NCBI RefSeq assembly: GCF_000971175.1
Contig: NZ_BBLY01000006.1
Coordinates: 1-64,000, forward strand
Length of the DNA stretch: 64,000 nt
DNA from: Demequina pelophila
Lineage (GTDB): Bacteria > Actinomycetota > Actinomycetes > Actinomycetales > Demequinaceae
Reading direction: 5' to 3'
Shown piece by piece: positions 1 to 64,000 of the stretch; within the stretch, counting starts at the first letter, position 1, and the number at the start of each line of letters is the position of its first letter. The translations under genes and the position numbers were made by a program. A model generated the notes under the pieces. That model was not told where the DNA came from. It saw nothing but the letters and a program-made list of their open reading frames with translations, and ran no database searches.

Positions 1-4
1 TGCA

Positions 5-33
5 ATCTTACTTCTTCGCTTCCACCTTGTCAA
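5..33 (-). promoter_or_regulatory. Strong sigma-70-type promoter firing off left edge
   Basis: On the minus strand a perfect -35 box TTGACA (28-33) is followed by a 17-base spacer and a -10 box TAAGAT (5-10). This is the closest match to consensus in the window and the only one with a perfect -35. Transcription would start about 2-3 bases beyond the window edge. The strength suggests an rRNA, tRNA or other highly expressed operon. Confidence 0.75.
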
Positions 34-170
34 CTCGCCGTGGCGGTTCCGACTCAGTGGAGGCCCTCCATGATATGCGATCCCAGCGCTCTTCGCGACC
101 GCTCGGTCTTCACATCTTGGGGGTGTTGCCGGCCGGATCTCTTTCGAGCCCCTCGCTGGCAACTCGGAGA

Positions 171-199
171 ACATTACACACCGGTGAACGCGTTGTCCA
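171..199 (-). promoter_or_regulatory. Second minus-strand promoter (upstream tandem)
   Basis: On the minus strand TGGACA (194-199), a 17-base spacer and TAATGT (171-176) form a second good promoter about 165 bases upstream of the stronger one. Tandem promoters with the same direction are typical of bacterial rRNA operons. Confidence 0.55.
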
Positions 200-302
200 A
201 TCCGTAACCCACGTTTGCCCCACTTCTAGCGTCGCTCCTGGTATTCGCCCGTCAGATCCCAACAAGTCGCGCGGCGCGGGCGGGGTGGCGGGCCGGAGAC
301 GG

Positions 303-346
303 GCGGTTGCGCCCCGTCAGCGAACGGTCTCAGGCGGGCGAACCGC
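303..346 (-). terminator. Putative terminator of copA
   Basis: The bases right after the copA stop can fold into a hairpin of about 12 pairs with one bulge (GCGGTTGCGCCC near 303-314 against GGGCGAACCGC at 336-346). There is no T-run, as is common in high-GC actinobacteria. Confidence 0.4.
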
Positions 347-2674
347 TCATCGACCGAGCTTCCGCAGCCGCAGCGAGTTGCCCACGACGAACAGGCTCGA
401 GCAACCCATCGCCGCGGCCGCGATCATCGGATCGAGGACCCCGAACGCGGCCAGCGGGATCGCGGCGACGTTGTAGGCGAAGGCCCAGAACAGGTTGCCT
501 CGGATGATCCCCAGGGTGCGCCGAGCAAGTGCGATCGCCTGGACCACGCCCCGAGGGTCGCCGGCGACCAGGGTGAGATCCGACGCCTCGCGCGCGACGT
601 CCGCACCGGTGCCGATGGCGATTCCCAGGTCCGCCTGCGCGAGCGCCGGGGCATCGTTGACGCCGTCGCCCACCATGGCGACGCGGCACCCCTCCGCCTG
701 CAGCCCCGCGATCACGGCCGCCTTGTCCTGGGGAAGCACCTCGGCGACGATGCGCTCGATGCCCAGCCGCTCCCCCACGGCCTGGGCCGCACGCGCGTTG
801 TCCCCGGTGAGCAGGACGGCGTCGAGGCCGAGCTCGCGCAGACCCCCGACGGCCTCCGCGCTGGAGTCGCGGACGGTGTCCGCGACGGCGATCGCCGCTT
901 CGGCGACGAGGGGCGGCCGTGTGGCGACGGGACCGCCGCCGCCGAGCAGCCCACCGCCGAGCGGCGCCTGCCGGCCCACGTACACGACGGTCTCGCCGCG
1001 CGACTCGCGCTCGGCGGCCCAGTCGGCGAGCACCGACGGCAGCTCGTCGAACAACCTCCGGGAGCCCACGGTGACGTCGACGTTGCCGCCGTCCGTGCCC
1101 GCGCCTCTCACCGTGGCGGTGACGCCCTGACCCGGCGTCGAGCGGAAGCCCTTGAGCTGCGGCAGGTCGCCGGTCCGCGACTCCACGATCGCGTGCGCCA
1201 CCGGATGCTCGGATCGCGCCTCGACCGCGGCCGCGGCGTCGAGCAGGGTGGCGGCCGCACCGTCGTCCAGGCCGGGTGCGTGAGCGCCCGCGACCTTCAT
1301 GCGGCCCTCGGTGAGCGTGCCGGTCTTGTCGAGCACCACCGTGTCGAGCGTGCGCGTGTCCTCGAGCGCCTGGGCGCCGCGGACCAGGATGCCCAACTGC
1401 GCGCCGCGGCCCGTTCCCACCATGAGGGCGAGCGGAGTCGCCAGTCCGAGCGCGCAGGGGCAACTGATGATGAGCACCGCCACGGCGGCGGTGAGCGCCG
1501 CGTCGACGTCCCCGGTCGCGGCCAGCCACGCCGCGAGGGTGAGCACCGCGAAGACCACCACCGCAGGCACGAACACCGAGGAGATCCGATCCGCGAGCCG
1601 CTGGACGCGCGCCTTGCCCGACTGCGCCTCATCGACCATGCGGGCGATCTGCGCGAGCATCGTCTCGGAGCCCACGCGGGTGGCCTCGACGGTGAGCGCG
1701 CCGTCGGCCGCGATGGTGCCGCCGATCACCTCGGTGCCGGGCCGGGCGGCCACCGGCACGGACTCGCCGGTCACCAGCGAGGCGTCCACCGCCGCGGATC
1801 CGTCGACCACCACGCCGTCGGTCGCGATGGACTCGCCCGGGCGCGTGACGAACCGGGTGCCCACGGTGAGCGACGCGCGCGGAATCTCCGTGCCGTCCTC
1901 GAGGCGGGCGGTCGAGCTCTGCCGCGTGCTGAGCGCCCGGATCGCGTCGCCGGCCCGCGCGGTCGAGCGCACCTCGAGCCACTTGCCCAGCAGGATGAGC
2001 GCGACGATCACGGCGGCGGTCTCGTAATAGACGTGGCCCCCGAGCCCACCCACGAGCACGACAGTGGACCAGGTCCACGCCGCGAGCGTGCCGAGCGACA
2101 CGAGCGTGTCCATCGTGGTCGCCCGGTGGCGCAGCGCCTTGCCCGCGCTGCGGTGGAAGGGCCAGCCGCTCCAGAACACCACCGGGGTCGCGAGCGCGGC
2201 GACGGCCCACTCCCAGCCCGAGAACTGCCACGGCATCACCATCGACACGAGCGCGACAGGCACCGCGAGCGCGGCGGCGACGATGAAACGACGCCGGTAG
2301 TCGGCGACGCGGGCCGCGTCGGCGCGGCCGTGGGCGGCGTGCTCGGCCGCGAGCGCGTCGAGTCCGTCGGCGGCCCCTCCGTCGGCGGCCCCTCCGTCGC
2401 CGGCCGCGCCGGAGCCCCCGGCCGCCGGGCCGCCGGCCTCCGGGCTCAGCACCGAGTACCCCAGTCCGGAGATCGCGGCACGCATGGCCGCCTCGAGGTC
2501 GTCGGCGTCGAGCGTGCCATCCGGCTGCACCGTGGCGCGCCGGGTGGCGATGTTGACCGAGGCCGAGTCGACGCCCGGAAGCGCGGCCAGGCCGCGCTGA
2601 ATGGTGGAGGCGCAGCCCGCGCACGTCATCCCGCCCACGGGAAGTTCGATGGTCACGGGAAGTTCGATGGTCAT
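347..2674 (-). CDS. copA: Cu(+)-exporting P1B-type ATPase (CopA-like)
   Basis: Heavy-metal ATPase of about 775 residues that would pump Cu(I) out of the cytoplasm. The N-terminus carries one HMA metal-binding domain with M-T-C-A-G-C near residues 16-21, then a Gly/Ala/Asp-rich linker, transmembrane helices, the CPC motif (CPCALGLATPL), the phosphorylation motif DKTGTLTEG near residue 445 and the hinge GDGVNDAPAL. The last helices contain YNVAAIP and MGCSS, the P1B-1 signature for monovalent copper. A Gly/Pro-rich insertion lies in the nucleotide-binding part. I chose ATG at 2674 because it follows the MerR stop by 10 bases; an upstream in-frame start at 2713 would overlap merR and adds no conserved residues. 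It is co-transcribed with the MerR gene. Function is well supported by motifs; in vivo metal choice is inferred. Confidence 0.93.
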   Translation of the reverse strand: MTIELPVTIELPVGGMTCAGCASTIQRGLAALPGVDSASVNIATRRATVQPDGTLDADDLEAAMRAAISGLGYSVLSPEAGGPAAGGSGAAGDGGAADGGAADGLDALAAEHAAHGRADAARVADYRRRFIVAAALAVPVALVSMVMPWQFSGWEWAVAALATPVVFWSGWPFHRSAGKALRHRATTMDTLVSLGTLAAWTWSTVVLVGGLGGHVYYETAAVIVALILLGKWLEVRSTARAGDAIRALSTRQSSTARLEDGTEIPRASLTVGTRFVTRPGESIATDGVVVDGSAAVDASLVTGESVPVAARPGTEVIGGTIAADGALTVEATRVGSETMLAQIARMVDEAQSGKARVQRLADRISSVFVPAVVVFAVLTLAAWLAATGDVDAALTAAVAVLIISCPCALGLATPLALMVGTGRGAQLGILVRGAQALEDTRTLDTVVLDKTGTLTEGRMKVAGAHAPGLDDGAAATLLDAAAAVEARSEHPVAHAIVESRTGDLPQLKGFRSTPGQGVTATVRGAGTDGGNVDVTVGSRRLFDELPSVLADWAAERESRGETVVYVGRQAPLGGGLLGGGGPVATRPPLVAEAAIAVADTVRDSSAEAVGGLRELGLDAVLLTGDNARAAQAVGERLGIERIVAEVLPQDKAAVIAGLQAEGCRVAMVGDGVNDAPALAQADLGIAIGTGADVAREASDLTLVAGDPRGVVQAIALARRTLGIIRGNLFWAFAYNVAAIPLAAFGVLDPMIAAAAMGCSSLFVVGNSLRLRKLGR
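2636..2671 (-). repeat. 18-bp perfect tandem duplication at copA start
   Basis: Positions 2636-2653 and 2654-2671 are identical 18-base units, giving the protein start MTIELPVTIELPVGG. It is in frame and adds six residues (TIELPV) just before the metal-binding domain. Confidence 0.95.
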
Positions 2675-2684
2675 GCGAGTCACG

Positions 2685-3104
2685 CTAGACCTTGCCGTCG
2701 GCGGGAAGGTCAAGCGTGAGCACCTGGCACCGGTGCGGGTCGGTGCAGTCCCCCGGGTCGAGCGCCTCGGCCCGGCGCGACAGCGCCGTGAGCTCCGCCT
2801 TGGCCGCCAGCAGGCTCGCGATCTGGGCGTCGATGTCGTGCAGGTGACGGTCGATGAGCGCGCGGGTGTGCGCGCACGTGCTCTCGCCGGAGTCCTTCAT
2901 CCCCAGGATGTCGCCCGCCTCGGCGAGCGTGAGGCCCGAGGCCTGGGCGTCGCGGATGAACCTCAGCCGCTCGAGCGCCGTCTCGTCGTACTCGCGGTAC
3001 CCGTTCGACAACCGCTCGGGCGCGGGCATGAGCCCCAGACCCTCGTAATAGCGAATGGTCTTGGCCGTCACGCCGCCGTGCGCGGCGAGTTCTCCGATGC
3101 GCAT
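2685..3104 (-). CDS. MerR-family metal-responsive regulator
   Basis: Protein of 139 residues with an N-terminal MerR winged helix (GELAAHGGVTAKTIRYYEGLGL), a long dimerisation helix and a C-terminal metal loop. Likely it controls the adjacent copper ATPase, 10 bases downstream in the same direction. Possible metal ligands are Cys77, Cys120, His124 and Cys126. Copper sensors of the CueR type have Ser at the position of Cys77, whereas zinc/cadmium/lead sensors (ZntR, CadR) have Cys there, so the true inducer is uncertain. The ATG follows a TACGCT box by 6 bases, which suggests a leaderless mRNA, and the same bases form a MerR-like dyad, pointing to autoregulation. Confidence 0.85.
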   Translation of the reverse strand: MRIGELAAHGGVTAKTIRYYEGLGLMPAPERLSNGYREYDETALERLRFIRDAQASGLTLAEAGDILGMKDSGESTCAHTRALIDRHLHDIDAQIASLLAAKAELTALSRRAEALDPGDCTDPHRCQVLTLDLPADGKV

Positions 3105-3123
3105 CCTTCCAGCGTACTGGAGG
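3105..3123 (-). promoter_or_regulatory. MerR-type operator overlapping merR promoter
   Basis: CCTTCCAG (3105-3112) and CTGGAGG (3117-3123) form an interrupted dyad of the kind bound by MerR regulators (CTTCCAG-n-CTGGAAG). The -10 box TACGCT of the merR gene (minus strand, 3111-3116) lies inside it, as expected for a regulator that twists its own promoter. Confidence 0.65.
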
Positions 3124-3138
3124 CTTGAGTGCGCGTCA

Positions 3139-3561
3139 TCAGTCGACCGCGGTGACGCACACCGGCGAGGCGCACTCGTAGCGCCCGTCGGACCGCAGCC
3201 GCACCGTGAAGCGCAGCCGCTCGTCGGGAACCGCGAGCGGCTCCCCCGCCACGTCCGGCGGCGGGTAGTCGACGTAGCCGCGAGGGATGAGCACCTCCAC
3301 GGGCGCGAGCCCGTCGCGCCGGTCGACCGCCAGCACCGCGATCCGCTCCGCGACCGTCGCTCCGGTCCCGATCTCCTCGAAGGGCTCGCCGAACTCCTCG
3401 GCCTGGTCGACCACCCACCCCTCGATCTGGCTCACGGTCCCGACGTCCGACTCGTCGGCGTTCGCCTGCGGCGGCGGCTCGTCGAGGCTCGGGATGTCGG
3501 GGCTCGGGCCGCACCCGGCCAGCAGCACCGCCAGCCCGATCGCCCTCGCCACGACCCTCAT
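3139..3561 (-). CDS. Hypothetical lipoprotein
   Basis: A 140-residue protein starting with a lipoprotein signal peptide (AIGLAVLLAGC, Cys about residue 17), so it should be lipid-anchored on the outer face of the membrane. The mature part is acidic and Pro-rich and carries no domain I recognise; two cysteines near the C-terminus (ECASPVC) may form a disulfide. The ATG follows TAGGTT by 6 bases, consistent with a leaderless transcript. It sits in its own unit upstream of the copper genes and its role is unknown. Confidence 0.7.
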   Translation of the reverse strand: MRVVARAIGLAVLLAGCGPSPDIPSLDEPPPQANADESDVGTVSQIEGWVVDQAEEFGEPFEEIGTGATVAERIAVLAVDRRDGLAPVEVLIPRGYVDYPPPDVAGEPLAVPDERLRFTVRLRSDGRYECASPVCVTAVD

Positions 3562-3567
3562 ATTCGG

Positions 3568-3573
3568 AACCTA
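3568..3573 (-). promoter_or_regulatory. -10 box, leaderless lipoprotein gene
   Basis: TAGGTT on the minus strand ends 6 bases before the ATG at 3561; no ribosome binding site fits between. Confidence 0.5.
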
Positions 3574-3614
3574 CGACCGCGCCCCCGGCGGGTCAAAACG
3601 GCGCGCCACACTCA

Positions 3615-4604
3615 TCACAGCGCCCAGCCGACCTCCTGCAGCAACTGCGCCGCCGCATCGTCCACCGTGGTGGCGCCGTTGTCGATGGTCACATCCTCGA
3701 GGCCGAGCGCGTCGAGCTCGCCCTCCATCTCGACGGTGCGGGTGCGGGCCCAGTCGAGCCACCAGGCCGAGGTCTCGCGGCGTTCGAGGCGGGCGATCCG
3801 CTCCTCGTCGGGCGCGGCGACCCGCGCGACGATCACCTCGGCCGGACCGCCCTCGGAGGCGAACGCGTGGGACAGCCGCACGGACTCGTCGGGGTCCTCG
3901 AGCACCACCGGCAGCACCACCGTGCCGTACCCGCGCTCCCGGTACAGCGGCGCCAGGACCGCGAGCGCCTCGAGCAGCAGCCCCCGGTTGACCGGGTCCT
4001 CCGGGGTGGTCGGGAACGCCTGACAGAGCGTGTCCGCGTCGAGGAACGCGGTGCGGGCGCCGCGCCGGCCCAGGGCCTCGTGCACCGCCGCGCCGACGGC
4101 CGTCTTGCCCGCACCGAGCGACCCCGTCACCACGAGCACGCGGGTGGGCAGGTCGAGACCGCACGAGACGGTGCCCTCCTCCCCCGCGTGCTCCCCGTAG
4201 TCGGGGATCCGCGCGTACCCCAGCTGGTCGTACAGGGACAGCGCCTCGGGCTGCTCGTCCCCGGCCTCGAGGACGATGCGGGTCGCACCCTCGCGGCGGG
4301 CGATCGCCTCCGCGCGGCCCAGCAGGACCTTCGCGTACCCGCGCCCGCGATACCCCTCCCGCACCCACAGCCGCTTGAGCTCGACGCTGCCCGCACCCGT
4401 GTCGTACGGCGACCAGCGCAGCACCAGGGAGGCGGCCGGCACGCCGCCGTCCGCGTAGCCGACGAGCGAGACGATGAAGCCGTCGAAGGTAGTGGGGAGC
4501 CTGAGCCCCGGCGCGTCGTAGCGCCGCACGAGGTCCGCCTCCTGCTCGCCCCACAGGGCCAGGGCGTCGGCGTCGTCGACCGCAACCGCACGGATGGTGA
4601 GCAT
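3615..4604 (-). CDS. GNAT acetyltransferase fused to P-loop kinase-like domain
   Basis: A 329-residue two-domain protein. Residues 1 to about 155 form a GNAT N-acetyltransferase (VELKRLWVREGYRGRGYAKVLL is the acetyl-CoA binding R/Q-x-x-G-x-G/A region). Residues about 160-329 start with a Walker A motif (GSLGAGKTAVG), an Asp that may coordinate the phosphate acceptor (FLDADTL) and look like a small AAA/adenylylsulfate-kinase-like NTPase. Substrates are not predictable. The two halves are in one uninterrupted frame, so the fusion is real. TAGCCT lies 6 bases before the ATG (leaderless). A resistance or small-molecule modification role is possible but unproven. Confidence 0.85.
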   Translation of the reverse strand: MLTIRAVAVDDADALALWGEQEADLVRRYDAPGLRLPTTFDGFIVSLVGYADGGVPAASLVLRWSPYDTGAGSVELKRLWVREGYRGRGYAKVLLGRAEAIARREGATRIVLEAGDEQPEALSLYDQLGYARIPDYGEHAGEEGTVSCGLDLPTRVLVVTGSLGAGKTAVGAAVHEALGRRGARTAFLDADTLCQAFPTTPEDPVNRGLLLEALAVLAPLYRERGYGTVVLPVVLEDPDESVRLSHAFASEGGPAEVIVARVAAPDEERIARLERRETSAWWLDWARTRTVEMEGELDALGLEDVTIDNGATTVDDAAAQLLQEVGWAL

Positions 4605-4610
4605 GGCGCC

Positions 4611-4616
4611 AGGCTA
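4611..4616 (-). promoter_or_regulatory. -10 box, leaderless GNAT-kinase gene
   Basis: TAGCCT on the minus strand, 6 bases before the ATG at 4604. Confidence 0.5.
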
Positions 4617-4720
4617 TCCGCGCATCGTCCGCGCGCAGGCCCGCCGCGCCCCCGCGCGGCGAGGCGAGCCGGGATACGGTGGAAGGCGGGGCTCGGTGGC
4701 GCGACCCGAGGAGGTGGACG

Positions 4721-5749
4721 ATGCACCGGTGGGGTTTCCTGACGTTCGGCTGGTGGTCCGAGGCACCCGGGTCGAAGGTGCGCTCGCCGCGCGAACTCAT
4801 GGTCGACACGCTGCGGCTCGCCGGGGCCGCGGAGGACGCGGGTCTCGACGGCGCGTGGCTGCGGGTCCACCACTGGGAGCACAACATCTCCTCGCCGTTC
4901 CCGCTCCTGGCGGCCATGGGCGCGCTGACCGAGCGGATCGAGTTGGGCACCGCCGTGGTCCCCATGCGATACGAGAACCCGCTGACCATGGCCGAGGCCG
5001 CCGCCACCGCGGACCTGGTCTCCGGCGGGCGGCTCCAGGTGGGCGTGAGCCGTGGCGGCCCGGAGCACGCTCTCGACGGCCCCGCCGAGTTCGGCCATCT
5101 GCTCCACGACGGGGTCACCGCGGCCGCGGACGCCGCGCGGCGGATCGCGCTGTTCCGGCGCGCGATCGGCGGCGCGGGGATCGCGGAGCCCGGACCGCAG
5201 GCGCACGTCCACGAGGGCGAGCGGCTGCCCCTCACCCCCTTCGCGCCGGGGCTCACCGAGCGGATCTGGTACGGCGCCGGCTCGACGGACTCGGCGCGCC
5301 ACGCGGGCGAGTTGGGGATGCACCTGCTGTCCTCGACCCTGGTGCTCGAGGCCACCGGAGAGCCGCTCCACGTGGTCCAGGCACGCCAGATCGAGGAGTT
5401 CCGCTCCGCCTGGCACAAGGCCGGGCACATGGGCGAGCCGCGCGTCGCGGTGAGCCGCTCGATCCTGCCCATCGTCGACGACGAGACCCTCACCATGTTC
5501 GCCCCGCACCTCGAGCGCGACCGCATGGGCGCCAACCAGGACCAGATCGGGGAGATCGACAACGCGGTGTCGACGTTCGGCAAGACGTACGTGGGCACCC
5601 TGGACAAGCTCGAGGCGGAATTGCGGGAGGACGATGCGGTGACGAGCGCCGACACCCTCCTCGCCACCCTTCCCAATCAGTTGGGCGCGGACTTCAACGC
5701 GAAGGTGCTCGCGGCGCTCGCCGACCTGAAGGGCGCGCTGGCGGGCTGA
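4721..5749 (+). CDS. LLM-class flavin-dependent oxidoreductase
   Basis: A 342-residue bacterial luciferase-like monooxygenase with an (alpha/beta)8 fold, expected to use FMNH2 or F420 to oxidise an unknown small substrate. Typical family segments are GLDGAWLRVHHW near the N-terminus, ERIELGTAVVPMRYENPLTMAEAAATADLVSGGRLQVGVSRGG around residues 75-115, and a DQIGEIDN stretch near the end. I chose ATG at 4721 because GAGGAGGTGG stands 4-13 bases before it; an upstream in-frame start at 4679 adds only non-conserved residues. A TACGGT -10 box lies at 4675-4680. It is a single-gene unit. Confidence 0.88.
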   Translation: MHRWGFLTFGWWSEAPGSKVRSPRELMVDTLRLAGAAEDAGLDGAWLRVHHWEHNISSPFPLLAAMGALTERIELGTAVVPMRYENPLTMAEAAATADLVSGGRLQVGVSRGGPEHALDGPAEFGHLLHDGVTAAADAARRIALFRRAIGGAGIAEPGPQAHVHEGERLPLTPFAPGLTERIWYGAGSTDSARHAGELGMHLLSSTLVLEATGEPLHVVQARQIEEFRSAWHKAGHMGEPRVAVSRSILPIVDDETLTMFAPHLERDRMGANQDQIGEIDNAVSTFGKTYVGTLDKLEAELREDDAVTSADTLLATLPNQLGADFNAKVLAALADLKGALAG

Positions 5750-5924
5750 GCGGCCGGCCGACCGGGTGAGCCAGGCGCGCCGGGTGAGGCGGGCGTGCCG
5801 GACGAGGCGGGCGCGCCCGGCAAGGCGGGCGCCGTGCTCCGCGGGGCCAAAGGCCCGTCGCGGGCGGCCCGGCCGCGCCTAGGCTCGGTTCTCCGACCCC
5901 GGCTAGCCAAGGGAGTTCACGGCC

Positions 5925-6407
5925 ATGGTCCGACCTCGCACGCGCCTCGCGGCGCGGCCCCTCGCCCTCGCGGGCGCGTTCACGCTCACCGCGGCGCTCG
6001 CCGGATGCAGCGCGGGCGTCGCCGCCCCCGCCGCGGAGGTCGCCGACGCCGCCGGTTCCACTTCCGCGTCCGCCCCGGCGGACTCGGCGCTCGACGCGTT
6101 CGTCGACGCGGAGCGCGCCTCCATCCCGGAGATCCTCGAGGGCACCCCCGGCACCTACGCCGAGGTGATCGTCGAGGCCCGGGCGCCCGGCAGCGTCGAC
6201 TACACCTATGTGTATGCGGAGGCGCAGGACCCGGAGCTGTCCCAGGACTACTTCGACGCCCTCGTCCCCACGCTGCAGTACCTGTGCGACACGCACGTCT
6301 TCCCGCGCATGGCGGACATGGGGGTCCAGGGCGTGCCCGAGGCCCGCTACACGTACCTCAACGCGGACGGCACCGAGCTCTGGAGCCACTCCTTCTCCGG
6401 CTCCTGA
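5925..6407 (+). CDS. Secreted lipoprotein, DUF4854-like
   Basis: A 160-residue lipoprotein with a signal peptide ending in the lipobox LAGCSAG (Cys about residue 28), followed by an Ala/Ser-rich tether and a globular domain that ends in a YTYLNADGTEL segment. The overall pattern (short alpha/beta domain, late dG-strand) resembles DUF4854 lipoproteins of Gram-positives, though this is by eye. A good ribosome binding site (AAGGGAG) precedes the ATG and a TAGGCT -10 box lies near 5879. Function unknown; convergent with purQ. Confidence 0.72.
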   Translation: MVRPRTRLAARPLALAGAFTLTAALAGCSAGVAAPAAEVADAAGSTSASAPADSALDAFVDAERASIPEILEGTPGTYAEVIVEARAPGSVDYTYVYAEAQDPELSQDYFDALVPTLQYLCDTHVFPRMADMGVQGVPEARYTYLNADGTELWSHSFSGS

Positions 6408-6467
6408 CCGGAGGGGACGGCACGAGCGCGAGGCGACCCGCGCATCGGCCGCCCGCGATCCCGGCCG

Positions 6468-7172
6468 TCAGGCCGAGGCGAGCAGGCCCGCGAGCGCGGA
6501 GGTGAAGAAGCCCAGGCCGTCCGTGCCGGCGCGCCCCTGCTCGCGCGAGTCGGGTCCGAACCCCGGCTCGACCGCGTGCTCGGGGTGCGGCATGAGGCCC
6601 ACGACGTTGCCGCGCTCGTTGGTGATGCCGGCGATGTCGCGGCGCGAGCCGTTGGGGTTCCAGCCCACGTAGCGGAAGGCCACGCGACCCTCGCCCTCGA
6701 GCATGTCGAGCGTCGCGTCGTCGGCGACGTACTGGCCGTCCTGGTTCTTGAGCGGGATGACGATCTGCTGTCCCGCCTCGAAGTCGCCGGTCCACGCGGT
6801 GTCCGCGTTCTCGACGCGCAGCACCTGGTCGCGGCAGATGAAGTGCAGGTGCTCGTTCTTGATCATCGAGCCCGGCAGCAGGTGGACCTCGGTGAGGACC
6901 TGGAAGCCGTTGCAGATGCCCAGCACCGGCATCCCGCCGTGAGCCGCGTCGACCACCTTCTCCATGATGGGGGCGAACCGGGCGATGGCGCCGGCGCGCA
7001 GGTAGTCGCCGTAGGAGAAGCCGCCGGGCAGCACCACGGCGTCGACGTCCTTGAGGTCAGCCTCGGCGTGGAAGAGGCTCACGGGCTCGCCGCCGGCGAG
7101 CCGCACGGCGCGGGCCGCGTCCCGGTCGTCGAGCGTGCCGGGGAAGGTGACGACGCCGACGCGCGCGGTCAC
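6468..7172 (-). CDS. purQ: Phosphoribosylformylglycinamidine synthase, glutaminase subunit PurQ
   Basis: A 234-residue class I glutamine amidotransferase that supplies ammonia for the fourth step of purine synthesis (FGAR to FGAM), working with PurS and PurL. The nucleophile elbow is GICNGFQ and the His/Glu dyad lies in PHPEHAVEP near the C-terminus. It starts with GTG overlapping the purS stop by 4 bases (GTGA), so the two are translationally coupled. The large subunit purL is not in this window. Confidence 0.96.
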
Positions 7173-7429
7173 GCCGTGGCCTCGTCGAGGACGGCGACCT
7201 CCACGACGTCCTCGATCACCGGGTTGCTCAGCAGCGTCTCGGCGGCCTCGCGGACCTTGGCGAGCACCTCGTCGGTGGCCTCACCGTCGACGGTGAGCTC
7301 GAAGCGGCGTCCCTGACGAACCTGGGCGACGCCCTCGAAGCCCAGACGGGGCAGCGCGGAACCGACCGCCTTGCCCTGGGGGTCGAGGATCTCGGGCTTG
7401 GGCATGACGTGCACGACGATGGTGGCCAT
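7169..7429 (-). CDS. purS: FGAM synthase subunit PurS
   Basis: An 86-residue PurS, the small dimeric scaffold that links PurL and PurQ in Gram-positive type FGAM synthase. It shows the usual start ([18 protein letters not shown]) and a C-terminal [11 protein letters not shown] strand. ATG at 7429 is preceded by TAGACT with a 7-base gap, so the mRNA is probably leaderless. It is first in the purS-purQ operon. Confidence 0.95.
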
Positions 7430-7436
7430 GGGCCCG

Positions 7437-7442
7437 AGTCTA
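7437..7442 (-). promoter_or_regulatory. -10 box, leaderless purSQ
   Basis: TAGACT on the minus strand, 7 bases before the purS ATG. No purine riboswitch or long leader is present. Confidence 0.55.
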
Positions 7443-7454
7443 GCGGCGCGTACG

Positions 7455-7491
7455 AAAAGACCCCGCCCCTCGCAGGGCGAGAGAACGGGGT
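7455..7491 (-). terminator. Terminator after NYN gene
   Basis: On the minus strand ACCCCG and CGGGGT enclose a smaller CGCCC/GGGCG hairpin, and the structure is followed by CTTTT. It lies between the NYN stop at 7563 and the purS promoter. Confidence 0.5.
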
Positions 7492-7562
7492 GGTGTGCCT
7501 CCAGCGTAGTACGTCGAGGCCCCGGGGACCAGCGACGCGACGCAGACGCGCCCCACGGACAC

Positions 7563-8324
7563 TCACCAGTCGTCGGGGCGCTCGACACCGCCGCACGGTG
7601 AGGGCAGCTGGTGTGACACGAAGTCACCGATCGCAAGCCTGCGCCACCAATGCCGACCCGCGCCGTCGCCTGGAAGCCCCCGGAGCCGGCCTGCCGTCGG
7701 CCGCGCAGAAGGGTTGACGTGACCCACCGGCACGACCATCCGCGCGAGGCTCACCGGAAGCGCGAGGTCGCTGTCGTTGCTCACGACCACCGCCGCGTCG
7801 ATCGTGCCTCCGCAGACGTCTGCGGTCAGGTGCGTGGCGACGTTCACATCCGTCCCCTTCTCCTCGAAGGTCCGGAACGAGCCCAGCGCGTAGACCGAGC
7901 CATCGACGTGGTGCTTGGGCCGCAACGCAAGCCACGAGGGTAGCTCCCGCTCCTCCAAGACGTGGGCCCATGGGATGGGCGGCTCCCGCCGCCCCGTGAG
8001 CAGCAGGCCGGACTTCTCGGTGTGGACGTAGTAGCCGAGCTCGAGGAGGAAGTCGTAGCCCTCGTCGCCTGCTCGATACCTGAGCGCGTCGAAATACCGA
8101 CGCTGATCCTGGCTTCCGAGCACGTCGCCCGTGGCACTTCGAGGCGCCGAGCAGTACACGAGCCTCGCCACGTGTGCATCGGGCCACAGCGCACGGTCGA
8201 TGAGCGCATCACAGAGCCCGCCCAGGTCCAGCCACTTCCACGACGCCCCGGCGGGCCCACCCGCAACGAGCGACCGGCCGCCGTAGTAGACGTTGAACGC
8301 ATCGACGTAGATCCCCACTCGCAC
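7563..8324 (-). CDS. NYN-domain (PIN-like) ribonuclease family protein
   Basis: A 253-residue protein of the NYN/DUF88 group, PIN-fold putative RNases. It begins with the first acidic signature (VGIYVDAFNVYYGGRS), has KGTDVNVATHL in the middle and VVVSNDSDLALPV near residue 185, giving the expected set of Asp residues. The C-terminal 50 residues are basic and Trp/Arg-rich and could bind RNA. Its DNA appears less GC-rich than its neighbours and it sits alone between purS and the TRIC gene, so it may have been acquired. The GTG at 8324 follows TAGTCT by 8 bases. Target RNA unknown; some relatives belong to defence loci, but nothing else here supports that. Confidence 0.8.
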   Translation of the reverse strand: MRVGIYVDAFNVYYGGRSLVAGGPAGASWKWLDLGGLCDALIDRALWPDAHVARLVYCSAPRSATGDVLGSQDQRRYFDALRYRAGDEGYDFLLELGYYVHTEKSGLLLTGRREPPIPWAHVLEERELPSWLALRPKHHVDGSVYALGSFRTFEEKGTDVNVATHLTADVCGGTIDAAVVVSNDSDLALPVSLARMVVPVGHVNPSARPTAGRLRGLPGDGAGRHWWRRLAIGDFVSHQLPSPCGGVERPDDW

Positions 8325-8332
8325 GCTTCCCG

Positions 8333-8338
8333 AGACTA
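8333..8338 (-). promoter_or_regulatory. -10 box, NYN gene
   Basis: TAGTCT on the minus strand, 8 bases before the GTG at 8324. Confidence 0.4.
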
Positions 8339-8401
8339 GGGACCGCCACTGACAGTCGGACCGCGGCGTTAGGGTAAGGCGCCCACTTCTTGGAGACGCC
8401 C

Positions 8402-9103
8402 ATGCACCTGCTCGCCGCAGCCACGCCCGACGTGCTCGAGACCGCCCTGGGCGGCCTGCGCATCGTCCTCGAATACGCGGGCACCGTCGCGTTCGCGGTC
8501 TCCGGCGCCGTCGCGGCGAGCCGGCGCCGCATGGACCTGGTGGGGGCCGTGGTCCTCGCGTGCCTGGTCGCCGTGGGCGGGGGGACGATGCGCGACCTCC
8601 TCCTGCGCGAGCCCGTCTTCTGGATGGAGAACCCCACGCTGATCCTGATCGCCGTGGCGACGGCCCTCGCCATCGCGCCGTTCGCGCGGCGGCGGGACCT
8701 GGGCGCGCTGGCCCGCCATCGCATCGTCGAGTACTCGGATGCCGCGGGGCTCGCGATCTTCGTGGTGATCGGCACGGGCATCGCCCTCCACACCGGTGCG
8801 CACCCGGTGGCCGCGGTGATCGTGGGCGTCGCCAACGGCGTGGGCGGCGGCGTGCTGCGCGACCTGTTCGCGGCGCAGGTGCCCGAAGTGTTCTGGAACG
8901 GCCAGCTCTACGCGACCGCCGCGCTGGGCGGTGCCGCGGTGTACGCGATCCTCGACGGGCTGGGGCTCCCGAACGACGTGGTGTTCTGGGTGCCGCTGCT
9001 GGTCATCCTCGCGCTGCGCCTGCTGTCGCTGTGGCTCGGATGGGGCGTACCCACCGTCGCCGTCGTGCAGAAGCGCGAACTCCAGACCGAGTCGCACGCC
9101 TGA
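8402..9103 (+). CDS. TRIC-type channel / UPF0126 membrane protein
   Basis: A 233-residue integral membrane protein built of two repeats of three helices, each with a Gly-rich segment (VAVGGGTMRDLLL and GVANGVGGGVLRDLF). These glycine-rich, arginine-containing kinks are the hallmark of the UPF0126/TRIC family, trimeric cation channels homologous to YicG/YadS. GGAGA stands 5 bases before ATG 8402; a TTG at 8390 is possible but less likely. A TAGGGT -10 box lies near 8370. Ion selectivity in bacteria is uncertain (K+ or small molecules proposed). Confidence 0.88.
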   Translation: MHLLAAATPDVLETALGGLRIVLEYAGTVAFAVSGAVAASRRRMDLVGAVVLACLVAVGGGTMRDLLLREPVFWMENPTLILIAVATALAIAPFARRRDLGALARHRIVEYSDAAGLAIFVVIGTGIALHTGAHPVAAVIVGVANGVGGGVLRDLFAAQVPEVFWNGQLYATAALGGAAVYAILDGLGLPNDVVFWVPLLVILALRLLSLWLGWGVPTVAVVQKRELQTESHA

Positions 9104-9128
9104 GCGCGCGGCCCCGGCGCGACGTTTG

Positions 9129-9216
9129 GCGCCCGGCCCGCCCCTGCTCGGTGCTCAGCGCCCGGCCCGCCCCTGCTCAGTGCTCAGCGCCCGGCCCGCC
9201 CCCTGCCGAGTGCTCC
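9129..9216. repeat. Three tandem 29-30 bp units
   Basis: Units at 9129-9157, 9158-9186 and 9187-9216 share GCGCCCGGCCCGCCCC followed by TGCTCAGTGCTC-like ends. The first two differ at one base and the third is degenerate. They fill the gap between the convergent TRIC and purC genes. Units abut without spacers, so this is not a CRISPR array. Confidence 0.9.
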
Positions 9217-9223
9217 ACCCGGC

Positions 9224-10120
9224 TCAGTGCTTGGCGAGCCGATCGAAGGCCTCGAGGTACCGGTCTCGCGTGCGCGCCACCACGTCCGCCGGCAGCTCCG
9301 GGGGCGGCGCGTCGCCACCCTTGTCCCAGCCCGACTCGGGCGACGTCAGCCAGTCGCGCACGAACTGCTTGTCGTAGCTGGGCTGGGCGCGGCCCGGCTC
9401 CCACTGGTCGGCGGGCCAGAACCGGGAGCTGTCGGGGGTGAGGACCTCGTCGCCCAGGACGATGCGGCCCTCGCCGTCGCGGCCGAACTCGAACTTGGTG
9501 TCCGCGAGGATGATGCCCTTCGCGGCGGCGATCTCGTGAGCGCGGGCATACAGCGCCAGGGTGAGGTCGCGGAGGGCGGTCGCGTCCTCCTCGCCGATCA
9601 GCGCGACCACCGCGTCGAAGTCGACGTTCTCGTCGTGCTCGCCCACCTCGGCCTTGGTGGCGGGCGTGAAGATGGGCTCCGGCAGGCGCGAGCCGTCCTC
9701 GAGTCCGGGCGGAAGCGGGATGCCGCAGACCGTGCCGGACTCCCGGTACTCAGCGAGCCCCGAGCCCGTGAGGTAGCCGCGGGCGACGCACTCGACGGGG
9801 AACATGTCGAGCCGTCGGCACACCATTGCGCGCCCCTGCACCGCGGCCGGGATGGGCGCCTCGACGGTGTGGTTGGGGACGATGTCCTCGACCTGGTCGA
9901 ACCACCACAGGCTCAGCCCGGTGAGGATGCCGCCCTTGCCGGGGATCTCTGTGGGCAGCACCCAGTCGTAGGCGCTGATGCGGTCGCTCGCGACCACGAG
10001 CACCACGTCGCCTCGGGGGTGCGGCTCGACGGGCTCGTAGAGGTCGCGGACCTTGCCCGAGTAGACGTGGCGCCAGCCGTCAAGCTCGGGCGCCGTGGGC
10101 GGCGTGGCGTGGCCCGGCAT
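9224..10120 (-). CDS. purC: SAICAR synthetase
   Basis: Phosphoribosylaminoimidazole-succinocarboxamide synthase of 298 residues, which joins aspartate to CAIR with ATP in purine synthesis. Recognised by [11 protein letters not shown] at the N-terminus, [21 protein letters not shown] and the ADTKFEFG active-site region. ATG at 10120 overlaps the purD stop (TGATG), so purD and purC form one translationally coupled operon. Full family length. Confidence 0.97.
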
Positions 10121-11418
10121 CAGGCGCCCAGCAGGTCCTCGCCGGCGGCGGCGCGCTCGGCGATGTCGGTGCGGTGGTGCGAGCCCTCGAGGCGGATCTC
10201 CTCGACGCCCTGGTAGGCGCGCTCGCGCGCCTCGGCCAGGTCCGCGCCGAGCGCGGTGACACTCAGGACGCGGCCGCCGTTGCTGACCAGCGTGCCGTCC
10301 GCGTCGCGCGCGGTGCCGGCATGGAGGACGTGGACGGTCTCGACGGCCTCGGCGCCCTCGATGCCCTCGATCGGGTCGCCCTTGCGCGGGCTCGCCGGGT
10401 AGTGCTGGGCGGCGACGACCACGGTGACCGCGGCATCGTTCTTCCACTCCAGGGGAGGGATCTCCGCCAGGCGGCCCTGGGCGGCCGCGAGCAGAACGCC
10501 GGCGAGCGGGGTGGCGAGGCGCGCGAGCACCACCTGGGTCTCGGGGTCGCCGAAGCGGGCGTTGAACTCGACCACGCGCGTGCCCTTCGAGGTGAGCGCG
10601 AGGCCGCAGTAGAGGACGCCGACGAAAGGGGTGCCGCGCCGGGCCATCTCGTCGACCGTGGGCTGGGCGACGGTGCGCACCACCTCGTCGACCAGGCCCT
10701 CCGGTGCCCACGGCAGCGGGGTGTACGCGCCCATGCCGCCGGTGTTGGGGCCCGCGTCGCCGTCGTGGGCGCGCTTGAAGTCCTGCGCGGGCTGGAGCGG
10801 GACCACCGTGGTGCCGTCGCACAGGCAGAACAGGCTCACCTCGGGGCCGTCGAGGAAGTCCTCGACGACGATGCGTCCGCCGGCGTCGAGGATCGCGTTG
10901 CCGTGAGCCTGCGCCTCGGCCCGGTCGGAGGTGACGACGACGCCCTTGCCGGCCGCGAGGCCGTCGTCCTTGACCACGTGCGGCGCACCGAAGGCGTCGA
11001 GCGCCTCCTCGAGCTGCTGCGGGGTCTCGCAGACGCGGGGTTCGGCGGTGGGGACGTTCGCTGCGGCCATGACCTCCTTGGCGAAGGCCTTGGACCCCTC
11101 GAGCATGGCGGCCTCGCCGCTCGGACCGAAGACCGGGATGCCCGCGGCGCGCAACGCATCCGCGACGCCGGCGACCAGGGGCGCCTCGGGGCCGACCACC
11201 ACCAGGTCCGCCTTCACCGCGGCTGCGAGCGCCGCGACGGCGGTCCCGTCGAGGGGATCGACGCCGTGGAGGGTCGAGGGGCGGCCGGCGTGGGTGCTCA
11301 GCGTCGCGATGCCGGGGTTGCCGGGCGCCGCGTGAAGCTGGGTGACGGCCGGGTCGAGGGAGAGTGCGCGGGCCAGGGCGTGCTCGCGCGCGCCGGTGCC
11401 GATGAGGAGGACGATCAC
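10120..11418 (-). CDS. purD: Phosphoribosylamine-glycine ligase
   Basis: GAR synthetase, 432 residues, the second step of purine synthesis. It has the N-terminal [10 protein letters not shown] dinucleotide-like loop, the ATP-grasp segment [16 protein letters not shown] and [11 protein letters not shown] further on. The GTG at 11418 is chosen because the conserved IVLLIGTG start follows directly and TAGACT lies 7 bases upstream; longer in-frame starts up to 11709 run into non-coding repeats. First gene of purD-purC. Confidence 0.96.
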
Positions 11419-11425
11419 GCGAGCG

Positions 11426-11431
11426 AGTCTA
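11426..11431 (-). promoter_or_regulatory. -10 box, leaderless purDC
   Basis: TAGACT on the minus strand, 7 bases before the GTG of purD. Confidence 0.55.
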
Positions 11432-11642
11432 GTCAGCGCGGTCGCCCGCTCCCGCCCCGGTCCGGTCCTGGCGCCGCCGGCCCGCCTGCGGCCCTCGCGC
11501 CGCCGCCCCGCTCTGCCTCCCAAGTGGGGCCCTCGCCCTGCCGGCGCGCTCCACTCGTCTCGCTCCGGCTCTCGCACTGCCGCCACGTTCCGGCTCTCGC
11601 CCCGCCGCCCCACTTGCGGCGCGGGGAGACCATCACTCTTTC

Positions 11643-11755
11643 CGCGTTCTACAGCCTGCGCTGAAACAGGCGCCGAAATGCGGAGGTTCCAAGCGGATCG
11701 CCCGTTCACGGCGCGGCCGAGCCGAGCCCTGTTTCAGCCCACGGTGTAGAACGCG
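11643..11755. repeat. Inverted-repeat element, 28-bp arms
   Basis: Arms 11643-11670 and 11728-11755 match at 25 of 28 positions when one is reverse-complemented (outer CGCGTTCTACA and inner GCTGAAACAGG are perfect, with three mismatches between). They enclose 57 bases that are less GC-rich than the surroundings. It is too short to encode anything; a MITE-like or REP-like element or a structured RNA is possible. Confidence 0.85.
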
Positions 11756-11775
11756 AATCGAAGAAGGTCTCCCTC

Positions 11776-11879
11776 GCGTCGGACGCGGTGGCTCCGGTGG
11801 CGCGTCGGACGCGGTGGCTCCGGTGGCGCGCTGGACGTGGTGGTTTCTGCGGCACGTTGGACACGGCGACTCCGGCGGT
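11776..11879. repeat. Four tandem 26-bp units
   Basis: Units start at 11776, 11802, 11828 and 11854. The first two are identical (beginning GCGTCGGACGCGGTGG), the third and fourth drift. A 26-base period is not a multiple of three, which argues against a coding role. Confidence 0.9.
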
Positions 11880-11996
11880 CCCGGTGATCGCGGCAGCTCC
11901 GGCGCCTGCGGCGGAGGGGGCGAGTGCAGCGACAGCGCCCGGACTATCCACAGCCCGGACCGCGACGCCCCGCACCGTCCTACCGTGGAACGCATC

Positions 11997-12290
11997 ATGA
12001 CCACGGACGACATCTTCGGAGCACTCGCGCACCCCGCACGGCGCGCGATGCTCGAGTGGCTGGTCCCCGGCCCGACCCACGCGGGCGACCTGGGCGCCTC
12101 CGCGATGGCGAACTTCGGCATCTCGGCCTCGCGCGCGTCCCAGCACCTCAGGGTGCTCACGGATGCGGGATTGATCGACTACCGGCCCGACGGCACGTGG
12201 CGCGTCTATTTCACCTGCGCGGGCGCGGGCGAGGGCCTGGTCGACTGGCTGGAGGAGGTGAGGCTCAGCGGGCGTGGAGCAGGTCGTTGA
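11997..12290 (+). CDS. ArsR-family winged-helix regulator
   Basis: A 97-residue helix-turn-helix protein of the ArsR/SmtB group without obvious metal cysteines. [18 protein letters not shown] is the typical N-terminus, [25 protein letters not shown] the recognition helix and wing start, and the protein ends in an acidic/basic tail. Members lacking the metal motif often regulate neighbouring SRPBCC (AHSA1) genes, but none is adjacent here. The ATG follows TACCGT by 10 bases with GGAA in between. Its last 26 bases overlap the end of purA on the other strand. Confidence 0.82.
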
Positions 12291-13557
12291 TCTGGATGAC
12301 CTCGTCGCGGCCCGGGCCCACGCCAATGGTCGAGATGCGGCAGTCCGACAACTCCTCGACGGCCTTGACGTAGTCCTGCGCCGCCTGCGGCAGGTCGGAG
12401 AACTCACGGCAGCCGGAGATGTCCTCGGTCCAGCCGGGGAACGACTCGTACACGGGCTTCGCCGCCGCGAACGCCGCCTGGTCCAGCGGCAGGTCCTGGT
12501 AGCGGACTCCGTCGACCTCGTAGTTCACGCACACCGGGATCTCCTCGATGCCGGTGAGGACGTCGAGCTTGGTGAGCACGATGTCCGTGAGCCCGTTGAT
12601 GCGCGACGCGAAGCGCGTGATGACCGCGTCGTACCAGCCGCAGCGGCGCGGGCGGCCCGTGGTGGTGCCGAACTCGTGACCCACGTCGCGCAGGCGGTCG
12701 CCCCACTGGTCGTGAAGCTCGGTGGGCATGGGGCCCTCGCCCACGCGGGTGGTGTAGGCCTTCGCGATGCCGATGACGGAGTCGATGCGGGTGGGGCCCA
12801 CTCCCGAGCCGGTGCAGGCGCCGCCGGCGGTCGCGGAGGACGAGGTGACGAACGGGTAGGTGCCGTGGTCGACGTCGAGCATGGTCGCCTGACCGCCCTC
12901 GAACAGGACCGTGTCGCCCTCGTCGAGCGCGTTGTTGAGCACCAGCGACGTGTCGGCGACGTGCGGCTCGAGGCGGTCGCGGTAGGCGAGCAGCTCGTCG
13001 GCCACCTCGTCGACGCCGATCGCGCGGCGGTTGTAGACCTTGACGAGCAGGTGGTTCTTGGCGACGAGCGCGCCCTCGATCTTGTCGCGCAGCAGCGCCT
13101 CGTCGAAGAGGTCGCCCACGCGGATGCCCAGGCGGTTGATCTTGTCGGCGTACGCCGGGCCGATGCCGCGCCCGGTGGTGCCGATCTTGCGCTTGCCCAG
13201 GAAGCGCTCGGTGACGTTGTCGAGCGTGCGGGCGTACGGCGCGATGATGTGCGCCGCGTTGGAGACCAGCAGGTCGGAGGTGTCGACGCCGCGCTCGGCG
13301 AGCCCGTCGAGCTCCTCGAACAGCACGCGCAGGTCCACGACGACGCCGTTGCCGATCACGGGCGTGCAGCCGGGGGTGAGGATGCCGGAGGGCAGCAGGT
13401 GGAGGGCGAACTTCTGGTCGCCGATCACCACGGTGTGGCCGGCGTTGTTGCCGCCGTTGAACTTCACCACGTAGTCGACGCGCGAGCCGAGCAGGTCCGT
13501 GGCCTTGCCCTTGCCCTCGTCGCCCCACTGGGCTCCGACGATCACCGCTCCGGGCAT
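12265..13557 (-). CDS. purA: Adenylosuccinate synthetase
   Basis: A 430-residue enzyme converting IMP and aspartate to adenylosuccinate with GTP, the first committed step to AMP. Motifs are [12 protein letters not shown] (GTP loop), NGGNNAGHT and [18 protein letters not shown] at 13557 is preceded by GAGGGGAGGG. The -10 box TAGCAT lies at 13619-13624. The 3' end overlaps the ArsR gene by 26 bases, tail to tail. Confidence 0.97.
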
Positions 13558-13688
13558 GATGCCCTCCCCTCGCCCGGTACCCCCGGGCCACTCAGTGCGG
13601 GGCGTGCCGCCCCAGAAAATGCTATCGGCCGATGCGCCGCCCGCCTGGAGCACGACGCCCCCGACACGTGCATCGGCGCCGAACGTGC

Positions 13689-13724
13689 GGAGGCCCCCAC
13701 GGTCGCGCGACCGAGGGGGCCTCC
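13689..13724 (-). terminator. Terminator of fba
   Basis: GGAGGCCCCC (13689-13698) pairs perfectly with GGGGGCCTCC (13715-13724), and the inner 7 bases CGGTCGC/GCGACCG extend the stem. It lies 17 bases after the aldolase stop. No T-run follows. Confidence 0.8.
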
Positions 13725-13740
13725 CCAGCGATCAAACTGG

Positions 13741-14760
<1,020 letters not shown>

Positions 14761-14869
14761 GGGTTGCTCCTGACATTCACTTGTGCGGATGGAACCGCAA
14801 GCCATTGTGTCAGACATCACCCAGCACCGTCGCGCGAAGGTCCTAGTGCGACGGGGGATCCCGGGACCT

Positions 14870-15610
14870 CTAGCCGAGGTGGCCCGAGGCCACGTCCGCG
14901 TGCTGCCGGACCCACGCGTGCATGGCGATCGCGGCGGCCGCGCCGGCGTTGATCGAGCGCGTCGATCCGTACTGGCCGATCGCCAGCGTGGCGACGGCGG
15001 CCTCCCGCATCGCGTCCGACAGCCCTACGGACTCCTGCCCGAACACCAGCACGCACTCGCGCGGCAGGTCGAACGTCTCGAGCGGGACGGAGCCGGGCAG
15101 GTTGTCGATCCCGATCACGGGCAGGGCCGATGCGCGGGCCCAGTCGGCGAGGTCCCCCACCGTGGGATGGTGGCGGACGTGCTGGTAGCGGTCGGTGACC
15201 ATGGCGCCCCGGCGGTTCCAGCGGCGGTTGCCCACGATGTGCACCTCCGCGGCGAGGAACGCGTTCGCCGTGCGGACCACCGAGCCGATGTTGAGGTCGT
15301 GCTGCCAGTTCTCGATCGCGACGTGGAAGGGATGGCGGCGGGTGTCGAGGTCCGCGACGATCGCCTCGTGGCGCCAGTAGCGGTAGCGGTCGACCACGTT
15401 GCGGCGGTCGCCGTGCTCGAGCAGCTCGGGGTCGTAGCGCGCCTCGGTGGGCCACTCCCCCGGCCAGGGGCCGGCCCCGTGCGCGGGCGCCTGGTCGGCC
15501 TCGCGATCGACGGCCTGGTCGGCCTCGCGATCGGCGGCGTGGTCGGCCTCGCGATCGGTGGCCGCGTCGGCGCCCGACCCGGCCCGAGCATCGTCCCCCG
15601 GGGTGCTCAC
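14870..15610 (-). CDS. SpoU/TrmH-family RNA 2'-O-methyltransferase
   Basis: A 246-residue SPOUT methyltransferase for tRNA or rRNA. The catalytic domain (about residues 90-246) has LNIGSVVRTANAF (motif 1), LVFGQESVGLS (motif 2) and GSTRSINAGAAAAIAMHAW (motif 3, the knotted SAM site). The first 60 or so residues are a non-conserved charged tail with three copies of an 8-residue unit (DREADQA-like). The GTG at 15610 overlaps the permease stop (GTGA), making it third in an operon with the ABC exporter. Target nucleotide unknown. Confidence 0.88.
   Translation of the reverse strand: MSTPGDDARAGSGADAATDREADHAADREADQAVDREADQAPAHGAGPWPGEWPTEARYDPELLEHGDRRNVVDRYRYWRHEAIVADLDTRRHPFHVAIENWQHDLNIGSVVRTANAFLAAEVHIVGNRRWNRRGAMVTDRYQHVRHHPTVGDLADWARASALPVIGIDNLPGSVPLETFDLPRECVLVFGQESVGLSDAMREAAVATLAIGQYGSTRSINAGAAAAIAMHAWVRQHADVASGHLG
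15491..15562 (-). repeat. Three 24-bp in-frame repeats in the methyltransferase tail
   Basis: Units at 15491-15514, 15515-15538 and 15539-15562 share TGGTCGGCCTCGCGATCG and encode DREAD(Q/H)A plus one variable residue on the minus strand. They are in frame and do not interrupt the catalytic domain. Confidence 0.92.
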
Positions 15611-16806
15611 CGCCCCTTCCCCGCCTTCCACGCGCCCACGACCTTCATGCGCTGCGAGGTGTTGAGGACGGAGCCGGCGTAGAGGCGCGCGCCCACGCCC
15701 ACGAGCGCGACGGCCGTGGCGGCGACGATGGCGAGCGCGACCCACGGCTCCCACGCGGCGGCGTCTCCCGAGGCGACGCGGCCGGGCATGATGAGCGGCG
15801 CGCTGAGCGGCACGTAGGACAGCACCCTGCGCGCGGGGCTCTCCTCGAGCAGGAACACCGAGGCGAAGAACGGGATCATCACCGCGAGCTGCACGTACAG
15901 CGTGGTGGACTGCAGGTCCTCGACGCGTGCGGCGAGAGAGCCGGCGACGGCCCAGACGCTCGCGAGCATGAAGAACCCGAGGACGAAGAACGCGAGGAAC
16001 CAGCCGCTCGCGCCGATCGCCTGGTTGACGATGTCGCTGGCCCCGGTGAGCTGGGCGCCCAGCAGGCCCGCGCCCACGATGAGGATCACCTGGCCGATCG
16101 CCATGATGCCGTTGCCCAGCACCTTGCCGGCGAGCAGCCAGCGCACGGGCAGCGCGGCGACGAGGATCTCGACCACGCGCGACTGCTTCTCCTCGACCAC
16201 GGACTGCGCGATCGCGATGCCGAACGTCAGCACGGTGAAGTAGAAGAGGAAGCCGAAGACCATGCCCAGCAGCTCCGGCGGCACGGCGAAGTCGGGCGAC
16301 TCCTCGAGCGTGTCGACGCGGGGCGCGGGCGGGCTGGTGAGCGCGGCGACCTGGTCGGAGGTGAGCCCGGCCTCGTCCGCGACGGCCTGGGCGGCGAGCG
16401 CGGACGATGCGGCGGTCACCAGGTTGCGCACGTCCCCCGCCACGCCGGTGCGGCCGGTGAGGACGACGACGCCGCCGTCGAGGGAGACGGCCGCGTCGAC
16501 GGACTCGTCGCCGAGCGCCGCGACGGGGTCGGCGGTGTCGACGATGGTGAGGTCCGCCCGCGGGAGGCCGGGCGGGCGCTCGTCGGCGCCGCCGATCGCG
16601 GCGGCCGCCTCGGCCACCGGGCGGGCCTCGGCCGTGGCCGCCACCGTGTAGGTCGACGTGCCGCCGCTGATGAGGGCGGGGATGGCGATCGCCGCGACGA
16701 TGATGAGGACGAACACCACGGTCGAGGCGATGAACGCCTTGTCGCGCAGCTTCACGCCGATCTCGCGACCGGCGACGATGCGCACCAGATCCGAACGGGA
16801 CGTCAT
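15607..16806 (-). CDS. ABC-2 type transporter permease (NatB-like)
   Basis: A 399-residue membrane subunit of an ABC-2 exporter. It begins with IVAGREIGVKLRDKAF, one transmembrane helix, then a 160-residue extracytoplasmic domain and five or so more helices (for example VFGFLFYFTVLTFGIAIAQSVVEEKQSRVVEIL, a family-typical junction). It would transport Na+ or a small amphiphile with the ATPase next door, as proposed for NatAB/YhaP-like systems. ATG at 16806 overlaps the ATPase stop (TGATG). Confidence 0.87.
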   Translation of the reverse strand: MTSRSDLVRIVAGREIGVKLRDKAFIASTVVFVLIIVAAIAIPALISGGTSTYTVAATAEARPVAEAAAAIGGADERPPGLPRADLTIVDTADPVAALGDESVDAAVSLDGGVVVLTGRTGVAGDVRNLVTAASSALAAQAVADEAGLTSDQVAALTSPPAPRVDTLEESPDFAVPPELLGMVFGFLFYFTVLTFGIAIAQSVVEEKQSRVVEILVAALPVRWLLAGKVLGNGIMAIGQVILIVGAGLLGAQLTGASDIVNQAIGASGWFLAFFVLGFFMLASVWAVAGSLAARVEDLQSTTLYVQLAVMIPFFASVFLLEESPARRVLSYVPLSAPLIMPGRVASGDAAAWEPWVALAIVAATAVALVGVGARLYAGSVLNTSQRMKVVGAWKAGKGR

Positions 16807-17699
16807 CGGGTCACCTCCGCGAACAGGTCGGACAGCGAGGGCAGCGCCCTCGAGAAGTGGGTCACGGGACCTGCGGCCTGGGCCGCGGCGAGCACCGCCT
16901 GCGGATCGGTCGCTTCGTCGAGCTCGAGGACCGTGCCGCGGGCGTCCGCCTCGAGCACCGTGGCGCCGATGAGGTCCGGTCGCCACGTGGGCGAGCCGTC
17001 GACGGCGACGCGGTAGCGCCGGCCCGCGCGCTCCTCGCGCAGCGCCTGCGCCTCGCCCGCGGCGACGATCCGGCCCTGGTGGATGAGCACCAGGTCGTCG
17101 CACAGGCGCTCGACCAGGTCGAGCTGGTGGCTGGAGAACAGCACGGGCACGCCGGCGGCGGCCCGCTCGCGCAGGCGCTCGGCCATCGCGTCCATCGCGA
17201 TGGGGTCGAGGCCGGAGAAGGGCTCGTCGAGGATGAGCAGGTCCGGGTGGTGAATGAGCGAGGCGGCCACCTGGACGCGCTGCTGGTTGCCCAGGGACAG
17301 GGTGTGGAGCACGTCGTCGGCGCGGTCGTCGACACCCAGGTCCTCGAGCAGCGCGTGCGCGCGGCGCTCGGCCTCGGCCTTGTCGACGCCGAGGACGCGT
17401 CCCAGGTAGACCAGCTGGTCGGCGACCCTCATCTTGGGATAGAGGCCGCGCTCCTCGGGCATGTAGCCGATGCGCCGACGCACCTCGAGCGTGAGCGGCG
17501 CCCCGCCGAAGGTGACCTCGCCCGCGTCCGGGCGCATGACCCCCACGACCGCGCGCATCGTGGTCGTCTTGCCCGCGCCGTTGGCGCCGATGAAGCCGGT
17601 CAGCCGCCCGGGCCGCACGTCGAAGGAGACGCCGTCGAGGGCCCTGCGGTCCCCGAAGGAGTGGGTGAGCCCGCGGATGCTCAGCGTCGAATCGTTCAC
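16803..17699 (-). CDS. ABC transporter ATP-binding protein (NatA-like)
   Basis: A 298-residue ATPase with Walker A GANGAGKTT, signature LSLGNQQRVQVA, Walker B LLILDEPFSGLDP and the His switch SSHQLDLVERL. The last 80 residues form the extra domain common in NatA/DrrA-type exporters. The GTG at 17699 follows TAGGCT by 7 bases (leaderless). First gene of the operon ATPase-permease-methyltransferase. Confidence 0.93.
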   Translation of the reverse strand: MNDSTLSIRGLTHSFGDRRALDGVSFDVRPGRLTGFIGANGAGKTTTMRAVVGVMRPDAGEVTFGGAPLTLEVRRRIGYMPEERGLYPKMRVADQLVYLGRVLGVDKAEAERRAHALLEDLGVDDRADDVLHTLSLGNQQRVQVAASLIHHPDLLILDEPFSGLDPIAMDAMAERLRERAAAGVPVLFSSHQLDLVERLCDDLVLIHQGRIVAAGEAQALREERAGRRYRVAVDGSPTWRPDLIGATVLEADARGTVLELDEATDPQAVLAAAQAAGPVTHFSRALPSLSDLFAEVTR

Positions 17700-17706
17700 G
17701 CGCTCG

Positions 17707-17712
17707 AGCCTA
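17707..17712 (-). promoter_or_regulatory. -10 box, leaderless ABC operon
   Basis: TAGGCT on the minus strand, 7 bases before the GTG at 17699. Confidence 0.55.
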
Positions 17713-17744
17713 TCGGCGGGCCCCGCCCGACCTTCCGGGACCCC

Positions 17745-18455
17745 CTACCCCCCGATCGCGCGCGCCTCCCGCTCCTCGACCTTGCGCCCGAGCGAGATGT
17801 CCGCGCGCTCGCCGGCGGCCGATCCCGCCATCCAGCCCGCGTAGTCGCGGACCTGCCGCGCGCGCCCGGCGCGGAGCCCCGGGAACATCTGCACCATCGC
17901 CTCGTCCACCGCGACCGACCGGTCCGCGAGCACGAGCGCCGATCCGGTGCCCTCCTGCTCGGCCTCGCGGAGCGCGCCGGCGTAGAAGTCCTGCAGCCGG
18001 GACTTCACGGTCGCGGCGTACGCCATCGCGAACGCCTTCTTGCGCGACGCCGACCCGCCCATGGCGTCCATCTCGAGCCGCATCGCCGGGACGAGCGAGC
18101 CCGCGAGCGCGGCGACCATCGCCAGGTCGGAGGCGAAGCCGACGACGACCATGCGGCCGCTCGGATAGCGCACCCCGCGGCAGGCGAACACGCTCGCGAT
18201 CCTGAACACCAGGCCCTGTTGATCGAGGATGTACGGCGCGTCGAAGTGGAACTCCCGCTGCTCGGGCGCCGCGGCCTCCTCCTTGGACATGCGCACTCCG
18301 GCCTCGTCGATCGCGAGCCGCACCATGAGCCTCTCGGCACGTTCACGCGCCCGCTCCCGTTCCTCGGGATACGGCGAGCCGCCGTCCGCGATGGCGAGCA
18401 GCGTGCGGATGAGGTCGAGCGACGCCTGTCGGGCGTCGCCGGTCTTGCCGGTCAT
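17745..18455 (-). CDS. DUF2786 domain protein
   Basis: A 236-residue protein whose N-terminus (LIRTLLAIADGGSPYPEERERARERAERLMVRLAID) matches the short DUF2786 helical motif found in actinobacterial and phage proteins. The rest has a KKAFAMAYAATVKSRL helix and a basic C-terminus and may bind nucleic acid, which is a guess. A ribosome binding site (GGGGGGAGG) precedes the ATG. No partner gene is evident; about 45 bases separate its stop from the ABC ATPase start. Confidence 0.72.
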   Translation of the reverse strand: MTGKTGDARQASLDLIRTLLAIADGGSPYPEERERARERAERLMVRLAIDEAGVRMSKEEAAAPEQREFHFDAPYILDQQGLVFRIASVFACRGVRYPSGRMVVVGFASDLAMVAALAGSLVPAMRLEMDAMGGSASRKKAFAMAYAATVKSRLQDFYAGALREAEQEGTGSALVLADRSVAVDEAMVQMFPGLRAGRARQVRDYAGWMAGSAAGERADISLGRKVEEREARAIGG

Positions 18456-18592
18456 GGATGTGCCTCCCCCCGGACGCCCCGGGTGGACGCCCGCGACCAG
18501 GCTCGCACCACCCTCCGACAGGCCCTCCGGTTCTCCACAGGCTTAGGCCCGGGCGCCTGGGGAGCGCCCAGCGCCGCAGCGGTGCCTCCGCG

Positions 18593-19786
18593 TCAGCCCT
18601 CGACGAGCTCCACCGTGAGTGCCTCGGCGGCCGCACGTGCCGTCGCCCGCGCCTGCTCGACCGAGTCGCCGCGCGCGATCGTCACGCCCACCCGGCGGCG
18701 CCCGTCCACGCGGGGCTTGCCGAACAGGCGCAGGTCGGTCCCCGGCCGGGCCAGCGCATCGTCCACTCCGGAGAACACGGGGACGCCCGAACCCTCGGCG
18801 AGCACCGCGCACGAGGCCGCGGGCCCGCGCATGCCCGCGTCCGGCACCGGCAGGCCGAGCACCGCGCGCGCGTGCAGCGCGAACTCGGACAGGTCCTGCG
18901 AGGCGAGCGTGACGAGCCCCGTGTCGTGAGGGCGGGGCGAGACCTCGTTGAAGAGCACGCGGTCCCCCGCGACGAACAGCTCGACGCCGAAGACGCCGAA
19001 GCCGCCCAGGGCCTGGGTGACCGCACCGGCGATGCGGCGGGCCTCCGCGAGCGCCGCCTCGGTCATCGCCTGCGGCTGCCACGACTCGCGGTAGTCGCCG
19101 TCGACCTGCACGTGCCCGATCGGGTCCAGGAAGACCGTCCCGCCGGAGTGGCGCACCGTGAGCTGGGTGATCTCGTAGTCGAAGTCGACGAAGCCCTCGA
19201 CGATCACGCGCGTGCCCGCCGCGCGACCGCCGGAGGCCGCCGCGTCCCAGGCGGCCGCTGCATCGTCCACCGACCGGACCACCGACTGCCCCTTGCCCGA
19301 GGAGGACATCACGGGCTTCACCACGCACGGCACGCCGACGGCGGCGACGGCCTGCTCGAGCTCGTCCCGGCTGTCGGCGAATCGGTAGGGGGAGGTGGGC
19401 AGGCCGAGATCCTCGGCGGCGAGGCGGCGGATGCCCTCGCGGTTCATGGTGAGCTGCGTCGCGCGCGCGGTCGGGACGACCGTCGCGAGCCTCGTGGACT
19501 CGACGGCGGCGAGCACGTCGGTGGCGATCGCCTCGATCTCCGGGATGATCAGGTGCGGCCGCTCGAGGTCGATGAGCGCGCGCAGCGCCCGCGCGTCGAG
19601 CATGTCGACCACGCGTGCGCGATGCGCGACCTGCATGGCGGGGGCGCCGGCGTAGCGGTCGGCGGCGATCACCTCGACGCCCAGCCGCATGAGCTCGATC
19701 GCGACCTCCTTGCCCAGCTCGCCCGAGCCGAGCAGCAGGGCGCGGGTCGCCGTGGACGTGAGCGGGGTGCCGAGCGAGACGGTCAT
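18593..19786 (-). CDS. purT: Formate-dependent GAR transformylase
   Basis: A 397-residue ATP-grasp enzyme that formylates GAR using free formate and ATP, an alternative to PurN. Conserved parts are [44 protein letters not shown] (ATP-grasp) and [20 protein letters not shown] at 19786 follows the weak -10 GAGACT by 6 bases. Together with purQS, purDC and purA this gives several purine genes dispersed over 13 kb rather than one operon. Confidence 0.95.
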
Positions 19787-19836
19787 GCGGACAGTCTCCC
19801 AGGGCGAGCCCCGGGCCGATGCGCGGGTCGCCTCCG

Positions 19837-20493
19837 CTAGACGGAGACGGGCTCGTTGGGTGCGGGGCGGGCGTCGGCCTCGGCGGGCTCGGCGTCGGTC
19901 GCCTCGACCTCGGCGCCCGTCGCCCCGGCCTCGCCGACCGCGTCCGGGCGCGCGAGGTGCGGCGGCACCCACGCGGAGCCGAGGATCAGGCGGCAGGCCG
20001 CCCCGCCGGCGAGCAGCAGCGCCATGCACAGCACGAGCCCGTACGCCCACATCCCCGTCAGCACGAACGGGTTGAGCAGCGGGGTGCCGGCAGGCGCGAG
20101 GTCCGCGACGAAGAAGGACAGGGAGAAGCCCATGAACAGGGCGGGCACGCAACCCACGACCGTCCGCGCGAGCGCGACCTGGTGCACCGCGAGCATCGCG
20201 AAGACGACCACGACGCCCACGATCATCCCGGCGGCCGGCATCGGGAGCACCCCGGCGAGAACGTCCATCGCGCTCAGGTGCAGCCAGCACCACAGCTGTC
20301 CGGCCACGAAGCTCGCCGCCATCCCTGGGAGGTTGCGGGGGTTGGGCCCCATCGCGAAGAACACGGGCAGCGGCAGGAACAGCAGCCAGACGACGCTCGC
20401 GTAGCCCAACGCGAACGCGGGCTGGATGAGCAGGGTGAGCACGAGGGCTCCGGCGGCGGCCTGAATGAGCGAGGCCTTGCGGTCGATGGACAT
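19837..20493 (-). CDS. DUF1097-like membrane protein
   Basis: A 218-residue protein with about five to six hydrophobic helices and a disordered acidic C-terminus (about 35 residues rich in Ala/Glu/Pro). The part [23 protein letters not shown] followed by [14 protein letters not shown] resembles DUF1097 inner-membrane proteins. ATG 20493 is chosen because earlier in-frame starts precede the first helix by unconserved, Arg-rich residues. A LacI-type operator sits about 108 bases upstream. Function unknown. Confidence 0.65.
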
Positions 20494-20600
20494 GGCGGTC
20501 TCCGTTGACTGTCGAGCGGCAGAGGGCTGCCGGCGACGGTCCGGCCCGACGCGATCGTCCACGATCGGCGCCTGCCGCGGGGGACCCGCAGGCACGTCAC

Positions 20601-20614
20601 TTGAAACGTATCAA
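20601..20614. promoter_or_regulatory. LacI/GalR-type operator candidate
   Basis: TTGAAACGTATCAA is a 14-base dyad with central CG in which 12 of 14 positions agree with its reverse complement. It closely resembles operators of actinobacterial LacI-family sugar regulators. It lies upstream of the DUF1097-like gene; no LacI gene is in the window. Confidence 0.5.
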
Positions 20615-20720
20615 AAGCGTGCTGCCGTGCGGGGCCGCGCACGGGCCGTCCCCGCACAGGACGTGACGCACCCCACAGGACGTGCCGCCTTCACCCGGGC
20701 CGATGCGCGGGCCCCGGGCC

Positions 20721-21278
20721 TCAGAACCGGACGGTGGGCGCCTGGCGGGCCGCGTCGTCCGTCTCGAAGTACTCCTCGCGGTGGAAGCCGAAGGCGTTCG
20801 CGATGAAGACGTCGGGGAAGGTCTCGATGCGCGTGTTGAGGCTGCGCACGTTGGCGTTGTAGAAGCGGCGGCCGGCGGCCACGCGGTCCTCCGTGTTGGT
20901 GAGCTCGCGCTGAAGTTCGAGGAAGTTCCGATTGGCCTTGAGATCCGGGTACGCCTCCGCGACGGCGAAGAGCCGACCGAGCGCCTGGGTCAGCACGTTC
21001 TCCTGAGCGGCCTGCTCCGCGGGCGACGAGCCGGGTGCGGCCGCGACGGTCCGCGCCTGCGTGACGGCCTCCAGCGCCTCGCGCTCGTGCGTCGCGTAGC
21101 CCCTGACCGTCTCGACGAGGTTGGGGATCAGGTCGTGCCGACGCTGGAGTTCGACATCGATCTGCCTCCACGCCTCCTGGACCAGGTTCCGCAGCCGCAC
21201 CAGCGCGTTGTACGCCAGGATCGCCCACAGCACCAGGCCGACCACGATCGCGGCGATCGCGATGAAGAACCACTCCAT
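20721..21278 (-). CDS. LemA family protein
   Basis: A 185-residue protein with one N-terminal transmembrane helix (about residues 3-24) and the helical LemA domain: YNALVRLRNLVQEAWRQIDVELQRRHDLIPNLVETVRGYATHE and AYPDLKANRNFLELQRELTNTEDRVAAGRRFYNANV are family hallmarks. The domain probably faces outward. GGGGAGG precedes the ATG and TAGGGT lies about 30 bases upstream. LemA genes often accompany DUF3137 or TPM/peptidase genes; here a membrane protein lies upstream. Confidence 0.92.
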   Translation of the reverse strand: MEWFFIAIAAIVVGLVLWAILAYNALVRLRNLVQEAWRQIDVELQRRHDLIPNLVETVRGYATHEREALEAVTQARTVAAAPGSSPAEQAAQENVLTQALGRLFAVAEAYPDLKANRNFLELQRELTNTEDRVAAGRRFYNANVRSLNTRIETFPDVFIANAFGFHREEYFETDDAARQAPTVRF

Positions 21279-21322
21279 TGAAGCCTCCCCGAGTTGCCTC
21301 GCACCCTAGCGAAGGGCGCGCC

Positions 21323-22258
21323 TCACGCGGAACCCCTCCCCGCATCGTCCCGCGAGCCTTCCCCGCTCGACTGCCGCCAGTCCTCGACACCGTCCCCGTC
21401 GGCATCGACGCCGATGCCGGTGTACCGCCCTCCGGTCAGCACGCCGGGGGTGACGGCCCAGGCGGGGCCCACGAGCGGGGCGTCCGGGTCGGGGCGGGCG
21501 CGGCCCTCGTCGCTGTAGCGGCGCAGGACATGCCGAGGGATGCGCCGCGCGATCCCGGCAACCAGGCCCAGCCGCCGCGCCAGATCCGCGGTGCCCCCGC
21601 GCCCCGGACGCCAGATCATGACCGCCCCGCCCTCGATCCGGATCGCAACCCCGGCGGCGTCGGGCTCGAGCAGCCGGGCGATCATGCGCGGGTCGACGAC
21701 GTCGTGGCCGTAGCGGCGGTCGGCGGCGGTCACGCGCCAGCGGGAGTTGAACTCATGCGACTCGACCTCGATGTCCATCCCGCCGAGCGCCTGCGCGACA
21801 TGGTGCCCCAGATGCTCGGGGACCAGGTCGAGCCTCGGCAGGTCGACGGGCAGTTCGGCGAGCGTCACCTGGAAGGCCTGGGCGTGGGAGCCGCCCCGGC
21901 GCGCATCGATGGCCTGCTCCGCCACGTGGGTGTAGGTCGCACACGGCTGCCCGGCGTAGGTGCCGCGCAGGACGTCCTCCTGGCGATGGCGGCCGGGCAG
22001 ATCGAAGGGATGGCCCGTGAAGCGAACCGAGTAGGCCGCCGTGCGGTGGATGTGCTCCCAGCCGTGCTCGCGCGCGAAGCGCTCCGCCTCGTGACGGTGG
22101 CGGTAGGCGACCACGGCCTCCCACACCGCGAGCGCACCCACGATCAGACCCACGAGCACCAGCACGGCGTCGAACGGGATCGCACGCGCGGCCGCGAGCG
22201 CGACCACGACGATGCCGCCGAGGAGCGCCGCCATGCGCGGCGGGGTGAGGGCCCGCAT
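21323..22258 (-). CDS. Hypothetical membrane protein next to LemA
   Basis: A 311-residue protein with two hydrophobic segments at the N-terminus (about residues 9-25 and 32-50) and a large soluble part containing HGWEHIHRTAAYSVRFTGHPFDL and CATYTHV. The soluble part ends in an Asp/Gly-rich tail including GVDADGDGVEDW, which resembles a calcium-binding loop of thrombospondin type 3 kind. It may be DUF3137-like, as such proteins accompany LemA, but I cannot confirm it. ATG 22258 follows TAGGGT by 7 bases. Confidence 0.65.
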   Translation of the reverse strand: MRALTPPRMAALLGGIVVVALAAARAIPFDAVLVLVGLIVGALAVWEAVVAYRHRHEAERFAREHGWEHIHRTAAYSVRFTGHPFDLPGRHRQEDVLRGTYAGQPCATYTHVAEQAIDARRGGSHAQAFQVTLAELPVDLPRLDLVPEHLGHHVAQALGGMDIEVESHEFNSRWRVTAADRRYGHDVVDPRMIARLLEPDAAGVAIRIEGGAVMIWRPGRGGTADLARRLGLVAGIARRIPRHVLRRYSDEGRARPDPDAPLVGPAWAVTPGVLTGGRYTGIGVDADGDGVEDWRQSSGEGSRDDAGRGSA

Positions 22259-22265
22259 GCCGGTC

Positions 22266-22271
22266 ACCCTA
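22266..22271 (-). promoter_or_regulatory. -10 box, leaderless membrane-protein gene
   Basis: TAGGGT on the minus strand, 7 bases before the ATG at 22258. Confidence 0.5.
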
Positions 22272-22315
22272 GCGACGGTCCCGGGCTCGGGCCCAGGCTG
22301 GGCTCAGGCTCGGGC

Positions 22316-22879
22316 CTACAGCCCCAGGTCGGCGAGGCTGTACAGCGACAGGTAGGGCAGGCCCTCGGCCTCGATGCGCTCGCGCGCGCCGGTGTCGCGG
22401 TCGACGATCACGGCGACGGCCACCACGTTCGCGCCCGCCTCGCGCAGCGCCTCGACCGCGGTGAGCACGGAGCCGCCGGTGGTCGAGGTGTCCTCGACCG
22501 CCACCACCGTGCGGCCCGCCACGTCCGGCCCCTCGACTCGACGCTGGAGGCCGTGCGACTTGGACTCCTTGCGCACCACGAACGCGTCGAGGTCGAGCCC
22601 GCGCGACGCGGCCGCGTGCAGCAGCGACGCCGCGACCGGGTCCGCACCCAGCGTGAGCCCGCCCACCGCGTCGATGTCCGCCGGCCCGTAGCCCGCCTCC
22701 TCGAGCGCGTCGAGCATGAGGTGCCCGACGAGCGGCGCGGCGCGGTGGTGCAGGGTGATGCGGCGCAGGTCGACGTAGTAGTCGGCCTCCTTGCCCGACG
22801 CGAGGGTGACGCGGCCGCGCACGACGGCCAGCTCGGAGATCAGGTCGCGCAGCTGCTCGCGCGGGGTACCGGTGGTCAT
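22316..22879 (-). CDS. pyrE: Orotate phosphoribosyltransferase
   Basis: A 187-residue type I PRTase that makes OMP from orotate and PRPP in pyrimidine synthesis. ASGKEADYYVDLR near residue 35, VVRKESKSHGLQRRVEG (catalytic loop) and the PRPP motif VVAVEDTSTTGGS are all present. ATG 22879 follows TACCCT by 7 bases, so no pyrimidine attenuator is present between promoter and start. Single-gene unit. Confidence 0.95.
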   Translation of the reverse strand: MTTGTPREQLRDLISELAVVRGRVTLASGKEADYYVDLRRITLHHRAAPLVGHLMLDALEEAGYGPADIDAVGGLTLGADPVAASLLHAAASRGLDLDAFVVRKESKSHGLQRRVEGPDVAGRTVVAVEDTSTTGGSVLTAVEALREAGANVVAVAVIVDRDTGARERIEAEGLPYLSLYSLADLGL

Positions 22880-22886
22880 GGCGACC

Positions 22887-22892
22887 AGGGTA
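22887..22892 (-). promoter_or_regulatory. -10 box, leaderless pyrE
   Basis: TACCCT on the minus strand, 7 bases before the pyrE ATG. Confidence 0.5.
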
Positions 22893-22971
22893 GCCGGGCG
22901 CACGCGAGGCTCCCGCGAGGTCGACAGTGCCCGTTCGCGCCCGCTTCGGGCAGTCAGGGCCTCGCGGGGCG

Positions 22972-23739
22972 CTACGAGTCGCGCCGCTGGCTGCGGCGGC
23001 GGCGCGTGAAGGCCGGGGGCAGGACCGACGCGAGGGCGCCACCGACGGCGTACCGGACGCTCGGCGTCACGGTCACGGCGCCGCGGCGCACGGCCGCGAG
23101 GGTCGAGGTGACGACTTCCTCGGGCTCGAGCCAGGCGGAGTCGGGGAACTCGTCGCGCATGTGGCGCAGCGCCTCGGAGTCGTGGAAGCGGGTGCGCACC
23201 AGGCCCGGAAGCACCGCGGTCGCCGTGACGCCCGTGCCGGAGAGCTGACCCGCGAGCGCCTGCGTGAACTCCACGGTCCAGCGCTTGTGGGCCGCGTACG
23301 TGGAGTTGGCCAGGTGCGCGGCGATGGACGCGACGTTGACGATCGCGCCGTGCCCGCGCTCGATCATCCCGGGCAGCGCGGCCTTGGTGAGCTGCAGCGG
23401 CGCGGTGATGTGGATGTCGAGGAGCGCCCGCTCGTCGTCCCAGGCCGAGGCGGCGAAGGCCGTCCCCGACCCGAACCCGGCGTTGTTGACGAGCATGCTC
23501 ACCGGGTTCTCCTGCTGGGCGAGCCGGTCGCAGACGGCGGCGCGGCCCTCCTCCGTGGTGAGGTCCGCGGGCAGGATCTCCGCCTGGGCGCCGGTGGCGG
23601 AGCTGAGGAGCTCGGCCACCTCGCTGAGGCTGTCGTAGCTGCGGGAGACGAGCACCACGCGGTGGCCGGCGGTCGCGAGCTGCCAGGCGAACTCCTCCCC
23701 CAATCCCGCGGAGGCTCCGGTGACGAGTGCGGTGGCCAT
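22972..23739 (-). CDS. Short-chain dehydrogenase/reductase
   Basis: A 255-residue SDR with the NAD(P) motif TGASAGLGEEFA, LVNNAGFG, catalytic Ser in NVASIA and the Tyr-x-x-x-Lys pair in TYAAHKRW. VLPGLVRTRFHD follows the active site. The substrate is unknown. The C-terminus is Arg-rich and the protein resembles the DltE/YqjQ-like classical SDRs. ATG 23739 follows TAGCCT by 7 bases; it is divergent from exonuclease III with only 33 bases between starts. Confidence 0.9.
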   Translation of the reverse strand: MATALVTGASAGLGEEFAWQLATAGHRVVLVSRSYDSLSEVAELLSSATGAQAEILPADLTTEEGRAAVCDRLAQQENPVSMLVNNAGFGSGTAFAASAWDDERALLDIHITAPLQLTKAALPGMIERGHGAIVNVASIAAHLANSTYAAHKRWTVEFTQALAGQLSGTGVTATAVLPGLVRTRFHDSEALRHMRDEFPDSAWLEPEEVVTSTLAAVRRGAVTVTPSVRYAVGGALASVLPPAFTRRRRSQRRDS

Positions 23740-23746
23740 GGCCCCG

Positions 23747-23752
23747 AGGCTA
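23747..23752 (-). promoter_or_regulatory. -10 box, leaderless SDR
   Basis: TAGCCT on the minus strand, 7 bases before the ATG at 23739. It is only 7 bases from the opposing -10 box at 23760. Confidence 0.55.
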
Positions 23753-23759
23753 CCGCCGG

Positions 23760-23765
23760 TACGGT
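23760..23765 (+). promoter_or_regulatory. -10 box, leaderless xthA
   Basis: TACGGT on the plus strand, 7 bases before the ATG at 23773. Confidence 0.55.
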
Positions 23766-23772
23766 GGGCCCC

Positions 23773-24558
23773 ATGCGCCTGGCCACCTGGAACGTCAACT
23801 CCATCCGCGCCCGCGTCGACCGTGTGGTCGACTGGCTCGACCGCTCCGGCACCGATGTGCTCGCGATGCAGGAGATCAAGTGCAAGCCCGAGCAGTTCCC
23901 GCGCGAGGCGTTCGAGGCGGCGGGCTACGAGCTCGCGATCCACGGCCTCAACCAGTGGAACGGCGTGGCCATCGCGTCGCGGGTGGGACTGACCGACGTG
24001 GAGACCTCCTTCCCGGACCAGCCCGGCTTCGCCAAGACGGGCGATCCCGTGGTGGAGGCGCGCGCGCTGGGCGCGACGTGCGACGGAGTGCGCGTGTGGA
24101 GCCTCTACGTCCCCAACGGCCGTGGCCTCACGGACCCCCACTACGACTACAAGCTCGCCTTCCTGGGGCGGCTCAAGGACGCCGCCGCCACCTGGGCGCA
24201 GTCGCCGGTCGCCCTCGTGGGCGACTTCAACGTCGCGCCCCTGCCCACCGACATCTGGTCGGAGGAGGACTCCGAGGCGGTCACGCACGTGACCCCCGAG
24301 GCGCGCGACGCGTTCCACGCCTTCGAGGAGGCGGGCTACAGCGAGCTGTCCCGCCGCTTCCTGCCCGCCGAGCGCACCTACACCTTCTGGGACTACAAGC
24401 AGCTGCGCTTTCCCAAGGGCGAGGGGATGCGGATCGACTTCGCGTACGCCTCGGCGCCGCTGGCCGAGCGCGCCACCGGCGCGACCATCGTGCGCGACGA
24501 GCGCAAGGGCAAGGGCGCCTCCGACCACGTCCCCGTCGTGATCGACCTGGCCGACTGA
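23773..24558 (+). CDS. xthA: Exodeoxyribonuclease III
   Basis: A 261-residue AP endonuclease/3'-5' exonuclease of the EEP fold, used in base-excision repair. ATWNVNSIRAR, LAMQEIKC (metal-binding Glu), YVPNGRG, LVGDFNVAP and the terminal KGKGASDHVPVV (catalytic Asp-His) are all present. Full length. Leaderless start (see promoter). Confidence 0.96.
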   Translation: MRLATWNVNSIRARVDRVVDWLDRSGTDVLAMQEIKCKPEQFPREAFEAAGYELAIHGLNQWNGVAIASRVGLTDVETSFPDQPGFAKTGDPVVEARALGATCDGVRVWSLYVPNGRGLTDPHYDYKLAFLGRLKDAAATWAQSPVALVGDFNVAPLPTDIWSEEDSEAVTHVTPEARDAFHAFEEAGYSELSRRFLPAERTYTFWDYKQLRFPKGEGMRIDFAYASAPLAERATGATIVRDERKGKGASDHVPVVIDLAD

Positions 24559-24643
24559 CGCGGCGCCGAACCCTGCGGCGACCCCGTTCCCGCGGTGGGC
24601 CCGCACCAGGGCCTACCGGCTACGATGCGGGGTCAGGGGGACG

Positions 24644-25291
24644 GTGAGCGGCATGGGCGCACGCGCGATCGCACTGGTCGAGGACCACGCGCTGGTCGCG
24701 CTCGGCTTCCGCGAGCTCGTCGACGCCGCCCCGGACCTCGAGCTCGCCGCCGCGGTGGACACGGTCGCCGCCCTCGGCTCGCTCGGGCGCCCGCTCGACC
24801 TCGTCGTCCTGGACCTGCGCCTCGCCGACGGCTCGACCCCCGCCGCCAACGTCGCGGCGATCCACGCGATGGGCGCGGAGGTGCTCATCTATACCGCGGG
24901 CGAGGACGCCCGCCTGATCCAGTCCGCGGCCCGCACCGGCGCACTGGGCCTGGTGCGCAAGTCGGCGAGCCCGGAGGCGCTGCTCGCGGCGATCCGCCGG
25001 GCGGCAGGCGGCCGCGAGGTCTTCGGCGTCGACTGGGCCGCCGCGATCGACGCGGACGAGTCGCTCGCGGACGCGGGCCTGAGCCCCCGCGAGCGGGAGA
25101 CGCTGTCGCTCTACGCCTCCGGGCTCACCGCCCAGGCGGTGGCCGGGCACCTGGGCGTCTCGCGCGAGACGGTCGCCGACCACGTCGCGCGCATCCGGCG
25201 CAAGTACGCGAGCGCGGGTCGGCCGGCGCGCTCCCGCGTGGACCTGTACCGCCGGGCGGTCGAGGACGGGCTGCTCGATGAGTCCGGCTGA
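24644..25291 (+). CDS. NarL/LuxR-type response regulator
   Basis: A 215-residue response regulator with an N-terminal receiver (phospho-acceptor Asp about residue 57 in VVLDLRLADG, conserved Lys in LVRKSAS) and a C-terminal LuxR helix-turn-helix (LSPRERETLSLYASGLTAQAVAGHLGVSRETVADHVARIRRKY). GTG 24644 follows AGGGGGACG, a good ribosome binding site; TACGAT at about 24622 is the likely -10. First of a three-gene run with the kinase and a kinase-like protein; 89 bases separate it from the kinase start. Confidence 0.92.
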   Translation: MSGMGARAIALVEDHALVALGFRELVDAAPDLELAAAVDTVAALGSLGRPLDLVVLDLRLADGSTPAANVAAIHAMGAEVLIYTAGEDARLIQSAARTGALGLVRKSASPEALLAAIRRAAGGREVFGVDWAAAIDADESLADAGLSPRERETLSLYASGLTAQAVAGHLGVSRETVADHVARIRRKYASAGRPARSRVDLYRRAVEDGLLDESG

Positions 25292-25380
25292 TGCGCCGAC
25301 GCCCCGCCACGCGGACACGAGGCTGGCGGCGCGGCCACGACCGCGAGCGCCGCGGCTCCGCGCGTGAGCCCCGGAGCCCG

Positions 25381-26556
25381 ATGACCGGACGAGAGTCGCT
25401 GGGCGCGCGGACCCGCGTCGAGCAGACGCTGCTGACGGCCGTGGGCATAGGTGCCATCGCCTTCGGCCTGCTGCTCGCGCCGGGCGACAGCGGCTACCTG
25501 GGGCAGATCCCCCAGATGCGTGCACCCGTCGGCGTCCTGATCGTCGCGCTCGCGTGCGGCCTGCCCGCGACGTTCCCCCTGCTCCGCCTCGCGCTGCCGC
25601 ACGCGGCCCTCGTGGGGGTGGCGCGCGCGTCGACCCTCGCGTTCGTCGCGATTCAGATCGCCTGGCCGTGGTTCATGGTGGACGATGCGCTGCGCGGCGA
25701 CGCGGCGCCCTGGATCCAGGGCATCACAGCCGTGCATGCGACGACCGCGATGGTGGTCTGGCGGGGCCCGGCGCGGTGGCTCTACGTCGCCGCCCAGGCG
25801 CCGCTCGTCGCGTCCACGCAGCTGCGCGCCACCGCCGACCCCGGGCTCGAGCCCTACCTCGATGCGCTCGGCGCGCTCGTGTTCTGCGTGATCCTCGCCG
25901 GCGTCACGTACGCGCTGCTCAGCGCGGGCGACCGGCTCGACGAGGCCGCGGCCGAGGCGCGCGAACGCGCCGCGCTCGACGCGAGCCGCCGCACGCGCGA
26001 GGAGGAGCAGACGCGCGTCGACGCGATGGTGCACGACGACGTGCTGTCCGTGCTCATCGCGGCGGGGCGCGGCCGCGCGGATGCGGAGCTGGCCGCGCGG
26101 GCGGGCGAGGCGCTCGCGAGCGTGCATGCGCTCGCCAGCGGGGACGCGGAGACGCGCGACTACACGGTGGGAGAGCTCACCGCGATGCTCCGGGCGACGG
26201 CCGAGCGGCACGCGCCGGGGACGCCGGTGACGGCATCCGGAGATGCCGCGGCGCGACTCCCCGCCGACGCGGCGACGGCGTTCGCGGAGGCGACCGCGGA
26301 GGCCCTGCGCAACGCCGCCGCCCACGCCGGGACGACGGCGGACCCCCGGGTCGAGGTGGCGTCCGACGCGGCGCGCGTGGTCGTCACCGTCACGGACACC
26401 GGGCGGGGGTTCACGCCGCGCACCGTGCATACCCGCCGACTGGGCATCCGGGTGAGCGTCACGGGCCGTATGCACGCGCTCGCGGGCGGGCACGCGCGGG
26501 TCGACTCCGCTCCGGGGCGCGGCACCGTCGTCACCCTCACCTGGGATCGGCCGTGA
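25381..26556 (+). CDS. NarL-system sensor histidine kinase
   Basis: A 391-residue membrane kinase with about five N-terminal helices (residues ~15-170), a coiled linker, a HisKA_3-like segment with the phospho-acceptor His in AMVHDDVLSVL and a C-terminal HATPase domain (N box EALRNAAAHA, G1 VTVTDTGRGF, G2 region DSAPGRGTVVTL). It should phosphorylate the response regulator just upstream; the signal is unknown. GGAGCCCG precedes the ATG. The stop overlaps the next start by 4 bases. Confidence 0.88.
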   Translation: MTGRESLGARTRVEQTLLTAVGIGAIAFGLLLAPGDSGYLGQIPQMRAPVGVLIVALACGLPATFPLLRLALPHAALVGVARASTLAFVAIQIAWPWFMVDDALRGDAAPWIQGITAVHATTAMVVWRGPARWLYVAAQAPLVASTQLRATADPGLEPYLDALGALVFCVILAGVTYALLSAGDRLDEAAAEARERAALDASRRTREEEQTRVDAMVHDDVLSVLIAAGRGRADAELAARAGEALASVHALASGDAETRDYTVGELTAMLRATAERHAPGTPVTASGDAAARLPADAATAFAEATAEALRNAAAHAGTTADPRVEVASDAARVVVTVTDTGRGFTPRTVHTRRLGIRVSVTGRMHALAGGHARVDSAPGRGTVVTLTWDRP

Positions 26557-27602
26557 CGCGGGCCCGGCGCGACCGGCCCGACGTGAGCGCGCTGCTCGGC
26601 CTGGGCTCCCCGGGCGCCGCCGCCGTGCTCGGCGTCTTCGTCGCCACCAACGTGGCGTTCACCCTGACCACGCTGGACACGGTCGCCCCCGACTGGCCGC
26701 CGCTGGTGGCCTGCGCGCTGGTGAGCGCGGCCGGCGCCCTCCTGTGGCGCCGGCATCCGGACCCCTTCCCGCTGCGCGACACCGCCCTGGTGGTCGCGAC
26801 CATGCTGGCGTCAACCCTGCTGGTCTCGTGGTGCCTGCCGGCCGAGGGTGCTCCGGGGCGCGCCTCGTGGCACCTGGGCTCCAACACGTGGCTCGCATGG
26901 TTCCTCATCCTCCGCGGCCGGGCGGGATGGGCGTGGATGGGCGCGGCCGGGATGTCGGCCATCACCGTCGCCTGGGCGGTCACGACCGGTCGGCCGCCCA
27001 TGACCGCCTTCACGCTGCTCGACACCCAGATCGCGCTCCTGGGCGTCGCCGCGCTGTTCGTCGCGAGCCTGCGCCGCGCGGCGACCGCCATCGCCGAGCT
27101 GCGGGAACGCTCCGTCCGGGCCACCGCATCGGCCGCGAGCGCGGAGGCGCGACGCGACGTCCGCCTGCACCGCAGCGGCGAGGTCGCGGCCCTGGCCGGC
27201 CCCGTCCTCGCACGCATCGCGACGGGGACGCCGCTCACCGCCGCCGAGCGCGACCGCGCACGCGCGATCGAGGCGCGCCTGCGCGACGGCGTCCGGGGGA
27301 GCTCGCTGGCGACCCCTGCGGTGCTCGACGCGGCCGCGGAGGCACGCGCCCGCGGGGTCGACGTCAACCTGCTCGACGACCGGGGAGCGGCGCTCGACGA
27401 GGCGGCGATGCGCCGGGTCGAAGCGGCCGTGATCGCCGCGCTCGACGGCGCCCGCGACGGGTCGGTGACCGTCCGCCTGCTCCCGGCGGGACGCGCCGAG
27501 GCCCTCACCGTGGTGGCGCTCGGCTCGCCCGGTCTCACGCGCATCGTCCTCGACGACGACGGCCGGGACCTGCCCGCGCCTGCGGGGGCCCCGGCCGTGT
27601 GA
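26553..27602 (+). CDS. Membrane protein with degenerate kinase-like cytoplasmic part
   Basis: A 349-residue protein starting with GTG inside the kinase stop (GTGA). It has about five hydrophobic helices (residues ~12-170) of similar layout to the kinase before it, a coiled-coil linker and a 150-residue soluble end. That end shows the order of a kinase ATP domain (SSLATPAVLDAAAEARARGV ... MRRVEAAVIAALDGA ... ALTVVALG) but has no clear N box, G boxes or phospho-His. I infer a catalytically dead kinase-like partner that may form a heteromer with the true kinase. Confidence 0.75.
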   Translation: MTRARRDRPDVSALLGLGSPGAAAVLGVFVATNVAFTLTTLDTVAPDWPPLVACALVSAAGALLWRRHPDPFPLRDTALVVATMLASTLLVSWCLPAEGAPGRASWHLGSNTWLAWFLILRGRAGWAWMGAAGMSAITVAWAVTTGRPPMTAFTLLDTQIALLGVAALFVASLRRAATAIAELRERSVRATASAASAEARRDVRLHRSGEVAALAGPVLARIATGTPLTAAERDRARAIEARLRDGVRGSSLATPAVLDAAAEARARGVDVNLLDDRGAALDEAAMRRVEAAVIAALDGARDGSVTVRLLPAGRAEALTVVALGSPGLTRIVLDDDGRDLPAPAGAPAV

Positions 27603-27611
27603 CGGGTCGGC

Positions 27612-28007
27612 TCAGCCGGCGGCGAGCGCCTTCTTCTTGAGCGCCTCGAACTCCGCGGGCGTGATGGTGCCGGCGTCGAGCAGCTCTTTGGCCGCCTTGA
27701 TCTCCGCGGCGCCTCCGGCCTCCGCCATGAGGCCCTTGGTGTACTCGACCTGCGCGTCGCGCGCCCGCTGGTAGTCGGCGAGGTCGCGCTCGGCCATGCC
27801 CTTGCCGCGGGCGAAGATGTAGATGAGCGCGCCGATGACCGGCAGGATCACCAGCAGCAGCGTCCAGCCGATCTTGCCCACGACGGACAGCTCGGAGTCG
27901 CGGAACACGTCGATGACGAAGCGGATCACCAGGAAGATGAACGAGATCCAGATCGCGAACCACAGCGACCACCACAGGATGTTGACGAAGTTGGCGAAGA
28001 AGTCCAT
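27612..28007 (-). CDS. PLDc_N/SHOCT-domain membrane protein
   Basis: A 131-residue protein with two helices (WWSLWFAIWISFIFLVIRFVID and IGWTLLLVILPVIGALIYIFA), the second part of a PLDc_N-like membrane anchor, a Gln/Arg-rich linker and a C-terminal SHOCT motif (AAKELLDAGTITPAEFEALKKKAL). Such proteins are common in actinobacteria; SHOCT probably mediates oligomerisation. GGAGGC precedes the ATG. Single gene, convergent with the kinase-like gene. Confidence 0.88.
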   Translation of the reverse strand: MDFFANFVNILWWSLWFAIWISFIFLVIRFVIDVFRDSELSVVGKIGWTLLLVILPVIGALIYIFARGKGMAERDLADYQRARDAQVEYTKGLMAEAGGAAEIKAAKELLDAGTITPAEFEALKKKALAAG

Positions 28008-28156
28008 GACGGCCTCCGGGGTGAGGTGCGGGGCCGCCCTGGCCCTCGTGCACGACGCTAGCGGCGCCGTCGCGGCGGGGCAACCGGAAAGACCCGCCCT
28101 ACCTGCACGGATGCCGCGAACAGCAGAGAAGCACGGCGCCACGCGGGCCGACATGC

Positions 28157-28188
28157 GAAAAGGCGCCCACCGCGATCGGTGAGCGCCT
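28157..28188 (-). terminator. Terminator of tRNA-Arg
   Basis: AGGCGCCCACC and GGTGAGCGCCT form an 11-bp stem with one G-U pair, followed on the minus strand by TTTT. It starts 9 bases after the tRNA 3' end; this is one of the few with a T-run. Confidence 0.85.
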
Positions 28189-28196
28189 CCGTTTCG

Positions 28197-28269
28197 CGCG
28201 CCCGGAGGGATTCGAACCCCCAACCTTCTGATCCGTAGTCAGATGCTCTATCCGTTGAGCTACGGGCGC
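28197..28269 (-). tRNA. tRNA-Arg (anticodon ACG)
   Basis: A complete 73-base cloverleaf: acceptor GCGCCCG/CGGGCGC, D arm AGCTCAACGGATAGAGC, anticodon stem TCTGA/TCAGA with loop CTACGGA giving ACG, T arm with GGTTCGAATCC. The ACG anticodon would be modified to ICG. CCA is not encoded. Confidence 0.97.
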
Positions 28270-28293
28270 GTGACCCTTGCGGGCCGAGAGACA

Positions 28294-28299
28294 ACTATA
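28294..28299 (-). promoter_or_regulatory. -10 box of tRNA-Arg
   Basis: TATAGT on the minus strand, 24 bases upstream of the tRNA 5' end, in a locally AT-richer stretch. No clear -35 box. Confidence 0.5.
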
Positions 28300-28406
28300 C
28301 ATGACATCGGGCACCGCGACGACCAACCGCTCACGACGCACGCACCGCCCCCGCGAGACCACTAGAGTTCAAGGGTCGACAGAACAGCGAGGTTCGGAAG
28401 GCGGCC

Positions 28407-29054
28407 ATGACGCAGGAGATCGGATTCCAGGGATCCACGGGAGAGCGGCTCCGGCTCGACGACACGTCCCAGGCGATCCTCTCCGCCGCGCTCGACGAGA
28501 TCCGCGAGGGCGGGTACCGCGATGAATCGTTCGCGCGGATCGCCGCGGCCGCCGGCCTCACCCGCGAGCAGCTCCACGACCTCTACCCCGACGAGCGAGA
28601 GCTGCTGGTGGACACGCTCCGGCTGCGCGACGACCGCGCCCTCGACTTCGTGCCGGAGGGCCCCGGCGACGGCCGGGCGATGCTGCAGGGATTCATCGAC
28701 ATCGCCCGCTACAACCAGGAGACGCCGGGCTCCGTCGAGCTCTTCACCATCATGGCCGCCTCGGCCACCTCCCCGGACCACCCCGGCCACGCGTACTTCC
28801 GCGCGCGCTACGCGTGGTCCCGCCAGCTGCTCATCGACGCGCTGCGCGAACTCGAGGAGGAGGGCGAACTGCGCCGACGCGCCAACCCCGAGGAGGTCGC
28901 CGCGCAGGCGATCGCCCTCCTCGACGGGCTGCAGGTGCAGTGGCTGCTCGACCGCGAGGTCGTGGACCTCGAGGGGATGGTGCGCCGCTTCCTCAACCAG
29001 TTCCTCTACACCCCGCTCGAGCCGGGCCGCCCGGTGGTCCTTCCGCGGGCCTAG
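28407..29054 (+). CDS. TetR-family regulator
   Basis: A 215-residue regulator with the TetR helix-turn-helix at residues ~20-65 (ILSAALDEIREGGYRDESFARIAAAAGLTREQLHDLYPDERELL) and a ligand domain containing FTIMAASATSPDHPGHAYFRARY. GGAAGG precedes the ATG, and TAGAGT at 28363 is the likely -10. No target gene is adjacent in a convincing divergent position (tRNA-Arg lies upstream), so its regulon is unknown. It ends at a bidirectional terminator. Confidence 0.88.
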   Translation: MTQEIGFQGSTGERLRLDDTSQAILSAALDEIREGGYRDESFARIAAAAGLTREQLHDLYPDERELLVDTLRLRDDRALDFVPEGPGDGRAMLQGFIDIARYNQETPGSVELFTIMAASATSPDHPGHAYFRARYAWSRQLLIDALRELEEEGELRRRANPEEVAAQAIALLDGLQVQWLLDREVVDLEGMVRRFLNQFLYTPLEPGRPVVLPRA

Positions 29055-29079
29055 CCACCGCATCGCCCCTGGCACAAGG

Positions 29080-29105
29080 AAAGGCCCCGCCGAGGCGGGG
29101 CCTTT
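29080..29105. terminator. Bidirectional terminator (TetR / tRNA-Ser)
   Basis: AAAGGCCCCGCC and GGCGGGGCCTTT form a perfect 12-bp stem with a 2-base loop. The A and T runs let it serve the TetR gene on the plus strand and the tRNA-Ser gene on the minus strand. Confidence 0.92.
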
Positions 29106-29111
29106 CGAGAG

Positions 29112-29198
29112 CGGAGACGGTGGGATTCGAACCCACGGATAGGTTGCCCCATCACATCCTTAGCAGGGATGCACCTTCGGCCACTCGGTCACGTCTCC
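29112..29198 (-). tRNA. tRNA-Ser (anticodon GCT)
   Basis: An 87-base type II tRNA with a long variable arm. Acceptor GGAGACG/CGTCTCC, anticodon stem-loop CATCC CTGCTAA GGATG giving GCT, variable arm TGATGGGGCAACCTATC and T arm with GGTTCGAATCC. No encoded CCA. Confidence 0.97.
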
Positions 29199-29275
29199 AG
29201 GGCGCTCGGGCCGGGGACCAGGGTACCGGCCCGGCGAGGTCCCGGGCAACGCGCGCGGCCGGGGCGTCGCGACGG

Positions 29276-29303
29276 CCGGGGGACGATGCGCATCGTCCCC
29301 CGG
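29276..29303. repeat. 28-bp perfect palindrome between tRNA-Ser genes
   Basis: Each half is CCGGGGGACGATGC. It lies 8 bases after the 3' end of the second tRNA-Ser and could end its transcript. It contains the window's over-represented 10-mer GGGACGATGC in both orientations. Confidence 0.9.
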
Positions 29304-29310
29304 CGCGAGG

Positions 29311-29398
29311 CGGAGAGTGTGGGATTCGAACCCACGGAGACGGGTTACGCCTCAACGGTTTTCAAGACCGTCACCTTCGGCCGCTCGGTCAACTCTCC
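29311..29398 (-). tRNA. tRNA-Ser (anticodon TGA)
   Basis: An 88-base type II tRNA. Acceptor GGAGAGT/ACTCTCC, anticodon loop CTTGAAA giving TGA, long variable arm and T arm GGTTCGAATCC. It would read UCA and probably UCG codons. No encoded CCA. Confidence 0.97.
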
Positions 29399-29416
29399 CG
29401 CGCCCCGCCTGGGGCG

Positions 29417-29836
29417 TCAGCCATTGTGCCAGCCCGGGGCCATCCCCGGACTCAGCACCTGGAGGCCGTAGAGCTCGGCGGCGCGCGCCAGCTCGACGTC
29501 GTACGTGAGGATCGCGTGCACCTCGGGGTGGGCGACCGCGGCGCCCAGGTGCAGCGCCGCGAAGGGCTTGAGCACCACGAGCGCGTGCGTGGACACCTCG
29601 ACATTGTGCTCGGAGAAGCGGATCACCGGCACCGCGCCGCGCACCATCTCCACGACGCCGAAGGCCTTCGGCTTGGTCTCGCGGGGGTAGAGCTCGGCGG
29701 TCTGGCGCAGCTCCGTCAGTCCCAGCTGGGTGGTCGCCAGGTCGCCCAGGCGCGGCACCGCGAAGTCGTTGAACTCGTCGAAATAACGGACCCCGGGGAG
29801 GAATCGGCACAGCCCCGAGCCATCGACGTAGATCAC
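29417..29836 (-). CDS. PIN-domain protein (VapC-like), possibly atypical
   Basis: A 139-residue PIN-fold protein. It begins IYVDGSGLCRFL (Asp5), has TTQLGLTELRQ (Glu42), FAALHLGAAVAH and ends AILTYDVELARAAELYGLQVLSP (Asp113), the usual VapC layout. The third acidic position, normally D in DALHLA, is Ala93 here, so nuclease activity may be weak or altered. The GTG at 29836 is chosen because TACTCT lies 6 bases before it and the conserved strand follows at once. No antitoxin gene is visible on either side. It lies directly next to a tRNA-Ser gene. Confidence 0.8.
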   Translation of the reverse strand: MIYVDGSGLCRFLPGVRYFDEFNDFAVPRLGDLATTQLGLTELRQTAELYPRETKPKAFGVVEMVRGAVPVIRFSEHNVEVSTHALVVLKPFAALHLGAAVAHPEVHAILTYDVELARAAELYGLQVLSPGMAPGWHNG

Positions 29837-29842
29837 GGAGAC

Positions 29843-29848
29843 AGAGTA
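29843..29848 (-). promoter_or_regulatory. -10 box, leaderless PIN gene
   Basis: TACTCT on the minus strand, 6 bases before the GTG at 29836. Confidence 0.5.
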
Positions 29849-30047
29849 GCGGCGAGGAACCTCGCGCCCGGCGCACGACGCGAGCACCGGCCGCCCGATG
29901 TGACCCTTCTGTGCGATTTGTCTGTTGGGGCTTCACAAGTCCGGGTGCGGCGGGGCATGATCAACGGGTCGGCGACGCTCGTTCGAAGCGGCGGGCCCGA
30001 GGGAGGACCGCCCGGAGCGACGCCGTGGTCGATTGCGGGGGGCGATC

Positions 30048-31037
30048 ATGAGGAACGACTGGCGAGGGCGCGAGTGCCTGGTGACCGGCGGGGCGGGATT
30101 CGGCGGGAGTCACCTGGTCGCGGACCTGGTGGAACGCGGGGCCTCTGTCACGGTGCTCGACCGGGCCCCGATCGAAGGCAGCCCGCTGGGCGACCTGGCG
30201 CTCGCGGACCGCGTGGCCGTGGTGCCCGGCGATGTGCGCGACGCGGCGCTCGTGGCGGCGCTCGTCGGGGACGGTGCTTTCGACGACGTGTTCCACCTGG
30301 CGGCGGACCCGATCGTGGCCCACAGCATCGCGGATCCGGCCACGGTCGTCGACACCAATGTGCGCGGCACCGCCGCCATCCTGGAGGCGTGTCGCACCGC
30401 CCCCGCGCCGCCGCGCCTCGTGTTCGCATCGAGCGGCGCCTACTACGGCGACAACTTCTCCGCCGAGCCGATCCCTGAGACGCAGGAGGCAGGCCCCGCA
30501 ACCAACCTCTACGGCCCGTCCAAGGCGGCCGCGGAGATGCTGGTGCGCGGCTACGGCACCACGTTCGGGCTGCCCTACGCGATCTGCCGGTTCATGAACA
30601 CCTACGGCCCCGGCGACCGCCACCTCTCCCGGCTCGTGCCGCGCGCGCTCGCGCAACTGGAGGCCGGCGGCACGTACGACTTCGGCGGGCGCGACGACGG
30701 CTCGACGCGGCTCGACTTCCTCTACGTCAAGGACATGGCCCGCGCCTATACGAGCGCCGCGGACCACCTGGCGACCGGCGGCACCGAGCGTGTCTTCAAC
30801 TTCGGCACCGGCACCCTGACCTCCGTGCGCGCCGTTGCCGGCTTGCTCTCCCGCGCGTTCGACGGCCAGGTCCGCGAGCCCGTGTTCTCGGGGCCGCCGC
30901 GCGACACGCCGCGCCAGAAGCGTCTCGATGTCTCGAGGTCGCGTGCGGTGCTCGGCTGGACCGCGGGCACGCCGCTCGAGCAGGGCCTCGCGGAGACCGT
31001 CGCCTGGCATCGAAGCGCGGTGCCGGCGGCCGCCTGA
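30048..31037 (+). CDS. NAD-dependent epimerase/dehydratase
   Basis: A 329-residue extended SDR of the nucleotide-sugar epimerase type. VTGGAGFGGSHL is the NAD-binding loop, PGDVRD follows, and the catalytic Ser/Tyr/Lys are in FASSGAYYGD and LYGPSKAAAE. FMNTYGPGDRHLSRLVPRAL is the substrate region. The likely substrate is a UDP- or GDP-sugar for surface glycans, which cannot be narrowed. ATG 30048 follows a G-rich stretch; a TTG at 30033 is an alternative. The second G of the usual GxxGFIG is kept but I is replaced by G. Confidence 0.87.
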   Translation: MRNDWRGRECLVTGGAGFGGSHLVADLVERGASVTVLDRAPIEGSPLGDLALADRVAVVPGDVRDAALVAALVGDGAFDDVFHLAADPIVAHSIADPATVVDTNVRGTAAILEACRTAPAPPRLVFASSGAYYGDNFSAEPIPETQEAGPATNLYGPSKAAAEMLVRGYGTTFGLPYAICRFMNTYGPGDRHLSRLVPRALAQLEAGGTYDFGGRDDGSTRLDFLYVKDMARAYTSAADHLATGGTERVFNFGTGTLTSVRAVAGLLSRAFDGQVREPVFSGPPRDTPRQKRLDVSRSRAVLGWTAGTPLEQGLAETVAWHRSAVPAAA

Positions 31038-31067
31038 GCCAGGCGACAGCAGCCCGAGCAGCGCACG

Positions 31068-31116
31068 CGTCGAGGGGGCGACGACGCCGTGACCAGGCGT
31101 CGTCGCCCCCTCGACG
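31068..31116. terminator. Bidirectional terminator, 21-bp perfect stem
   Basis: Arms 31068-31088 and 31096-31116 are perfectly complementary over 21 bases with the loop GTGACCA. It lies between the convergent epimerase and the conservon genes. Confidence 0.93.
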
Positions 31117-31126
31117 GGCGTGGCTG

Positions 31127-31720
31127 CTAGCGACGGATGCGACGCATCGCGAGCTGCACCACGGAGATGAGCGCCTGCTTGGTGGCGGCCTTCTCGCGCG
31201 CGTCCGTGTACATGACCGGCACGTCGTCGGGGATGCCGAGCGCCTCGCGCACGTCCTCGAGCGTGTGGCGGGCGACGCCGTCGAAGCAGTTGACGCACAC
31301 CACGAAGGGGATGCCGCGGCCCTCGAAGTAGTCGACGGCCGGGAAGCACTGGTCCAGCCGCTCGGTGTCGACCAGCACGACCGCACCGATCGCGCCGCGC
31401 ACCAGGTCGTCCCACATGAACAGGAAGCGATCCTGGCCCGGGGTGCCGAACAGGTACAGCCACAGGGACCCGGGCAGCGCGATGCGCCCGAAGTCCATGG
31501 CGACCGTGGTGGTGGTCTTGCGGTCGGTGACGCCGCCCGCGTCGTCCACGCCCACGGAGTGCTCCGTCATGGCCGCCTCGGTGTTGAGGGGGTCGATGTC
31601 GGAGATCGAGCCGATGAAGGTGGTCTTGCCGACCGCGAAGCCGCCGGCGATGACGATCTTCACGACGGTGGGCGCGGCGACGGCGGGCGCCGCTGCGGGG
31701 CTAGAGGGCTGCAATGCCAT
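31127..31720 (-). CDS. Conservon GTP-binding protein (CvnD-like)
   Basis: A 197-residue small GTPase of the MglA/Rab-like bacterial group. G1 is GGFAVGKTT, the switch region has TTTTVAMDFG, G3-like FGTPGQDRF and the base-recognition motif is NCFD (instead of NKxD, usual for this family). An unstructured 30-residue N-terminus precedes it. It would act downstream of the kinase in the four-gene conservon. The ATG lies inside the end of the DUF742 gene (20-base overlap), so expression is coupled. Confidence 0.92.
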   Translation of the reverse strand: MALQPSSPAAAPAVAAPTVVKIVIAGGFAVGKTTFIGSISDIDPLNTEAAMTEHSVGVDDAGGVTDRKTTTTVAMDFGRIALPGSLWLYLFGTPGQDRFLFMWDDLVRGAIGAVVLVDTERLDQCFPAVDYFEGRGIPFVVCVNCFDGVARHTLEDVREALGIPDDVPVMYTDAREKAATKQALISVVQLAMRRIRR

Positions 31721-32096
31721 CGAGGACACTCTCCAGGAGACTGAGCGACAGGCCACCCGACGCATCGTGCGTGGACGCGTCCTGGGCGGTGCCGCCGGTA
31801 TGGATGTTCAAAAGGTGGGCCTGCGCAAGGTCCGTCACCAGCACCCGGACCACACCCAGCGGAAGGCGGGTGTGGGCCGACAGCTCGGCCACGGATTGGT
31901 ACTGTCCCGCGGCGAGCCGCAGGATCGTGATCTTCTCCGGGGTGAGCCCCGTGAAGTCCTGGTGGGTGGAGGCGGCCTCGACGAGCGCCTCCATGGGCAG
32001 GTCCGCGCTCGCCGCGCTCACACGCCCCCCGGTCACCGCGTAGGGCCGGACGGTGGAGGCCTCGTCCGGGTCGTACGCCGTCGTGTGGTCCCTCAT
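31701..32096 (-). CDS. DUF742 protein (CvnC-like)
   Basis: A 131-residue DUF742 protein: VRPYAVTGGRV near residue 17, TPEKITILRLAAGQYQSVAELSAHTRLPLGVVRVLVTDLAQAHLL, a winged-helix-like part. It ends in a Leu/Ser-rich helix. It is third in the operon, 8 bases after the roadblock gene, and overlaps the GTPase start. Confidence 0.93.
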   Translation of the reverse strand: MRDHTTAYDPDEASTVRPYAVTGGRVSAASADLPMEALVEAASTHQDFTGLTPEKITILRLAAGQYQSVAELSAHTRLPLGVVRVLVTDLAQAHLLNIHTGGTAQDASTHDASGGLSLSLLESVLDGIAAL

Positions 32097-32104
32097 GTCA
32101 TCCC

Positions 32105-32545
32105 TCAGAGGCGGGTGTGGCCGTTCGTGGGCAGATTCTGACGCATCTCGGTGATGAGCTGCGGCGTGAGGGCGTTCTCGAAGCGGGAGACCAGCAACGT
32201 CATCTCGTAGCCCACGAGGCCGACGTCGCAGGTCGAGTCCGCGGCGACCGCGAGCACGGAGCCGTTCGACACGCTCATGAGGAACAGGAACAGCTCGTCC
32301 ATCTCGACGATCGACTGGCGCACCTCGCCGGCGCCGAGCTGGCGCGCGGCGCCACGGGTGAGGCTCGACATGCCGGCCACGATCGCCGCGAGGGTGTCAC
32401 CCTCGGTGCGGTCGAGGTTGCGCGACATCGCCATGAGCAGGCCGTCCGCGCTCACCACCAGCGTGTGGCGCGTGCCGGGGACGGACTCGACGAAGTTGTC
32501 GAGAAGCCAGCCGAAGTTGGTGGCCTCGGTGCTGAGGGCGGTCAC
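32105..32545 (-). CDS. Roadblock/LC7 domain protein (CvnB-like)
   Basis: A 146-residue roadblock protein, the likely GTPase-activating or scaffold partner of the CvnD GTPase. Family parts are GWLLDNFVESVPGTRHTLVVSADGLLMAMS, AIVAGMSSLTRGAARQLG and the C-terminal VGYEMTLLVSRFE helix. It lies 60 bases after the kinase gene. Confidence 0.94.
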   Translation of the reverse strand: MTALSTEATNFGWLLDNFVESVPGTRHTLVVSADGLLMAMSRNLDRTEGDTLAAIVAGMSSLTRGAARQLGAGEVRQSIVEMDELFLFLMSVSNGSVLAVAADSTCDVGLVGYEMTLLVSRFENALTPQLITEMRQNLPTNGHTRL

Positions 32546-32605
32546 TGGTCCTCCTGGTGGTTGTGGGCGGCCCGGCGGACCGGGCCCTCGTCGTGGTTCA
32601 TGGGT

Positions 32606-35600
32606 CTAGTCGTTCCCGCCGTGGCCGTTCGAGCGGACCTCGAACTGCGCGGCGTCCGAGCGCGCACGCTGCGCGCCCGAGTAGAAGCTCGAGAAGCGCT
32701 GGCGGACCGCGTCCGCGTCACGCTCCTTGGGTGCGAGCGCCGCATCCTCCGCGAGCGGCTCGACGGGCGCGGGCGCCTCGGCGGGCTTGCGGCGCCGCTG
32801 CAGCCCCGCACGCGTCTTCTCGACCTTGGGTCGCGACGCCGACAGCGAGCTGAGCTCCGAGAACACGGCGCGGGTGAGGTCCGCCTCGTCGTCCTCGGGT
32901 GCCCGCCCGGAGGCGTTCTCCGTGTCGATCACCGGCGTGTACACCGTGCCGATGTCACCGAACGGCTGAGCAGCCAGCGCCGACTCGCCCGCGGACTCCC
33001 AGCCCTGCGGCTGGGCGAGTTCCTCGGGGGTGAACACGGCGGCCTCGGGGGACGATGCGGGGGCCGGCTCGTCCTGGACGGCAGGCTCGCGGTGGGCCGC
33101 ACGCGCGGCCACGGCGAACTCATCGACGACCGACTGGTCCGCTGCCCGGTCCGCGTGCCACTCGCCTGCGGATTCGGCGGCGGGCTGCCACGCGGACTCC
33201 TCCTGCGCGGCCCGCTCCCAGGGCGCGGGAGCACCGTCGCGGGCCTGAGCGCCGGCACGGTCAGCATCGTCCTGGACGGCATCGCCCGGGGCGGACGGAG
33301 TGTCGGGACTCCAGGCGGCCTCGGGTGCGAAGGCCTGCTCCCGCTCGAAGGTCAACTCCGGTTCGAAGGTCGGCGCGACCGCGGGCCCGCTCAGCGGCTC
33401 GGGGAGCGGCTCCGCCTGCGGCTCGGGCTCGAATCCGATGGCCTCGGGTTCGAATCCACGCGGCTCCTGGATCTCCTGGCCGAGCGCGTGCGGTCGGGCG
33501 GGCACCACCGGCGTGGGCTCGAACGCGCCCTGGGACGGGGGCTCGTACGGCTCGGTCCGGCGCTGCGCCTCCTCGACGGCGGGGGCCTCGGTCCGGCGGC
33601 GCCGTCCGAACAGGCGTCCGAAGAAGCCGGAGCGCGCCGCATGCACGCCCGACTCCTGAGCGAGGATGGTGTCGATCGACTCGTCGGTGGCGCCGTTCCA
33701 CCGGTCTGCGGGGGCCGCGTCGTCCGCGCGCAGCCACACGGGCACGGCGGACGGCTCCGGCGCCTCGTCGAGGGCGGCGGGCTCGGCGACGGGCTCCGGC
33801 TCCGGCGCGACCTCCGATGCGACGGTGGACTCGGGCTCGATGGTCGGCTCCGGCTCGATGGTCGGCTCAGGCTCGACAGCAGCCTCGGGCTCAGGCTCGA
33901 CGGCACGCTCCGCCGGGATCTCGACCTCCGGCACGTCCGGCTCGTCCTCCAGCGCCGGGATCACGACGGGCTCGTCCTCGGCGTCCGCGATCGGGCCGCG
34001 CGTGCCGCCGTCCCCCATCTCGCGGGTGAACGCGGCGCCGTACGGCGACCGCTCGAAGGGGCTCTCGGCGGCCGGGCGCGGGGCCAGCTTGGGCATGGAG
34101 AACACCGGCAGGCGCGGTGCGGGCTCGGGCGCGACCTCCGGCTCGACCAAGGTCTCGTCGGGTTCCGCGGCCTCGAGCGCACCGTCGATCGCGGACTCCG
34201 GCTCCTCGGCGTCCGGCTCGAGCGAGGGCGCGAAGCCCGTCGCGCTCGGCTCCGCACCGAGGGCGCTCGCCCCGGACTCGTCGGTGCCGGACTCGTCGGT
34301 GCCGGACTCGTCGACGTCGTCGCGGCGCTGGAGCGCGCGACGACCGGCGTCGATCGCCGCGAACGCGGCGAATGCCCCGCCCAGCGCGTGCGCCCGATCG
34401 CCGCTCGACGCGCGGTCGCCGGAAGCGACGGCGGCGGCGGACTCGTCGTCGCCGGGCGCCTCGTCGTCAGGAGCGAACCCCGGCACCGCCGGGGCGGAAC
34501 CGTCGTCGGTCGACCCCGCGCCGTCACCGCCGCCGAGCACCGAGCGGCGGCGCACCGGAAGGCCGGACGCACTGACCGACCGCGTCGGCTCGGCGCGCTC
34601 GCCGTCGGCGGAAGCGTCGTCCGCGGCTGCCGACCCCTGGGCGACACCCGTCGGGGCCCACGGCACGTCGAGCCCACCGTCGAAGTCGGGCTCGAGACCC
34701 GGGATCTCGACCCGGTCTGCGGTCGCGACCGCGTCCACCGCCGGCGCCTCGCGGCGCGAGCGGAAGCCGCGGAACATCGAGGCGCGGTCCGTGGACGCCT
34801 GCGCCTCGGGCGTCGGCTCGGGCGCGGGAACCGCGGGCGTGAATGCGGCGGCCTCGGCGTCGAGCGCGCTGAGCTGGTCGTCCGTCGCCTGCGCCGGGAG
34901 GCCGATCACGGCCTCGCCCCGGTCGGCGGCGGGGGCGTCGCGCCTGGTGCGGCGCGTCGGCAGGCCGGAGGCCGCGACGCCGGCCGTGAGGTCGGCCGTG
35001 ACGACGGGCTTGGCCACCGGCGCCTGCGCCGCATCCGCCTCGATGAGGGCGTCCAGCTCCGTGGCGACCGGCTCCGCCTCGGTGGCGTCGGCCTCGCCCT
35101 CGACCGGCGCGAGCACGGGGACCTCCGCAGGCAGAGGGGCGACGGCGGAGGGCACCGCGGGCGCCGTGGCGTCGAACAGCGCGATCGGGAGGAGCACGGT
35201 CGCGACCGTGCCCTCGCCCGCGGTCGACCTCAGCGTCACCGTGGCGCCCAGGCGGCGGGCGATGCGGCCCACCACGAACAGCCCCAGGCGCTGCGCGCCC
35301 AGGATCTCGGACGCGGCGGTCGTCGCGACGTGCGCGTTCGCGTCGGCCAGCTCGGAGTCGGTCATGCCGATGCCGGAGTCGATCACCTCGACGGTGAAGC
35401 CGTCCTCCACCTGACCCGTCCGCACCACGACGCGGGACATGGGGTCGGAGAAGACGGTCGCGTTCTCCAGCAGCTCCGCGAACAGGTGCGCGGCGGCCAG
35501 GGCCTGGTGCCCCACCATGGGCGGGTCGACCACGAGGTCGAGGTCGACGCGCTCGTACAGCTCGATCTCGGACGACGCGGTGCGCACCACGTCCGACAGC

Positions 35601-37480
35601 GGCATGGGCCGGCGGAGGCGGCGGCCCGTGTCGATGCCGGCGAGCACCAGCAGCGACTCCGAGTTGCGGCGCATCCGGGTCGCCAGGTGGTCGAGCGCGA
35701 ACAGCCGCGTGAGGCGGTTCGGGTCGTCCTCGGTGCGCTCCATCTCGTCGATGCTGGAGAGCTGGCGGTTGAGCAGCACCTGGTCGCGGCGCGCCACGTT
35801 GACGAACATCTCCGAGATGGACGCGCGCAGCGCGGCCTGCTCGCGCGCGATCTCGAGGGTGGCGGCGTTGACGCCGTTGAACGCCTCCGCGAGGCGGCCC
35901 ACCTCGTCCGAGCTCTCGACGGGGATCTGCACGTCCGACACGTCGACGTCCTCGCCGGGGAGGGCGACCCGCTCCACCATGGACGGGAGCTCCTCGCGGA
36001 CGGCGGCGGCGGTCGTCGTCAGGCGTCGCAGCGGCACCACGATGCGGCGCGCGATGGCGAACGCGAGGACGAGCGACGCGATGAGACCGCCGGTCAGCAC
36101 CGCGAGGGTCAGCAGCGTCGTGGTGCGGGCCTCGGCGACGTCGCCGGCCGCGCTGGACTCCGCCTGCTGCCACAGCTGGGCGCGCAGCGGCTCGTACTGC
36201 TGCAGCTCCTCGCCCACCGCCTGGTCCCAGCCCAGGTCGCGCACGAGCACGATCGAGTCCGTGGTGCCGCCCAGCAGCTGCGCACGGATGCCCTCGAACG
36301 AGGCCATGGGCTGGTCGGGGTCGAGCGAGGCGCCGAAGCCGGGCACCTCGATGGGGTCCGGCAGCGAGGCGCCGGCGCGCTGCGCGTCCACGAGCGCCAG
36401 ACGCGTGCGCTCGACGGCGGCGGGCACCGACGTCTCGCCGGAACCCATGAACAGGCCCGCGCGCAGGATGCGGTCGACGATCACCCGCTCGTAGGAGATC
36501 GACTCGATGAGCCGGTCGACGCTCGCGTAGGCGGCCAGCTGGGTGCCCACCTCGCGGCCCGGCATGGCGACCGTGACGGTGGTGACCGCGCGCTGGAAGG
36601 CGCCCAGCAGCTCCGTGTAGAAGTTGGTCAGCACGACCGGGGAGATCTGCGCGGACGCCACACCCAGGCGGATCTGCTCGAACTCGCTACGCAGCTCGCG
36701 GCCGGCGGACACGGCGTCGAGCGCCTCGGCGTTGCGGTCGTTGCGCTCGATCTGCGCGGTGGTGTCGTGGATCCGGTCGAGCCCCTCCTCGACGGCGACG
36801 AAGGTGCGCTCCATGGTCTGCTGGTGGGTGCGCGTCTGGCCGAACAGCTGGTCCGCCAGGCCCGCCTCGTACTCCACCGCGGCGATGAGCGCGTCGAACT
36901 CGAGCGTGATGGTCGTCGCGCCCGTCTGCGCGTCGCGCAGGCCGGCGACGATCTCCGCATAGCCGGCGGCCTGGGCCTCGACGTCCTCGACGGAGGGGAG
37001 CCCGAACCACTCGCCGGCCTCGGTGGGCGGGGTGATGGTGAGGCCGCGCAGGTCCGCCAGTCGCGCCCCGGCACCGGTCGCGAGGAGCTCAGATGCCCGG
37101 TTCACGGACTCGCGGGCGATGCGAGCGGACTCGCGCAGCTGCGAGCCGGCACCCTCCTGGTTCGCGCGGGACTCGATCTCGCGCACCGTCGCGTCGAGGA
37201 CCGCGAGCGCGTCGGCGACGCCCTCGTACGCGCCCGGCAGCTGGCCGGGGACGCGGGTGACGATGTCGACGTAGTTGACGGCGGCGAAGCGCTCCGCCTG
37301 GAGGTCGTCCTGCGTCACGACGGACTCGGCGACGGCGTCCATGAGCTGCTTCGCCTCGTTCGCGTCCTGATAGTCGCGCGCCGAGCCGAGCACCACGAAC
37401 CCGGAGAGCATGAGCAGCACGAGCGCGGGAACCGCGACGACGGCGAGGAGCTTTCCTCGGATACCGAGCCTCTGAAGCAT
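32606..37480 (-). CDS. Giant nitrate/nitrite-sensor-type histidine kinase (CvnA-like)
   Basis: A sensor kinase of about 1,624 residues. TM1 lies near residues 12-32, a helical extracellular NIT-type sensor follows to ~440, TM2 at ~450-472 (LLTLAVLTGGLIASLVLAFAIAR), HAMP-like linker, a DHp-like helix (NVARRDQVLLNRQLSSIDEMERTEDDPNRLTRLFALDHLATRMRRNSESLL) and a HATPase domain near 640-765 (HLFAELLENATVFS, VIDSGIGM). The remaining ~855 residues are low-complexity, rich in Glu/Pro/Ala, with PEPTIEPEP and DESGT repeats and two ASGLP(T/V)RR motifs. The C-terminal RQRFSSFYSGAQRAR resembles the conserved end of related actinobacterial kinases. ATG 37480 follows GGAAGG. Confidence 0.9.
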   Translation of the reverse strand: MLQRLGIRGKLLAVVAVPALVLLMLSGFVVLGSARDYQDANEAKQLMDAVAESVVTQDDLQAERFAAVNYVDIVTRVPGQLPGAYEGVADALAVLDATVREIESRANQEGAGSQLRESARIARESVNRASELLATGAGARLADLRGLTITPPTEAGEWFGLPSVEDVEAQAAGYAEIVAGLRDAQTGATTITLEFDALIAAVEYEAGLADQLFGQTRTHQQTMERTFVAVEEGLDRIHDTTAQIERNDRNAEALDAVSAGRELRSEFEQIRLGVASAQISPVVLTNFYTELLGAFQRAVTTVTVAMPGREVGTQLAAYASVDRLIESISYERVIVDRILRAGLFMGSGETSVPAAVERTRLALVDAQRAGASLPDPIEVPGFGASLDPDQPMASFEGIRAQLLGGTTDSIVLVRDLGWDQAVGEELQQYEPLRAQLWQQAESSAAGDVAEARTTTLLTLAVLTGGLIASLVLAFAIARRIVVPLRRLTTTAAAVREELPSMVERVALPGEDVDVSDVQIPVESSDEVGRLAEAFNGVNAATLEIAREQAALRASISEMFVNVARRDQVLLNRQLSSIDEMERTEDDPNRLTRLFALDHLATRMRRNSESLLVLAGIDTGRRLRRPMPLSDVVRTASSEIELYERVDLDLVVDPPMVGHQALAAAHLFAELLENATVFSDPMSRVVVRTGQVEDGFTVEVIDSGIGMTDSELADANAHVATTAASEILGAQRLGLFVVGRIARRLGATVTLRSTAGEGTVATVLLPIALFDATAPAVPSAVAPLPAEVPVLAPVEGEADATEAEPVATELDALIEADAAQAPVAKPVVTADLTAGVAASGLPTRRTRRDAPAADRGEAVIGLPAQATDDQLSALDAEAAAFTPAVPAPEPTPEAQASTDRASMFRGFRSRREAPAVDAVATADRVEIPGLEPDFDGGLDVPWAPTGVAQGSAAADDASADGERAEPTRSVSASGLPVRRRSVLGGGDGAGSTDDGSAPAVPGFAPDDEAPGDDESAAAVASGDRASSGDRAHALGGAFAAFAAIDAGRRALQRRDDVDESGTDESGTDESGASALGAEPSATGFAPSLEPDAEEPESAIDGALEAAEPDETLVEPEVAPEPAPRLPVFSMPKLAPRPAAESPFERSPYGAAFTREMGDGGTRGPIADAEDEPVVIPALEDEPDVPEVEIPAERAVEPEPEAAVEPEPTIEPEPTIEPESTVASEVAPEPEPVAEPAALDEAPEPSAVPVWLRADDAAPADRWNGATDESIDTILAQESGVHAARSGFFGRLFGRRRRTEAPAVEEAQRRTEPYEPPSQGAFEPTPVVPARPHALGQEIQEPRGFEPEAIGFEPEPQAEPLPEPLSGPAVAPTFEPELTFEREQAFAPEAAWSPDTPSAPGDAVQDDADRAGAQARDGAPAPWERAAQEESAWQPAAESAGEWHADRAADQSVVDEFAVAARAAHREPAVQDEPAPASSPEAAVFTPEELAQPQGWESAGESALAAQPFGDIGTVYTPVIDTENASGRAPEDDEADLTRAVFSELSSLSASRPKVEKTRAGLQRRRKPAEAPAPVEPLAEDAALAPKERDADAVRQRFSSFYSGAQRARSDAAQFEVRSNGHGGND

Positions 37481-37656
37481 GACACCTTCCCTCACGAGCC
37501 GCCGCCTGCTCAGACGCCTCTTCGATGACGAAGGCGACGACCGCTCCCCAGCGTTATCGGCCGGGTCGCAGGAAACATGAAGGTCGCGGCACCGCGCCCT
37601 CAGCACTGGGACACTACGAATACCGGAGCCGGGCGACGCGGAGGTAGGCAAACGGA

Positions 37657-38679
37657 ATGAAGGTGGTCAATGTCACACGGCCGGGCGGGCCGGAGGCGCT
37701 CGAGACGGGCGCGGCGCCCGACCCGACCCCGGGGCCGCGCGAGGTGATCATCGCCGTCGAGGCCGCCGGCGTCAACCGCGCCGACCTGCTCCAGCGGGCC
37801 GGCCACTATCCCCCACCGCCGGGCGCTCCCCCGTGGCCGGGGCTCGAGGCGGCCGGGACCATCACCGCGCTGGGCACCGAGGTGGGCGCCGCGGCGAGGG
37901 GCCCGGCGGACGACGCGGTCGCCGGCTGGGCGGTGGGCGACCGGGTCTGCGCGCTGCTGCCCGGCGGCGGCTACGCCGAGCGCGTCGCGGTGGACGCGTC
38001 CCTCGTCCTGCCGATGCCGGCGGGGACCGATGCGGTGGGAGCCGCCGGCCTGGTCGAGGCGGCCTGCACCGTGGTCTCCAACCTGGATGCGGCGGGCGCA
38101 CACCCCGGCGAGACGCTCCTGGTCCACGGGGGCTCCGGCGGGGTGGGGTCCCTCGCGATCCAGTACGCGACGGCCCTGGGCATGCGCGTCCTCGCGACCG
38201 CGGGCGGGCCCGAGCGCGCCGCACGCTGCGTGGAACTGGGCGCGGAGGCCGGCCTGGACCACCGGGGCGACTGGGCGGCGCGCGTGAAGGAACGGGGCGG
38301 CGCGGACGTCATCCTCGACGTGGCGGGCGCCGCGAACCTCGACGCGAACCTGCGGTCGCTGCGCACGGGCGGTCGGCTGGTGGTCATCGGGCTGCAGCGC
38401 GGCACGCGTGGCGAGATCGACCTGGGACGCCTGCTGAGCAGGCGGCTCACGCTCCTGGGCACGACGCTGCGGTCCCGCCCCCTCGCGGAGCGGGCCGCGA
38501 TCGTCGCCGCGGTCCGCGAGCGGGTGTGGCCGCTGGTGCCCGGCCGCGTCTCCCCGGTGATCCACGCGACGGTGCCGCTCGAGCGTGCGGCCGACGCGCA
38601 TCGGCTCCTGGACTCCGGCGAGGTGTTCGGGAAGGTGGTGCTGACGGTGGGCGCCCCGGACGGGGCGGACGCGTCCTAG
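37657..38679 (+). CDS. Quinone oxidoreductase-like MDR protein (PIG3/QOR type)
   Basis: A 340-residue zinc-free medium-chain dehydrogenase. EAAGVNRADLLQRAGHYPPPPG is the family N-terminus, and LVHGGSGGVGSLAIQ is the NADPH loop. It likely reduces quinones with NADPH. GGAGGT lies 10-15 bases before the ATG. The last four bases (CTAG) are shared with the stop of the HAD gene on the other strand. Confidence 0.92.
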   Translation: MKVVNVTRPGGPEALETGAAPDPTPGPREVIIAVEAAGVNRADLLQRAGHYPPPPGAPPWPGLEAAGTITALGTEVGAAARGPADDAVAGWAVGDRVCALLPGGGYAERVAVDASLVLPMPAGTDAVGAAGLVEAACTVVSNLDAAGAHPGETLLVHGGSGGVGSLAIQYATALGMRVLATAGGPERAARCVELGAEAGLDHRGDWAARVKERGGADVILDVAGAANLDANLRSLRTGGRLVVIGLQRGTRGEIDLGRLLSRRLTLLGTTLRSRPLAERAAIVAAVRERVWPLVPGRVSPVIHATVPLERAADAHRLLDSGEVFGKVVLTVGAPDGADAS

Positions 38680-39530
38680 AGGACCGCGAGGCGATCCGGG
38701 TCGATGAGCCGGTTGAGCACGGTGAGGACGCCGTCCTCCTCGACCGAGCCGACCACCTCGTCGGCGGCGGCCTTGACGCGGTCGGGCGCGCTGCCCATCG
38801 CGGCGGAGCGCCCGGCCCACGCGAGCATCTCGATGTCGTTGTTGCCGTCGCCCACGGCCACCGTGTGGTCGGGGTAGACGCCCAGCCGGCGGCGCAGGGT
38901 CTCGAGCGCCGAGGCCTTCGACACGTTGGGCGGGGTGAGGTCGAGCCACGCCGACCAGCCCACGGCGTAGGTCACGTCGTTGAGGCCGATGCGATGGACC
39001 AGCTCGTCGAAGTGCGACACGTCCACGCCGGGGGCCCGGATGACGACGCGGGTGGCCTCGTCGTGGCAGAGCTCGTCGAAGTCGGTGACCACGCGCTGGC
39101 GTCCCACCAGCTCGCCCTCGGGGAACTCGCGGTTGACCAGGAAGCCCACGCCCAGGTCCTCGACCGCGTAGAACGCGTCGGGCAGCTCCTCGCGGACGAG
39201 CTCGAGCGCCGCGCGCGGGTTGAAGGTGACCTTCTCCACGATGTCGTAGCCGCCGGGCACGCGCGGGTTGAGCCGCACGGTCACCGCACCGTTGGAGCAC
39301 ACGGCCCAGCCGCGCCGGATGCCCAGCGTCTCCGCGACGGGCAGGGTGCCCACGATGTTGCGGCCGGTCGCCAGGATCACGTGGTTGCGGCACATGCGCG
39401 CGCGCTCGACCGCGTCGACCACCGCGTCGGCGATCTCCCCGCCCCAGTGCATGAGCGTGCCGTCGATGTCGAGCCCGACGAGCCGCCAGGAGTCGGCGGT
39501 GAGCGGGGGCCGCATGGCGCGATCCGTCAT
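38676..39530 (-). CDS. HAD-superfamily phosphatase (Cof type)
   Basis: A 284-residue HAD hydrolase of the Cof/type IIB group. Motif I is VGLDIDGTLM, motif II region ILATGRN, and motif III/IV is HTVAVGDGNNDIEMLAWAG. It probably dephosphorylates sugar phosphates or similar. ATG 39530 is 10 bases after the serS stop, so the two are probably one operon. ALDPDRVKAAADEVVGS-like ending is typical. Confidence 0.92.
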   Translation of the reverse strand: MTDRAMRPPLTADSWRLVGLDIDGTLMHWGGEIADAVVDAVERARMCRNHVILATGRNIVGTLPVAETLGIRRGWAVCSNGAVTVRLNPRVPGGYDIVEKVTFNPRAALELVREELPDAFYAVEDLGVGFLVNREFPEGELVGRQRVVTDFDELCHDEATRVVIRAPGVDVSHFDELVHRIGLNDVTYAVGWSAWLDLTPPNVSKASALETLRRRLGVYPDHTVAVGDGNNDIEMLAWAGRSAAMGSAPDRVKAAADEVVGSVEEDGVLTVLNRLIDPDRLAVL

Positions 39531-39540
39531 GCGGACGAGG

Positions 39541-40812
39541 CTACGCGACGGGCGTGAGCGCCTCGAGGCCGCCCAGGTACGGGCGCAGCGCCTCGGGCAC
39601 GCGCACCGAGCCGTCGGCCTGCTGGTGGTTCTCCAGCAGCGCGACGATCCACCGGGTGGTGCCGATGGTCCCGTTGATGGTGGCCACCGGCTCCGTGCCG
39701 GTCTCCCGCTTCTCGCGGATCTGGAGGCGGCGCGCCTGGTACGTGGTGCAGTTGGAGGTCGAGGTGACCTCCATCCAGCGCTCCTGCGACGGCAGCCAGG
39801 CCTCGCAGTCGTACTTGCGCGCGGCGCTCGAGCCCAGGTCGCCGGCCGCCGTGTCGATCACCCGGTAGGGCAGCTCGAGGGCCTGCAGCATGGCCTCCTC
39901 GGTGGCGAGGAAGCGGGCGTGCTCCGCGGCGGCGTCCTCGGGGCGGCAGTAAGAGAACATCTCCACCTTGTGGAACTGGTGGACGCGGATGATGCCGCGG
40001 GTGTCGCGGCCCGCGGACCCGGCCTCGCGGCGGTAGCAGGCGCTCCAGCCGGCGTAGCGGCGGGGGCCGGCCTCGAGGTCCAGGAACTCGTCCGCGTGGT
40101 AGCCCGCGAGCGCCACCTCGGACGTGCCGGTGAGGTAGAGATCGTCGCGCTCGAGGCGGTAGATCTCGTCCGCGTGCTTGCCCAGGAAGCCGGTGCCGGC
40201 CATCACCTCGGGGCGCACCAGGGTGGGCGTCATCATGGGCGAGAAGCCCGCGGCGATCGCGCGGTCCATCGCGGCGTTGAGGATCGCGAGCTCGAGGCGC
40301 GCGCCCATGCCCGTGAGGAAGTAGAAGCGGGAGCCGGACACCTTGGCGCCGCGCTCCATGTCGATCGCGGCGAGGCCCTCGCCCAGCGCGAGGTGGTCCT
40401 GCACGTCGATGCCCTCGGCGGCGAAGTCGCGCGGGGCGCCCACCGTGCGCACGAGCGCGAAGTCGTCGGCGCCGCCGGCGGGCACGCCGGGCTCGGGAAG
40501 GTTCCCCAGCGAGCGGGCGAGCTCGACCGCGCGGGCGGACGCCGCATCGGCCGTCGCCTGAAGGCTCTTGACGCGGGCCGCGAGCTCCTTGGTGCGGGCG
40601 AGCAGCGCCTGCTTCTCCTCGCCCTGGGCGCGGGCCACGTCCTTGCCCAGCGTCTTCTGCTCGGCGCGGGCCGCTTCGAACTCCTGGAGGGCGTCGCGGC
40701 GCTCCGCGTCCGCCGCGAGGACCTGGTCGACGACCGCGGGGTCGTCGCCGCGGGCGATCTGGCTCGCCTTGACGGTGTCGGGCTCGGCGCGCAGCAGCTT
40801 GAGGTCGATCAT
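39541..40812 (-). CDS. serS: Seryl-tRNA synthetase
   Basis: A 423-residue class II synthetase. The N-terminal coiled coil (residues ~30-105) binds the long variable arm of tRNA-Ser; motif 2 is [27 protein letters not shown] and the motif 3 region reads [15 protein letters not shown]. Leaderless start (TAGACT, 7 bases). Divergent from the lipid kinase gene with 39 bases between starts; followed by the HAD gene. Confidence 0.97.
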
Positions 40813-40819
40813 GCCCGCG

Positions 40820-40825
40820 AGTCTA
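40820..40825 (-). promoter_or_regulatory. -10 box, leaderless serS
   Basis: TAGACT on the minus strand, 7 bases before the serS ATG. No T-box leader is possible. Confidence 0.6.
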
Positions 40826-40838
40826 ACGAGCGAGGTCC

Positions 40839-40844
40839 TAGGCT
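40839..40844 (+). promoter_or_regulatory. -10 box, leaderless lipid kinase gene
   Basis: TAGGCT on the plus strand, 7 bases before the ATG at 40852. Only 13 bases separate it from the opposing serS -10 box. Confidence 0.6.
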
Positions 40845-40851
40845 CGTCTCC

Positions 40852-42099
40852 ATGACGGCCCTCGTCCTGTCGCTCGTCGCGCTCGCGATCGCGCTGCTCG
40901 CGCTGTCCCTCGCGGTGTCGGTGACGCGGCGCGTGGGCCTGCGGGACCCCATCGCGGTGCCGCCGCTGTGGCGGCGCGTCCTGAGGATCCGGACGCTGCC
41001 GCCCGTCGTGGCGGCCGCGGGCGCCGAGCGCGCCGAGGCGCAGGAGCGGGTCGCGTTCATCGTCAACCCCACCAAGGCCGGCGTCGCGGAGCTGCGCGAG
41101 CAGGCGCTGCGCGCGTGCGCGATCCGCTACCTGCCGCAGCCGCTGTGGTTCTACACGACCGAGGAGGATCCGGGCCGCGGCCAGACCGCGGAGGCGCTCG
41201 CCGCGGGGGCCGACGTGGTGGTCGCCGTGGGCGGGGACGGCACCGTCCGCGCGGTCGCCCACACGCTCGCGGGCACCGGGGTGCCGCTGGGCATCGTCCC
41301 GATGGGCACGGGCAACCTGTTCGCGCGCAACCTCGACCTGCCGCTCGACGACCAGGCGGCGCTGCTGCGCGCGGCGCTCGAGGGGGCGGAGCGGCCCTCG
41401 GACGTGGGCTGGATCGAGCTCGACCGGCCGACCGGCGACGAGCCGGAGCGGGAGCGCGAGCGGGACGACCGGCGCCACATCTTCCTCGTCATCGCGGGCG
41501 CGGGGCTCGACGCGGAGATGGTCGCGGGCGCGAACGATCAGCTCAAGCGCCGCCTGGGCTGGGTCGCCTACTTCTACGCCGCGCTGCGCCACCTGGGCAA
41601 GCGCATGGAGGCGCACATCTCCGTGGACGGCGCCGAGCCCGTCGAGTCCTCGATGCGCACCGTGCTCATCGCGAACGTGGGCCGCCTGCCCGGAGGGCTG
41701 CGCCTCATCCCGGACGCGAGCTTCCACGACGGCCGGCTCGACGTCGCGTCGATCGACGCGCGCGGAGGGATCGTCGGCTGGTCGGAGCTGTTCGGCACCG
41801 TCGTGTCGCAGGGCGCCGGCATCCGCGACCCCTGGCTGCTGCGCACCTGGAAGACCTCGCGCATCGACCACGTCCGCGGCACCCGCGTGGAGATCCGGCT
41901 CCGCGATCCGCAGAAGGTCCAGGTCGACGGCGACTCGCTGGGTCACGCCACCCGCATCAGCGCCCGCATCCAGGCCCAGGCGCTCACCCTGCGCGTGCCG
42001 CGCGAGACGCTGGAGGAGGGCCCGCGCGGGGCGAGGCGCCGCGCGGGCGGCACCGGCGCATCGTCCCCCCTCACCAGGGACGATGCCCGGGCCGGGTAG
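40852..42099 (+). CDS. Diacylglycerol/lipid kinase family protein
   Basis: A 415-residue DAGK-catalytic domain protein with an N-terminal membrane anchor (residues ~2-25). FIVNPTKAG and [39 protein letters not shown] are the family motifs, [11 protein letters not shown] near the end is also typical. It would phosphorylate diacylglycerol or a related lipid at the membrane. The C-terminal ~35 residues are Arg/Gly-rich and contain an inverted GGGACGATGC pair in the DNA. Confidence 0.92.
42058..42086. repeat. Inverted pair of the dispersed 10-mer
   Basis: GCATCGTCCC (42058-42067) and GGGACGATGC (42077-42086) are exact reverse complements separated by 9 bases. They lie in the last codons of the lipid kinase gene and could fold into a hairpin near the transcript end. 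Confidence 0.85.
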
Positions 42100-42117
42100 G
42101 CCGCAGACCTCCCGCGG

Positions 42118-43050
42118 TCAGTGGCGGCCGGCGCGCAGGCCCTGGACCCAGGCGCGCGCCTCGGCGAAGTCCTCCGCCGAGGTGCCGGGCGCGATGGGCG
42201 TCGGGTAGCCGGTCGCGGCGGGGTACGAGCCCAGGAAGGTCACGCTCGGGTTGGTGCGCCGCAGGCCCACGAGGGCCTCGGCCATGCGCGGCTCGTCGAT
42301 GTGCGCGAGCGCATCGATCGAGAAGGCGTACTCGCCCGGCGCGTCCGGACGCGGGCGGCTCTCGATGCGGGAGAGGTTGACGCCGCGGGCCGCGAACTGC
42401 TCGAGCATGAGCAGCAGCGCGCCGGCGCGGTCGTCGGGCAGGTGCACCACCAGGGTGGTCTTGTCCGCCCCGGTGGCGGCGGGGATGGAGGTGGGGCGGC
42501 CCACCTGGACGAACCGGGTGGCGGCGTGGACGTTGTCCGCGACGCCGTCGCGCAGCACGGTGAGACCCAGGCGCGCGCCGGTGCCGGGGGGAGCGAGGGC
42601 CGCGTCGAAGGGGGCGGTGCCGGCGGCGAGCTCGCGGGCGGCCGCCGCGTTGGAGGTGGCCGCGACCTGGCCGGCGCCGGGCAGGTGCGCGGCGAGCCAC
42701 CGGCGGCACTGGTTGAGGCCGTGGGAGTGGGCGGAGACGGCCGCGATGTCCTCGAACGCGGTGCCCGCGCGGGCCACCAGCTCGAACGTGACGGGCAGCA
42801 CCACCTCGCCCAGGATCACGAGCGGGGCGCCCGCGGCCAGCGTGTCCAGCGTCGCGGTGACGCCGCCCTCGACGGTGTTCTCGATCGCGACGACCGCGAA
42901 GTCCGCGTCGCCGTCGCGCACCGCGCTCAGCGCGGCGGGGACGTCGATGACCGGCATGAGCTCGACGGTCTCGGGGTCGACCATCGCGAGCAGCGCCGCC
43001 TCGGTAAAGGTGCCCGCAGGCCCCAGGTACGCGTACCGCGCTCGTGTCAC
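42118..43050 (-). CDS. pheA: Prephenate dehydratase
   Basis: A 310-residue enzyme making phenylpyruvate for phenylalanine synthesis. YLGPAGTFTEAAL, VVAIENTVEGGV and the catalytic TRF in AATRFVQVG form the dehydratase; a C-terminal ACT domain (TTLVVHLPDDRAGALLLMLEQF with RIESRP) senses Phe for feedback inhibition. GTG 43050 overlaps the glycosyltransferase stop (GTGA). Confidence 0.95.
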   Translation of the reverse strand: MTRARYAYLGPAGTFTEAALLAMVDPETVELMPVIDVPAALSAVRDGDADFAVVAIENTVEGGVTATLDTLAAGAPLVILGEVVLPVTFELVARAGTAFEDIAAVSAHSHGLNQCRRWLAAHLPGAGQVAATSNAAAARELAAGTAPFDAALAPPGTGARLGLTVLRDGVADNVHAATRFVQVGRPTSIPAATGADKTTLVVHLPDDRAGALLLMLEQFAARGVNLSRIESRPRPDAPGEYAFSIDALAHIDEPRMAEALVGLRRTNPSVTFLGSYPAATGYPTPIAPGTSAEDFAEARAWVQGLRAGRH

Positions 43051-43913
43051 GCGTCCGTCCTCTCGGTCGAGGCCCCCTCGTCCTCGGGAGGCGGGCCGGA
43101 GTCTCCGCGGCGCGACATCGCCGACTTGATGCGGCGGGTCGCGAGCGCGGCGATCACCTCACGGTAGCGGTTGGCCTTCGCGACGGGCGTGCGCGCGGGG
43201 GCGGCCTTGTGCCGGATCTCGCACTCGATCTCCGTCACGGTGAGGCCCGCGTGGATGATGTCGAGCGTCATGCCGGCCTCGAGGCCGGCGCCGCGGGCCA
43301 GCGGCATGGACGCCTCGAGCGCCTCACGGCTCACGCAGCGGATGGTGCCCAACGGGTGGCGCGGCTGCCAGCCGCACGCGCGCTCCACGGCGCGACGCGT
43401 GGCGTGGGTGGCGACCTCCTTGAGCGGGGCCGCGCCCTCGGTCATGGCGATCGACAGGTCGCACACGCCCTCGAGCACGGCCGGGACCAGGGGCGCGGCG
43501 CCGATGGCGTAGTGGCCCAGCCCAGCGTCGAGGAAGAGGATGCCGCGGGGGCTCCGGCCCGGCTCGTCGCGCATGGCGATGACGGAGGCGCCGGTCTCCA
43601 CCGCGGCGGTGCGGCCGCGGACGTGCGAGTGGCGCACCACCACGGCGCCGGCGCGGCGCGCGAGGTCCTGGGTGTTGTCGGTCGAGCCGTCGTCGACCAC
43701 GAGCACCAGGTCGACCCCCGGGATCGCGAGCGCGGCACGCACGGTCGCCGCGATGCGTCGGGCCTGGTTGTGGGCCGTGATGAGGGCCGCCACCGACGGT
43801 CCGGCGGGGGCCTGCAGCGCCCGGGCGCGCGCGGCGGCGCGGGCCGCGCGCTGGGTGGCGCGGCGCGGTCGCGCGGCCGTCCCGGTGCGGGGGCCCTCGG
43901 CTGGATCTGCCAC
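43047..43913 (-). CDS. Family 2 glycosyltransferase
   Basis: A 288-residue GT2 enzyme. The basic first 35 residues precede VAALITAHNQARRIAATVRAAL and the nucleotide-sugar motif VVDDGSTDNT; GILFLDAGLG replaces the usual DxD. It has no clear transmembrane helix. Similar to glucosyl-3-phosphoglycerate synthase-like proteins in its LGTIRCVSREAL and GLEAGMTLDI parts, though the substrate is not certain. GTG 43913 follows TAGGCT by 7 bases. First gene of GT-pheA. Confidence 0.85.
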   Translation of the reverse strand: MADPAEGPRTGTAARPRRATQRAARAAARARALQAPAGPSVAALITAHNQARRIAATVRAALAIPGVDLVLVVDDGSTDNTQDLARRAGAVVVRHSHVRGRTAAVETGASVIAMRDEPGRSPRGILFLDAGLGHYAIGAAPLVPAVLEGVCDLSIAMTEGAAPLKEVATHATRRAVERACGWQPRHPLGTIRCVSREALEASMPLARGAGLEAGMTLDIIHAGLTVTEIECEIRHKAAPARTPVAKANRYREVIAALATRRIKSAMSRRGDSGPPPEDEGASTERTDA

Positions 43914-43920
43914 GGGGCAT

Positions 43921-43926
43921 AGCCTA
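43921..43926 (-). promoter_or_regulatory. -10 box, leaderless GT-pheA operon
   Basis: TAGGCT on the minus strand, 7 bases before the GTG at 43913. Confidence 0.55.
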
Positions 43927-43962
43927 GCGAGCCGTGGTGCGCACACAAGCCACTCTTTAACA

Positions 43963-44006
43963 TTTCGTGAATCGAATGTGAACCGGGCGTGAACCGGGCG
44001 TGACCC
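43963..44006. promoter_or_regulatory. 11-bp direct-repeat array (PHO-box-like)
   Basis: GTGA recurs at 43967, 43978, 43989 and 44000, exactly every 11 bases, in units such as GAATGTGAACC and GGGCGTGAACC. Read on the minus strand the core is GGTTCAC, like the PhoP direct-repeat units of Streptomyces. The array lies between the divergent glycosyltransferase and phosphoglucomutase genes. Confidence 0.65.
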
Positions 44007-44078
44007 GCGGCGGGCGCTCCCCTCCCTGGGCCCCGCATCGGCCTTGTGCGCCCCGCAGACCGTGGAAGAGTAGGCACC

Positions 44079-45755
<1,677 letters not shown>

Positions 45756-45779
45756 GTCCGGACGGCGGACGGAGGGACG

Positions 45780-46727
45780 ATGCGCAGGCTGGCGGCGGTG
45801 GTCGCGCTCGCCGTGGCCGTGCTGGCCGGGTGCGTGCGCGTCACGAGCGAGACGACGCTCGGTGAGGACGACACGTTCTCGCAGCACGCGATCGTGGCGA
45901 TCTCCCCGTCCGCGCTCACCGCCCTGAGCCAGCAGCTGCCGCTGCTCGACCTGCCCGCGGGCATCGACGTCGACGGCCTCGAGGACACGGATCTCAAGGA
46001 CACGGATCTCGAGGACCTCGCGGGTCTCGACCCGGCCGACCTGCTCGACCCCGCCACGATCAGGGACCGGCTCGCCCCGCTCGAGGAGGCCCATCCCGGC
46101 TCGACCGAGGTGGAGCCCTACGAGGACGAGGACGGCCGCACCGGCGTCGAGATCACCGTGACCGACGTCCCGCTCGAGGCGCTCGAGGACGCGAGCCAGG
46201 CCAATCCCCTGGCCGGTCCCGCCGCCGTCACCCGCGACGGAGACACCTACGTCGTCGAGGTCACCACCGGCGCGGCGTCCCAGCTGGCGCAGTCGGGCCT
46301 GCGCGCCTCGGACCTCAGGCTCGTCGAGAGCGCCGTGGACATCGGCGTCGCCTTCACGTTCCCCGGCCTGGTGCGCGAGGCGAGCGCGGGCGAGGTCAGC
46401 GGCAGGACCGTGACCCTGGGCCTGGGCGACCTGCTGTCCTCGGACGACATCCGCATCGTCGCCGGCGCCGACCGGGAGATCGACTGGGAGCCCATCCTGA
46501 AATGGGGCCTGGTGGCCCTCGGAGCGATCGTCCTCATCGGCGGCGCCACCGCGCTCGTGGTGCAGGACCGACGCCGCCGGCACCGCACGAACCTGCCGCC
46601 GCCGCGCGCCGCCGGCGAGGGGCCCGGCACCCTCACCACGCGGGGCGGGGACGAAGCACCGCCCGCGGGTCCCGCATCGTCCCCGGAGACCGAGGGCCCC
46701 GCACCGGAGGACCCCGAGCGCCCCTGA
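45780..46727 (+). CDS. LppM-like lipoprotein (DUF3153)
   Basis: A 315-residue lipoprotein with signal peptide and lipobox VLAGC (Cys about residue 18), an outward domain (~20-235), one transmembrane helix (WGLVALGAIVLIGGATALVV) and a Pro/Arg-rich cytoplasmic tail. This layout matches LppM of mycobacteria, an envelope protein. An acidic insert contains a 15-bp duplication (GLEDTDLKDTDLEDL). GGAGGGACG stands before the ATG, 24 bases after pgm. Confidence 0.85.
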   Translation: MRRLAAVVALAVAVLAGCVRVTSETTLGEDDTFSQHAIVAISPSALTALSQQLPLLDLPAGIDVDGLEDTDLKDTDLEDLAGLDPADLLDPATIRDRLAPLEEAHPGSTEVEPYEDEDGRTGVEITVTDVPLEALEDASQANPLAGPAAVTRDGDTYVVEVTTGAASQLAQSGLRASDLRLVESAVDIGVAFTFPGLVREASAGEVSGRTVTLGLGDLLSSDDIRIVAGADREIDWEPILKWGLVALGAIVLIGGATALVVQDRRRRHRTNLPPPRAAGEGPGTLTTRGGDEAPPAGPASSPETEGPAPEDPERP

Positions 46728-46745
46728 CCCGGCCCCGGTGAGAGC

Positions 46746-48029
46746 ATGGACCCCGTGCTGTCGCCCTACCGGACCGTCCTGAGCCACCCCGGCGCGCCCG
46801 CGTTCGCGCTGGCGGGCCTGCTGTCGCGCCTGCCGATCAGCATGTTCAACATCTCGGTCATCCTCATGGTCCAGATCCAGTACGACAGCTACTCGATGGC
46901 GGGCCGCGTGGCGGCCATCGGCGTGCTCGTGTGGTCGCTGCAGACGGTGCCCACCGCGCGGCTCACCGACCGGCTGGGCCAGCGCGCCGCGATGATCCCG
47001 CTCACGCTGCTGTTCGTGCTGGGCTCCGCGCTCACCGTGGCCACCGCGATGTCGCACGGGCCCGAGTGGCTGCTGTGGATCGGCGTCGCGCTCGGCTCGA
47101 TGTCGGGCCCGCTCGGCTCCCTGACGCGCGCCCGGTGGTCCCACCTGCTCGAGCGGGACGAGGACATCCACACCGCCTTCGCGCTCGAGAGCACGCTCGA
47201 CGAGCTGCTGTTCATCTCCGGGCCGGCGCTCGCCACGATCCTCGCGACCGCGGTGTGGCCGCCGCTGGGCATCATCGTGTGCGCGGTGGGCATGGTGATC
47301 GGCATGACGCTGCTGCTCGCGCAGCGCTCGACCGAGCCGCCGCCGCGCACGGACGGCGACGGCGCGTCGCTGGGCTGGCGCATCCCGCCCGCGGTGCTGG
47401 GGGTGTCGGTCATCTCCGCCGGGATCGGGCTCCTATTCGGCGCGTTCGACATCTCCGTGGTCGCGTTCGCGGAGGAGCAGGGCCACAAGCAGCTCTCCGG
47501 CGTCCTCATCGCGATCCTCTCCGCCGGCTCGCTGCTGGGAGGCCTGATCTACGGCTCGCGCCATTGGCGGGCACCGCTGTGGCAGCGCACGCTGGCGACC
47601 ACGGGCGCCCTGGCGCTGGGCTTCGGCGCGCTCAGCCTGTCCGGCAACCTGCTGGTGTTCGCCGTGCTCGGCTTCGTCGCGGGCATCGCGATCGCCCCCA
47701 CCATCACCAATGCGGACACCGTGGTGCAGCGGGTGGTGCGCCGCGACCAGATCACGGAGGGGATGGCGTGGCTGCGCATCGGCCTGGGCATCGGCGTCTC
47801 GGCCGGTGCGTGGGGCGCCGGGCACCTCATCGAGACCTCGGGCGCCCAGACCGGCCTCCACCTGGCCGCCGGCGCGGGGCTGCTCACCTTCGTCATCGCC
47901 CTGGCGATGGTCGGCACGATCCGCCGCGGCACGCGTCGTCCGGGGGCCGAGTCCATCGAGGCGCACGGTCCCGCGGCGCGCGAGGCCGACGACTTCGTCG
48001 AGCAGCCGCCCACCCCGCCGAACGTCTGA
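46746..48029 (+). CDS. MFS transporter
   Basis: A 427-residue major facilitator with about 12 helices. LSPYRTVLSHPGAPAF, HTAFALESTLDELLFISGPALATILA and GVLIAILSAGSLLGGLIYGSRHW are shared with the second MFS gene at 62569, so the two are paralogues. Substrate unknown; the family is near EmrD/YfmO-like exporters. GGTGAGAG precedes the ATG; it is 18 bases after the lipoprotein gene and probably in one operon with it. Confidence 0.9.
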   Translation: MDPVLSPYRTVLSHPGAPAFALAGLLSRLPISMFNISVILMVQIQYDSYSMAGRVAAIGVLVWSLQTVPTARLTDRLGQRAAMIPLTLLFVLGSALTVATAMSHGPEWLLWIGVALGSMSGPLGSLTRARWSHLLERDEDIHTAFALESTLDELLFISGPALATILATAVWPPLGIIVCAVGMVIGMTLLLAQRSTEPPPRTDGDGASLGWRIPPAVLGVSVISAGIGLLFGAFDISVVAFAEEQGHKQLSGVLIAILSAGSLLGGLIYGSRHWRAPLWQRTLATTGALALGFGALSLSGNLLVFAVLGFVAGIAIAPTITNADTVVQRVVRRDQITEGMAWLRIGLGIGVSAGAWGAGHLIETSGAQTGLHLAAGAGLLTFVIALAMVGTIRRGTRRPGAESIEAHGPAAREADDFVEQPPTPPNV

Positions 48030-48082
48030 TTCTCGATGCCGAAACACCGCTCCCACCTGGGATCTCGGTGCGGCACAAGTTT

Positions 48083-48104
48083 CCCCTGGGTGCGCACCCA
48101 GGGG
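48083..48104. repeat. 22-bp perfect palindrome
   Basis: CCCCTGGGTGC and its exact reverse complement abut without a spacer. It lies 53 bases after the MFS stop and may act as its terminator. Confidence 0.9.
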
Positions 48105-48115
48105 TGACGCCGTCA

Positions 48116-48135
48116 CCGGGGACCTAGGTCCCCGG
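48116..48135. repeat. 20-bp perfect palindrome
   Basis: CCGGGGACCTAGGTCCCCGG reads the same on both strands; it lies 11 bases after the previous palindrome. Confidence 0.9.
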
Positions 48136-48209
48136 ACGGCCCTGCATGCGCGACGTACCTTTGGTGTCACACGAACTTTGGGCGTCACGGAAGCCGCTCA
48201 TCAGAACGT

Positions 48210-48247
48210 GGCTCGGGCGACCATCCGGGGACTTGGTCGCCCGAGCC
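48210..48247. terminator. Hairpin, 14-bp perfect stem
   Basis: GGCTCGGGCGACCA and TGGTCGCCCGAGCC pair perfectly around a 10-base loop. No T-run; a terminator or a structured element. Confidence 0.7.
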
Positions 48248-48326
48248 GCACCCCTTCCGCGCGTCGGCGTCCCGCTCCCTCCCCCAGGGACGCCGACGCC
48301 GGGACTTCTCCCCCCTGCACCCCCGC

Positions 48327-48332
48327 TACCGT
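48327..48332 (+). promoter_or_regulatory. -10 box, leaderless ATP-grasp gene
   Basis: TACCGT on the plus strand, 7 bases before the GTG at 48340. Confidence 0.55.
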
Positions 48333-48339
48333 GGGGCGC

Positions 48340-49197
48340 GTGCGCATCGCCCTTGTCACCACCCGCGAGCTTCCCGTCCCCGACGCGGACGAGGACCTGC
48401 TCCTGCCCCACCTGCCCGAGGCCACGCTGGTCGCATGGGAGGACCCAGACGTCGACTGGGCGGGCTTCGACGCCGCCTTCATCCGGTCGACGTGGAACTA
48501 CCAGGACCACCGCGACGACTTCCTGGCCTGGGCCCGCGCCGTCGAGCTGACGACCGCGCTGCACAACCGGCACGCGACGCTCGCGTGGAACACGGACAAG
48601 CGCTACCTGGCCGACCTGGCGGCGGCGGGCGTGCCCACCGTCCCCACCGCGTTCGTCGCTCCCGGCGAGCGCGCGGGGGACGATGCCCTGGCCGGCCACG
48701 TGGTGGTCAAGCCCTCGGTGGGGGCCGGGTCCAACGGCGCCCGACTGCTGCGGGACGACCCGGCGGGCGCGGCGGCGCACGTCGCGGCGCTGCACGCGCG
48801 CGGCCTCACCGCGATGATCCAGCCCTACCTCCACGAGGTGGATGAGCACGGCGAGTCGGCGCTCATCTTCGTCGGCGGCGCGCTGTCGCACACGGCGCGC
48901 AAGGCCGCGATCCTGTCCCGCGACATGTCGTGGGCGACCGGGCTGTACGCCGACGAGAAGATCGCGCCGGCCGCGGCGACGCCCGCCGAGCGCGACGTCG
49001 CGGCGCGCGTGCTCGAGGCCGCCGCCCGCCTGGGCCACGACGACCTCGCGTACGCGCGGGTCGACCTGCTCCCCACCCCCGACGGCCCCGTCCTGCTCGA
49101 GCTCGAGCTCGCCGAGCCGAGCCTGTTCCTGGGGCTCGACCCGGAGGCCCCGGCGCGCGCGGCCGCGGCGTTCCGTGCGCGGGCGGCGCGCGGCTGA
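48340..49197 (+). CDS. ATP-grasp protein, DcsG-like
   Basis: A 285-residue ATP-grasp ligase-like protein: IRSTWNYQDHRDDFLAWA at the N-terminus, HVVVKPSVGAGSNGARLL (ATP lysine), ALIFVGGALSHTARK, and LLELELAEPSLFL with metal-binding Glu residues near the end. This pattern is shared with DcsG, the cyclo-ligase of D-cycloserine synthesis, and with many uncharacterised homologues, so the true reaction is unknown. None of the other cycloserine genes is nearby. Confidence 0.82.
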   Translation: MRIALVTTRELPVPDADEDLLLPHLPEATLVAWEDPDVDWAGFDAAFIRSTWNYQDHRDDFLAWARAVELTTALHNRHATLAWNTDKRYLADLAAAGVPTVPTAFVAPGERAGDDALAGHVVVKPSVGAGSNGARLLRDDPAGAAAHVAALHARGLTAMIQPYLHEVDEHGESALIFVGGALSHTARKAAILSRDMSWATGLYADEKIAPAAATPAERDVAARVLEAAARLGHDDLAYARVDLLPTPDGPVLLELELAEPSLFLGLDPEAPARAAAAFRARAARG

Positions 49198-49292
49198 CGC
49201 GCATCGAGACGCGGCCCGGGAGGGACGGCGCGGGCGGCCCTGCCGCAACCGTCCCTCTCGGGGCTAGGGTGGACCTCGCGGAGGTGGGTCAC

Positions 49293-49457
49293 ATGAGGCG
49301 CATGCTGGGACGATGGCTGATGCTGGCGTTGGTGGTGCCGCTCATCGCGGCCGCGCTGGGGATGATCGCGGATCGGCTCGAGGAGCGCTCCGGCGAGCCG
49401 ACCAAGGTGGTGAAGGGCCTGCGCGCGGGCCGGTCGGTGCTGCGCGCCGCCTCCTGA
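49293..49457 (+). CDS. Small membrane protein, 54 residues
   Basis: A 54-residue protein with one hydrophobic helix (MLALVVPLIAAALGMIADRL) followed by a basic tail. GGAGGT lies before the ATG and TAGGGT at 49265-49270 is the -10 box, so it looks like a real gene although no family is recognised. Confidence 0.6.
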   Translation: MRRMLGRWLMLALVVPLIAAALGMIADRLEERSGEPTKVVKGLRAGRSVLRAAS

Positions 49458-49532
49458 GCGCTTGACGCGCCGGGCCCGCCCTATCAGGCTGAGCACCGGG
49501 GCGGAGGCGCCGCCCGCCACCAGGGGTGACGC

Positions 49533-50006
49533 GTGATCGAGGTCAGCTTCGAGGCTCCCGCCGAGCCGCTCGCGATCGTCGCCACCACGCGCCTGCCGCA
49601 CCCGGTCGCCCGGGTCTGGCAGGCCTACACCGAGCCGCTCTTCCTGCAGCGCTGGTGGGCGCCGCACGGGTACACCAACCGCGCGGCGGAGATCGACGCC
49701 ACCCCCGGGGGCGCGTGGCAGCTGGTGCAGACGGACTCCGCGGGCAATTCGTTCTCCTTCTACGGCCGCGTGGAGAGCCTCGAGCGCCAGTCGCTCCTGA
49801 CGCGCACGCTCGTGTCGGAGCTGTTCCCGGACGTGACGGTGCGGGTGCGCGTGGAGATGGCGGGCACGGCCCACGGCACGCTCGTCGCGACCTCGTACGT
49901 GTTCCCCGACGAGCGGGCCCGGGCAGGCTTCCTCGGGCTCGGCGGGGTCGAGCGTCTGCGCGAGGAGCTCGAGCGGCTGGACGCCCTGCTCCTCGAGATG
50001 CGCTGA
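49533..50006 (+). CDS. SRPBCC (AHSA1-like) protein
   Basis: A 157-residue START/Bet v 1-type protein: TTRLPHPVARVWQAYTEPLFLQRWWAPHGYTN is the family N-terminus, with later MAGTAHGTLVATSYVF. It likely binds a hydrophobic ligand; function unknown. GTG 49533 follows AGGGGTGAC. Confidence 0.87.
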   Translation: MIEVSFEAPAEPLAIVATTRLPHPVARVWQAYTEPLFLQRWWAPHGYTNRAAEIDATPGGAWQLVQTDSAGNSFSFYGRVESLERQSLLTRTLVSELFPDVTVRVRVEMAGTAHGTLVATSYVFPDERARAGFLGLGGVERLREELERLDALLLEMR

Positions 50007-50053
50007 GCGGGTCGCCCCGCCCGTCGCGCCGCCACCACCGCTGGGCGCGCCCG

Positions 50054-50059
50054 TAGGAT
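50054..50059 (+). promoter_or_regulatory. -10 box, leaderless aminotransferase gene
   Basis: TAGGAT on the plus strand, 6 bases before the ATG at 50066. Confidence 0.55.
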
Positions 50060-50065
50060 CGCGGC

Positions 50066-51220
50066 ATGACGCCCGCCGGCACCTTCACCGACCCGTTCAC
50101 CGTCCCGCTCGCGCGCCTGCGCGAACGCACGTCCGCCAAGTGGCGCCACTACGACGCGGACGTGCTCCCGCTGTGGGTCGCGGAGATGGACGTCGACCTG
50201 GCCGACCCGATCCGCGAGGCGCTCGAGCGCGCCATCCGCGACGGCGACATGGGCTACCCGGGCTCCACGCCGTACGTGGAGGCCTTCGGCTCGTTCGCGC
50301 GCGACACCTGGGGCTGGCAGGTCGACGAGGCGCGGGTCGCCCCCGTCCAGAGCGTGATCCTGGGCTACGTCGACGCCCTGATCGAGCTCACCGACGCGGG
50401 CGGCGAGGTCATCGTCAACCCGCCGGTCTACCCGCCCTTCTTCCAGTACCTGATCCAGGCGGATCGCGCGATCCGCGAGGCGCCGCTGGGCGCGGACATG
50501 CGGCTCGACCTCGCCGCGATCGACCGCGCGATGGCGGAGGCGACGGCGGGCGGCCGGCGCGCCGCCTACCTGCTGTGCAGCCCGCACAACCCCGGCGGCA
50601 CGGTGCACACGCGCGAGGAGCTCGCCGCCGTCGCGGAGCTGTCCCGCCGCCACGGGGTGCCCGTGGTCTCCGACGAGATCCACGCACCCATCGTCTATCC
50701 CGGCGCCACCTTCGTGCCCTACCTCGAGGTCGATCCGACCGGCATGGCGCTGCACGCGGCGTCCAAGACGTGGAACCTCGCGGCGATCCCCGCGGCCCTG
50801 CTCGTCGGCGGCCCCGAGGCCGCCGGCTTCGACTCCTACCGCGCCGGCAAGCACCACTCGCCCACCCACCTGGGGGTCATCGCGCAGACGGCCGCCTACA
50901 ACGAGGGCCGCGACTGGTACGCCGGGCTCATGGCGGGGCTCGACCGCAACCGCCTCCTGGTGCGCGACCTGGTCGCCGAGCACCTGCCCGGCGTCTCCTA
51001 TCTGGTGCCCGAGGGCACCTACCTCACGTGGCTGGGCTTCGGCGACCTGCTGGGCGACGAGCCCGCGTACGCGCTCATCGAGCGCGGCCGCGTCGCGCTC
51101 AACAACGGCCCGTACTTCGGCACCGGCGGCGCCCGCCACGCCCGCCTCAACATCGCGACGAGCCCGGCCATCCTCGAGGAGGCGGTGCGACGCATCGGCA
51201 CCGTGCTCGCACAGGGATAG
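50066..51220 (+). CDS. MalY/PatB-type aminotransferase (cystathionine beta-lyase)
   Basis: A 384-residue fold type I PLP enzyme. KWRHYDADVLPLWVAEMDVDLADPIREAL is the MalY/PatB N-terminus; CSPHNPGGTVHTREEL, SDEIHAPIVYPG (Asp for PLP N1) and AASKTWNLAAIPAALLV (PLP lysine) follow. It probably cleaves cystathionine or other C-S bonds. Confidence 0.93.
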   Translation: MTPAGTFTDPFTVPLARLRERTSAKWRHYDADVLPLWVAEMDVDLADPIREALERAIRDGDMGYPGSTPYVEAFGSFARDTWGWQVDEARVAPVQSVILGYVDALIELTDAGGEVIVNPPVYPPFFQYLIQADRAIREAPLGADMRLDLAAIDRAMAEATAGGRRAAYLLCSPHNPGGTVHTREELAAVAELSRRHGVPVVSDEIHAPIVYPGATFVPYLEVDPTGMALHAASKTWNLAAIPAALLVGGPEAAGFDSYRAGKHHSPTHLGVIAQTAAYNEGRDWYAGLMAGLDRNRLLVRDLVAEHLPGVSYLVPEGTYLTWLGFGDLLGDEPAYALIERGRVALNNGPYFGTGGARHARLNIATSPAILEEAVRRIGTVLAQG

Positions 51221-51289
51221 ACCCGGGACGATGCGCGGGCCGGGTGGGCCGGCCACGTGCGCGTCCGCGCGGGGCGGGGCGGGCGGCGT

Positions 51290-52015
51290 TCAGTCGGCCG
51301 GACGGTCCCAGGTGAGGGTGTAGCGCCACAGCAGCTCGCGCGTGTACTCGCTGCCGGGGAGCAGCTCCTTCGCCACGCGCTGGACGTCCGCGAAAGTGTG
51401 CGGCGCCGGCCACGCGCACTCGCAGCCGTGGTCCCAGTAGCCGCGGAACAGGCGGTGGAACTTGTCCACGAAGGTCGCCCACACATCGCGCGGCAGGTCC
51501 TGCGGCCAGTTGGACTTCGCCATCCCGACCACCAGGAGCCGCCCGCCGGGGGCGACGAGCCCCTTGAGGCGGGCGAGCCCGGCCTCGAGGTCCATGTGGT
51601 GCAGGGTCGCGGAGGCGGTGACCACGTCGAAGCCGCCCTCCGGCAGGTCCTCGGTGAGCACGTCGCCCACGCGGTAGCCGATGGGGGCCGACATCGCGGG
51701 GGCGACCTCGGGGCCGGTCCCGCCGTCGCCGTCCTCGCCGTCCTCGCCGTCCTCGCCGCCGGACTCGAGCAGCTCCACCGTGGTGGCCTGACCACGCGCC
51801 CGCGCGATCGCCTCGGGGTCGGAGTCGATCCCCGTCACCGTCAGGCCCCGGGCCGCGAGCGCCCGGGCCAGGTGGCCCTCGCCGCAGCCCACGTCGAGCG
51901 CCGTGCGGGCATGCTCCGGGATGGTGGGCAGGAGCCCGTCCATGTAGTGGATGTTGTAGTTCCAGCGCTGGTGATCGGGCCGCTCCGTCGCGGCGGCCGG
52001 GGTGGGGTCCGTCAT
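51290..52015 (-). CDS. SAM-dependent class I methyltransferase
   Basis: A 241-residue Rossmann methyltransferase. ALDVGCGEGHLARALAARG is the SAM loop and TVTGIDSDPEAIARAR carries the ribose-binding acid. A Gly/Glu/Asp-rich insert (GGEDGEDGEDGDGG) encoded by a 9-bp repeat lies between strands, in a variable loop. Substrate unknown. The start follows GAGAAT by 6 bases. Confidence 0.88.
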   Translation of the reverse strand: MTDPTPAAATERPDHQRWNYNIHYMDGLLPTIPEHARTALDVGCGEGHLARALAARGLTVTGIDSDPEAIARARGQATTVELLESGGEDGEDGEDGDGGTGPEVAPAMSAPIGYRVGDVLTEDLPEGGFDVVTASATLHHMDLEAGLARLKGLVAPGGRLLVVGMAKSNWPQDLPRDVWATFVDKFHRLFRGYWDHGCECAWPAPHTFADVQRVAKELLPGSEYTRELLWRYTLTWDRPAD

Positions 52016-52101
52016 GCGCCCATTCTCCCCGACCCCGCGCCGCCGCCGGCACCACCACGGCGGGCCGGGACCTGAGTCCCGGATCTGGCACCATAGCGGC
52101 T

Positions 52102-52725
52102 ATGACGGATGCGGCGGCGAGGCTGGGCCGCGCGGCGGGCGCCGCGGGCCTGTCCACACTGGCCGCCCTCACGCTGCACCTGGCGGCCGGGGGCCACGGC
52201 GCCTCCGCCGGCGCCGTGCTCGCGTGCTTCGCGGCCGCCTTCGCCCTGGCCGCGCAGCTGGCCGGCCGGCCGCTGGGGCGCGCCCGCCTCGCGGTCATCG
52301 CGCTCGCCTCGCAGCTGCCGTTCCACCTCGCGTTCTCCGCGGGCGCGAACCCGGTGCCCTCCGCCGCTCACCCGGCCGCCACCGGGCACCACCACGTGGG
52401 GCTGGGCGCAGGCATGGCCGACGTGGCCGGGGCCGCGGCCGCCGCCCACGACGGCGCCGGCATGGTGCTCGCCCATGCGGGCGCCGCGCTGATCACGTAC
52501 GCGGTCGTCCGCCACGCCTCCCGCATCGCCGACGCCGCGCGGTCCGTGGCCGATCTGCTCGCCGCCGCGCTGCGCGCCGCCCTCGTCCCCGCCTCCCCGG
52601 CGACGCCGCCGCACCGGGCCCGCCCGAGCATCGTCCCCCGGGGCGCCGCGCCCACCCGCGACGGCGTGCGCGCGGCGCGGGCCAGCCGGGCGCCTCCCGC
52701 GCCGGCGCTCCCCCTGCCCGCCTGA
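52102..52725 (+). CDS. Histidine-rich membrane protein, possible copper role
   Basis: A 207-residue protein with about four helices, a His-rich loop (GHHHVG and nearby His) between them and an Arg/Pro-rich cytoplasmic end. It resembles no domain I can name. It lies 121 bases before a copper chaperone and a DyP peroxidase, so a role in copper or haem handling is plausible. The GGGACGATGC repeat occurs (reverse) at 52628 within its tail. Confidence 0.7.
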   Translation: MTDAAARLGRAAGAAGLSTLAALTLHLAAGGHGASAGAVLACFAAAFALAAQLAGRPLGRARLAVIALASQLPFHLAFSAGANPVPSAAHPAATGHHHVGLGAGMADVAGAAAAAHDGAGMVLAHAGAALITYAVVRHASRIADAARSVADLLAAALRAALVPASPATPPHRARPSIVPRGAAPTRDGVRAARASRAPPAPALPLPA

Positions 52726-52846
52726 CGGCGGCGGCCCCGCGCCTCCCCGTCCACGCCGCGCGCGACACCGCGCCACGGCCCCGCCGCCCTGTGCGCGGCA
52801 CCCAGACCTCACCCGCGCCCCCGCGCGCGCCTCCCCGGGAGACCCC

Positions 52847-53338
52847 ATGCACACCCGCACCCGCCGGGCGGCGGCCCTCGCCGTCCTCGCCCTGCTTCCG
52901 CTCGCCGGCTGCGCCGGCACCGACGCCGCCTCCTCCGAGCCCCTCGCGATCGCCGACGCCTGGGTCAAGACCGCCGAGTCGGGCATGACCGCCGCCTTCG
53001 GCACCCTCACCAACTCCACCGACGCGGACATCACCGTCACCGGCGCGAGCACGCCCGCGGCGCCCATGGTCGAGCTCCACGACGTCATCGACGGCACCAT
53101 GATGGAGGTCGACGGCGGCTTCACCGTCCCCGCGAACGGCACCCTCACGCTCGAGCCGGGGGCGCTGCACCTCATGCTGATGAAGATGACCGAGCCGATC
53201 ATCGCAGGCGACGACGTCGCGATCACGCTCGAGCTGTCGACGGGCGACACCCTCGAGTTCGAGGCGCTCGCCAAGGACTTCGACGGCGCCGAGGAGGACT
53301 ACGAGTCCGACCACGACGACATGTCCCACGACGGCTGA
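52847..53338 (+). CDS. PCu(A)C-type copper chaperone lipoprotein
   Basis: A 163-residue secreted lipoprotein (lipobox PLAGC) with the PCu(A)C domain. The Cu-binding signature is seen as MVELHD...GTMMEVDGG...GALHLMLMKM (H-M pair, M, then HLM). It would hold Cu(I) outside the membrane. An acidic His/Asp-rich tail (ESDHDDMSHDG) follows. It is coupled to the DyP gene by a TGATG overlap. Confidence 0.93.
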   Translation: MHTRTRRAAALAVLALLPLAGCAGTDAASSEPLAIADAWVKTAESGMTAAFGTLTNSTDADITVTGASTPAAPMVELHDVIDGTMMEVDGGFTVPANGTLTLEPGALHLMLMKMTEPIIAGDDVAITLELSTGDTLEFEALAKDFDGAEEDYESDHDDMSHDG

Positions 53339-54582
53339 TGACCGACCGCTCCGCCCCGGGACCCAGCCGGCGGCAGCTCCTCCTGGGAGGAGGGGCCGCC
53401 GCCGGCGCTGGCGCGCTCGCCGCGCTCGGGGCGGAGCGCGCCGTCGCGGCGGCGGCCGGACCCGCCGCCGACGAGGCGGGGGTGAACGGCGCGCGCACGG
53501 TCCCCTTCCACGGCCCCCACCAGGCCGGCGTGACCGCCCGCCAGGGCGCCCACGCGACCTACCTCGCCTTCGACCTCGACCCCGCGACCGACCGCGACGG
53601 GCTGCGCGCGTGGCTGCGGCTCCTCACCGACGATGCGGCGCGCCTCACCCAGGGCCGCGGCGGGCTCGCCGACCTCGAGCCCGAGCTGGCCGCGCGCCCC
53701 GCCGGCCTCACGGCGACCATCGGGCTGGGCCTCGCCACGGTCGAGCGCGCCGGCGCTCAGCCGCCGTCGTGGCTCGGGCCGCTGCCCTCGTTCCCCATCG
53801 ACGCGCTCGAGGACCGCTGGAGCGGCGGCGACCTCGTGGTGCTGCTCCAGGGCGACGACCCGACCGCGGTGTCCCACCTCGCGCGCATGATCGTGCGCGA
53901 CTCGCGCGCCCACGGCACGCTGCGCTGGCGCCAGACCGGCTTCCGCCGCGCCTACGGCACGGACGCGCGCGGCACCACCTTCCGCAACCTGTTCGGGCAG
54001 GTCGACGGCTCGACCACGCCCGCGCCGGGCACGGCCGAGTTCGACGCCGCGGTCTGGGCGAGGGACGATGCGCCGGGCTGGCTTCAGGGCGGCACCTCCC
54101 TGGTCCTGCGGAGGATCGCGATGGACCTCGAGGGCTGGGACGCCGTCGACCTCGCCGGGCGGTCGAACGCACTGGGCCGCGACCACGCGACCGGCGTGCC
54201 GCTCACCGGCGGCGAGGAGACCGACCCGATCGACCTCGCGGCCGTCGGGCCCACCGGGCTCACCGTGGTCAACCCCGTCTCCCACGCCGCCCGCGCCCAC
54301 GAGACGGACCCGACCCGGATGATCGTGCGCCTGGGGCACTCCTACGACGACCCGGTCGAGGACGGCTCGCTCGACTCCCGTGGGCGGCCGGCGGTGTCCA
54401 ACGTGGGGCTGCTGTTCGGCTCGTGGCAGGCGGACGTGACCGCCCAGTTCGTGCCCCTTCAGGAGCGGCTCGCGCAGGCGGATCTGCTCAACGAGTGGAC
54501 CACGCCGATCGGATCCGGCGTATGGGCGATCCCGCCCGGGTGCGCCGAGGGCGGGTTCATCGGGGAGACGCTCTTCGCCTGA
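53338..54582 (+). CDS. Tat-exported DyP-type haem peroxidase
   Basis: A 414-residue peroxidase with a twin-arginine signal (SRRQLLLGG, residues ~10-35). GQVDGSTTP is the GxxDG motif holding the distal Asp; the proximal His lies in NPVSHAARAH. EfeB-type DyP proteins act outside the membrane, and this one may too; it follows the copper chaperone in the same operon. Confidence 0.9.
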   Translation: MTDRSAPGPSRRQLLLGGGAAAGAGALAALGAERAVAAAAGPAADEAGVNGARTVPFHGPHQAGVTARQGAHATYLAFDLDPATDRDGLRAWLRLLTDDAARLTQGRGGLADLEPELAARPAGLTATIGLGLATVERAGAQPPSWLGPLPSFPIDALEDRWSGGDLVVLLQGDDPTAVSHLARMIVRDSRAHGTLRWRQTGFRRAYGTDARGTTFRNLFGQVDGSTTPAPGTAEFDAAVWARDDAPGWLQGGTSLVLRRIAMDLEGWDAVDLAGRSNALGRDHATGVPLTGGEETDPIDLAAVGPTGLTVVNPVSHAARAHETDPTRMIVRLGHSYDDPVEDGSLDSRGRPAVSNVGLLFGSWQADVTAQFVPLQERLAQADLLNEWTTPIGSGVWAIPPGCAEGGFIGETLFA

Positions 54583-54665
54583 GCCCCCCGGGTGGGTTGC
54601 GAGGCCCAGGGGACGATGCGGGCCCCCGGCGGGGCGCTCCGGTCGCGGGCCCCGGTCGCCCCGGA

Positions 54666-54671
54666 TAGCCT
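54666..54671 (+). promoter_or_regulatory. -10 box, leaderless APH gene
   Basis: TAGCCT on the plus strand, 6 bases before the ATG at 54678. Confidence 0.55.
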
Positions 54672-54677
54672 CGCGGC

Positions 54678-55574
54678 ATGGGCACAGTGCCGTGGTCATC
54701 GCCCGTCGCGGACGTCGAGATCACCTTCGACCTGGCGGCGGATCTGCTCTCCGGGGCGCACCCGGACCTCGCCGACCTGCCCCTGGGGACCCGGCACGAG
54801 GGCTGGGACAACGTCACCTACCGGCTGGGCGAGGACCTGGCCCTGCGGCTGCCGCGCCGCGCGCTCGCCGCGGAACTCGCCTCGCGAGAGCACGCGTGGC
54901 TGCCCGGGCTCGCGCGCGAGTGGGCCTTCCGCACGCCCGTGCCGGTGCGCCTGGGCGCCCCCACCCCCGACTACCCGTACGCGTGGTCGATCGTGCGCTG
55001 GGTCGAGGGAGCCCACGCGTACGACGAGCCCCTGACCGCCGCCGGAGCCCGGCAGCTCGGGTCCGCGCTCGGGCAGCTGCACGTGCCGGCGCCGCCCGAC
55101 GCGCCCCGCAACCCCGTGCGCTCCGCGCCGCTGGCCGAGCGGGCCGAGCGCTTCGACCGCCGTCTCGAGCGGCTCCTCGCGGCAGGAGTCCCGGTCGACG
55201 AGGAGTCGATGCGGCAGGCCTACGCCGAGGGCGCCGCCCTCGCCCGCCCCGCCGCCACCTGGGCGCACCTGGACCTGCACGGCGCCAACGTGCTGAGCCT
55301 GGGCGGCGCTCTCGCGGGCATCCTCGACTGGGGCGACCTGGGTGCCGGCGACCCGGCCACGGACGTGGGCCAGGCGTGGTGCCTGGTGGGCACCGCACTG
55401 CGGCCCGCCCTCCTCGCCGGCTACCGGGGCACGGTGGGGGCGCTCGACGCGCACCTGACGGCGCGGGCCCGGGCCGAGGCCGTCGCGTACGCGGCGACGC
55501 TCGCCACCCTTGACGAGGACCCCTACCGGGCCGCGGGACTCGCGGCGCTCGCGGACCTGGGGATGGTTCAGTAG
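54678..55574 (+). CDS. Aminoglycoside/macrolide phosphotransferase-like protein
   Basis: A 298-residue APH-fold kinase. WAHLDLHGANVL holds the catalytic Asp/Asn and GILDWGDLGAGDPATDVGQAW the metal-binding Asp. The N-lobe has GWDNVTYRLGEDLALRLPRR. It may inactivate an antibiotic or phosphorylate a metabolite; substrate not predictable. The stop overlaps the siderophore gene stop by 7 bases. Confidence 0.9.
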   Translation: MGTVPWSSPVADVEITFDLAADLLSGAHPDLADLPLGTRHEGWDNVTYRLGEDLALRLPRRALAAELASREHAWLPGLAREWAFRTPVPVRLGAPTPDYPYAWSIVRWVEGAHAYDEPLTAAGARQLGSALGQLHVPAPPDAPRNPVRSAPLAERAERFDRRLERLLAAGVPVDEESMRQAYAEGAALARPAATWAHLDLHGANVLSLGGALAGILDWGDLGAGDPATDVGQAWCLVGTALRPALLAGYRGTVGALDAHLTARARAEAVAYAATLATLDEDPYRAAGLAALADLGMVQ

Positions 55575-56404
55575 CCCATGCGCTGCAGGAGCGGCTCGAT
55601 CTCGAGCCAGTTCTCCTCGTCGGGGCGGTCCTCCCGCCACAGGGACGCGTACTCGGCGCGCTGCTCCTCCGTCGCGGCCTCCCACACGCGCATCGCGCGG
55701 TCGAGGTCCGCGTGCCAGTAGCCCACGATCCGGTAGTGCGTGAGCGGCAGCGCGAACTCGCGGCGCAGCAACTGGCGGATCCGGCGCGAGTGGACCGACT
55801 CGCACGCGACCCAGACGTAGGAGCGCGCGTCGGGCTCGAGCAGGTCGGTGGTCGCCGCGAGCCCGGAGAGCGCGTCCTTGAGGACCGATGCGCCGATCCC
55901 GTTGCCGCCCACGACCCAGTCGACCTGGGCGACGGCCGCGGTCGGCAGGTCCCGCGCATCGTCCAGCGAGGGGACCTCGACGATCACGCGGAACTCCTCG
56001 TCCGGGCCGGCTTCCGCGAGCGCGCGGGCGATCGCGGGCAATGCGGTGAGGTCGCCCGCCATGACGCGCACGCCGGAGTCGGCCGGGGGCCCGTAGTAGG
56101 CCTTGGGGTCGGAGATGCGGGTGCGGGCGCCCGGTGCGGCGGCCCGCGCCCAGGTGGCGCCCGGGCCGTCGCCGTGGAGGAAGGCCTCCAGCTCGAAGCC
56201 GTCGGCGGTCACGGCGCTCACGGTGTAGTGGCGGGAGCGGTGGCCGTCGGGGTCGTCGGTGAGGGCGCCCACCTCGACGTGCACGAACTCGTCCGGGCGG
56301 CCGGTCGAGGACCAGCCGGGCTCGTCGAGGCGCAGCCGGATCCGGACCATGCGCGGGCCCGCCTGCTCGACCGCGGTCACCGTCGCAGCGTGCACCGTCT
56401 CCAT
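55568..56404 (-). CDS. Siderophore-interacting protein (ferric reductase)
   Basis: A 278-residue FAD/NAD(P)H reductase of the ViuB/SIP family. HYTVSAVTADGFELEAFLHGDGPGATWA is the flavin domain and WVACESVHSRRIRQLLRREF the conserved end; GYWHADLDRA is typical. It releases iron from ferric siderophores in the cytoplasm. GGAGGGGG precedes the ATG and TACACT (56459-56464) is a likely -10. Confidence 0.93.
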   Translation of the reverse strand: METVHAATVTAVEQAGPRMVRIRLRLDEPGWSSTGRPDEFVHVEVGALTDDPDGHRSRHYTVSAVTADGFELEAFLHGDGPGATWARAAAPGARTRISDPKAYYGPPADSGVRVMAGDLTALPAIARALAEAGPDEEFRVIVEVPSLDDARDLPTAAVAQVDWVVGGNGIGASVLKDALSGLAATTDLLEPDARSYVWVACESVHSRRIRQLLRREFALPLTHYRIVGYWHADLDRAMRVWEAATEEQRAEYASLWREDRPDEENWLEIEPLLQRMGY

Positions 56405-56477
56405 GGGTCCCCCTCCGGCCGTCGCGACACCTCGGGCGAGGCTCGCCGTGACCGAGCCAGTGTAAGCCCTTACGCAA

Positions 56478-56491
56478 CGACAGTGTTGTCG
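56478..56491. promoter_or_regulatory. Small dyad upstream of the siderophore reductase
   Basis: CGACA-GTGT-TGTCG is a short inverted repeat near the -35 region of the reductase gene. It does not match an IdeR/DmdR iron box, so its meaning is open. Confidence 0.35.
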
Positions 56492-56535
56492 AATTCGAGC
56501 GCGCGTGCCTCTTACGCGACCGGGGTGGTCGCCCC

Positions 56536-56541
56536 TATGGT
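56536..56541 (+). promoter_or_regulatory. -10 box, leaderless GNAT gene
   Basis: TATGGT on the plus strand, 7 bases before the GTG at 56549. Confidence 0.5.
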
Positions 56542-56548
56542 GAGCCGT

Positions 56549-57115
56549 GTGCCGTTCGCCCCTCTCACGACCGACCGGTTGGTGCTGCGCCCCTTCACCG
56601 CGGCCGACGCCGAGGACTTCGCCGAGCGCCGCTCGGACCCCGAGACCGCGATGTATCAGGCGTGGCGAGTCCCGTACTCGGTGGAGCGGGCGCGCGATCT
56701 GATCGCCTCGATGGAGGGCCGCGAGGGCCCCATCCCCGGGGGCTGGTACCAGCTCGACATCACGCGGACCGCGGACGGCCGCACGGTGGGCGACATCGCG
56801 ATGTACCTGCACGAGCACGGCCACACCGCGGAGATCGGCTACACGCTCAACCCCTGGGCCCGCCGGCGCGGGTACGCCACCGAGGCGGCCGCCGCGGTGC
56901 TCGACCTGCTCGTCGACGTCACCGGCGTCCACCGGATCGAGGCGAGCACGCACCCCGCGAACGAGCGCTCGATCGCGGTGCTCGAGCGGCTGGGCTTCAC
57001 GGCCGAGGGCGTCCGCCGGGAGGCGTTCTGGGTCGAGGACGAGGTGAGCGACGACGCGATGTTCGGGCTGCTGGCCCGCGAGTGGCGGGCCCACCGCACC
57101 GCCATGCGGCTCTGA
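56549..57115 (+). CDS. GNAT acetyltransferase (RimJ/RimL type)
   Basis: A 188-residue acetyltransferase: LTTDRLVLRPFTAADAEDFAERRSDPE is the RimJ-like N-terminus, NPWARRRGYATEAAAAVLDLL the acetyl-CoA site, and SIAVLERLGFTAEGVRREAFW the C-terminal helix. GTG 56549 fits the leaderless spacing; ATG 56537 is an alternative. Substrate unknown. Confidence 0.9.
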   Translation: MPFAPLTTDRLVLRPFTAADAEDFAERRSDPETAMYQAWRVPYSVERARDLIASMEGREGPIPGGWYQLDITRTADGRTVGDIAMYLHEHGHTAEIGYTLNPWARRRGYATEAAAAVLDLLVDVTGVHRIEASTHPANERSIAVLERLGFTAEGVRREAFWVEDEVSDDAMFGLLAREWRAHRTAMRL

Positions 57116-57168
57116 GTCGGCGCCGGACCGCCCTGTGCGACGGGAGGGATGTTGCGCGCGCGTCGCTC

Positions 57169-57237
57169 CGCGAATTCATGCGCGATGCACGCGCGGCTTG
57201 TCGGGCCCGCGCGGCGTGCATCGTGCATGAATTCGCG
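57169..57237. repeat. Long inverted repeat, 24-bp arms
   Basis: Arms 57169-57192 and 57214-57237 (CGCGAATTCATG...) match at 23 of 24 positions; the one mismatch is a G-U pair in the plus-strand RNA, so a continuous 24-bp stem can form around a 21-base loop. It lies 54 bases after the GNAT stop. Confidence 0.93.
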
Positions 57238-57377
57238 TAGGTGCGCGAACACACCTGCCCGACCCCCTTCCCACGCCACCGCCGCGCGCCCGCGGCTTCA
57301 TCGAATCTTCACGAGGGCGCCCCTGGGGGCTTCACACCGGCGCGATGGACTGGGCTCATGAAGGAAAGGAGCCCATC

Positions 57378-58295
57378 ATGAACACGCGACGCACCATCAT
57401 CGCCGCGGCCGGGGCGGGAGCGCTGCTCACCGCCGGGATCGCGGGGGTCGCCTGGGCGGACTCGTCCGGCGACGCCACGGACGACGACACCGCCACGACC
57501 GAGCCCGCGCTCGAGCAGGATCGCGACCGCCTCAACGATGGAGAGGCGACGGAGGACGCCGGCCGGTACGGCCGCCACGGCGGCGGCATGGGCATGCGGG
57601 GCGGCGAGCGGGAGGGCGGGTACGGCCAGGGCGCCGGCGCCGATGCCGACGACGAGACCGCCGCTGACGACGAGACCGCCGCCGGCGCCTGCGGAGACGG
57701 AACCGGCCCCGGCCGCGGGGAACGCGGCGGCGGTCGCCAGGGCGAGGACGGCCGCGGCGACATCGGCACCCTCATCCCCGACGTGGAGGGCGAGGCGAGC
57801 CCCGACGAGGCGGACAGCCTGGCGTTCATGGCCGAGGAGGAGAAGCTCGCCCGCGACCTCTACGCCGAGCTCGCGGACACCTGGGACCTGCGGCAGTTCG
57901 CCATGATCGCGCGGGCCGAGCAGCACCACCTCGACGCCGTGAGCGCGCTGCTCGACGCCTACGACCTCGAGGACCCGACCGAGGGCGCCGAGCCCGGCGA
58001 GTTCACCGACGCCGACCTCCAGGAGCTGTACGACACGCTGCTCGCGGAGGGCGCCCGGTCCGAGACCGCCGCCCTGGGCGTGGGTGCGCTCGTCGAGGAG
58101 ACCGACATCGCGGATCTGCGGGCGCAGGACGTCGACGCCGACGCGATCGCGACCGTGTACGCCCGCCTCGAGGCCGGCAGCGAGCGTCACCTCACGGCGT
58201 TCGTCCGGGCGCTCGACGACGCGGGCGAGCCCTACGCGGCGCAGGTGCTCTCGCCCGGCGAGGTGGAGGACATCACGGGCGTGCCCGCTCCGTAG
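57378..58295 (+). CDS. Secreted DUF2202 (ferritin-like) protein
   Basis: A 305-residue exported protein with a signal peptide (AAAGAGALLTAGIAGVAWA), a disordered Gly/Asp/Glu/Arg-rich section (~25-140) and a DUF2202 four-helix domain: EEEKLARDLYAEL, FAMIARAEQHHLDAVSALLD (ferritin-type E-x-x-H) and later ERHLTAFVRALDD. It may bind or oxidise metal ions outside the cell. AAAGGAG precedes the ATG. Immediately upstream of a two-component system. Confidence 0.88.
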   Translation: MNTRRTIIAAAGAGALLTAGIAGVAWADSSGDATDDDTATTEPALEQDRDRLNDGEATEDAGRYGRHGGGMGMRGGEREGGYGQGAGADADDETAADDETAAGACGDGTGPGRGERGGGRQGEDGRGDIGTLIPDVEGEASPDEADSLAFMAEEEKLARDLYAELADTWDLRQFAMIARAEQHHLDAVSALLDAYDLEDPTEGAEPGEFTDADLQELYDTLLAEGARSETAALGVGALVEETDIADLRAQDVDADAIATVYARLEAGSERHLTAFVRALDDAGEPYAAQVLSPGEVEDITGVPAP

Positions 58296-58298
58296 GAT
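58293..58298 (+). promoter_or_regulatory. -10 box, leaderless response regulator
   Basis: TAGGAT on the plus strand, 7 bases before the GTG at 58306. It overlaps the stop codon of the DUF2202 gene. Confidence 0.45.
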
Positions 58299-58305
58299 GG
58301 CGAGC

Positions 58306-58992
58306 GTGGCCGCACGCACGGTGCTGGTAGTCGACGACGAGGCCAATATCAGGGACCTCGTCGCCGACTATCTGCGCCATGACGGCTTCGAGGTCCTGCA
58401 GTCCGGCTCCGGCGAGGAGGCGCTCGACCTCCTCGCCCGCACGGCGGTGGACCTGGTGATCCTCGACGTGCGGCTGCCCGGCATCGACGGCGTGGAGACG
58501 CTCCGACGCCTGCGCCGCTCCTCCGACGTGTACGTGCTCATGCTCACGGCCCGCAGCGAGGAGGCCGACCGCATCGTGGGCCTCGAGGTGGGCGCCGACG
58601 ACTACGTCACCAAGCCCTTCAGCCCGCGCGAGGTGGTCGCACGCGTGCGCACGCTCCTGCGGCGCCGCGACGCGCCCGCCCCGGCGAGCGACAGCATCGT
58701 CGCCGGGCCTCTCACGCTCGACCCGGGCGCCCGCGAGGCGCGCGTCGACGACCGGCCCGTCGAGCTCACCGCCCTCGAGTTCGATCTGCTCGCCGCGCTC
58801 GCCTCCGCGCCGGGGCGCGTGTTCACGCGCCGCCAGCTCATCGAGCGCGTGTGGGGCTGGGACTTCTTCGGCGATGAGCGCATCGTCGACGTCCACGTGC
58901 GCAAGCTGCGCCGGGCGCTCGACGACCCGGCCGACGATCCGCGCCTGGTCCTCACCGTGCGCGGGGTGGGCTACAAGCTGGCGGCGTCATGA
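58306..58992 (+). CDS. OmpR-family response regulator
   Basis: A 228-residue regulator with a receiver (VLVVDDEANIRDLV, phospho-Asp in LVILDVRLPG, Lys in YVTKPFS) and a winged helix (ELTALEFDLLAALASAPGRVFTRRQLIERVWG...VDVHVRKLRRAL). I chose GTG 58306 (TAGGAT 7 bases upstream); ATG 58297, which would overlap that box and follow the previous stop by one base, is possible. The kinase gene overlaps the stop (ATGA). Confidence 0.94.
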   Translation: MAARTVLVVDDEANIRDLVADYLRHDGFEVLQSGSGEEALDLLARTAVDLVILDVRLPGIDGVETLRRLRRSSDVYVLMLTARSEEADRIVGLEVGADDYVTKPFSPREVVARVRTLLRRRDAPAPASDSIVAGPLTLDPGAREARVDDRPVELTALEFDLLAALASAPGRVFTRRQLIERVWGWDFFGDERIVDVHVRKLRRALDDPADDPRLVLTVRGVGYKLAAS

Positions 58993-60065
58993 GGTCGCTG
59001 CGCGCACGCCTGCTCGCCTCGCACCTCGCGGTCGCGGCGGTCGGAGTGATCGCGCTCGTTGCGGTCGGGGGCTGGGTCGCAGGGGTGCTGGTCGAGCGCC
59101 GGGTGGGCCGGATGCGCGGCATGACCAGCACGGCCGATGCGCGGGAGGCCCTCGAGGCGGCGCTCCCCGCCGCGCTGGGCTGGGGCGCCGCGGCCGGCAT
59201 CGCGAGCGCGGCGATCGCAGCGGCGCTGGTCGCCCGCCGCGTCGTGCGCGCGCTCGCCGGCTTCCAGGAGGCCTCGCGCCGCATCGCCGACGGCGACTAC
59301 GCACACCGCATCCCGCCGCCGCCCGAGGCCGAGCTCGCCGCGGTCGCCGCGGACATCGACGCCCTCGCCGCACGCCTCGAGGAGGGCGAGACGCGCCGGG
59401 TGCGGCTCATCGACGAGGTGGCGCACGAGATGCGCACGCCGGTCACCACCATCCGCGGCTCCATGGAGGCGCTGCTCGACGAGGTGGCGGAGCCCACGCC
59501 CGAGGTCTTCGCGCGGGTGGCCGCCGAGGCGGCACGCCTCGAGCGCCTCGCCGCGGACCTGTCCACGCTGTCCCGCGCCGAGGAGCGCGCCCTCACGCTG
59601 GCCCTGGCGCCCGCGGACCTCGCCGCGATCGCGCGGGACGCGGCCGACCGGCTCGCACCCCAGTTCGAGCACCGCGGGGTCGCCCTCCGGGTCGACGGCC
59701 CCGGCCCCGTCCCCGTGCACGCCGACCGCGACCGGGTCCTCCAGATCCTCATCAACCTGCTGGGCAACGCGCTCGCGCACACGCCCGGCGGCGGCGCGGT
59801 GACGCTGGCCTGCGTGCGCGAGGGCACCACGGCGCGCGCGACGGTGACCGACACGGGCCGGGGGATCGCGCCCGAGCACCTCGACAAGGTGTTCGAGCGT
59901 TTCTACCGGGTGCCGGGGGACGATGCGCCGGCCGGCCGGGGCATCGGCCTCACCATCGCGCGGGCCCTGGCCCGCGCCCACGGCGGCGACCTCGCGGCCG
60001 CCTCCGAGGGGACGGGGCGCGGCGCATCGTTCACCCTGACCCTGCCCCAAACGTCCCAGATGTGA
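58989..60065 (+). CDS. Sensor histidine kinase
   Basis: A 358-residue kinase with two N-terminal helices (~10-35 and ~55-80), a HAMP-like linker, HisKA (LIDEVAHEMRTPVTTIRGSMEALL, His about residue 146) and HATPase (INLLGNALAHTPGGGAVTL, TDTGRGIAPEHLDKVFERFYRV, GRGIGLTIAR). It has almost no sensor domain between the helices, so it may sense the membrane. The variable loop VPGDDAPAG is encoded by the dispersed 10-mer. Confidence 0.94.
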   Translation: MRSLRARLLASHLAVAAVGVIALVAVGGWVAGVLVERRVGRMRGMTSTADAREALEAALPAALGWGAAAGIASAAIAAALVARRVVRALAGFQEASRRIADGDYAHRIPPPPEAELAAVAADIDALAARLEEGETRRVRLIDEVAHEMRTPVTTIRGSMEALLDEVAEPTPEVFARVAAEAARLERLAADLSTLSRAEERALTLALAPADLAAIARDAADRLAPQFEHRGVALRVDGPGPVPVHADRDRVLQILINLLGNALAHTPGGGAVTLACVREGTTARATVTDTGRGIAPEHLDKVFERFYRVPGDDAPAGRGIGLTIARALARAHGGDLAAASEGTGRGASFTLTLPQTSQM

Positions 60066-60074
60066 CGTTTGCGG

Positions 60075-60101
60075 GTCACGGAACGGTCACACCCGCGTCA
60101 C
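60075..60101. promoter_or_regulatory. 11-bp direct-repeat array (OmpR/PhoP-type)
   Basis: GTCAC recurs at 60075, 60086 and 60097, exactly every 11 bases, in GGGTCACGGAA, CGGTCACACCC and GCGTCACATTC. It lies directly after the kinase gene and upstream of the lipoprotein gene, so it may be bound by the response regulator encoded next to it. Confidence 0.6.
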
Positions 60102-60123
60102 ATTCGTGCGTCGCCGCTTGAAA

Positions 60124-60144
60124 GTCCCGGCGGCCCGCCGGGAC
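60124..60144. repeat. 21-bp perfect palindrome
   Basis: GTCCCGGCGG and CCGCCGGGAC flank a single C. It lies 11 bases before the lipoprotein GTG, so it may be an operator or a hairpin controlling translation. Confidence 0.8.
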
Positions 60145-60155
60145 GATCGTGAGCC

Positions 60156-60599
60156 GTGTCTGAACGTGCGCGGCGGCGCGTCCTCAGGGCCGTCGCGACC
60201 GCGACGGCCCTCCTTGTGCTGTCCGCCTGCCACGCCGCCGGCACCCCGGCCCCGGCATGGACCGAGCCCTCGGACTACACGTACGACGCGGCCGTGACGG
60301 TCTTCGGCCCCACCGCGGGCCGCTGGCGCATCACCGTGCGCGGGAGCTCCGTCGTGTCGGCGGTGCCGCTCGACGCCGAGGCGGAGACCGCGAGCCGCGA
60401 GGGCCTGGTGGAGCCGGCGGACTTCCCCACGCTCGCGCAGCTCGAGGAATGGCGCGCCCAGGCCGAGTCCGAGGGCGCGGATCTCGCGCGCCTGTCGCGC
60501 CGCGCCGACGGCGCACCCGTGACGCTCGAGCTCGACATGAGCGCGACCGCAGCCGACGACGACTACCACCTCACCGTCAGCGGCATCTCGACCCCGTAG
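60156..60599 (+). CDS. Lipoprotein, DUF6174-like
   Basis: A 147-residue lipoprotein (signal peptide, lipobox VLSACHA, Cys about residue 25) with a domain starting SDYTYDAAVTVFGPTAGRWRITVRGSSVVSAVPLD, which resembles DUF6174. The middle is acidic; the C-terminus is a short beta strand. Likely under control of the adjacent two-component system. Function unknown. Confidence 0.72.
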   Translation: MSERARRRVLRAVATATALLVLSACHAAGTPAPAWTEPSDYTYDAAVTVFGPTAGRWRITVRGSSVVSAVPLDAEAETASREGLVEPADFPTLAQLEEWRAQAESEGADLARLSRRADGAPVTLELDMSATAADDDYHLTVSGISTP

Positions 60600-60657
60600 G
60601 CATCGGGCCCGCCGCATGCGTAGCCGCGGAGGCCGCGCGCGTGGAACAGTAGGCCCC

Positions 60658-61137
60658 ATGGAGATCTTCGAGACCCCGCTCCCCGGAGTCGGCGTCCGCT
60701 ACGAGTTCACCGCCGAGGGGGGCGATCACGTGGGAGTGATCGTCCGCCGCGACGGCAAGCGCGACATCGCGCTGTACGACCGTGAGGACCCTGACGCGTG
60801 CCGCGGCACCGTCGAGCTGTCGGAGGGCGACTCCGGCAAGCTGGCCGAACTGCTGGGCGGCACCAACATCACCGCGCGGCTCGAGGATCTGCGCCACACC
60901 ATCGTGGGGCTCGCGATCGAGTGGGTGACCATGCCCGACGCGGGCGGCCTGGTGGGCCGCAGCCTCGCGGACGGCCGCATCCGCTCCGAGACCTCGGCCA
61001 GCGTGGTCGCGGTGATCCGCGACGACCAGGGCATCCCCGGCATCCAGCCATCCTTCGTCTTCGAGGCCGGCGACACCGTCCTGGTCATGGGCTCCGACGA
61101 GGCGGTGGACCGAGCCGCCGCGATCCTCACGGGCTGA
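60658..61137 (+). CDS. TrkA-C (RCK_C) regulatory subunit, KhtT-like
   Basis: A 159-residue cytoplasmic protein. The N-terminal half (VRYEFTAEGGDHVGVIVRRDGKRDIALYDREDPD) matches KhtT; the C-terminal RCK_C domain (VGRSLADGRIRSETSASVVAVIRDDQGIPG...FEAGDTVLVMGSDEAVDRAAAIL) binds a nucleotide or ion. It should gate the antiporter encoded 3 bases downstream. GGAACAG precedes the ATG. Confidence 0.9.
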   Translation: MEIFETPLPGVGVRYEFTAEGGDHVGVIVRRDGKRDIALYDREDPDACRGTVELSEGDSGKLAELLGGTNITARLEDLRHTIVGLAIEWVTMPDAGGLVGRSLADGRIRSETSASVVAVIRDDQGIPGIQPSFVFEAGDTVLVMGSDEAVDRAAAILTG

Positions 61138-61140
61138 CCC

Positions 61141-62430
61141 ATGGAGCTCGCGACCGCACCCATGACGGGCATGCGCGTCGTCGCCGAGAGCGCGCACGAG
61201 GAGACGTCGGCCGTCCTCATCGAGCTCGGCCTGGTCTTCCTGGTGCTCGCCATCCTGGGACGGCTCGCCAACCGCATCGGCGTGCCGTCCATCCCGCTGT
61301 ACCTGCTCGCGGGCCTCTTGATGGGCGACGGCGGATTCATCCCGATCAGCGCCGGCGAGGAGTTCCTCGAGACCGGCGCGCAGATCGGCGTGGTGCTCCT
61401 GCTGCTCCTGCTGGGCCTCGAGTACTCGCCCGCCGACCTGCGGGTGGGCATGCGCACCACATGGAAGGCGGGCATCCTCGACCTGCTCGCCAACGGGCTG
61501 CCGGGCTTCGCCGTGGGGCTGATCCTCGGGTGGTCGCCCACCGCATCGGTCCTGCTCGGCGGCGTCACGTACATCTCCAGCTCGGGCATCATCGCGCGCC
61601 TGCTCGACGACTTCGACCGCCTCGCCAACCGCGAGACCCCGGTGATCCTCTCCCTGCTCGTGATGGAGGACATCGTGATGGCGGTGTACCTGCCCATCGT
61701 CGCCGTCATGCTCATCGGCGCGACGATCCTCCAGGGCGCCGTCGCCGCGGGCATCGCGATCGGCATCGTGGGCGTCGCGTTCGTCCTCGCGTCGCGCTTC
61801 TCCCACCACGTCTCGCACGCGGTGCACTCGCATTCGCGCGAGCTGCTGCTGCTGGGCGTGCTGGGCCTCGCGTTCCTGGTGGCGGGGCTCGCGGAGGCGG
61901 TGCAGGTGTCCGCCGCGGTCGGCGCGTTCCTCCTGGGGCTCACGCTGTCGGGCAACGTCGCGGACCAGATCCGCGGCCTCCTGCCGCCCCTGCGCGACGT
62001 GTTCGGCGGCATCTTCTTCGTGTTCTTCGGGATCGGGATCGACCCGCGCGACCTGTGGCCGGTCCTCCTGCCCGCCCTCGCCCTCGCCCTCGTCACGGGC
62101 GTGACCAAGGTGGGCACGGGCATCTGGGCGGCCCGCCAGGCGGGCATCGGCCCCAAGGGCCAGTGGCGCACCGGACTGTCCCTGGTGCCGCGCGGGGAGT
62201 TCTCGATCGTCATCGCGGGGCTCGGCGTCTCCGCCGGCATCCAGCCGCTGCTGGGACCCCTCGCGGCCGCGTACGTGCTCATCCTCGCGGTCGTCGGCTC
62301 GGTGCTCATGCGCTACGCCGACCGCATCCCGTCCCCGTTGAAGAAGCCCGCGGCGCGCCACCCTCGCACCTCGCGGCCGCCGCGCTCGTCGAAGTCGGCC
62401 GGCTCGTCGAGGACCGCCCCGGGCGTGTGA
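61141..62430 (+). CDS. CPA2 K+/H+ antiporter, KhtU-like
   Basis: A 429-residue membrane antiporter with about 12 helices. Typical parts are IGVPSIPLYLLAGLLMG, YISSSGIIARLLDD, VSAAVGAFLLGLTLSG and FFVFFGIGIDPRDL. With the KhtT-like subunit it forms a potassium efflux system. The C-terminal 40 residues are basic and disordered. Confidence 0.92.
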   Translation: MELATAPMTGMRVVAESAHEETSAVLIELGLVFLVLAILGRLANRIGVPSIPLYLLAGLLMGDGGFIPISAGEEFLETGAQIGVVLLLLLLGLEYSPADLRVGMRTTWKAGILDLLANGLPGFAVGLILGWSPTASVLLGGVTYISSSGIIARLLDDFDRLANRETPVILSLLVMEDIVMAVYLPIVAVMLIGATILQGAVAAGIAIGIVGVAFVLASRFSHHVSHAVHSHSRELLLLGVLGLAFLVAGLAEAVQVSAAVGAFLLGLTLSGNVADQIRGLLPPLRDVFGGIFFVFFGIGIDPRDLWPVLLPALALALVTGVTKVGTGIWAARQAGIGPKGQWRTGLSLVPRGEFSIVIAGLGVSAGIQPLLGPLAAAYVLILAVVGSVLMRYADRIPSPLKKPAARHPRTSRPPRSSKSAGSSRTAPGV

Positions 62431-62441
62431 GACCATGTGCC

Positions 62442-62490
62442 ATCCTCCCCGCTCGGGGCCCCGGCCCCACGGATGACCATCGGGGAGGAT
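62442..62490 (+). terminator. Terminator of the KhtTU operon
   Basis: ATCCTCCCCG and CGGGGAGGAT are exact complements 29 bases apart, with a smaller hairpin inside. It lies 12 bases after the antiporter stop. Confidence 0.65.
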
Positions 62491-62568
62491 GCGCCGGTCA
62501 CGTCGCGCGGTTGGCGTGGCACGCGCAAGGACGCGCACCCTTGACGATCCTCCGAGGTGCCTAGCTCC

Positions 62569-63924
62569 ATGCTCTCTCCGTATCGCGACATCCTGTCGTT
62601 GCCCGGCGCCCGCGCGTTCACCGCGTGGGGGCTGCTCGCGCGCGTGCAGATGGGGCTCACCGGCCTGGGCACGTTCCTGCTGGTCCAGCTCGAGTACGGC
62701 CGCTACGAGTACGCCGGCATGGTGGTCGCCGCGATCGCGGTGTCCTATGCGGCGATCTCCCCTCAGGTGGGCCGCCTGGTCGACGCGTACGGCCAGTCGC
62801 GCGTGCTGCGCTGGGGCTTCGCGGTCGCGATCGCGGGCCGGCTCGCGATGATCGCGGCCGTGCTCGCGCACCAGCCCATCTGGGTGGTGCTGTGCCTCGC
62901 GCCGCTGTTCGCCGCGGGCGGCACGCAGTCGACGCACACCCGCGCCCGCTGGACGCACGTGGTCCCCGACCGCCACGCCCTCAACACCGCGTTCTCGCTC
63001 GAATCCTCGCTCGAGGAGGTGCTGTTCATCGGCGGGCCCGCCATCGCGACCATCCTCGCCACCCAGGTCGCGTCCTGGGTCCCCGCGGCGGTCGCGGTCG
63101 TCAGCCTCGCCGTGGGCGGCTACGGCTTCCTGGCGCTCACGGACACCGAGCCGCCGGCCCGCCGCCGCGACGCCCGCCGCCGCCAGGGTGAGCTGCAGCA
63201 CGCGAGCGCGCTCGTCATCGACGGGTCGATGCCGCGCATCGGCGCCGCCGCGTCGACCGCATCGGCCCACCCGCCCGCCCGCCGCAGCTACCGCGGCGCG
63301 CTGCGCGGCCACCTGCTGGTCACCACGCCCGCCCTCGTGGTCACCACGGTGATCTTCGCGACGCAGGGCGCACTGTTCGCCTCCGTCGATGCCTCCACCG
63401 TCGCGTTCGCCGAGGAGCTGGGGCATCAGCACTGGTCCGGCCCGGTGCTCGCCGTGTTCGCGCTCGGCTCGCTCACCGGCGGGCTCCTCTACGGCTCGCG
63501 CGCCTGGACCCGCACGCTCGCGTCCCGCCTGCTGTGGGGCGTCTCCGCGACCGGGCTGGGCGCCGCATCGTTCATCCTCGCGCCCAACCTGGCCGTGCTC
63601 GGCGCGCTGATGTTCATCACGGGCCTCGCGATCGCGCCCACCATGGCCGTGGGCGACGGCGTCACGCACGCCCTGGTCCCGCGCTCCCGCCTGACCGAGG
63701 GCATGACGTGGACGCGCACCGGCATGGACCTGGGGATCGCGGCCGGGGCGTGGCTGGCCGGCTGGATCATCGACCGGCATGGCTCCGAGGGCGGCTTCCT
63801 GGTCACGGCGGTGGCCGGGCTGCTGGGCGTCGCGGTCGCCGGCGCGGCCTGGCGCTACCTGCGCACCCGCCGCGCCTACGAGGAGCAGGTGAGCCGCGAC
63901 GAGCCGCTCGCCGTCGCGGGATGA
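62569..63924 (+). CDS. MFS transporter, paralogue of the 46746 gene
   Basis: A 451-residue major facilitator with about 12 helices. LSPYRDILSLPGARAF, NTAFSLESSLEEVLFIGGPAIATILA and GGLLYGSRAWTRTLA match the gene at 46746 closely. Compared with it, the central loop (~210-250) is longer and basic. GAGGTG precedes the ATG. Substrate unknown. Confidence 0.92.
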   Translation: MLSPYRDILSLPGARAFTAWGLLARVQMGLTGLGTFLLVQLEYGRYEYAGMVVAAIAVSYAAISPQVGRLVDAYGQSRVLRWGFAVAIAGRLAMIAAVLAHQPIWVVLCLAPLFAAGGTQSTHTRARWTHVVPDRHALNTAFSLESSLEEVLFIGGPAIATILATQVASWVPAAVAVVSLAVGGYGFLALTDTEPPARRRDARRRQGELQHASALVIDGSMPRIGAAASTASAHPPARRSYRGALRGHLLVTTPALVVTTVIFATQGALFASVDASTVAFAEELGHQHWSGPVLAVFALGSLTGGLLYGSRAWTRTLASRLLWGVSATGLGAASFILAPNLAVLGALMFITGLAIAPTMAVGDGVTHALVPRSRLTEGMTWTRTGMDLGIAAGAWLAGWIIDRHGSEGGFLVTAVAGLLGVAVAGAAWRYLRTRRAYEEQVSRDEPLAVAG

Positions 63925-63931
63925 TGGCCCC

Positions 63932-64000
63932 GTGATCCGCACCGCCGACGCGATGGCCGACTCCCCCGCCATCGCCCGCATCTACGACCACTACGTCCGC
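63932..64000 (+). CDS. GNAT acetyltransferase, N-terminal part
   Basis: Partial; cut by the window edge after 23 codons. IRTADAMADSPAIARIYDHYV is the start typical of phosphinothricin/PAT-type acetyltransferases. GATGAT lies 6 bases before the GTG. Confidence 0.65.
   Translation, partial: MIRTADAMADSPAIARIYDHYVR

Follow-up and report, generated by a model that had tools for sequence, protein, structure and literature searches.

The C-terminal tail of the CvnA-type sensor kinase encoded in the window, i.e. the entire 64,000-nucleotide stretch of Demequina pelophila DNA analysed here, is organized as two stations, one proximal and one C-terminal, with an island in the middle and elastic spacers connecting the three. 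The last island of the C-terminal station (I9) is, as judged with sequence models, widespread across several actinobacterial orders, and it tends to accompany a neighbouring CvnB gene. We tentatively read the tail as an acidic, flexible tether that bears a conserved station at either end and in which I9 most likely docks CvnB, an interpretation in which our confidence falls a little short of even.

The kinase gene (32606..37480, minus strand) encodes 1,624 amino acids followed by a stop codon, with HAMP and HATPase_c domains identified by Pfam. All 1,624 codons are open on the minus strand from 37480 to 32606, with zero internal stops, consistent with the intact frame claimed in the preliminary description. 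The kinase is followed on the same strand by the genes for CvnB, a roadblock/LC7 protein of the MglB type and the proposed partner of I9 (32105..32545, 146 aa; PF03259, E 8.2e-23), CvnC, a DUF742 protein (31701..32096, 131 aa; PF05331, E 6.5e-27), and CvnD, a small GTPase (31127..31765, 212 aa as read, with an alternative start possible at 31720; PF03029, E 2.5e-27). The gene order is A-B-C-D (37480-32606, 32545-32105, 32096-31701 and 31765-31127), and with all four proteins recognized the locus is a conservon (cvn, the actinobacterial G protein system). When the kinase was used to query the whole genome, one further match was returned, which was weak (E 9e-7), and CvnB was found as a single copy at E 1e-6; this conservon seems to be the sole one in its Demequina genome. 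A kinase match was present in 43 of the 44 genomes of the Demequina sample, including the window's own genome.

The tail, counted as everything between the last ATPase strand and the stop codon, comprises 859 aa (aa 766-1624; 32609..35185, minus strand), corresponding to 53% of the chain. These values agree, within the choice of boundary, with the 855 residues and the proportion of more than half of the chain put forward in the preliminary description. The tail is predicted to be disordered, with AlphaFold2 pLDDT values of mostly 30-50. Alanine, proline and glutamate account for 20.4, 12.1 and 11.8% of its residues (sum 44.2% versus 25.8% in aa 1-765), it carries a net charge of -103 and lacks cysteine, and no Pfam domain was found in it at E values of up to 0.01. 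Its Glu/Pro/Ala-rich and repeat-bearing character, also described previously, was confirmed; short in-frame DNA repeats are present (a 15-nt unit repeated 2.8 times at 34272-34313 and an 18-nt unit repeated 2.6 times at 33830-33876). Both fall in stretches poorly conserved among 18 relatives, and given their location in poorly conserved spacer the repeats were rejected as the functional element of the tail. In the AlphaFold2 prediction for aa 460-1624, the tail was structureless apart from short helices at six islands: I1, I3, I6, I7 (approximately aa 1485-1503, pLDDT ~75), I8 and I9 (aa 1589-1617, pLDDT 61-65). The output consisted of confidence values and secondary structure only.

The length of the tail is not a peculiarity of the window protein: long tails are the rule in the genus, and are long relative to those of other orders. 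The 28 intact Demequina tails, obtained from 31 distinct loci fetched whole, ranged from 634 to 950 aa (median 816); eight duplicate Demequina loci and the frame-broken loci L035, L129 and L140 were dropped before counting. The loci represent one or a few best matches per sampled genome rather than a census. Outside Demequina, tails of 365-1043 aa (median 595; 35 of 37 complete) were recorded in the clade of Micrococcales orthologues, defined by a kinase identity of 57% or more, 189-850 aa (median 333) in 20 more distant Micrococcales kinases and 70-568 aa (median 226.5 aa) in 20 sampled kinases from other orders. Four of the 77 sampled non-Demequina tails were at least as long as that of the window kinase. 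Three loci cut at contig ends (L114, L116 and L118) were dropped from the tail-length set, and L120 was retained there and in the counts for the I9 models. The earlier statement that conservon kinases are usually half as long holds roughly for other orders, in which the stop-to-stop frames of the 20 sampled kinases spanned 806-1344 aa, but not for Demequina itself, with frames mostly of about 1,390-1,705 aa. The comparison of tail lengths in relatives that it had proposed went half-way against its own suggestion, in that all 28 intact Demequina tails extend to at least 634 aa.

Four related tails (L035, L129, L140 and L120) are interrupted, as might be the case if the long tail were an artefact of sequencing or of the reading frame. 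Nevertheless, the frame of the window is open and the 28 Demequina tails concur in length range and island order, and we consider an artefact to be vanishingly improbable. The breaks in the tails of L035, L129 and L140 would be explained just as well by assembly error or gene decay as by recoding.

Nine island models were built from an alignment of 18 Demequina kinases and tried on 10 held-out Demequina tails, with 1,000 shuffles each. Islands I2-I4 and I6-I9 scored above every shuffle in all 10 tails and I1 in nine; I5 (aa 1122-1133) did so in only 4/10 and was dropped as an island. The proximal module (aa 808-910; 34751..35059, minus strand), conserved in the 18-sequence alignment, contains I1-I4, with the sequences LDALIEADAA, GLPTRRTRR (which holds the LPxR motif), VIGLPAQATDDQLSALDAEA and DRASMFRGFRSRR. 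The LPxR motif occurs in the window tail as GLPTR at aa 839 and as GLPVR at aa 973. A first variable spacer (aa 911-1265; 33686..34750, minus strand), carrying DESGT and EPEPTI repeats and the weak I5, separates this module from I6 (aa 1266-1294; 33599..33685, minus strand), which ends in GFFGRLFGRR. Beyond a second variable spacer (aa 1295-1481; 33038..33598, minus strand) lies the C-terminal module, composed of I7 with GWESAGESALAA (aa 1482-1518; 32927..33037), I8 with VFSELSSLSA (aa 1533-1564; 32789..32884) and I9 (aa 1586-1609; 32654..32725), all on the minus strand. The last of these, the proposed docking helix, holds the terminal motif RDADAVRQRFSSFYSGAQRAR at aa 1587-1607, and its model scored in all 28 intact Demequina tails, so that the C-terminal motif is indeed kept, as had been stated.

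The order of the detected islands was identical in 28/28 Demequina tails. Spacing was short within the proximal module (8-19 aa overall: I1-I2 12-16 aa, I2-I3 8-19 aa and I3-I4 8-15 aa) and within the C-terminal module (I7-I8 7-15 aa and I8-I9 21-23 aa), whereas the distances between modules in the same 28 tails ranged from 178 to 415 aa for I4-I6 and from 82 to 206 aa for I6-I7. It is this combination of fixed spacing within modules and variable spacing between them that leads us to read the tail as stations joined by elastic spacers. In seven orthologue pairs, dN/dS was 0.03-0.16 for the kinase, 0.18-0.53 for the spacers, 0.06-0.59 for the sensor part and 0.01-0.37 for the islands, the last of these values being biased because the islands had been picked beforehand for their conservation. 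The spacer is thus under some constraint and evolves at roughly the pace of the sensor part.

These values bear on the possibility that tail length has simply drifted, with the islands alone being of importance and the spacers a low-cost by-product. Such drift would account for spacers that differ more than twofold in length and whose repeats lie where conservation is poor, and conservons elsewhere have tails of 150-300 aa. However, none of the 28 intact Demequina tails is shorter than 634 aa, the I4-I6 spacer is never shorter than 178 aa, and the spacer dN/dS is that of a sequence under constraint in all seven pairs. We consider drift unlikely as the explanation of tail length; it would in any case be compatible with a tether docking CvnB.

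Outside the genus, the Demequina models for I1, I3, I4, I6 and I7 rarely detected a match (two to four of the 77 tails). Basic-aromatic stretches resembling I4 or I6 were found at 18 sites in the orthologue clade, 13 of which lie within the initial 200 tail residues, a region making up 33% of tail length in this clade. The motif GL[PTAQ]xR was present in 25 of the 35 orthologue-clade tails, versus 2.2 expected from shuffles, and in 9/20 distant Micrococcales and 10/20 other-order tails. I8 was detected upstream of I9 in 16 of the 35 orthologue-clade tails, and in 14 of these 16 at a distance of 50-61 aa, versus 53-55 aa in Demequina.

I9 extended further. Counts over 115 tails gave a consensus of approximately R-D-[AP]-[ED]-x-V-R-x-[RM]-[LF]-S-x-[FY]-x-x-G-[TV]-x-R-[GA]-R. 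Trained on Demequina tails and no others, a model recognized I9 in 43 of the 77 remaining tails at the 1% shuffle level and in 22 above all 3,850 shuffles. An iterated model matched 72/77 non-Demequina tails, all above the best shuffle, with scores inflated by training on its own matches; it missed L120, L151, L155, L156 and L161, the second-last and last of which resemble I9 by eye. When the training set combined Demequina with the orthologue clade, I9 was found at the 1% level in 15/20 distant Micrococcales tails, 16/20 tails from other orders and one of the two tails from the family, and above all 8,400 shuffles in 11, 10 and one of these, respectively; a small leak affects these counts, as the training windows had been placed by a model exposed to the test tails. 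The matches of the model so trained ended no more than 35 aa from the C-terminus in 29 of 32 cases, although position had not been given to the model. Two I9-bearing loci (L154 and L158) are probably mycobacterial. Locus L158 also contains a pentapeptide-repeat-like stretch. The amphipathicity of I9 was modest (median percentile 0.73 among its own shuffles).

Among 143 kinases with complete 3' ends, I9 was present in 106 of the 119 with an adjacent CvnB gene versus 9 of the 24 without one, a count that takes in the loci used to train the I9 model. After clustering at 70% kinase identity, the corresponding values were 32/39 and 8/17 (p 0.012). These figures pool two unlike samples, and the p value is therefore not to be taken at face value. 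In the first sample, which was also the training set of the model, I9 was found in 99/102 kinases with CvnB and in 1/2 without it. In the second, whose members were selected either because CvnB was missing or as odd, mostly short kinases with CvnB, and which was scored with the previously built model, the association was absent (7/17 versus 8/22). This picked set comprised 26 kinase matches, from 25 regions, that seemed to lack CvnB on hit-list comparison, and 15 CvnB-bearing matches, many of them deliberately short; L197, picked as CvnB-less, turned out to bear CvnB, and the contig of L181 ends 337 bases past the kinase, leaving CvnB loss there unproven. Loci L182, L187 and L188, which are cut at contig ends, and L120 were dropped from the CvnB count.

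A further set of 20 plasmid records, each represented by its best place (20 of 31 places), yielded I9 in 18/18 kinases with CvnB and 0/2 without it. The set includes near copies (18 distinct tails) and repeats no training tail exactly. Two of its 18 matches (7.2 and 7.4) pass the 1% level but fall below the best of 2,000 shuffles (7.7). The two CvnB-less plasmid kinases, both from Rhodococcus, have tails of just 26 and 38 aa, without I9. I9 thus tends to accompany a neighbouring CvnB gene. On checking, the pooled association proved to stem from the first sample and the plasmid set and to be absent from the picked set, which somewhat reduces our confidence in docking and in its more speculative elaboration. 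An obligatory pairing was rejected, as exceptions occur in both directions: 13 CvnB-bearing kinases fall below the I9 threshold, including eight short CvnAs with frames of 519-590 aa, and I9 is kept in L185, L189, L199, L200, L203 and L177, each without an adjoining conservon gene. The LPxR motif is associated with CvnB in a similar way (106/119 versus 11/24). Distance-matrix coevolution with I9 initially favoured CvnB (0.25, versus 0.10 for CvnD and -0.20 for CvnC) but was abandoned as proof of the partner after a control in which 6/32 kinase-domain windows reached 0.25 with CvnB.

The exceptions raise the question of whether I9 binds another protein, such as CvnD, CvnC or a product encoded elsewhere (a polarity scaffold or an effector). 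I9 is kept in the 9/24 kinases located away from any CvnB and is equally common with and without CvnB in the picked set, and the C-terminal helix of MglB, which binds MglA according to the available portion of the source, provides a precedent for a GTPase-binding helix (PMC11016934). In the plasmid set, however, I9 persists together with CvnB where CvnC is missing and CvnD is present (L230 and L240), where CvnC is present and CvnD was undetected (L232), and where the locus lacks both (L227). A partner other than CvnB is unlikely in our judgement, and the pattern of co-occurrence favours CvnB over the GTPase as the putative partner of I9.

I9 might also act in cis, folding together with the basic-aromatic islands onto the kinase core, or binding the membrane, so as to regulate the kinase, with CvnB not being a partner at all. 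This would be consistent with the presence of I9 in 6 of the 13 kinases without an adjoining CvnB, CvnC or CvnD gene and with the resemblance, by eye, of I4 and I6 (MFRGFRSRR and GFFGRLFGRRR) to basic-aromatic stretches that bind membranes or nucleic acids. Conversely, the kinase core can persist without such a tail, as in the CvnB-less Rhodococcus plasmid kinases described above and in the 8/11 kinases with CvnC alone beside them that lack I9. We regard action in cis as distinctly unlikely.

Under the docking interpretation, the last helix, I9, would dock the roadblock protein CvnB, regarded as a regulator of the GTPase CvnD, and the switch components would be kept leashed to the kinase at the membrane, the long acidic spacer giving I9 its reach. 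The proximal station I1-I4, with its LPxR motif and MFRGFRSRR island, would form a second contact near the kinase; spacers of free length, with the basic-aromatic I6 between them, separate it from the I7-I8-I9 station of nearly fixed spacing. A signal sensed by the kinase may then alter the access or state of CvnB. The intact frame, the architecture of the islands, the wide distribution of I9 and its tendency to accompany CvnB are observed; the binding of CvnB by I9, the second contact, the role of tether length and the passing of the signal are what we infer. The tethering of partners over a long range suggested in the preliminary description is partly supported, in that it fits the sets of islands at fixed spacing, the long variable spacers and the tendency of I9 to occur with a roadblock gene, but the protein it singled out is unexceptional in its genus. 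More speculatively, the two stations might signal by tethering instead of phosphotransfer, with the proximal LPxR/basic station handling CvnD or the membrane, the C-terminal helix holding CvnB, and the conformation of the kinase metering the access of CvnB to the GTPase; how far the switch reaches, and its gain, would then depend on tether length, with Demequina at the long end. We think this elaboration unlikely.

The window kinase belongs to a known system. It shares with conservon CvnA (MfpE in mycobacteria) the gene order kinase, roadblock, DUF742 protein, GTPase, and differs in its 859-aa tail with proximal and distal stations. The LPxR-bearing C-terminal extension is also shared, and this motif was already in print in 2014, in the available part of the study by Wuichet and Sogaard-Andersen (PMC4316618). 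Relative to the accessible portions of the published work, three elements appear new: the terminal motif with its wide distribution, I8 as its companion at fixed distance, and its tendency to accompany CvnB. The open-licence literature searched, as far as its accessible text goes, describes neither the terminal I9 motif nor the two-station spacing rule. The terminal regions of CvnA8 have been noted as unstructured, and CvnB8 has been proposed as the link between kinase and GTPase, which is still a hypothesis in the excerpted text of this 2026 paper (PMC13343842). Both CvnB9 and CvnC9 are reported interaction partners of CvnA9 (Komatsu 2006, cited in the available part of PMC8510531). The I9 motif bears on the route by which the CvnA signal reaches the GTPase, and a short C-terminal peptide recurring in several actinobacterial orders makes the CvnA-CvnB link testable. 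Its recurrence also qualifies the view, printed in the accessible section of a 2026 preprint, that the longer actinobacterial MfpE C-terminus is without notable sequence conservation (PMC13015309).

By analogy, we propose that the CvnA tail follows the logic of RomR of Myxococcus xanthus, which functions with MglC, MglB and MglA. RomR combines a signalling domain, a disordered Pro-rich linker and a C-terminal roadblock-binding helix, and CvnA would work alike; according to the available text, the RomR helix alone binds the roadblock protein MglC with a KD of 2.6 nM, depends on Trp, and binds MglC rather than MglB (PMC12719032). RomR also differs from CvnA in being a receiver-domain protein and not a membrane kinase, and no receiver domain was present in the Pfam scan of the window kinase. 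The tail of the kinase WalK is much shorter than that of the window kinase, and the tails of FtsZ and CvnA are alike in architecture. WalK of Streptococcus mutans, as described in the accessible part of its source, resembles CvnA as read here in being a histidine kinase with a disordered C-terminal tail and a short W-acidic partner motif, but its partner is a response regulator and a GTPase module is absent (PMC9087282). FtsZ is an unrelated protein, whose disordered C-terminal tail has, in the excerpt available, a function of its own (PMC12747378).

The kinase core itself is ordinary, with a HAMP domain (aa 476-535; 35876..36055, minus strand; PF00672, E 4.7e-08), an invariant LDHLATRMRRN sequence and an ATPase domain (aa 662-766; 35183..35497, minus strand; PF02518, E 3.3e-13), all Pfam scans being run at E values of up to 0.01. 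H598, within LDHLATRMRRN, is invariant across 18 sequences and is a candidate autophosphorylation site. A NIT sensory domain, found in the majority of CvnA proteins according to the available text (PMC13343842), gave zero Pfam matches in the window kinase at E 0.01. As regards the sensor fold, most of the 50 Foldseek matches listed were histidine kinase cores and, as far as match lengths show, the matches listed fit the kinase core. The predicted model of aa 1-790 had a mean pLDDT of 77.6, with a nearly all-helical sensor part; the combination of HAMP, HATPase_c and this modelled N-terminal helical region suggests a membrane kinase-like protein.

I9, the C-terminal conserved island proposed to act as a docking helix, was also present in the CvnA-like sensor kinases L177, L199, L200 and L203, which have tails of 489-1001 aa, and none of the conservon partners CvnB (roadblock protein), CvnC (DUF742 protein) and CvnD (small GTPase) was found near these kinases. 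At the three of these loci that were examined (L177, L199 and L203), the kinase is followed by an open frame of ~168 aa that includes a hydrophobic stretch; L177 and L203 also have a lipoprotein-like open frame further downstream. At seven other loci (L181, L183, L186, L191, L201, L202 and L204), CvnC lies directly after CvnA; neither a roadblock gene nor a GTPase was found in the available stretch, which at L181 spans only 337 bases. The tails of these seven kinases are 48-86 aa long and contain no I9.

Among the plasmid loci, the CvnA-like kinases L229 and L239, encoded by Rhodococcus pyridinivorans plasmids pA and pB without conservon neighbours, have chains extending only 26 and 38 aa, respectively, past the ATPase domain. 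The conservons L230 (R. opacus pR1CP1) and L240 (R. koreensis plasmid) contain the kinase, roadblock and GTPase, and no DUF742 protein was found in either. The conservon genes of L227 (Kitasatospora sp. NBC_00039 plasmid) are limited to the kinase and roadblock gene, and this pair is immediately followed by branched-chain amino acid transporter genes.

Four tails (L035, L129, L140 and L120) are interrupted by a frame change or stop. The later islands (short conserved tail segments) continue downstream of the break in all four, lying in a different frame in L035, L129 and L140. These breaks may reflect assembly error, decay or recoding. In L175, 195 aa separate the top-scoring I9 match from the C-terminus, and the final part of the chain, judged by eye, resembles a second copy. 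In the window itself, an open frame of 1,803 codons (plus strand, 32117-37528) runs antisense to the entire kinase gene (minus strand, 37480-32606). It most probably arises as a side effect of high GC content and codon usage.
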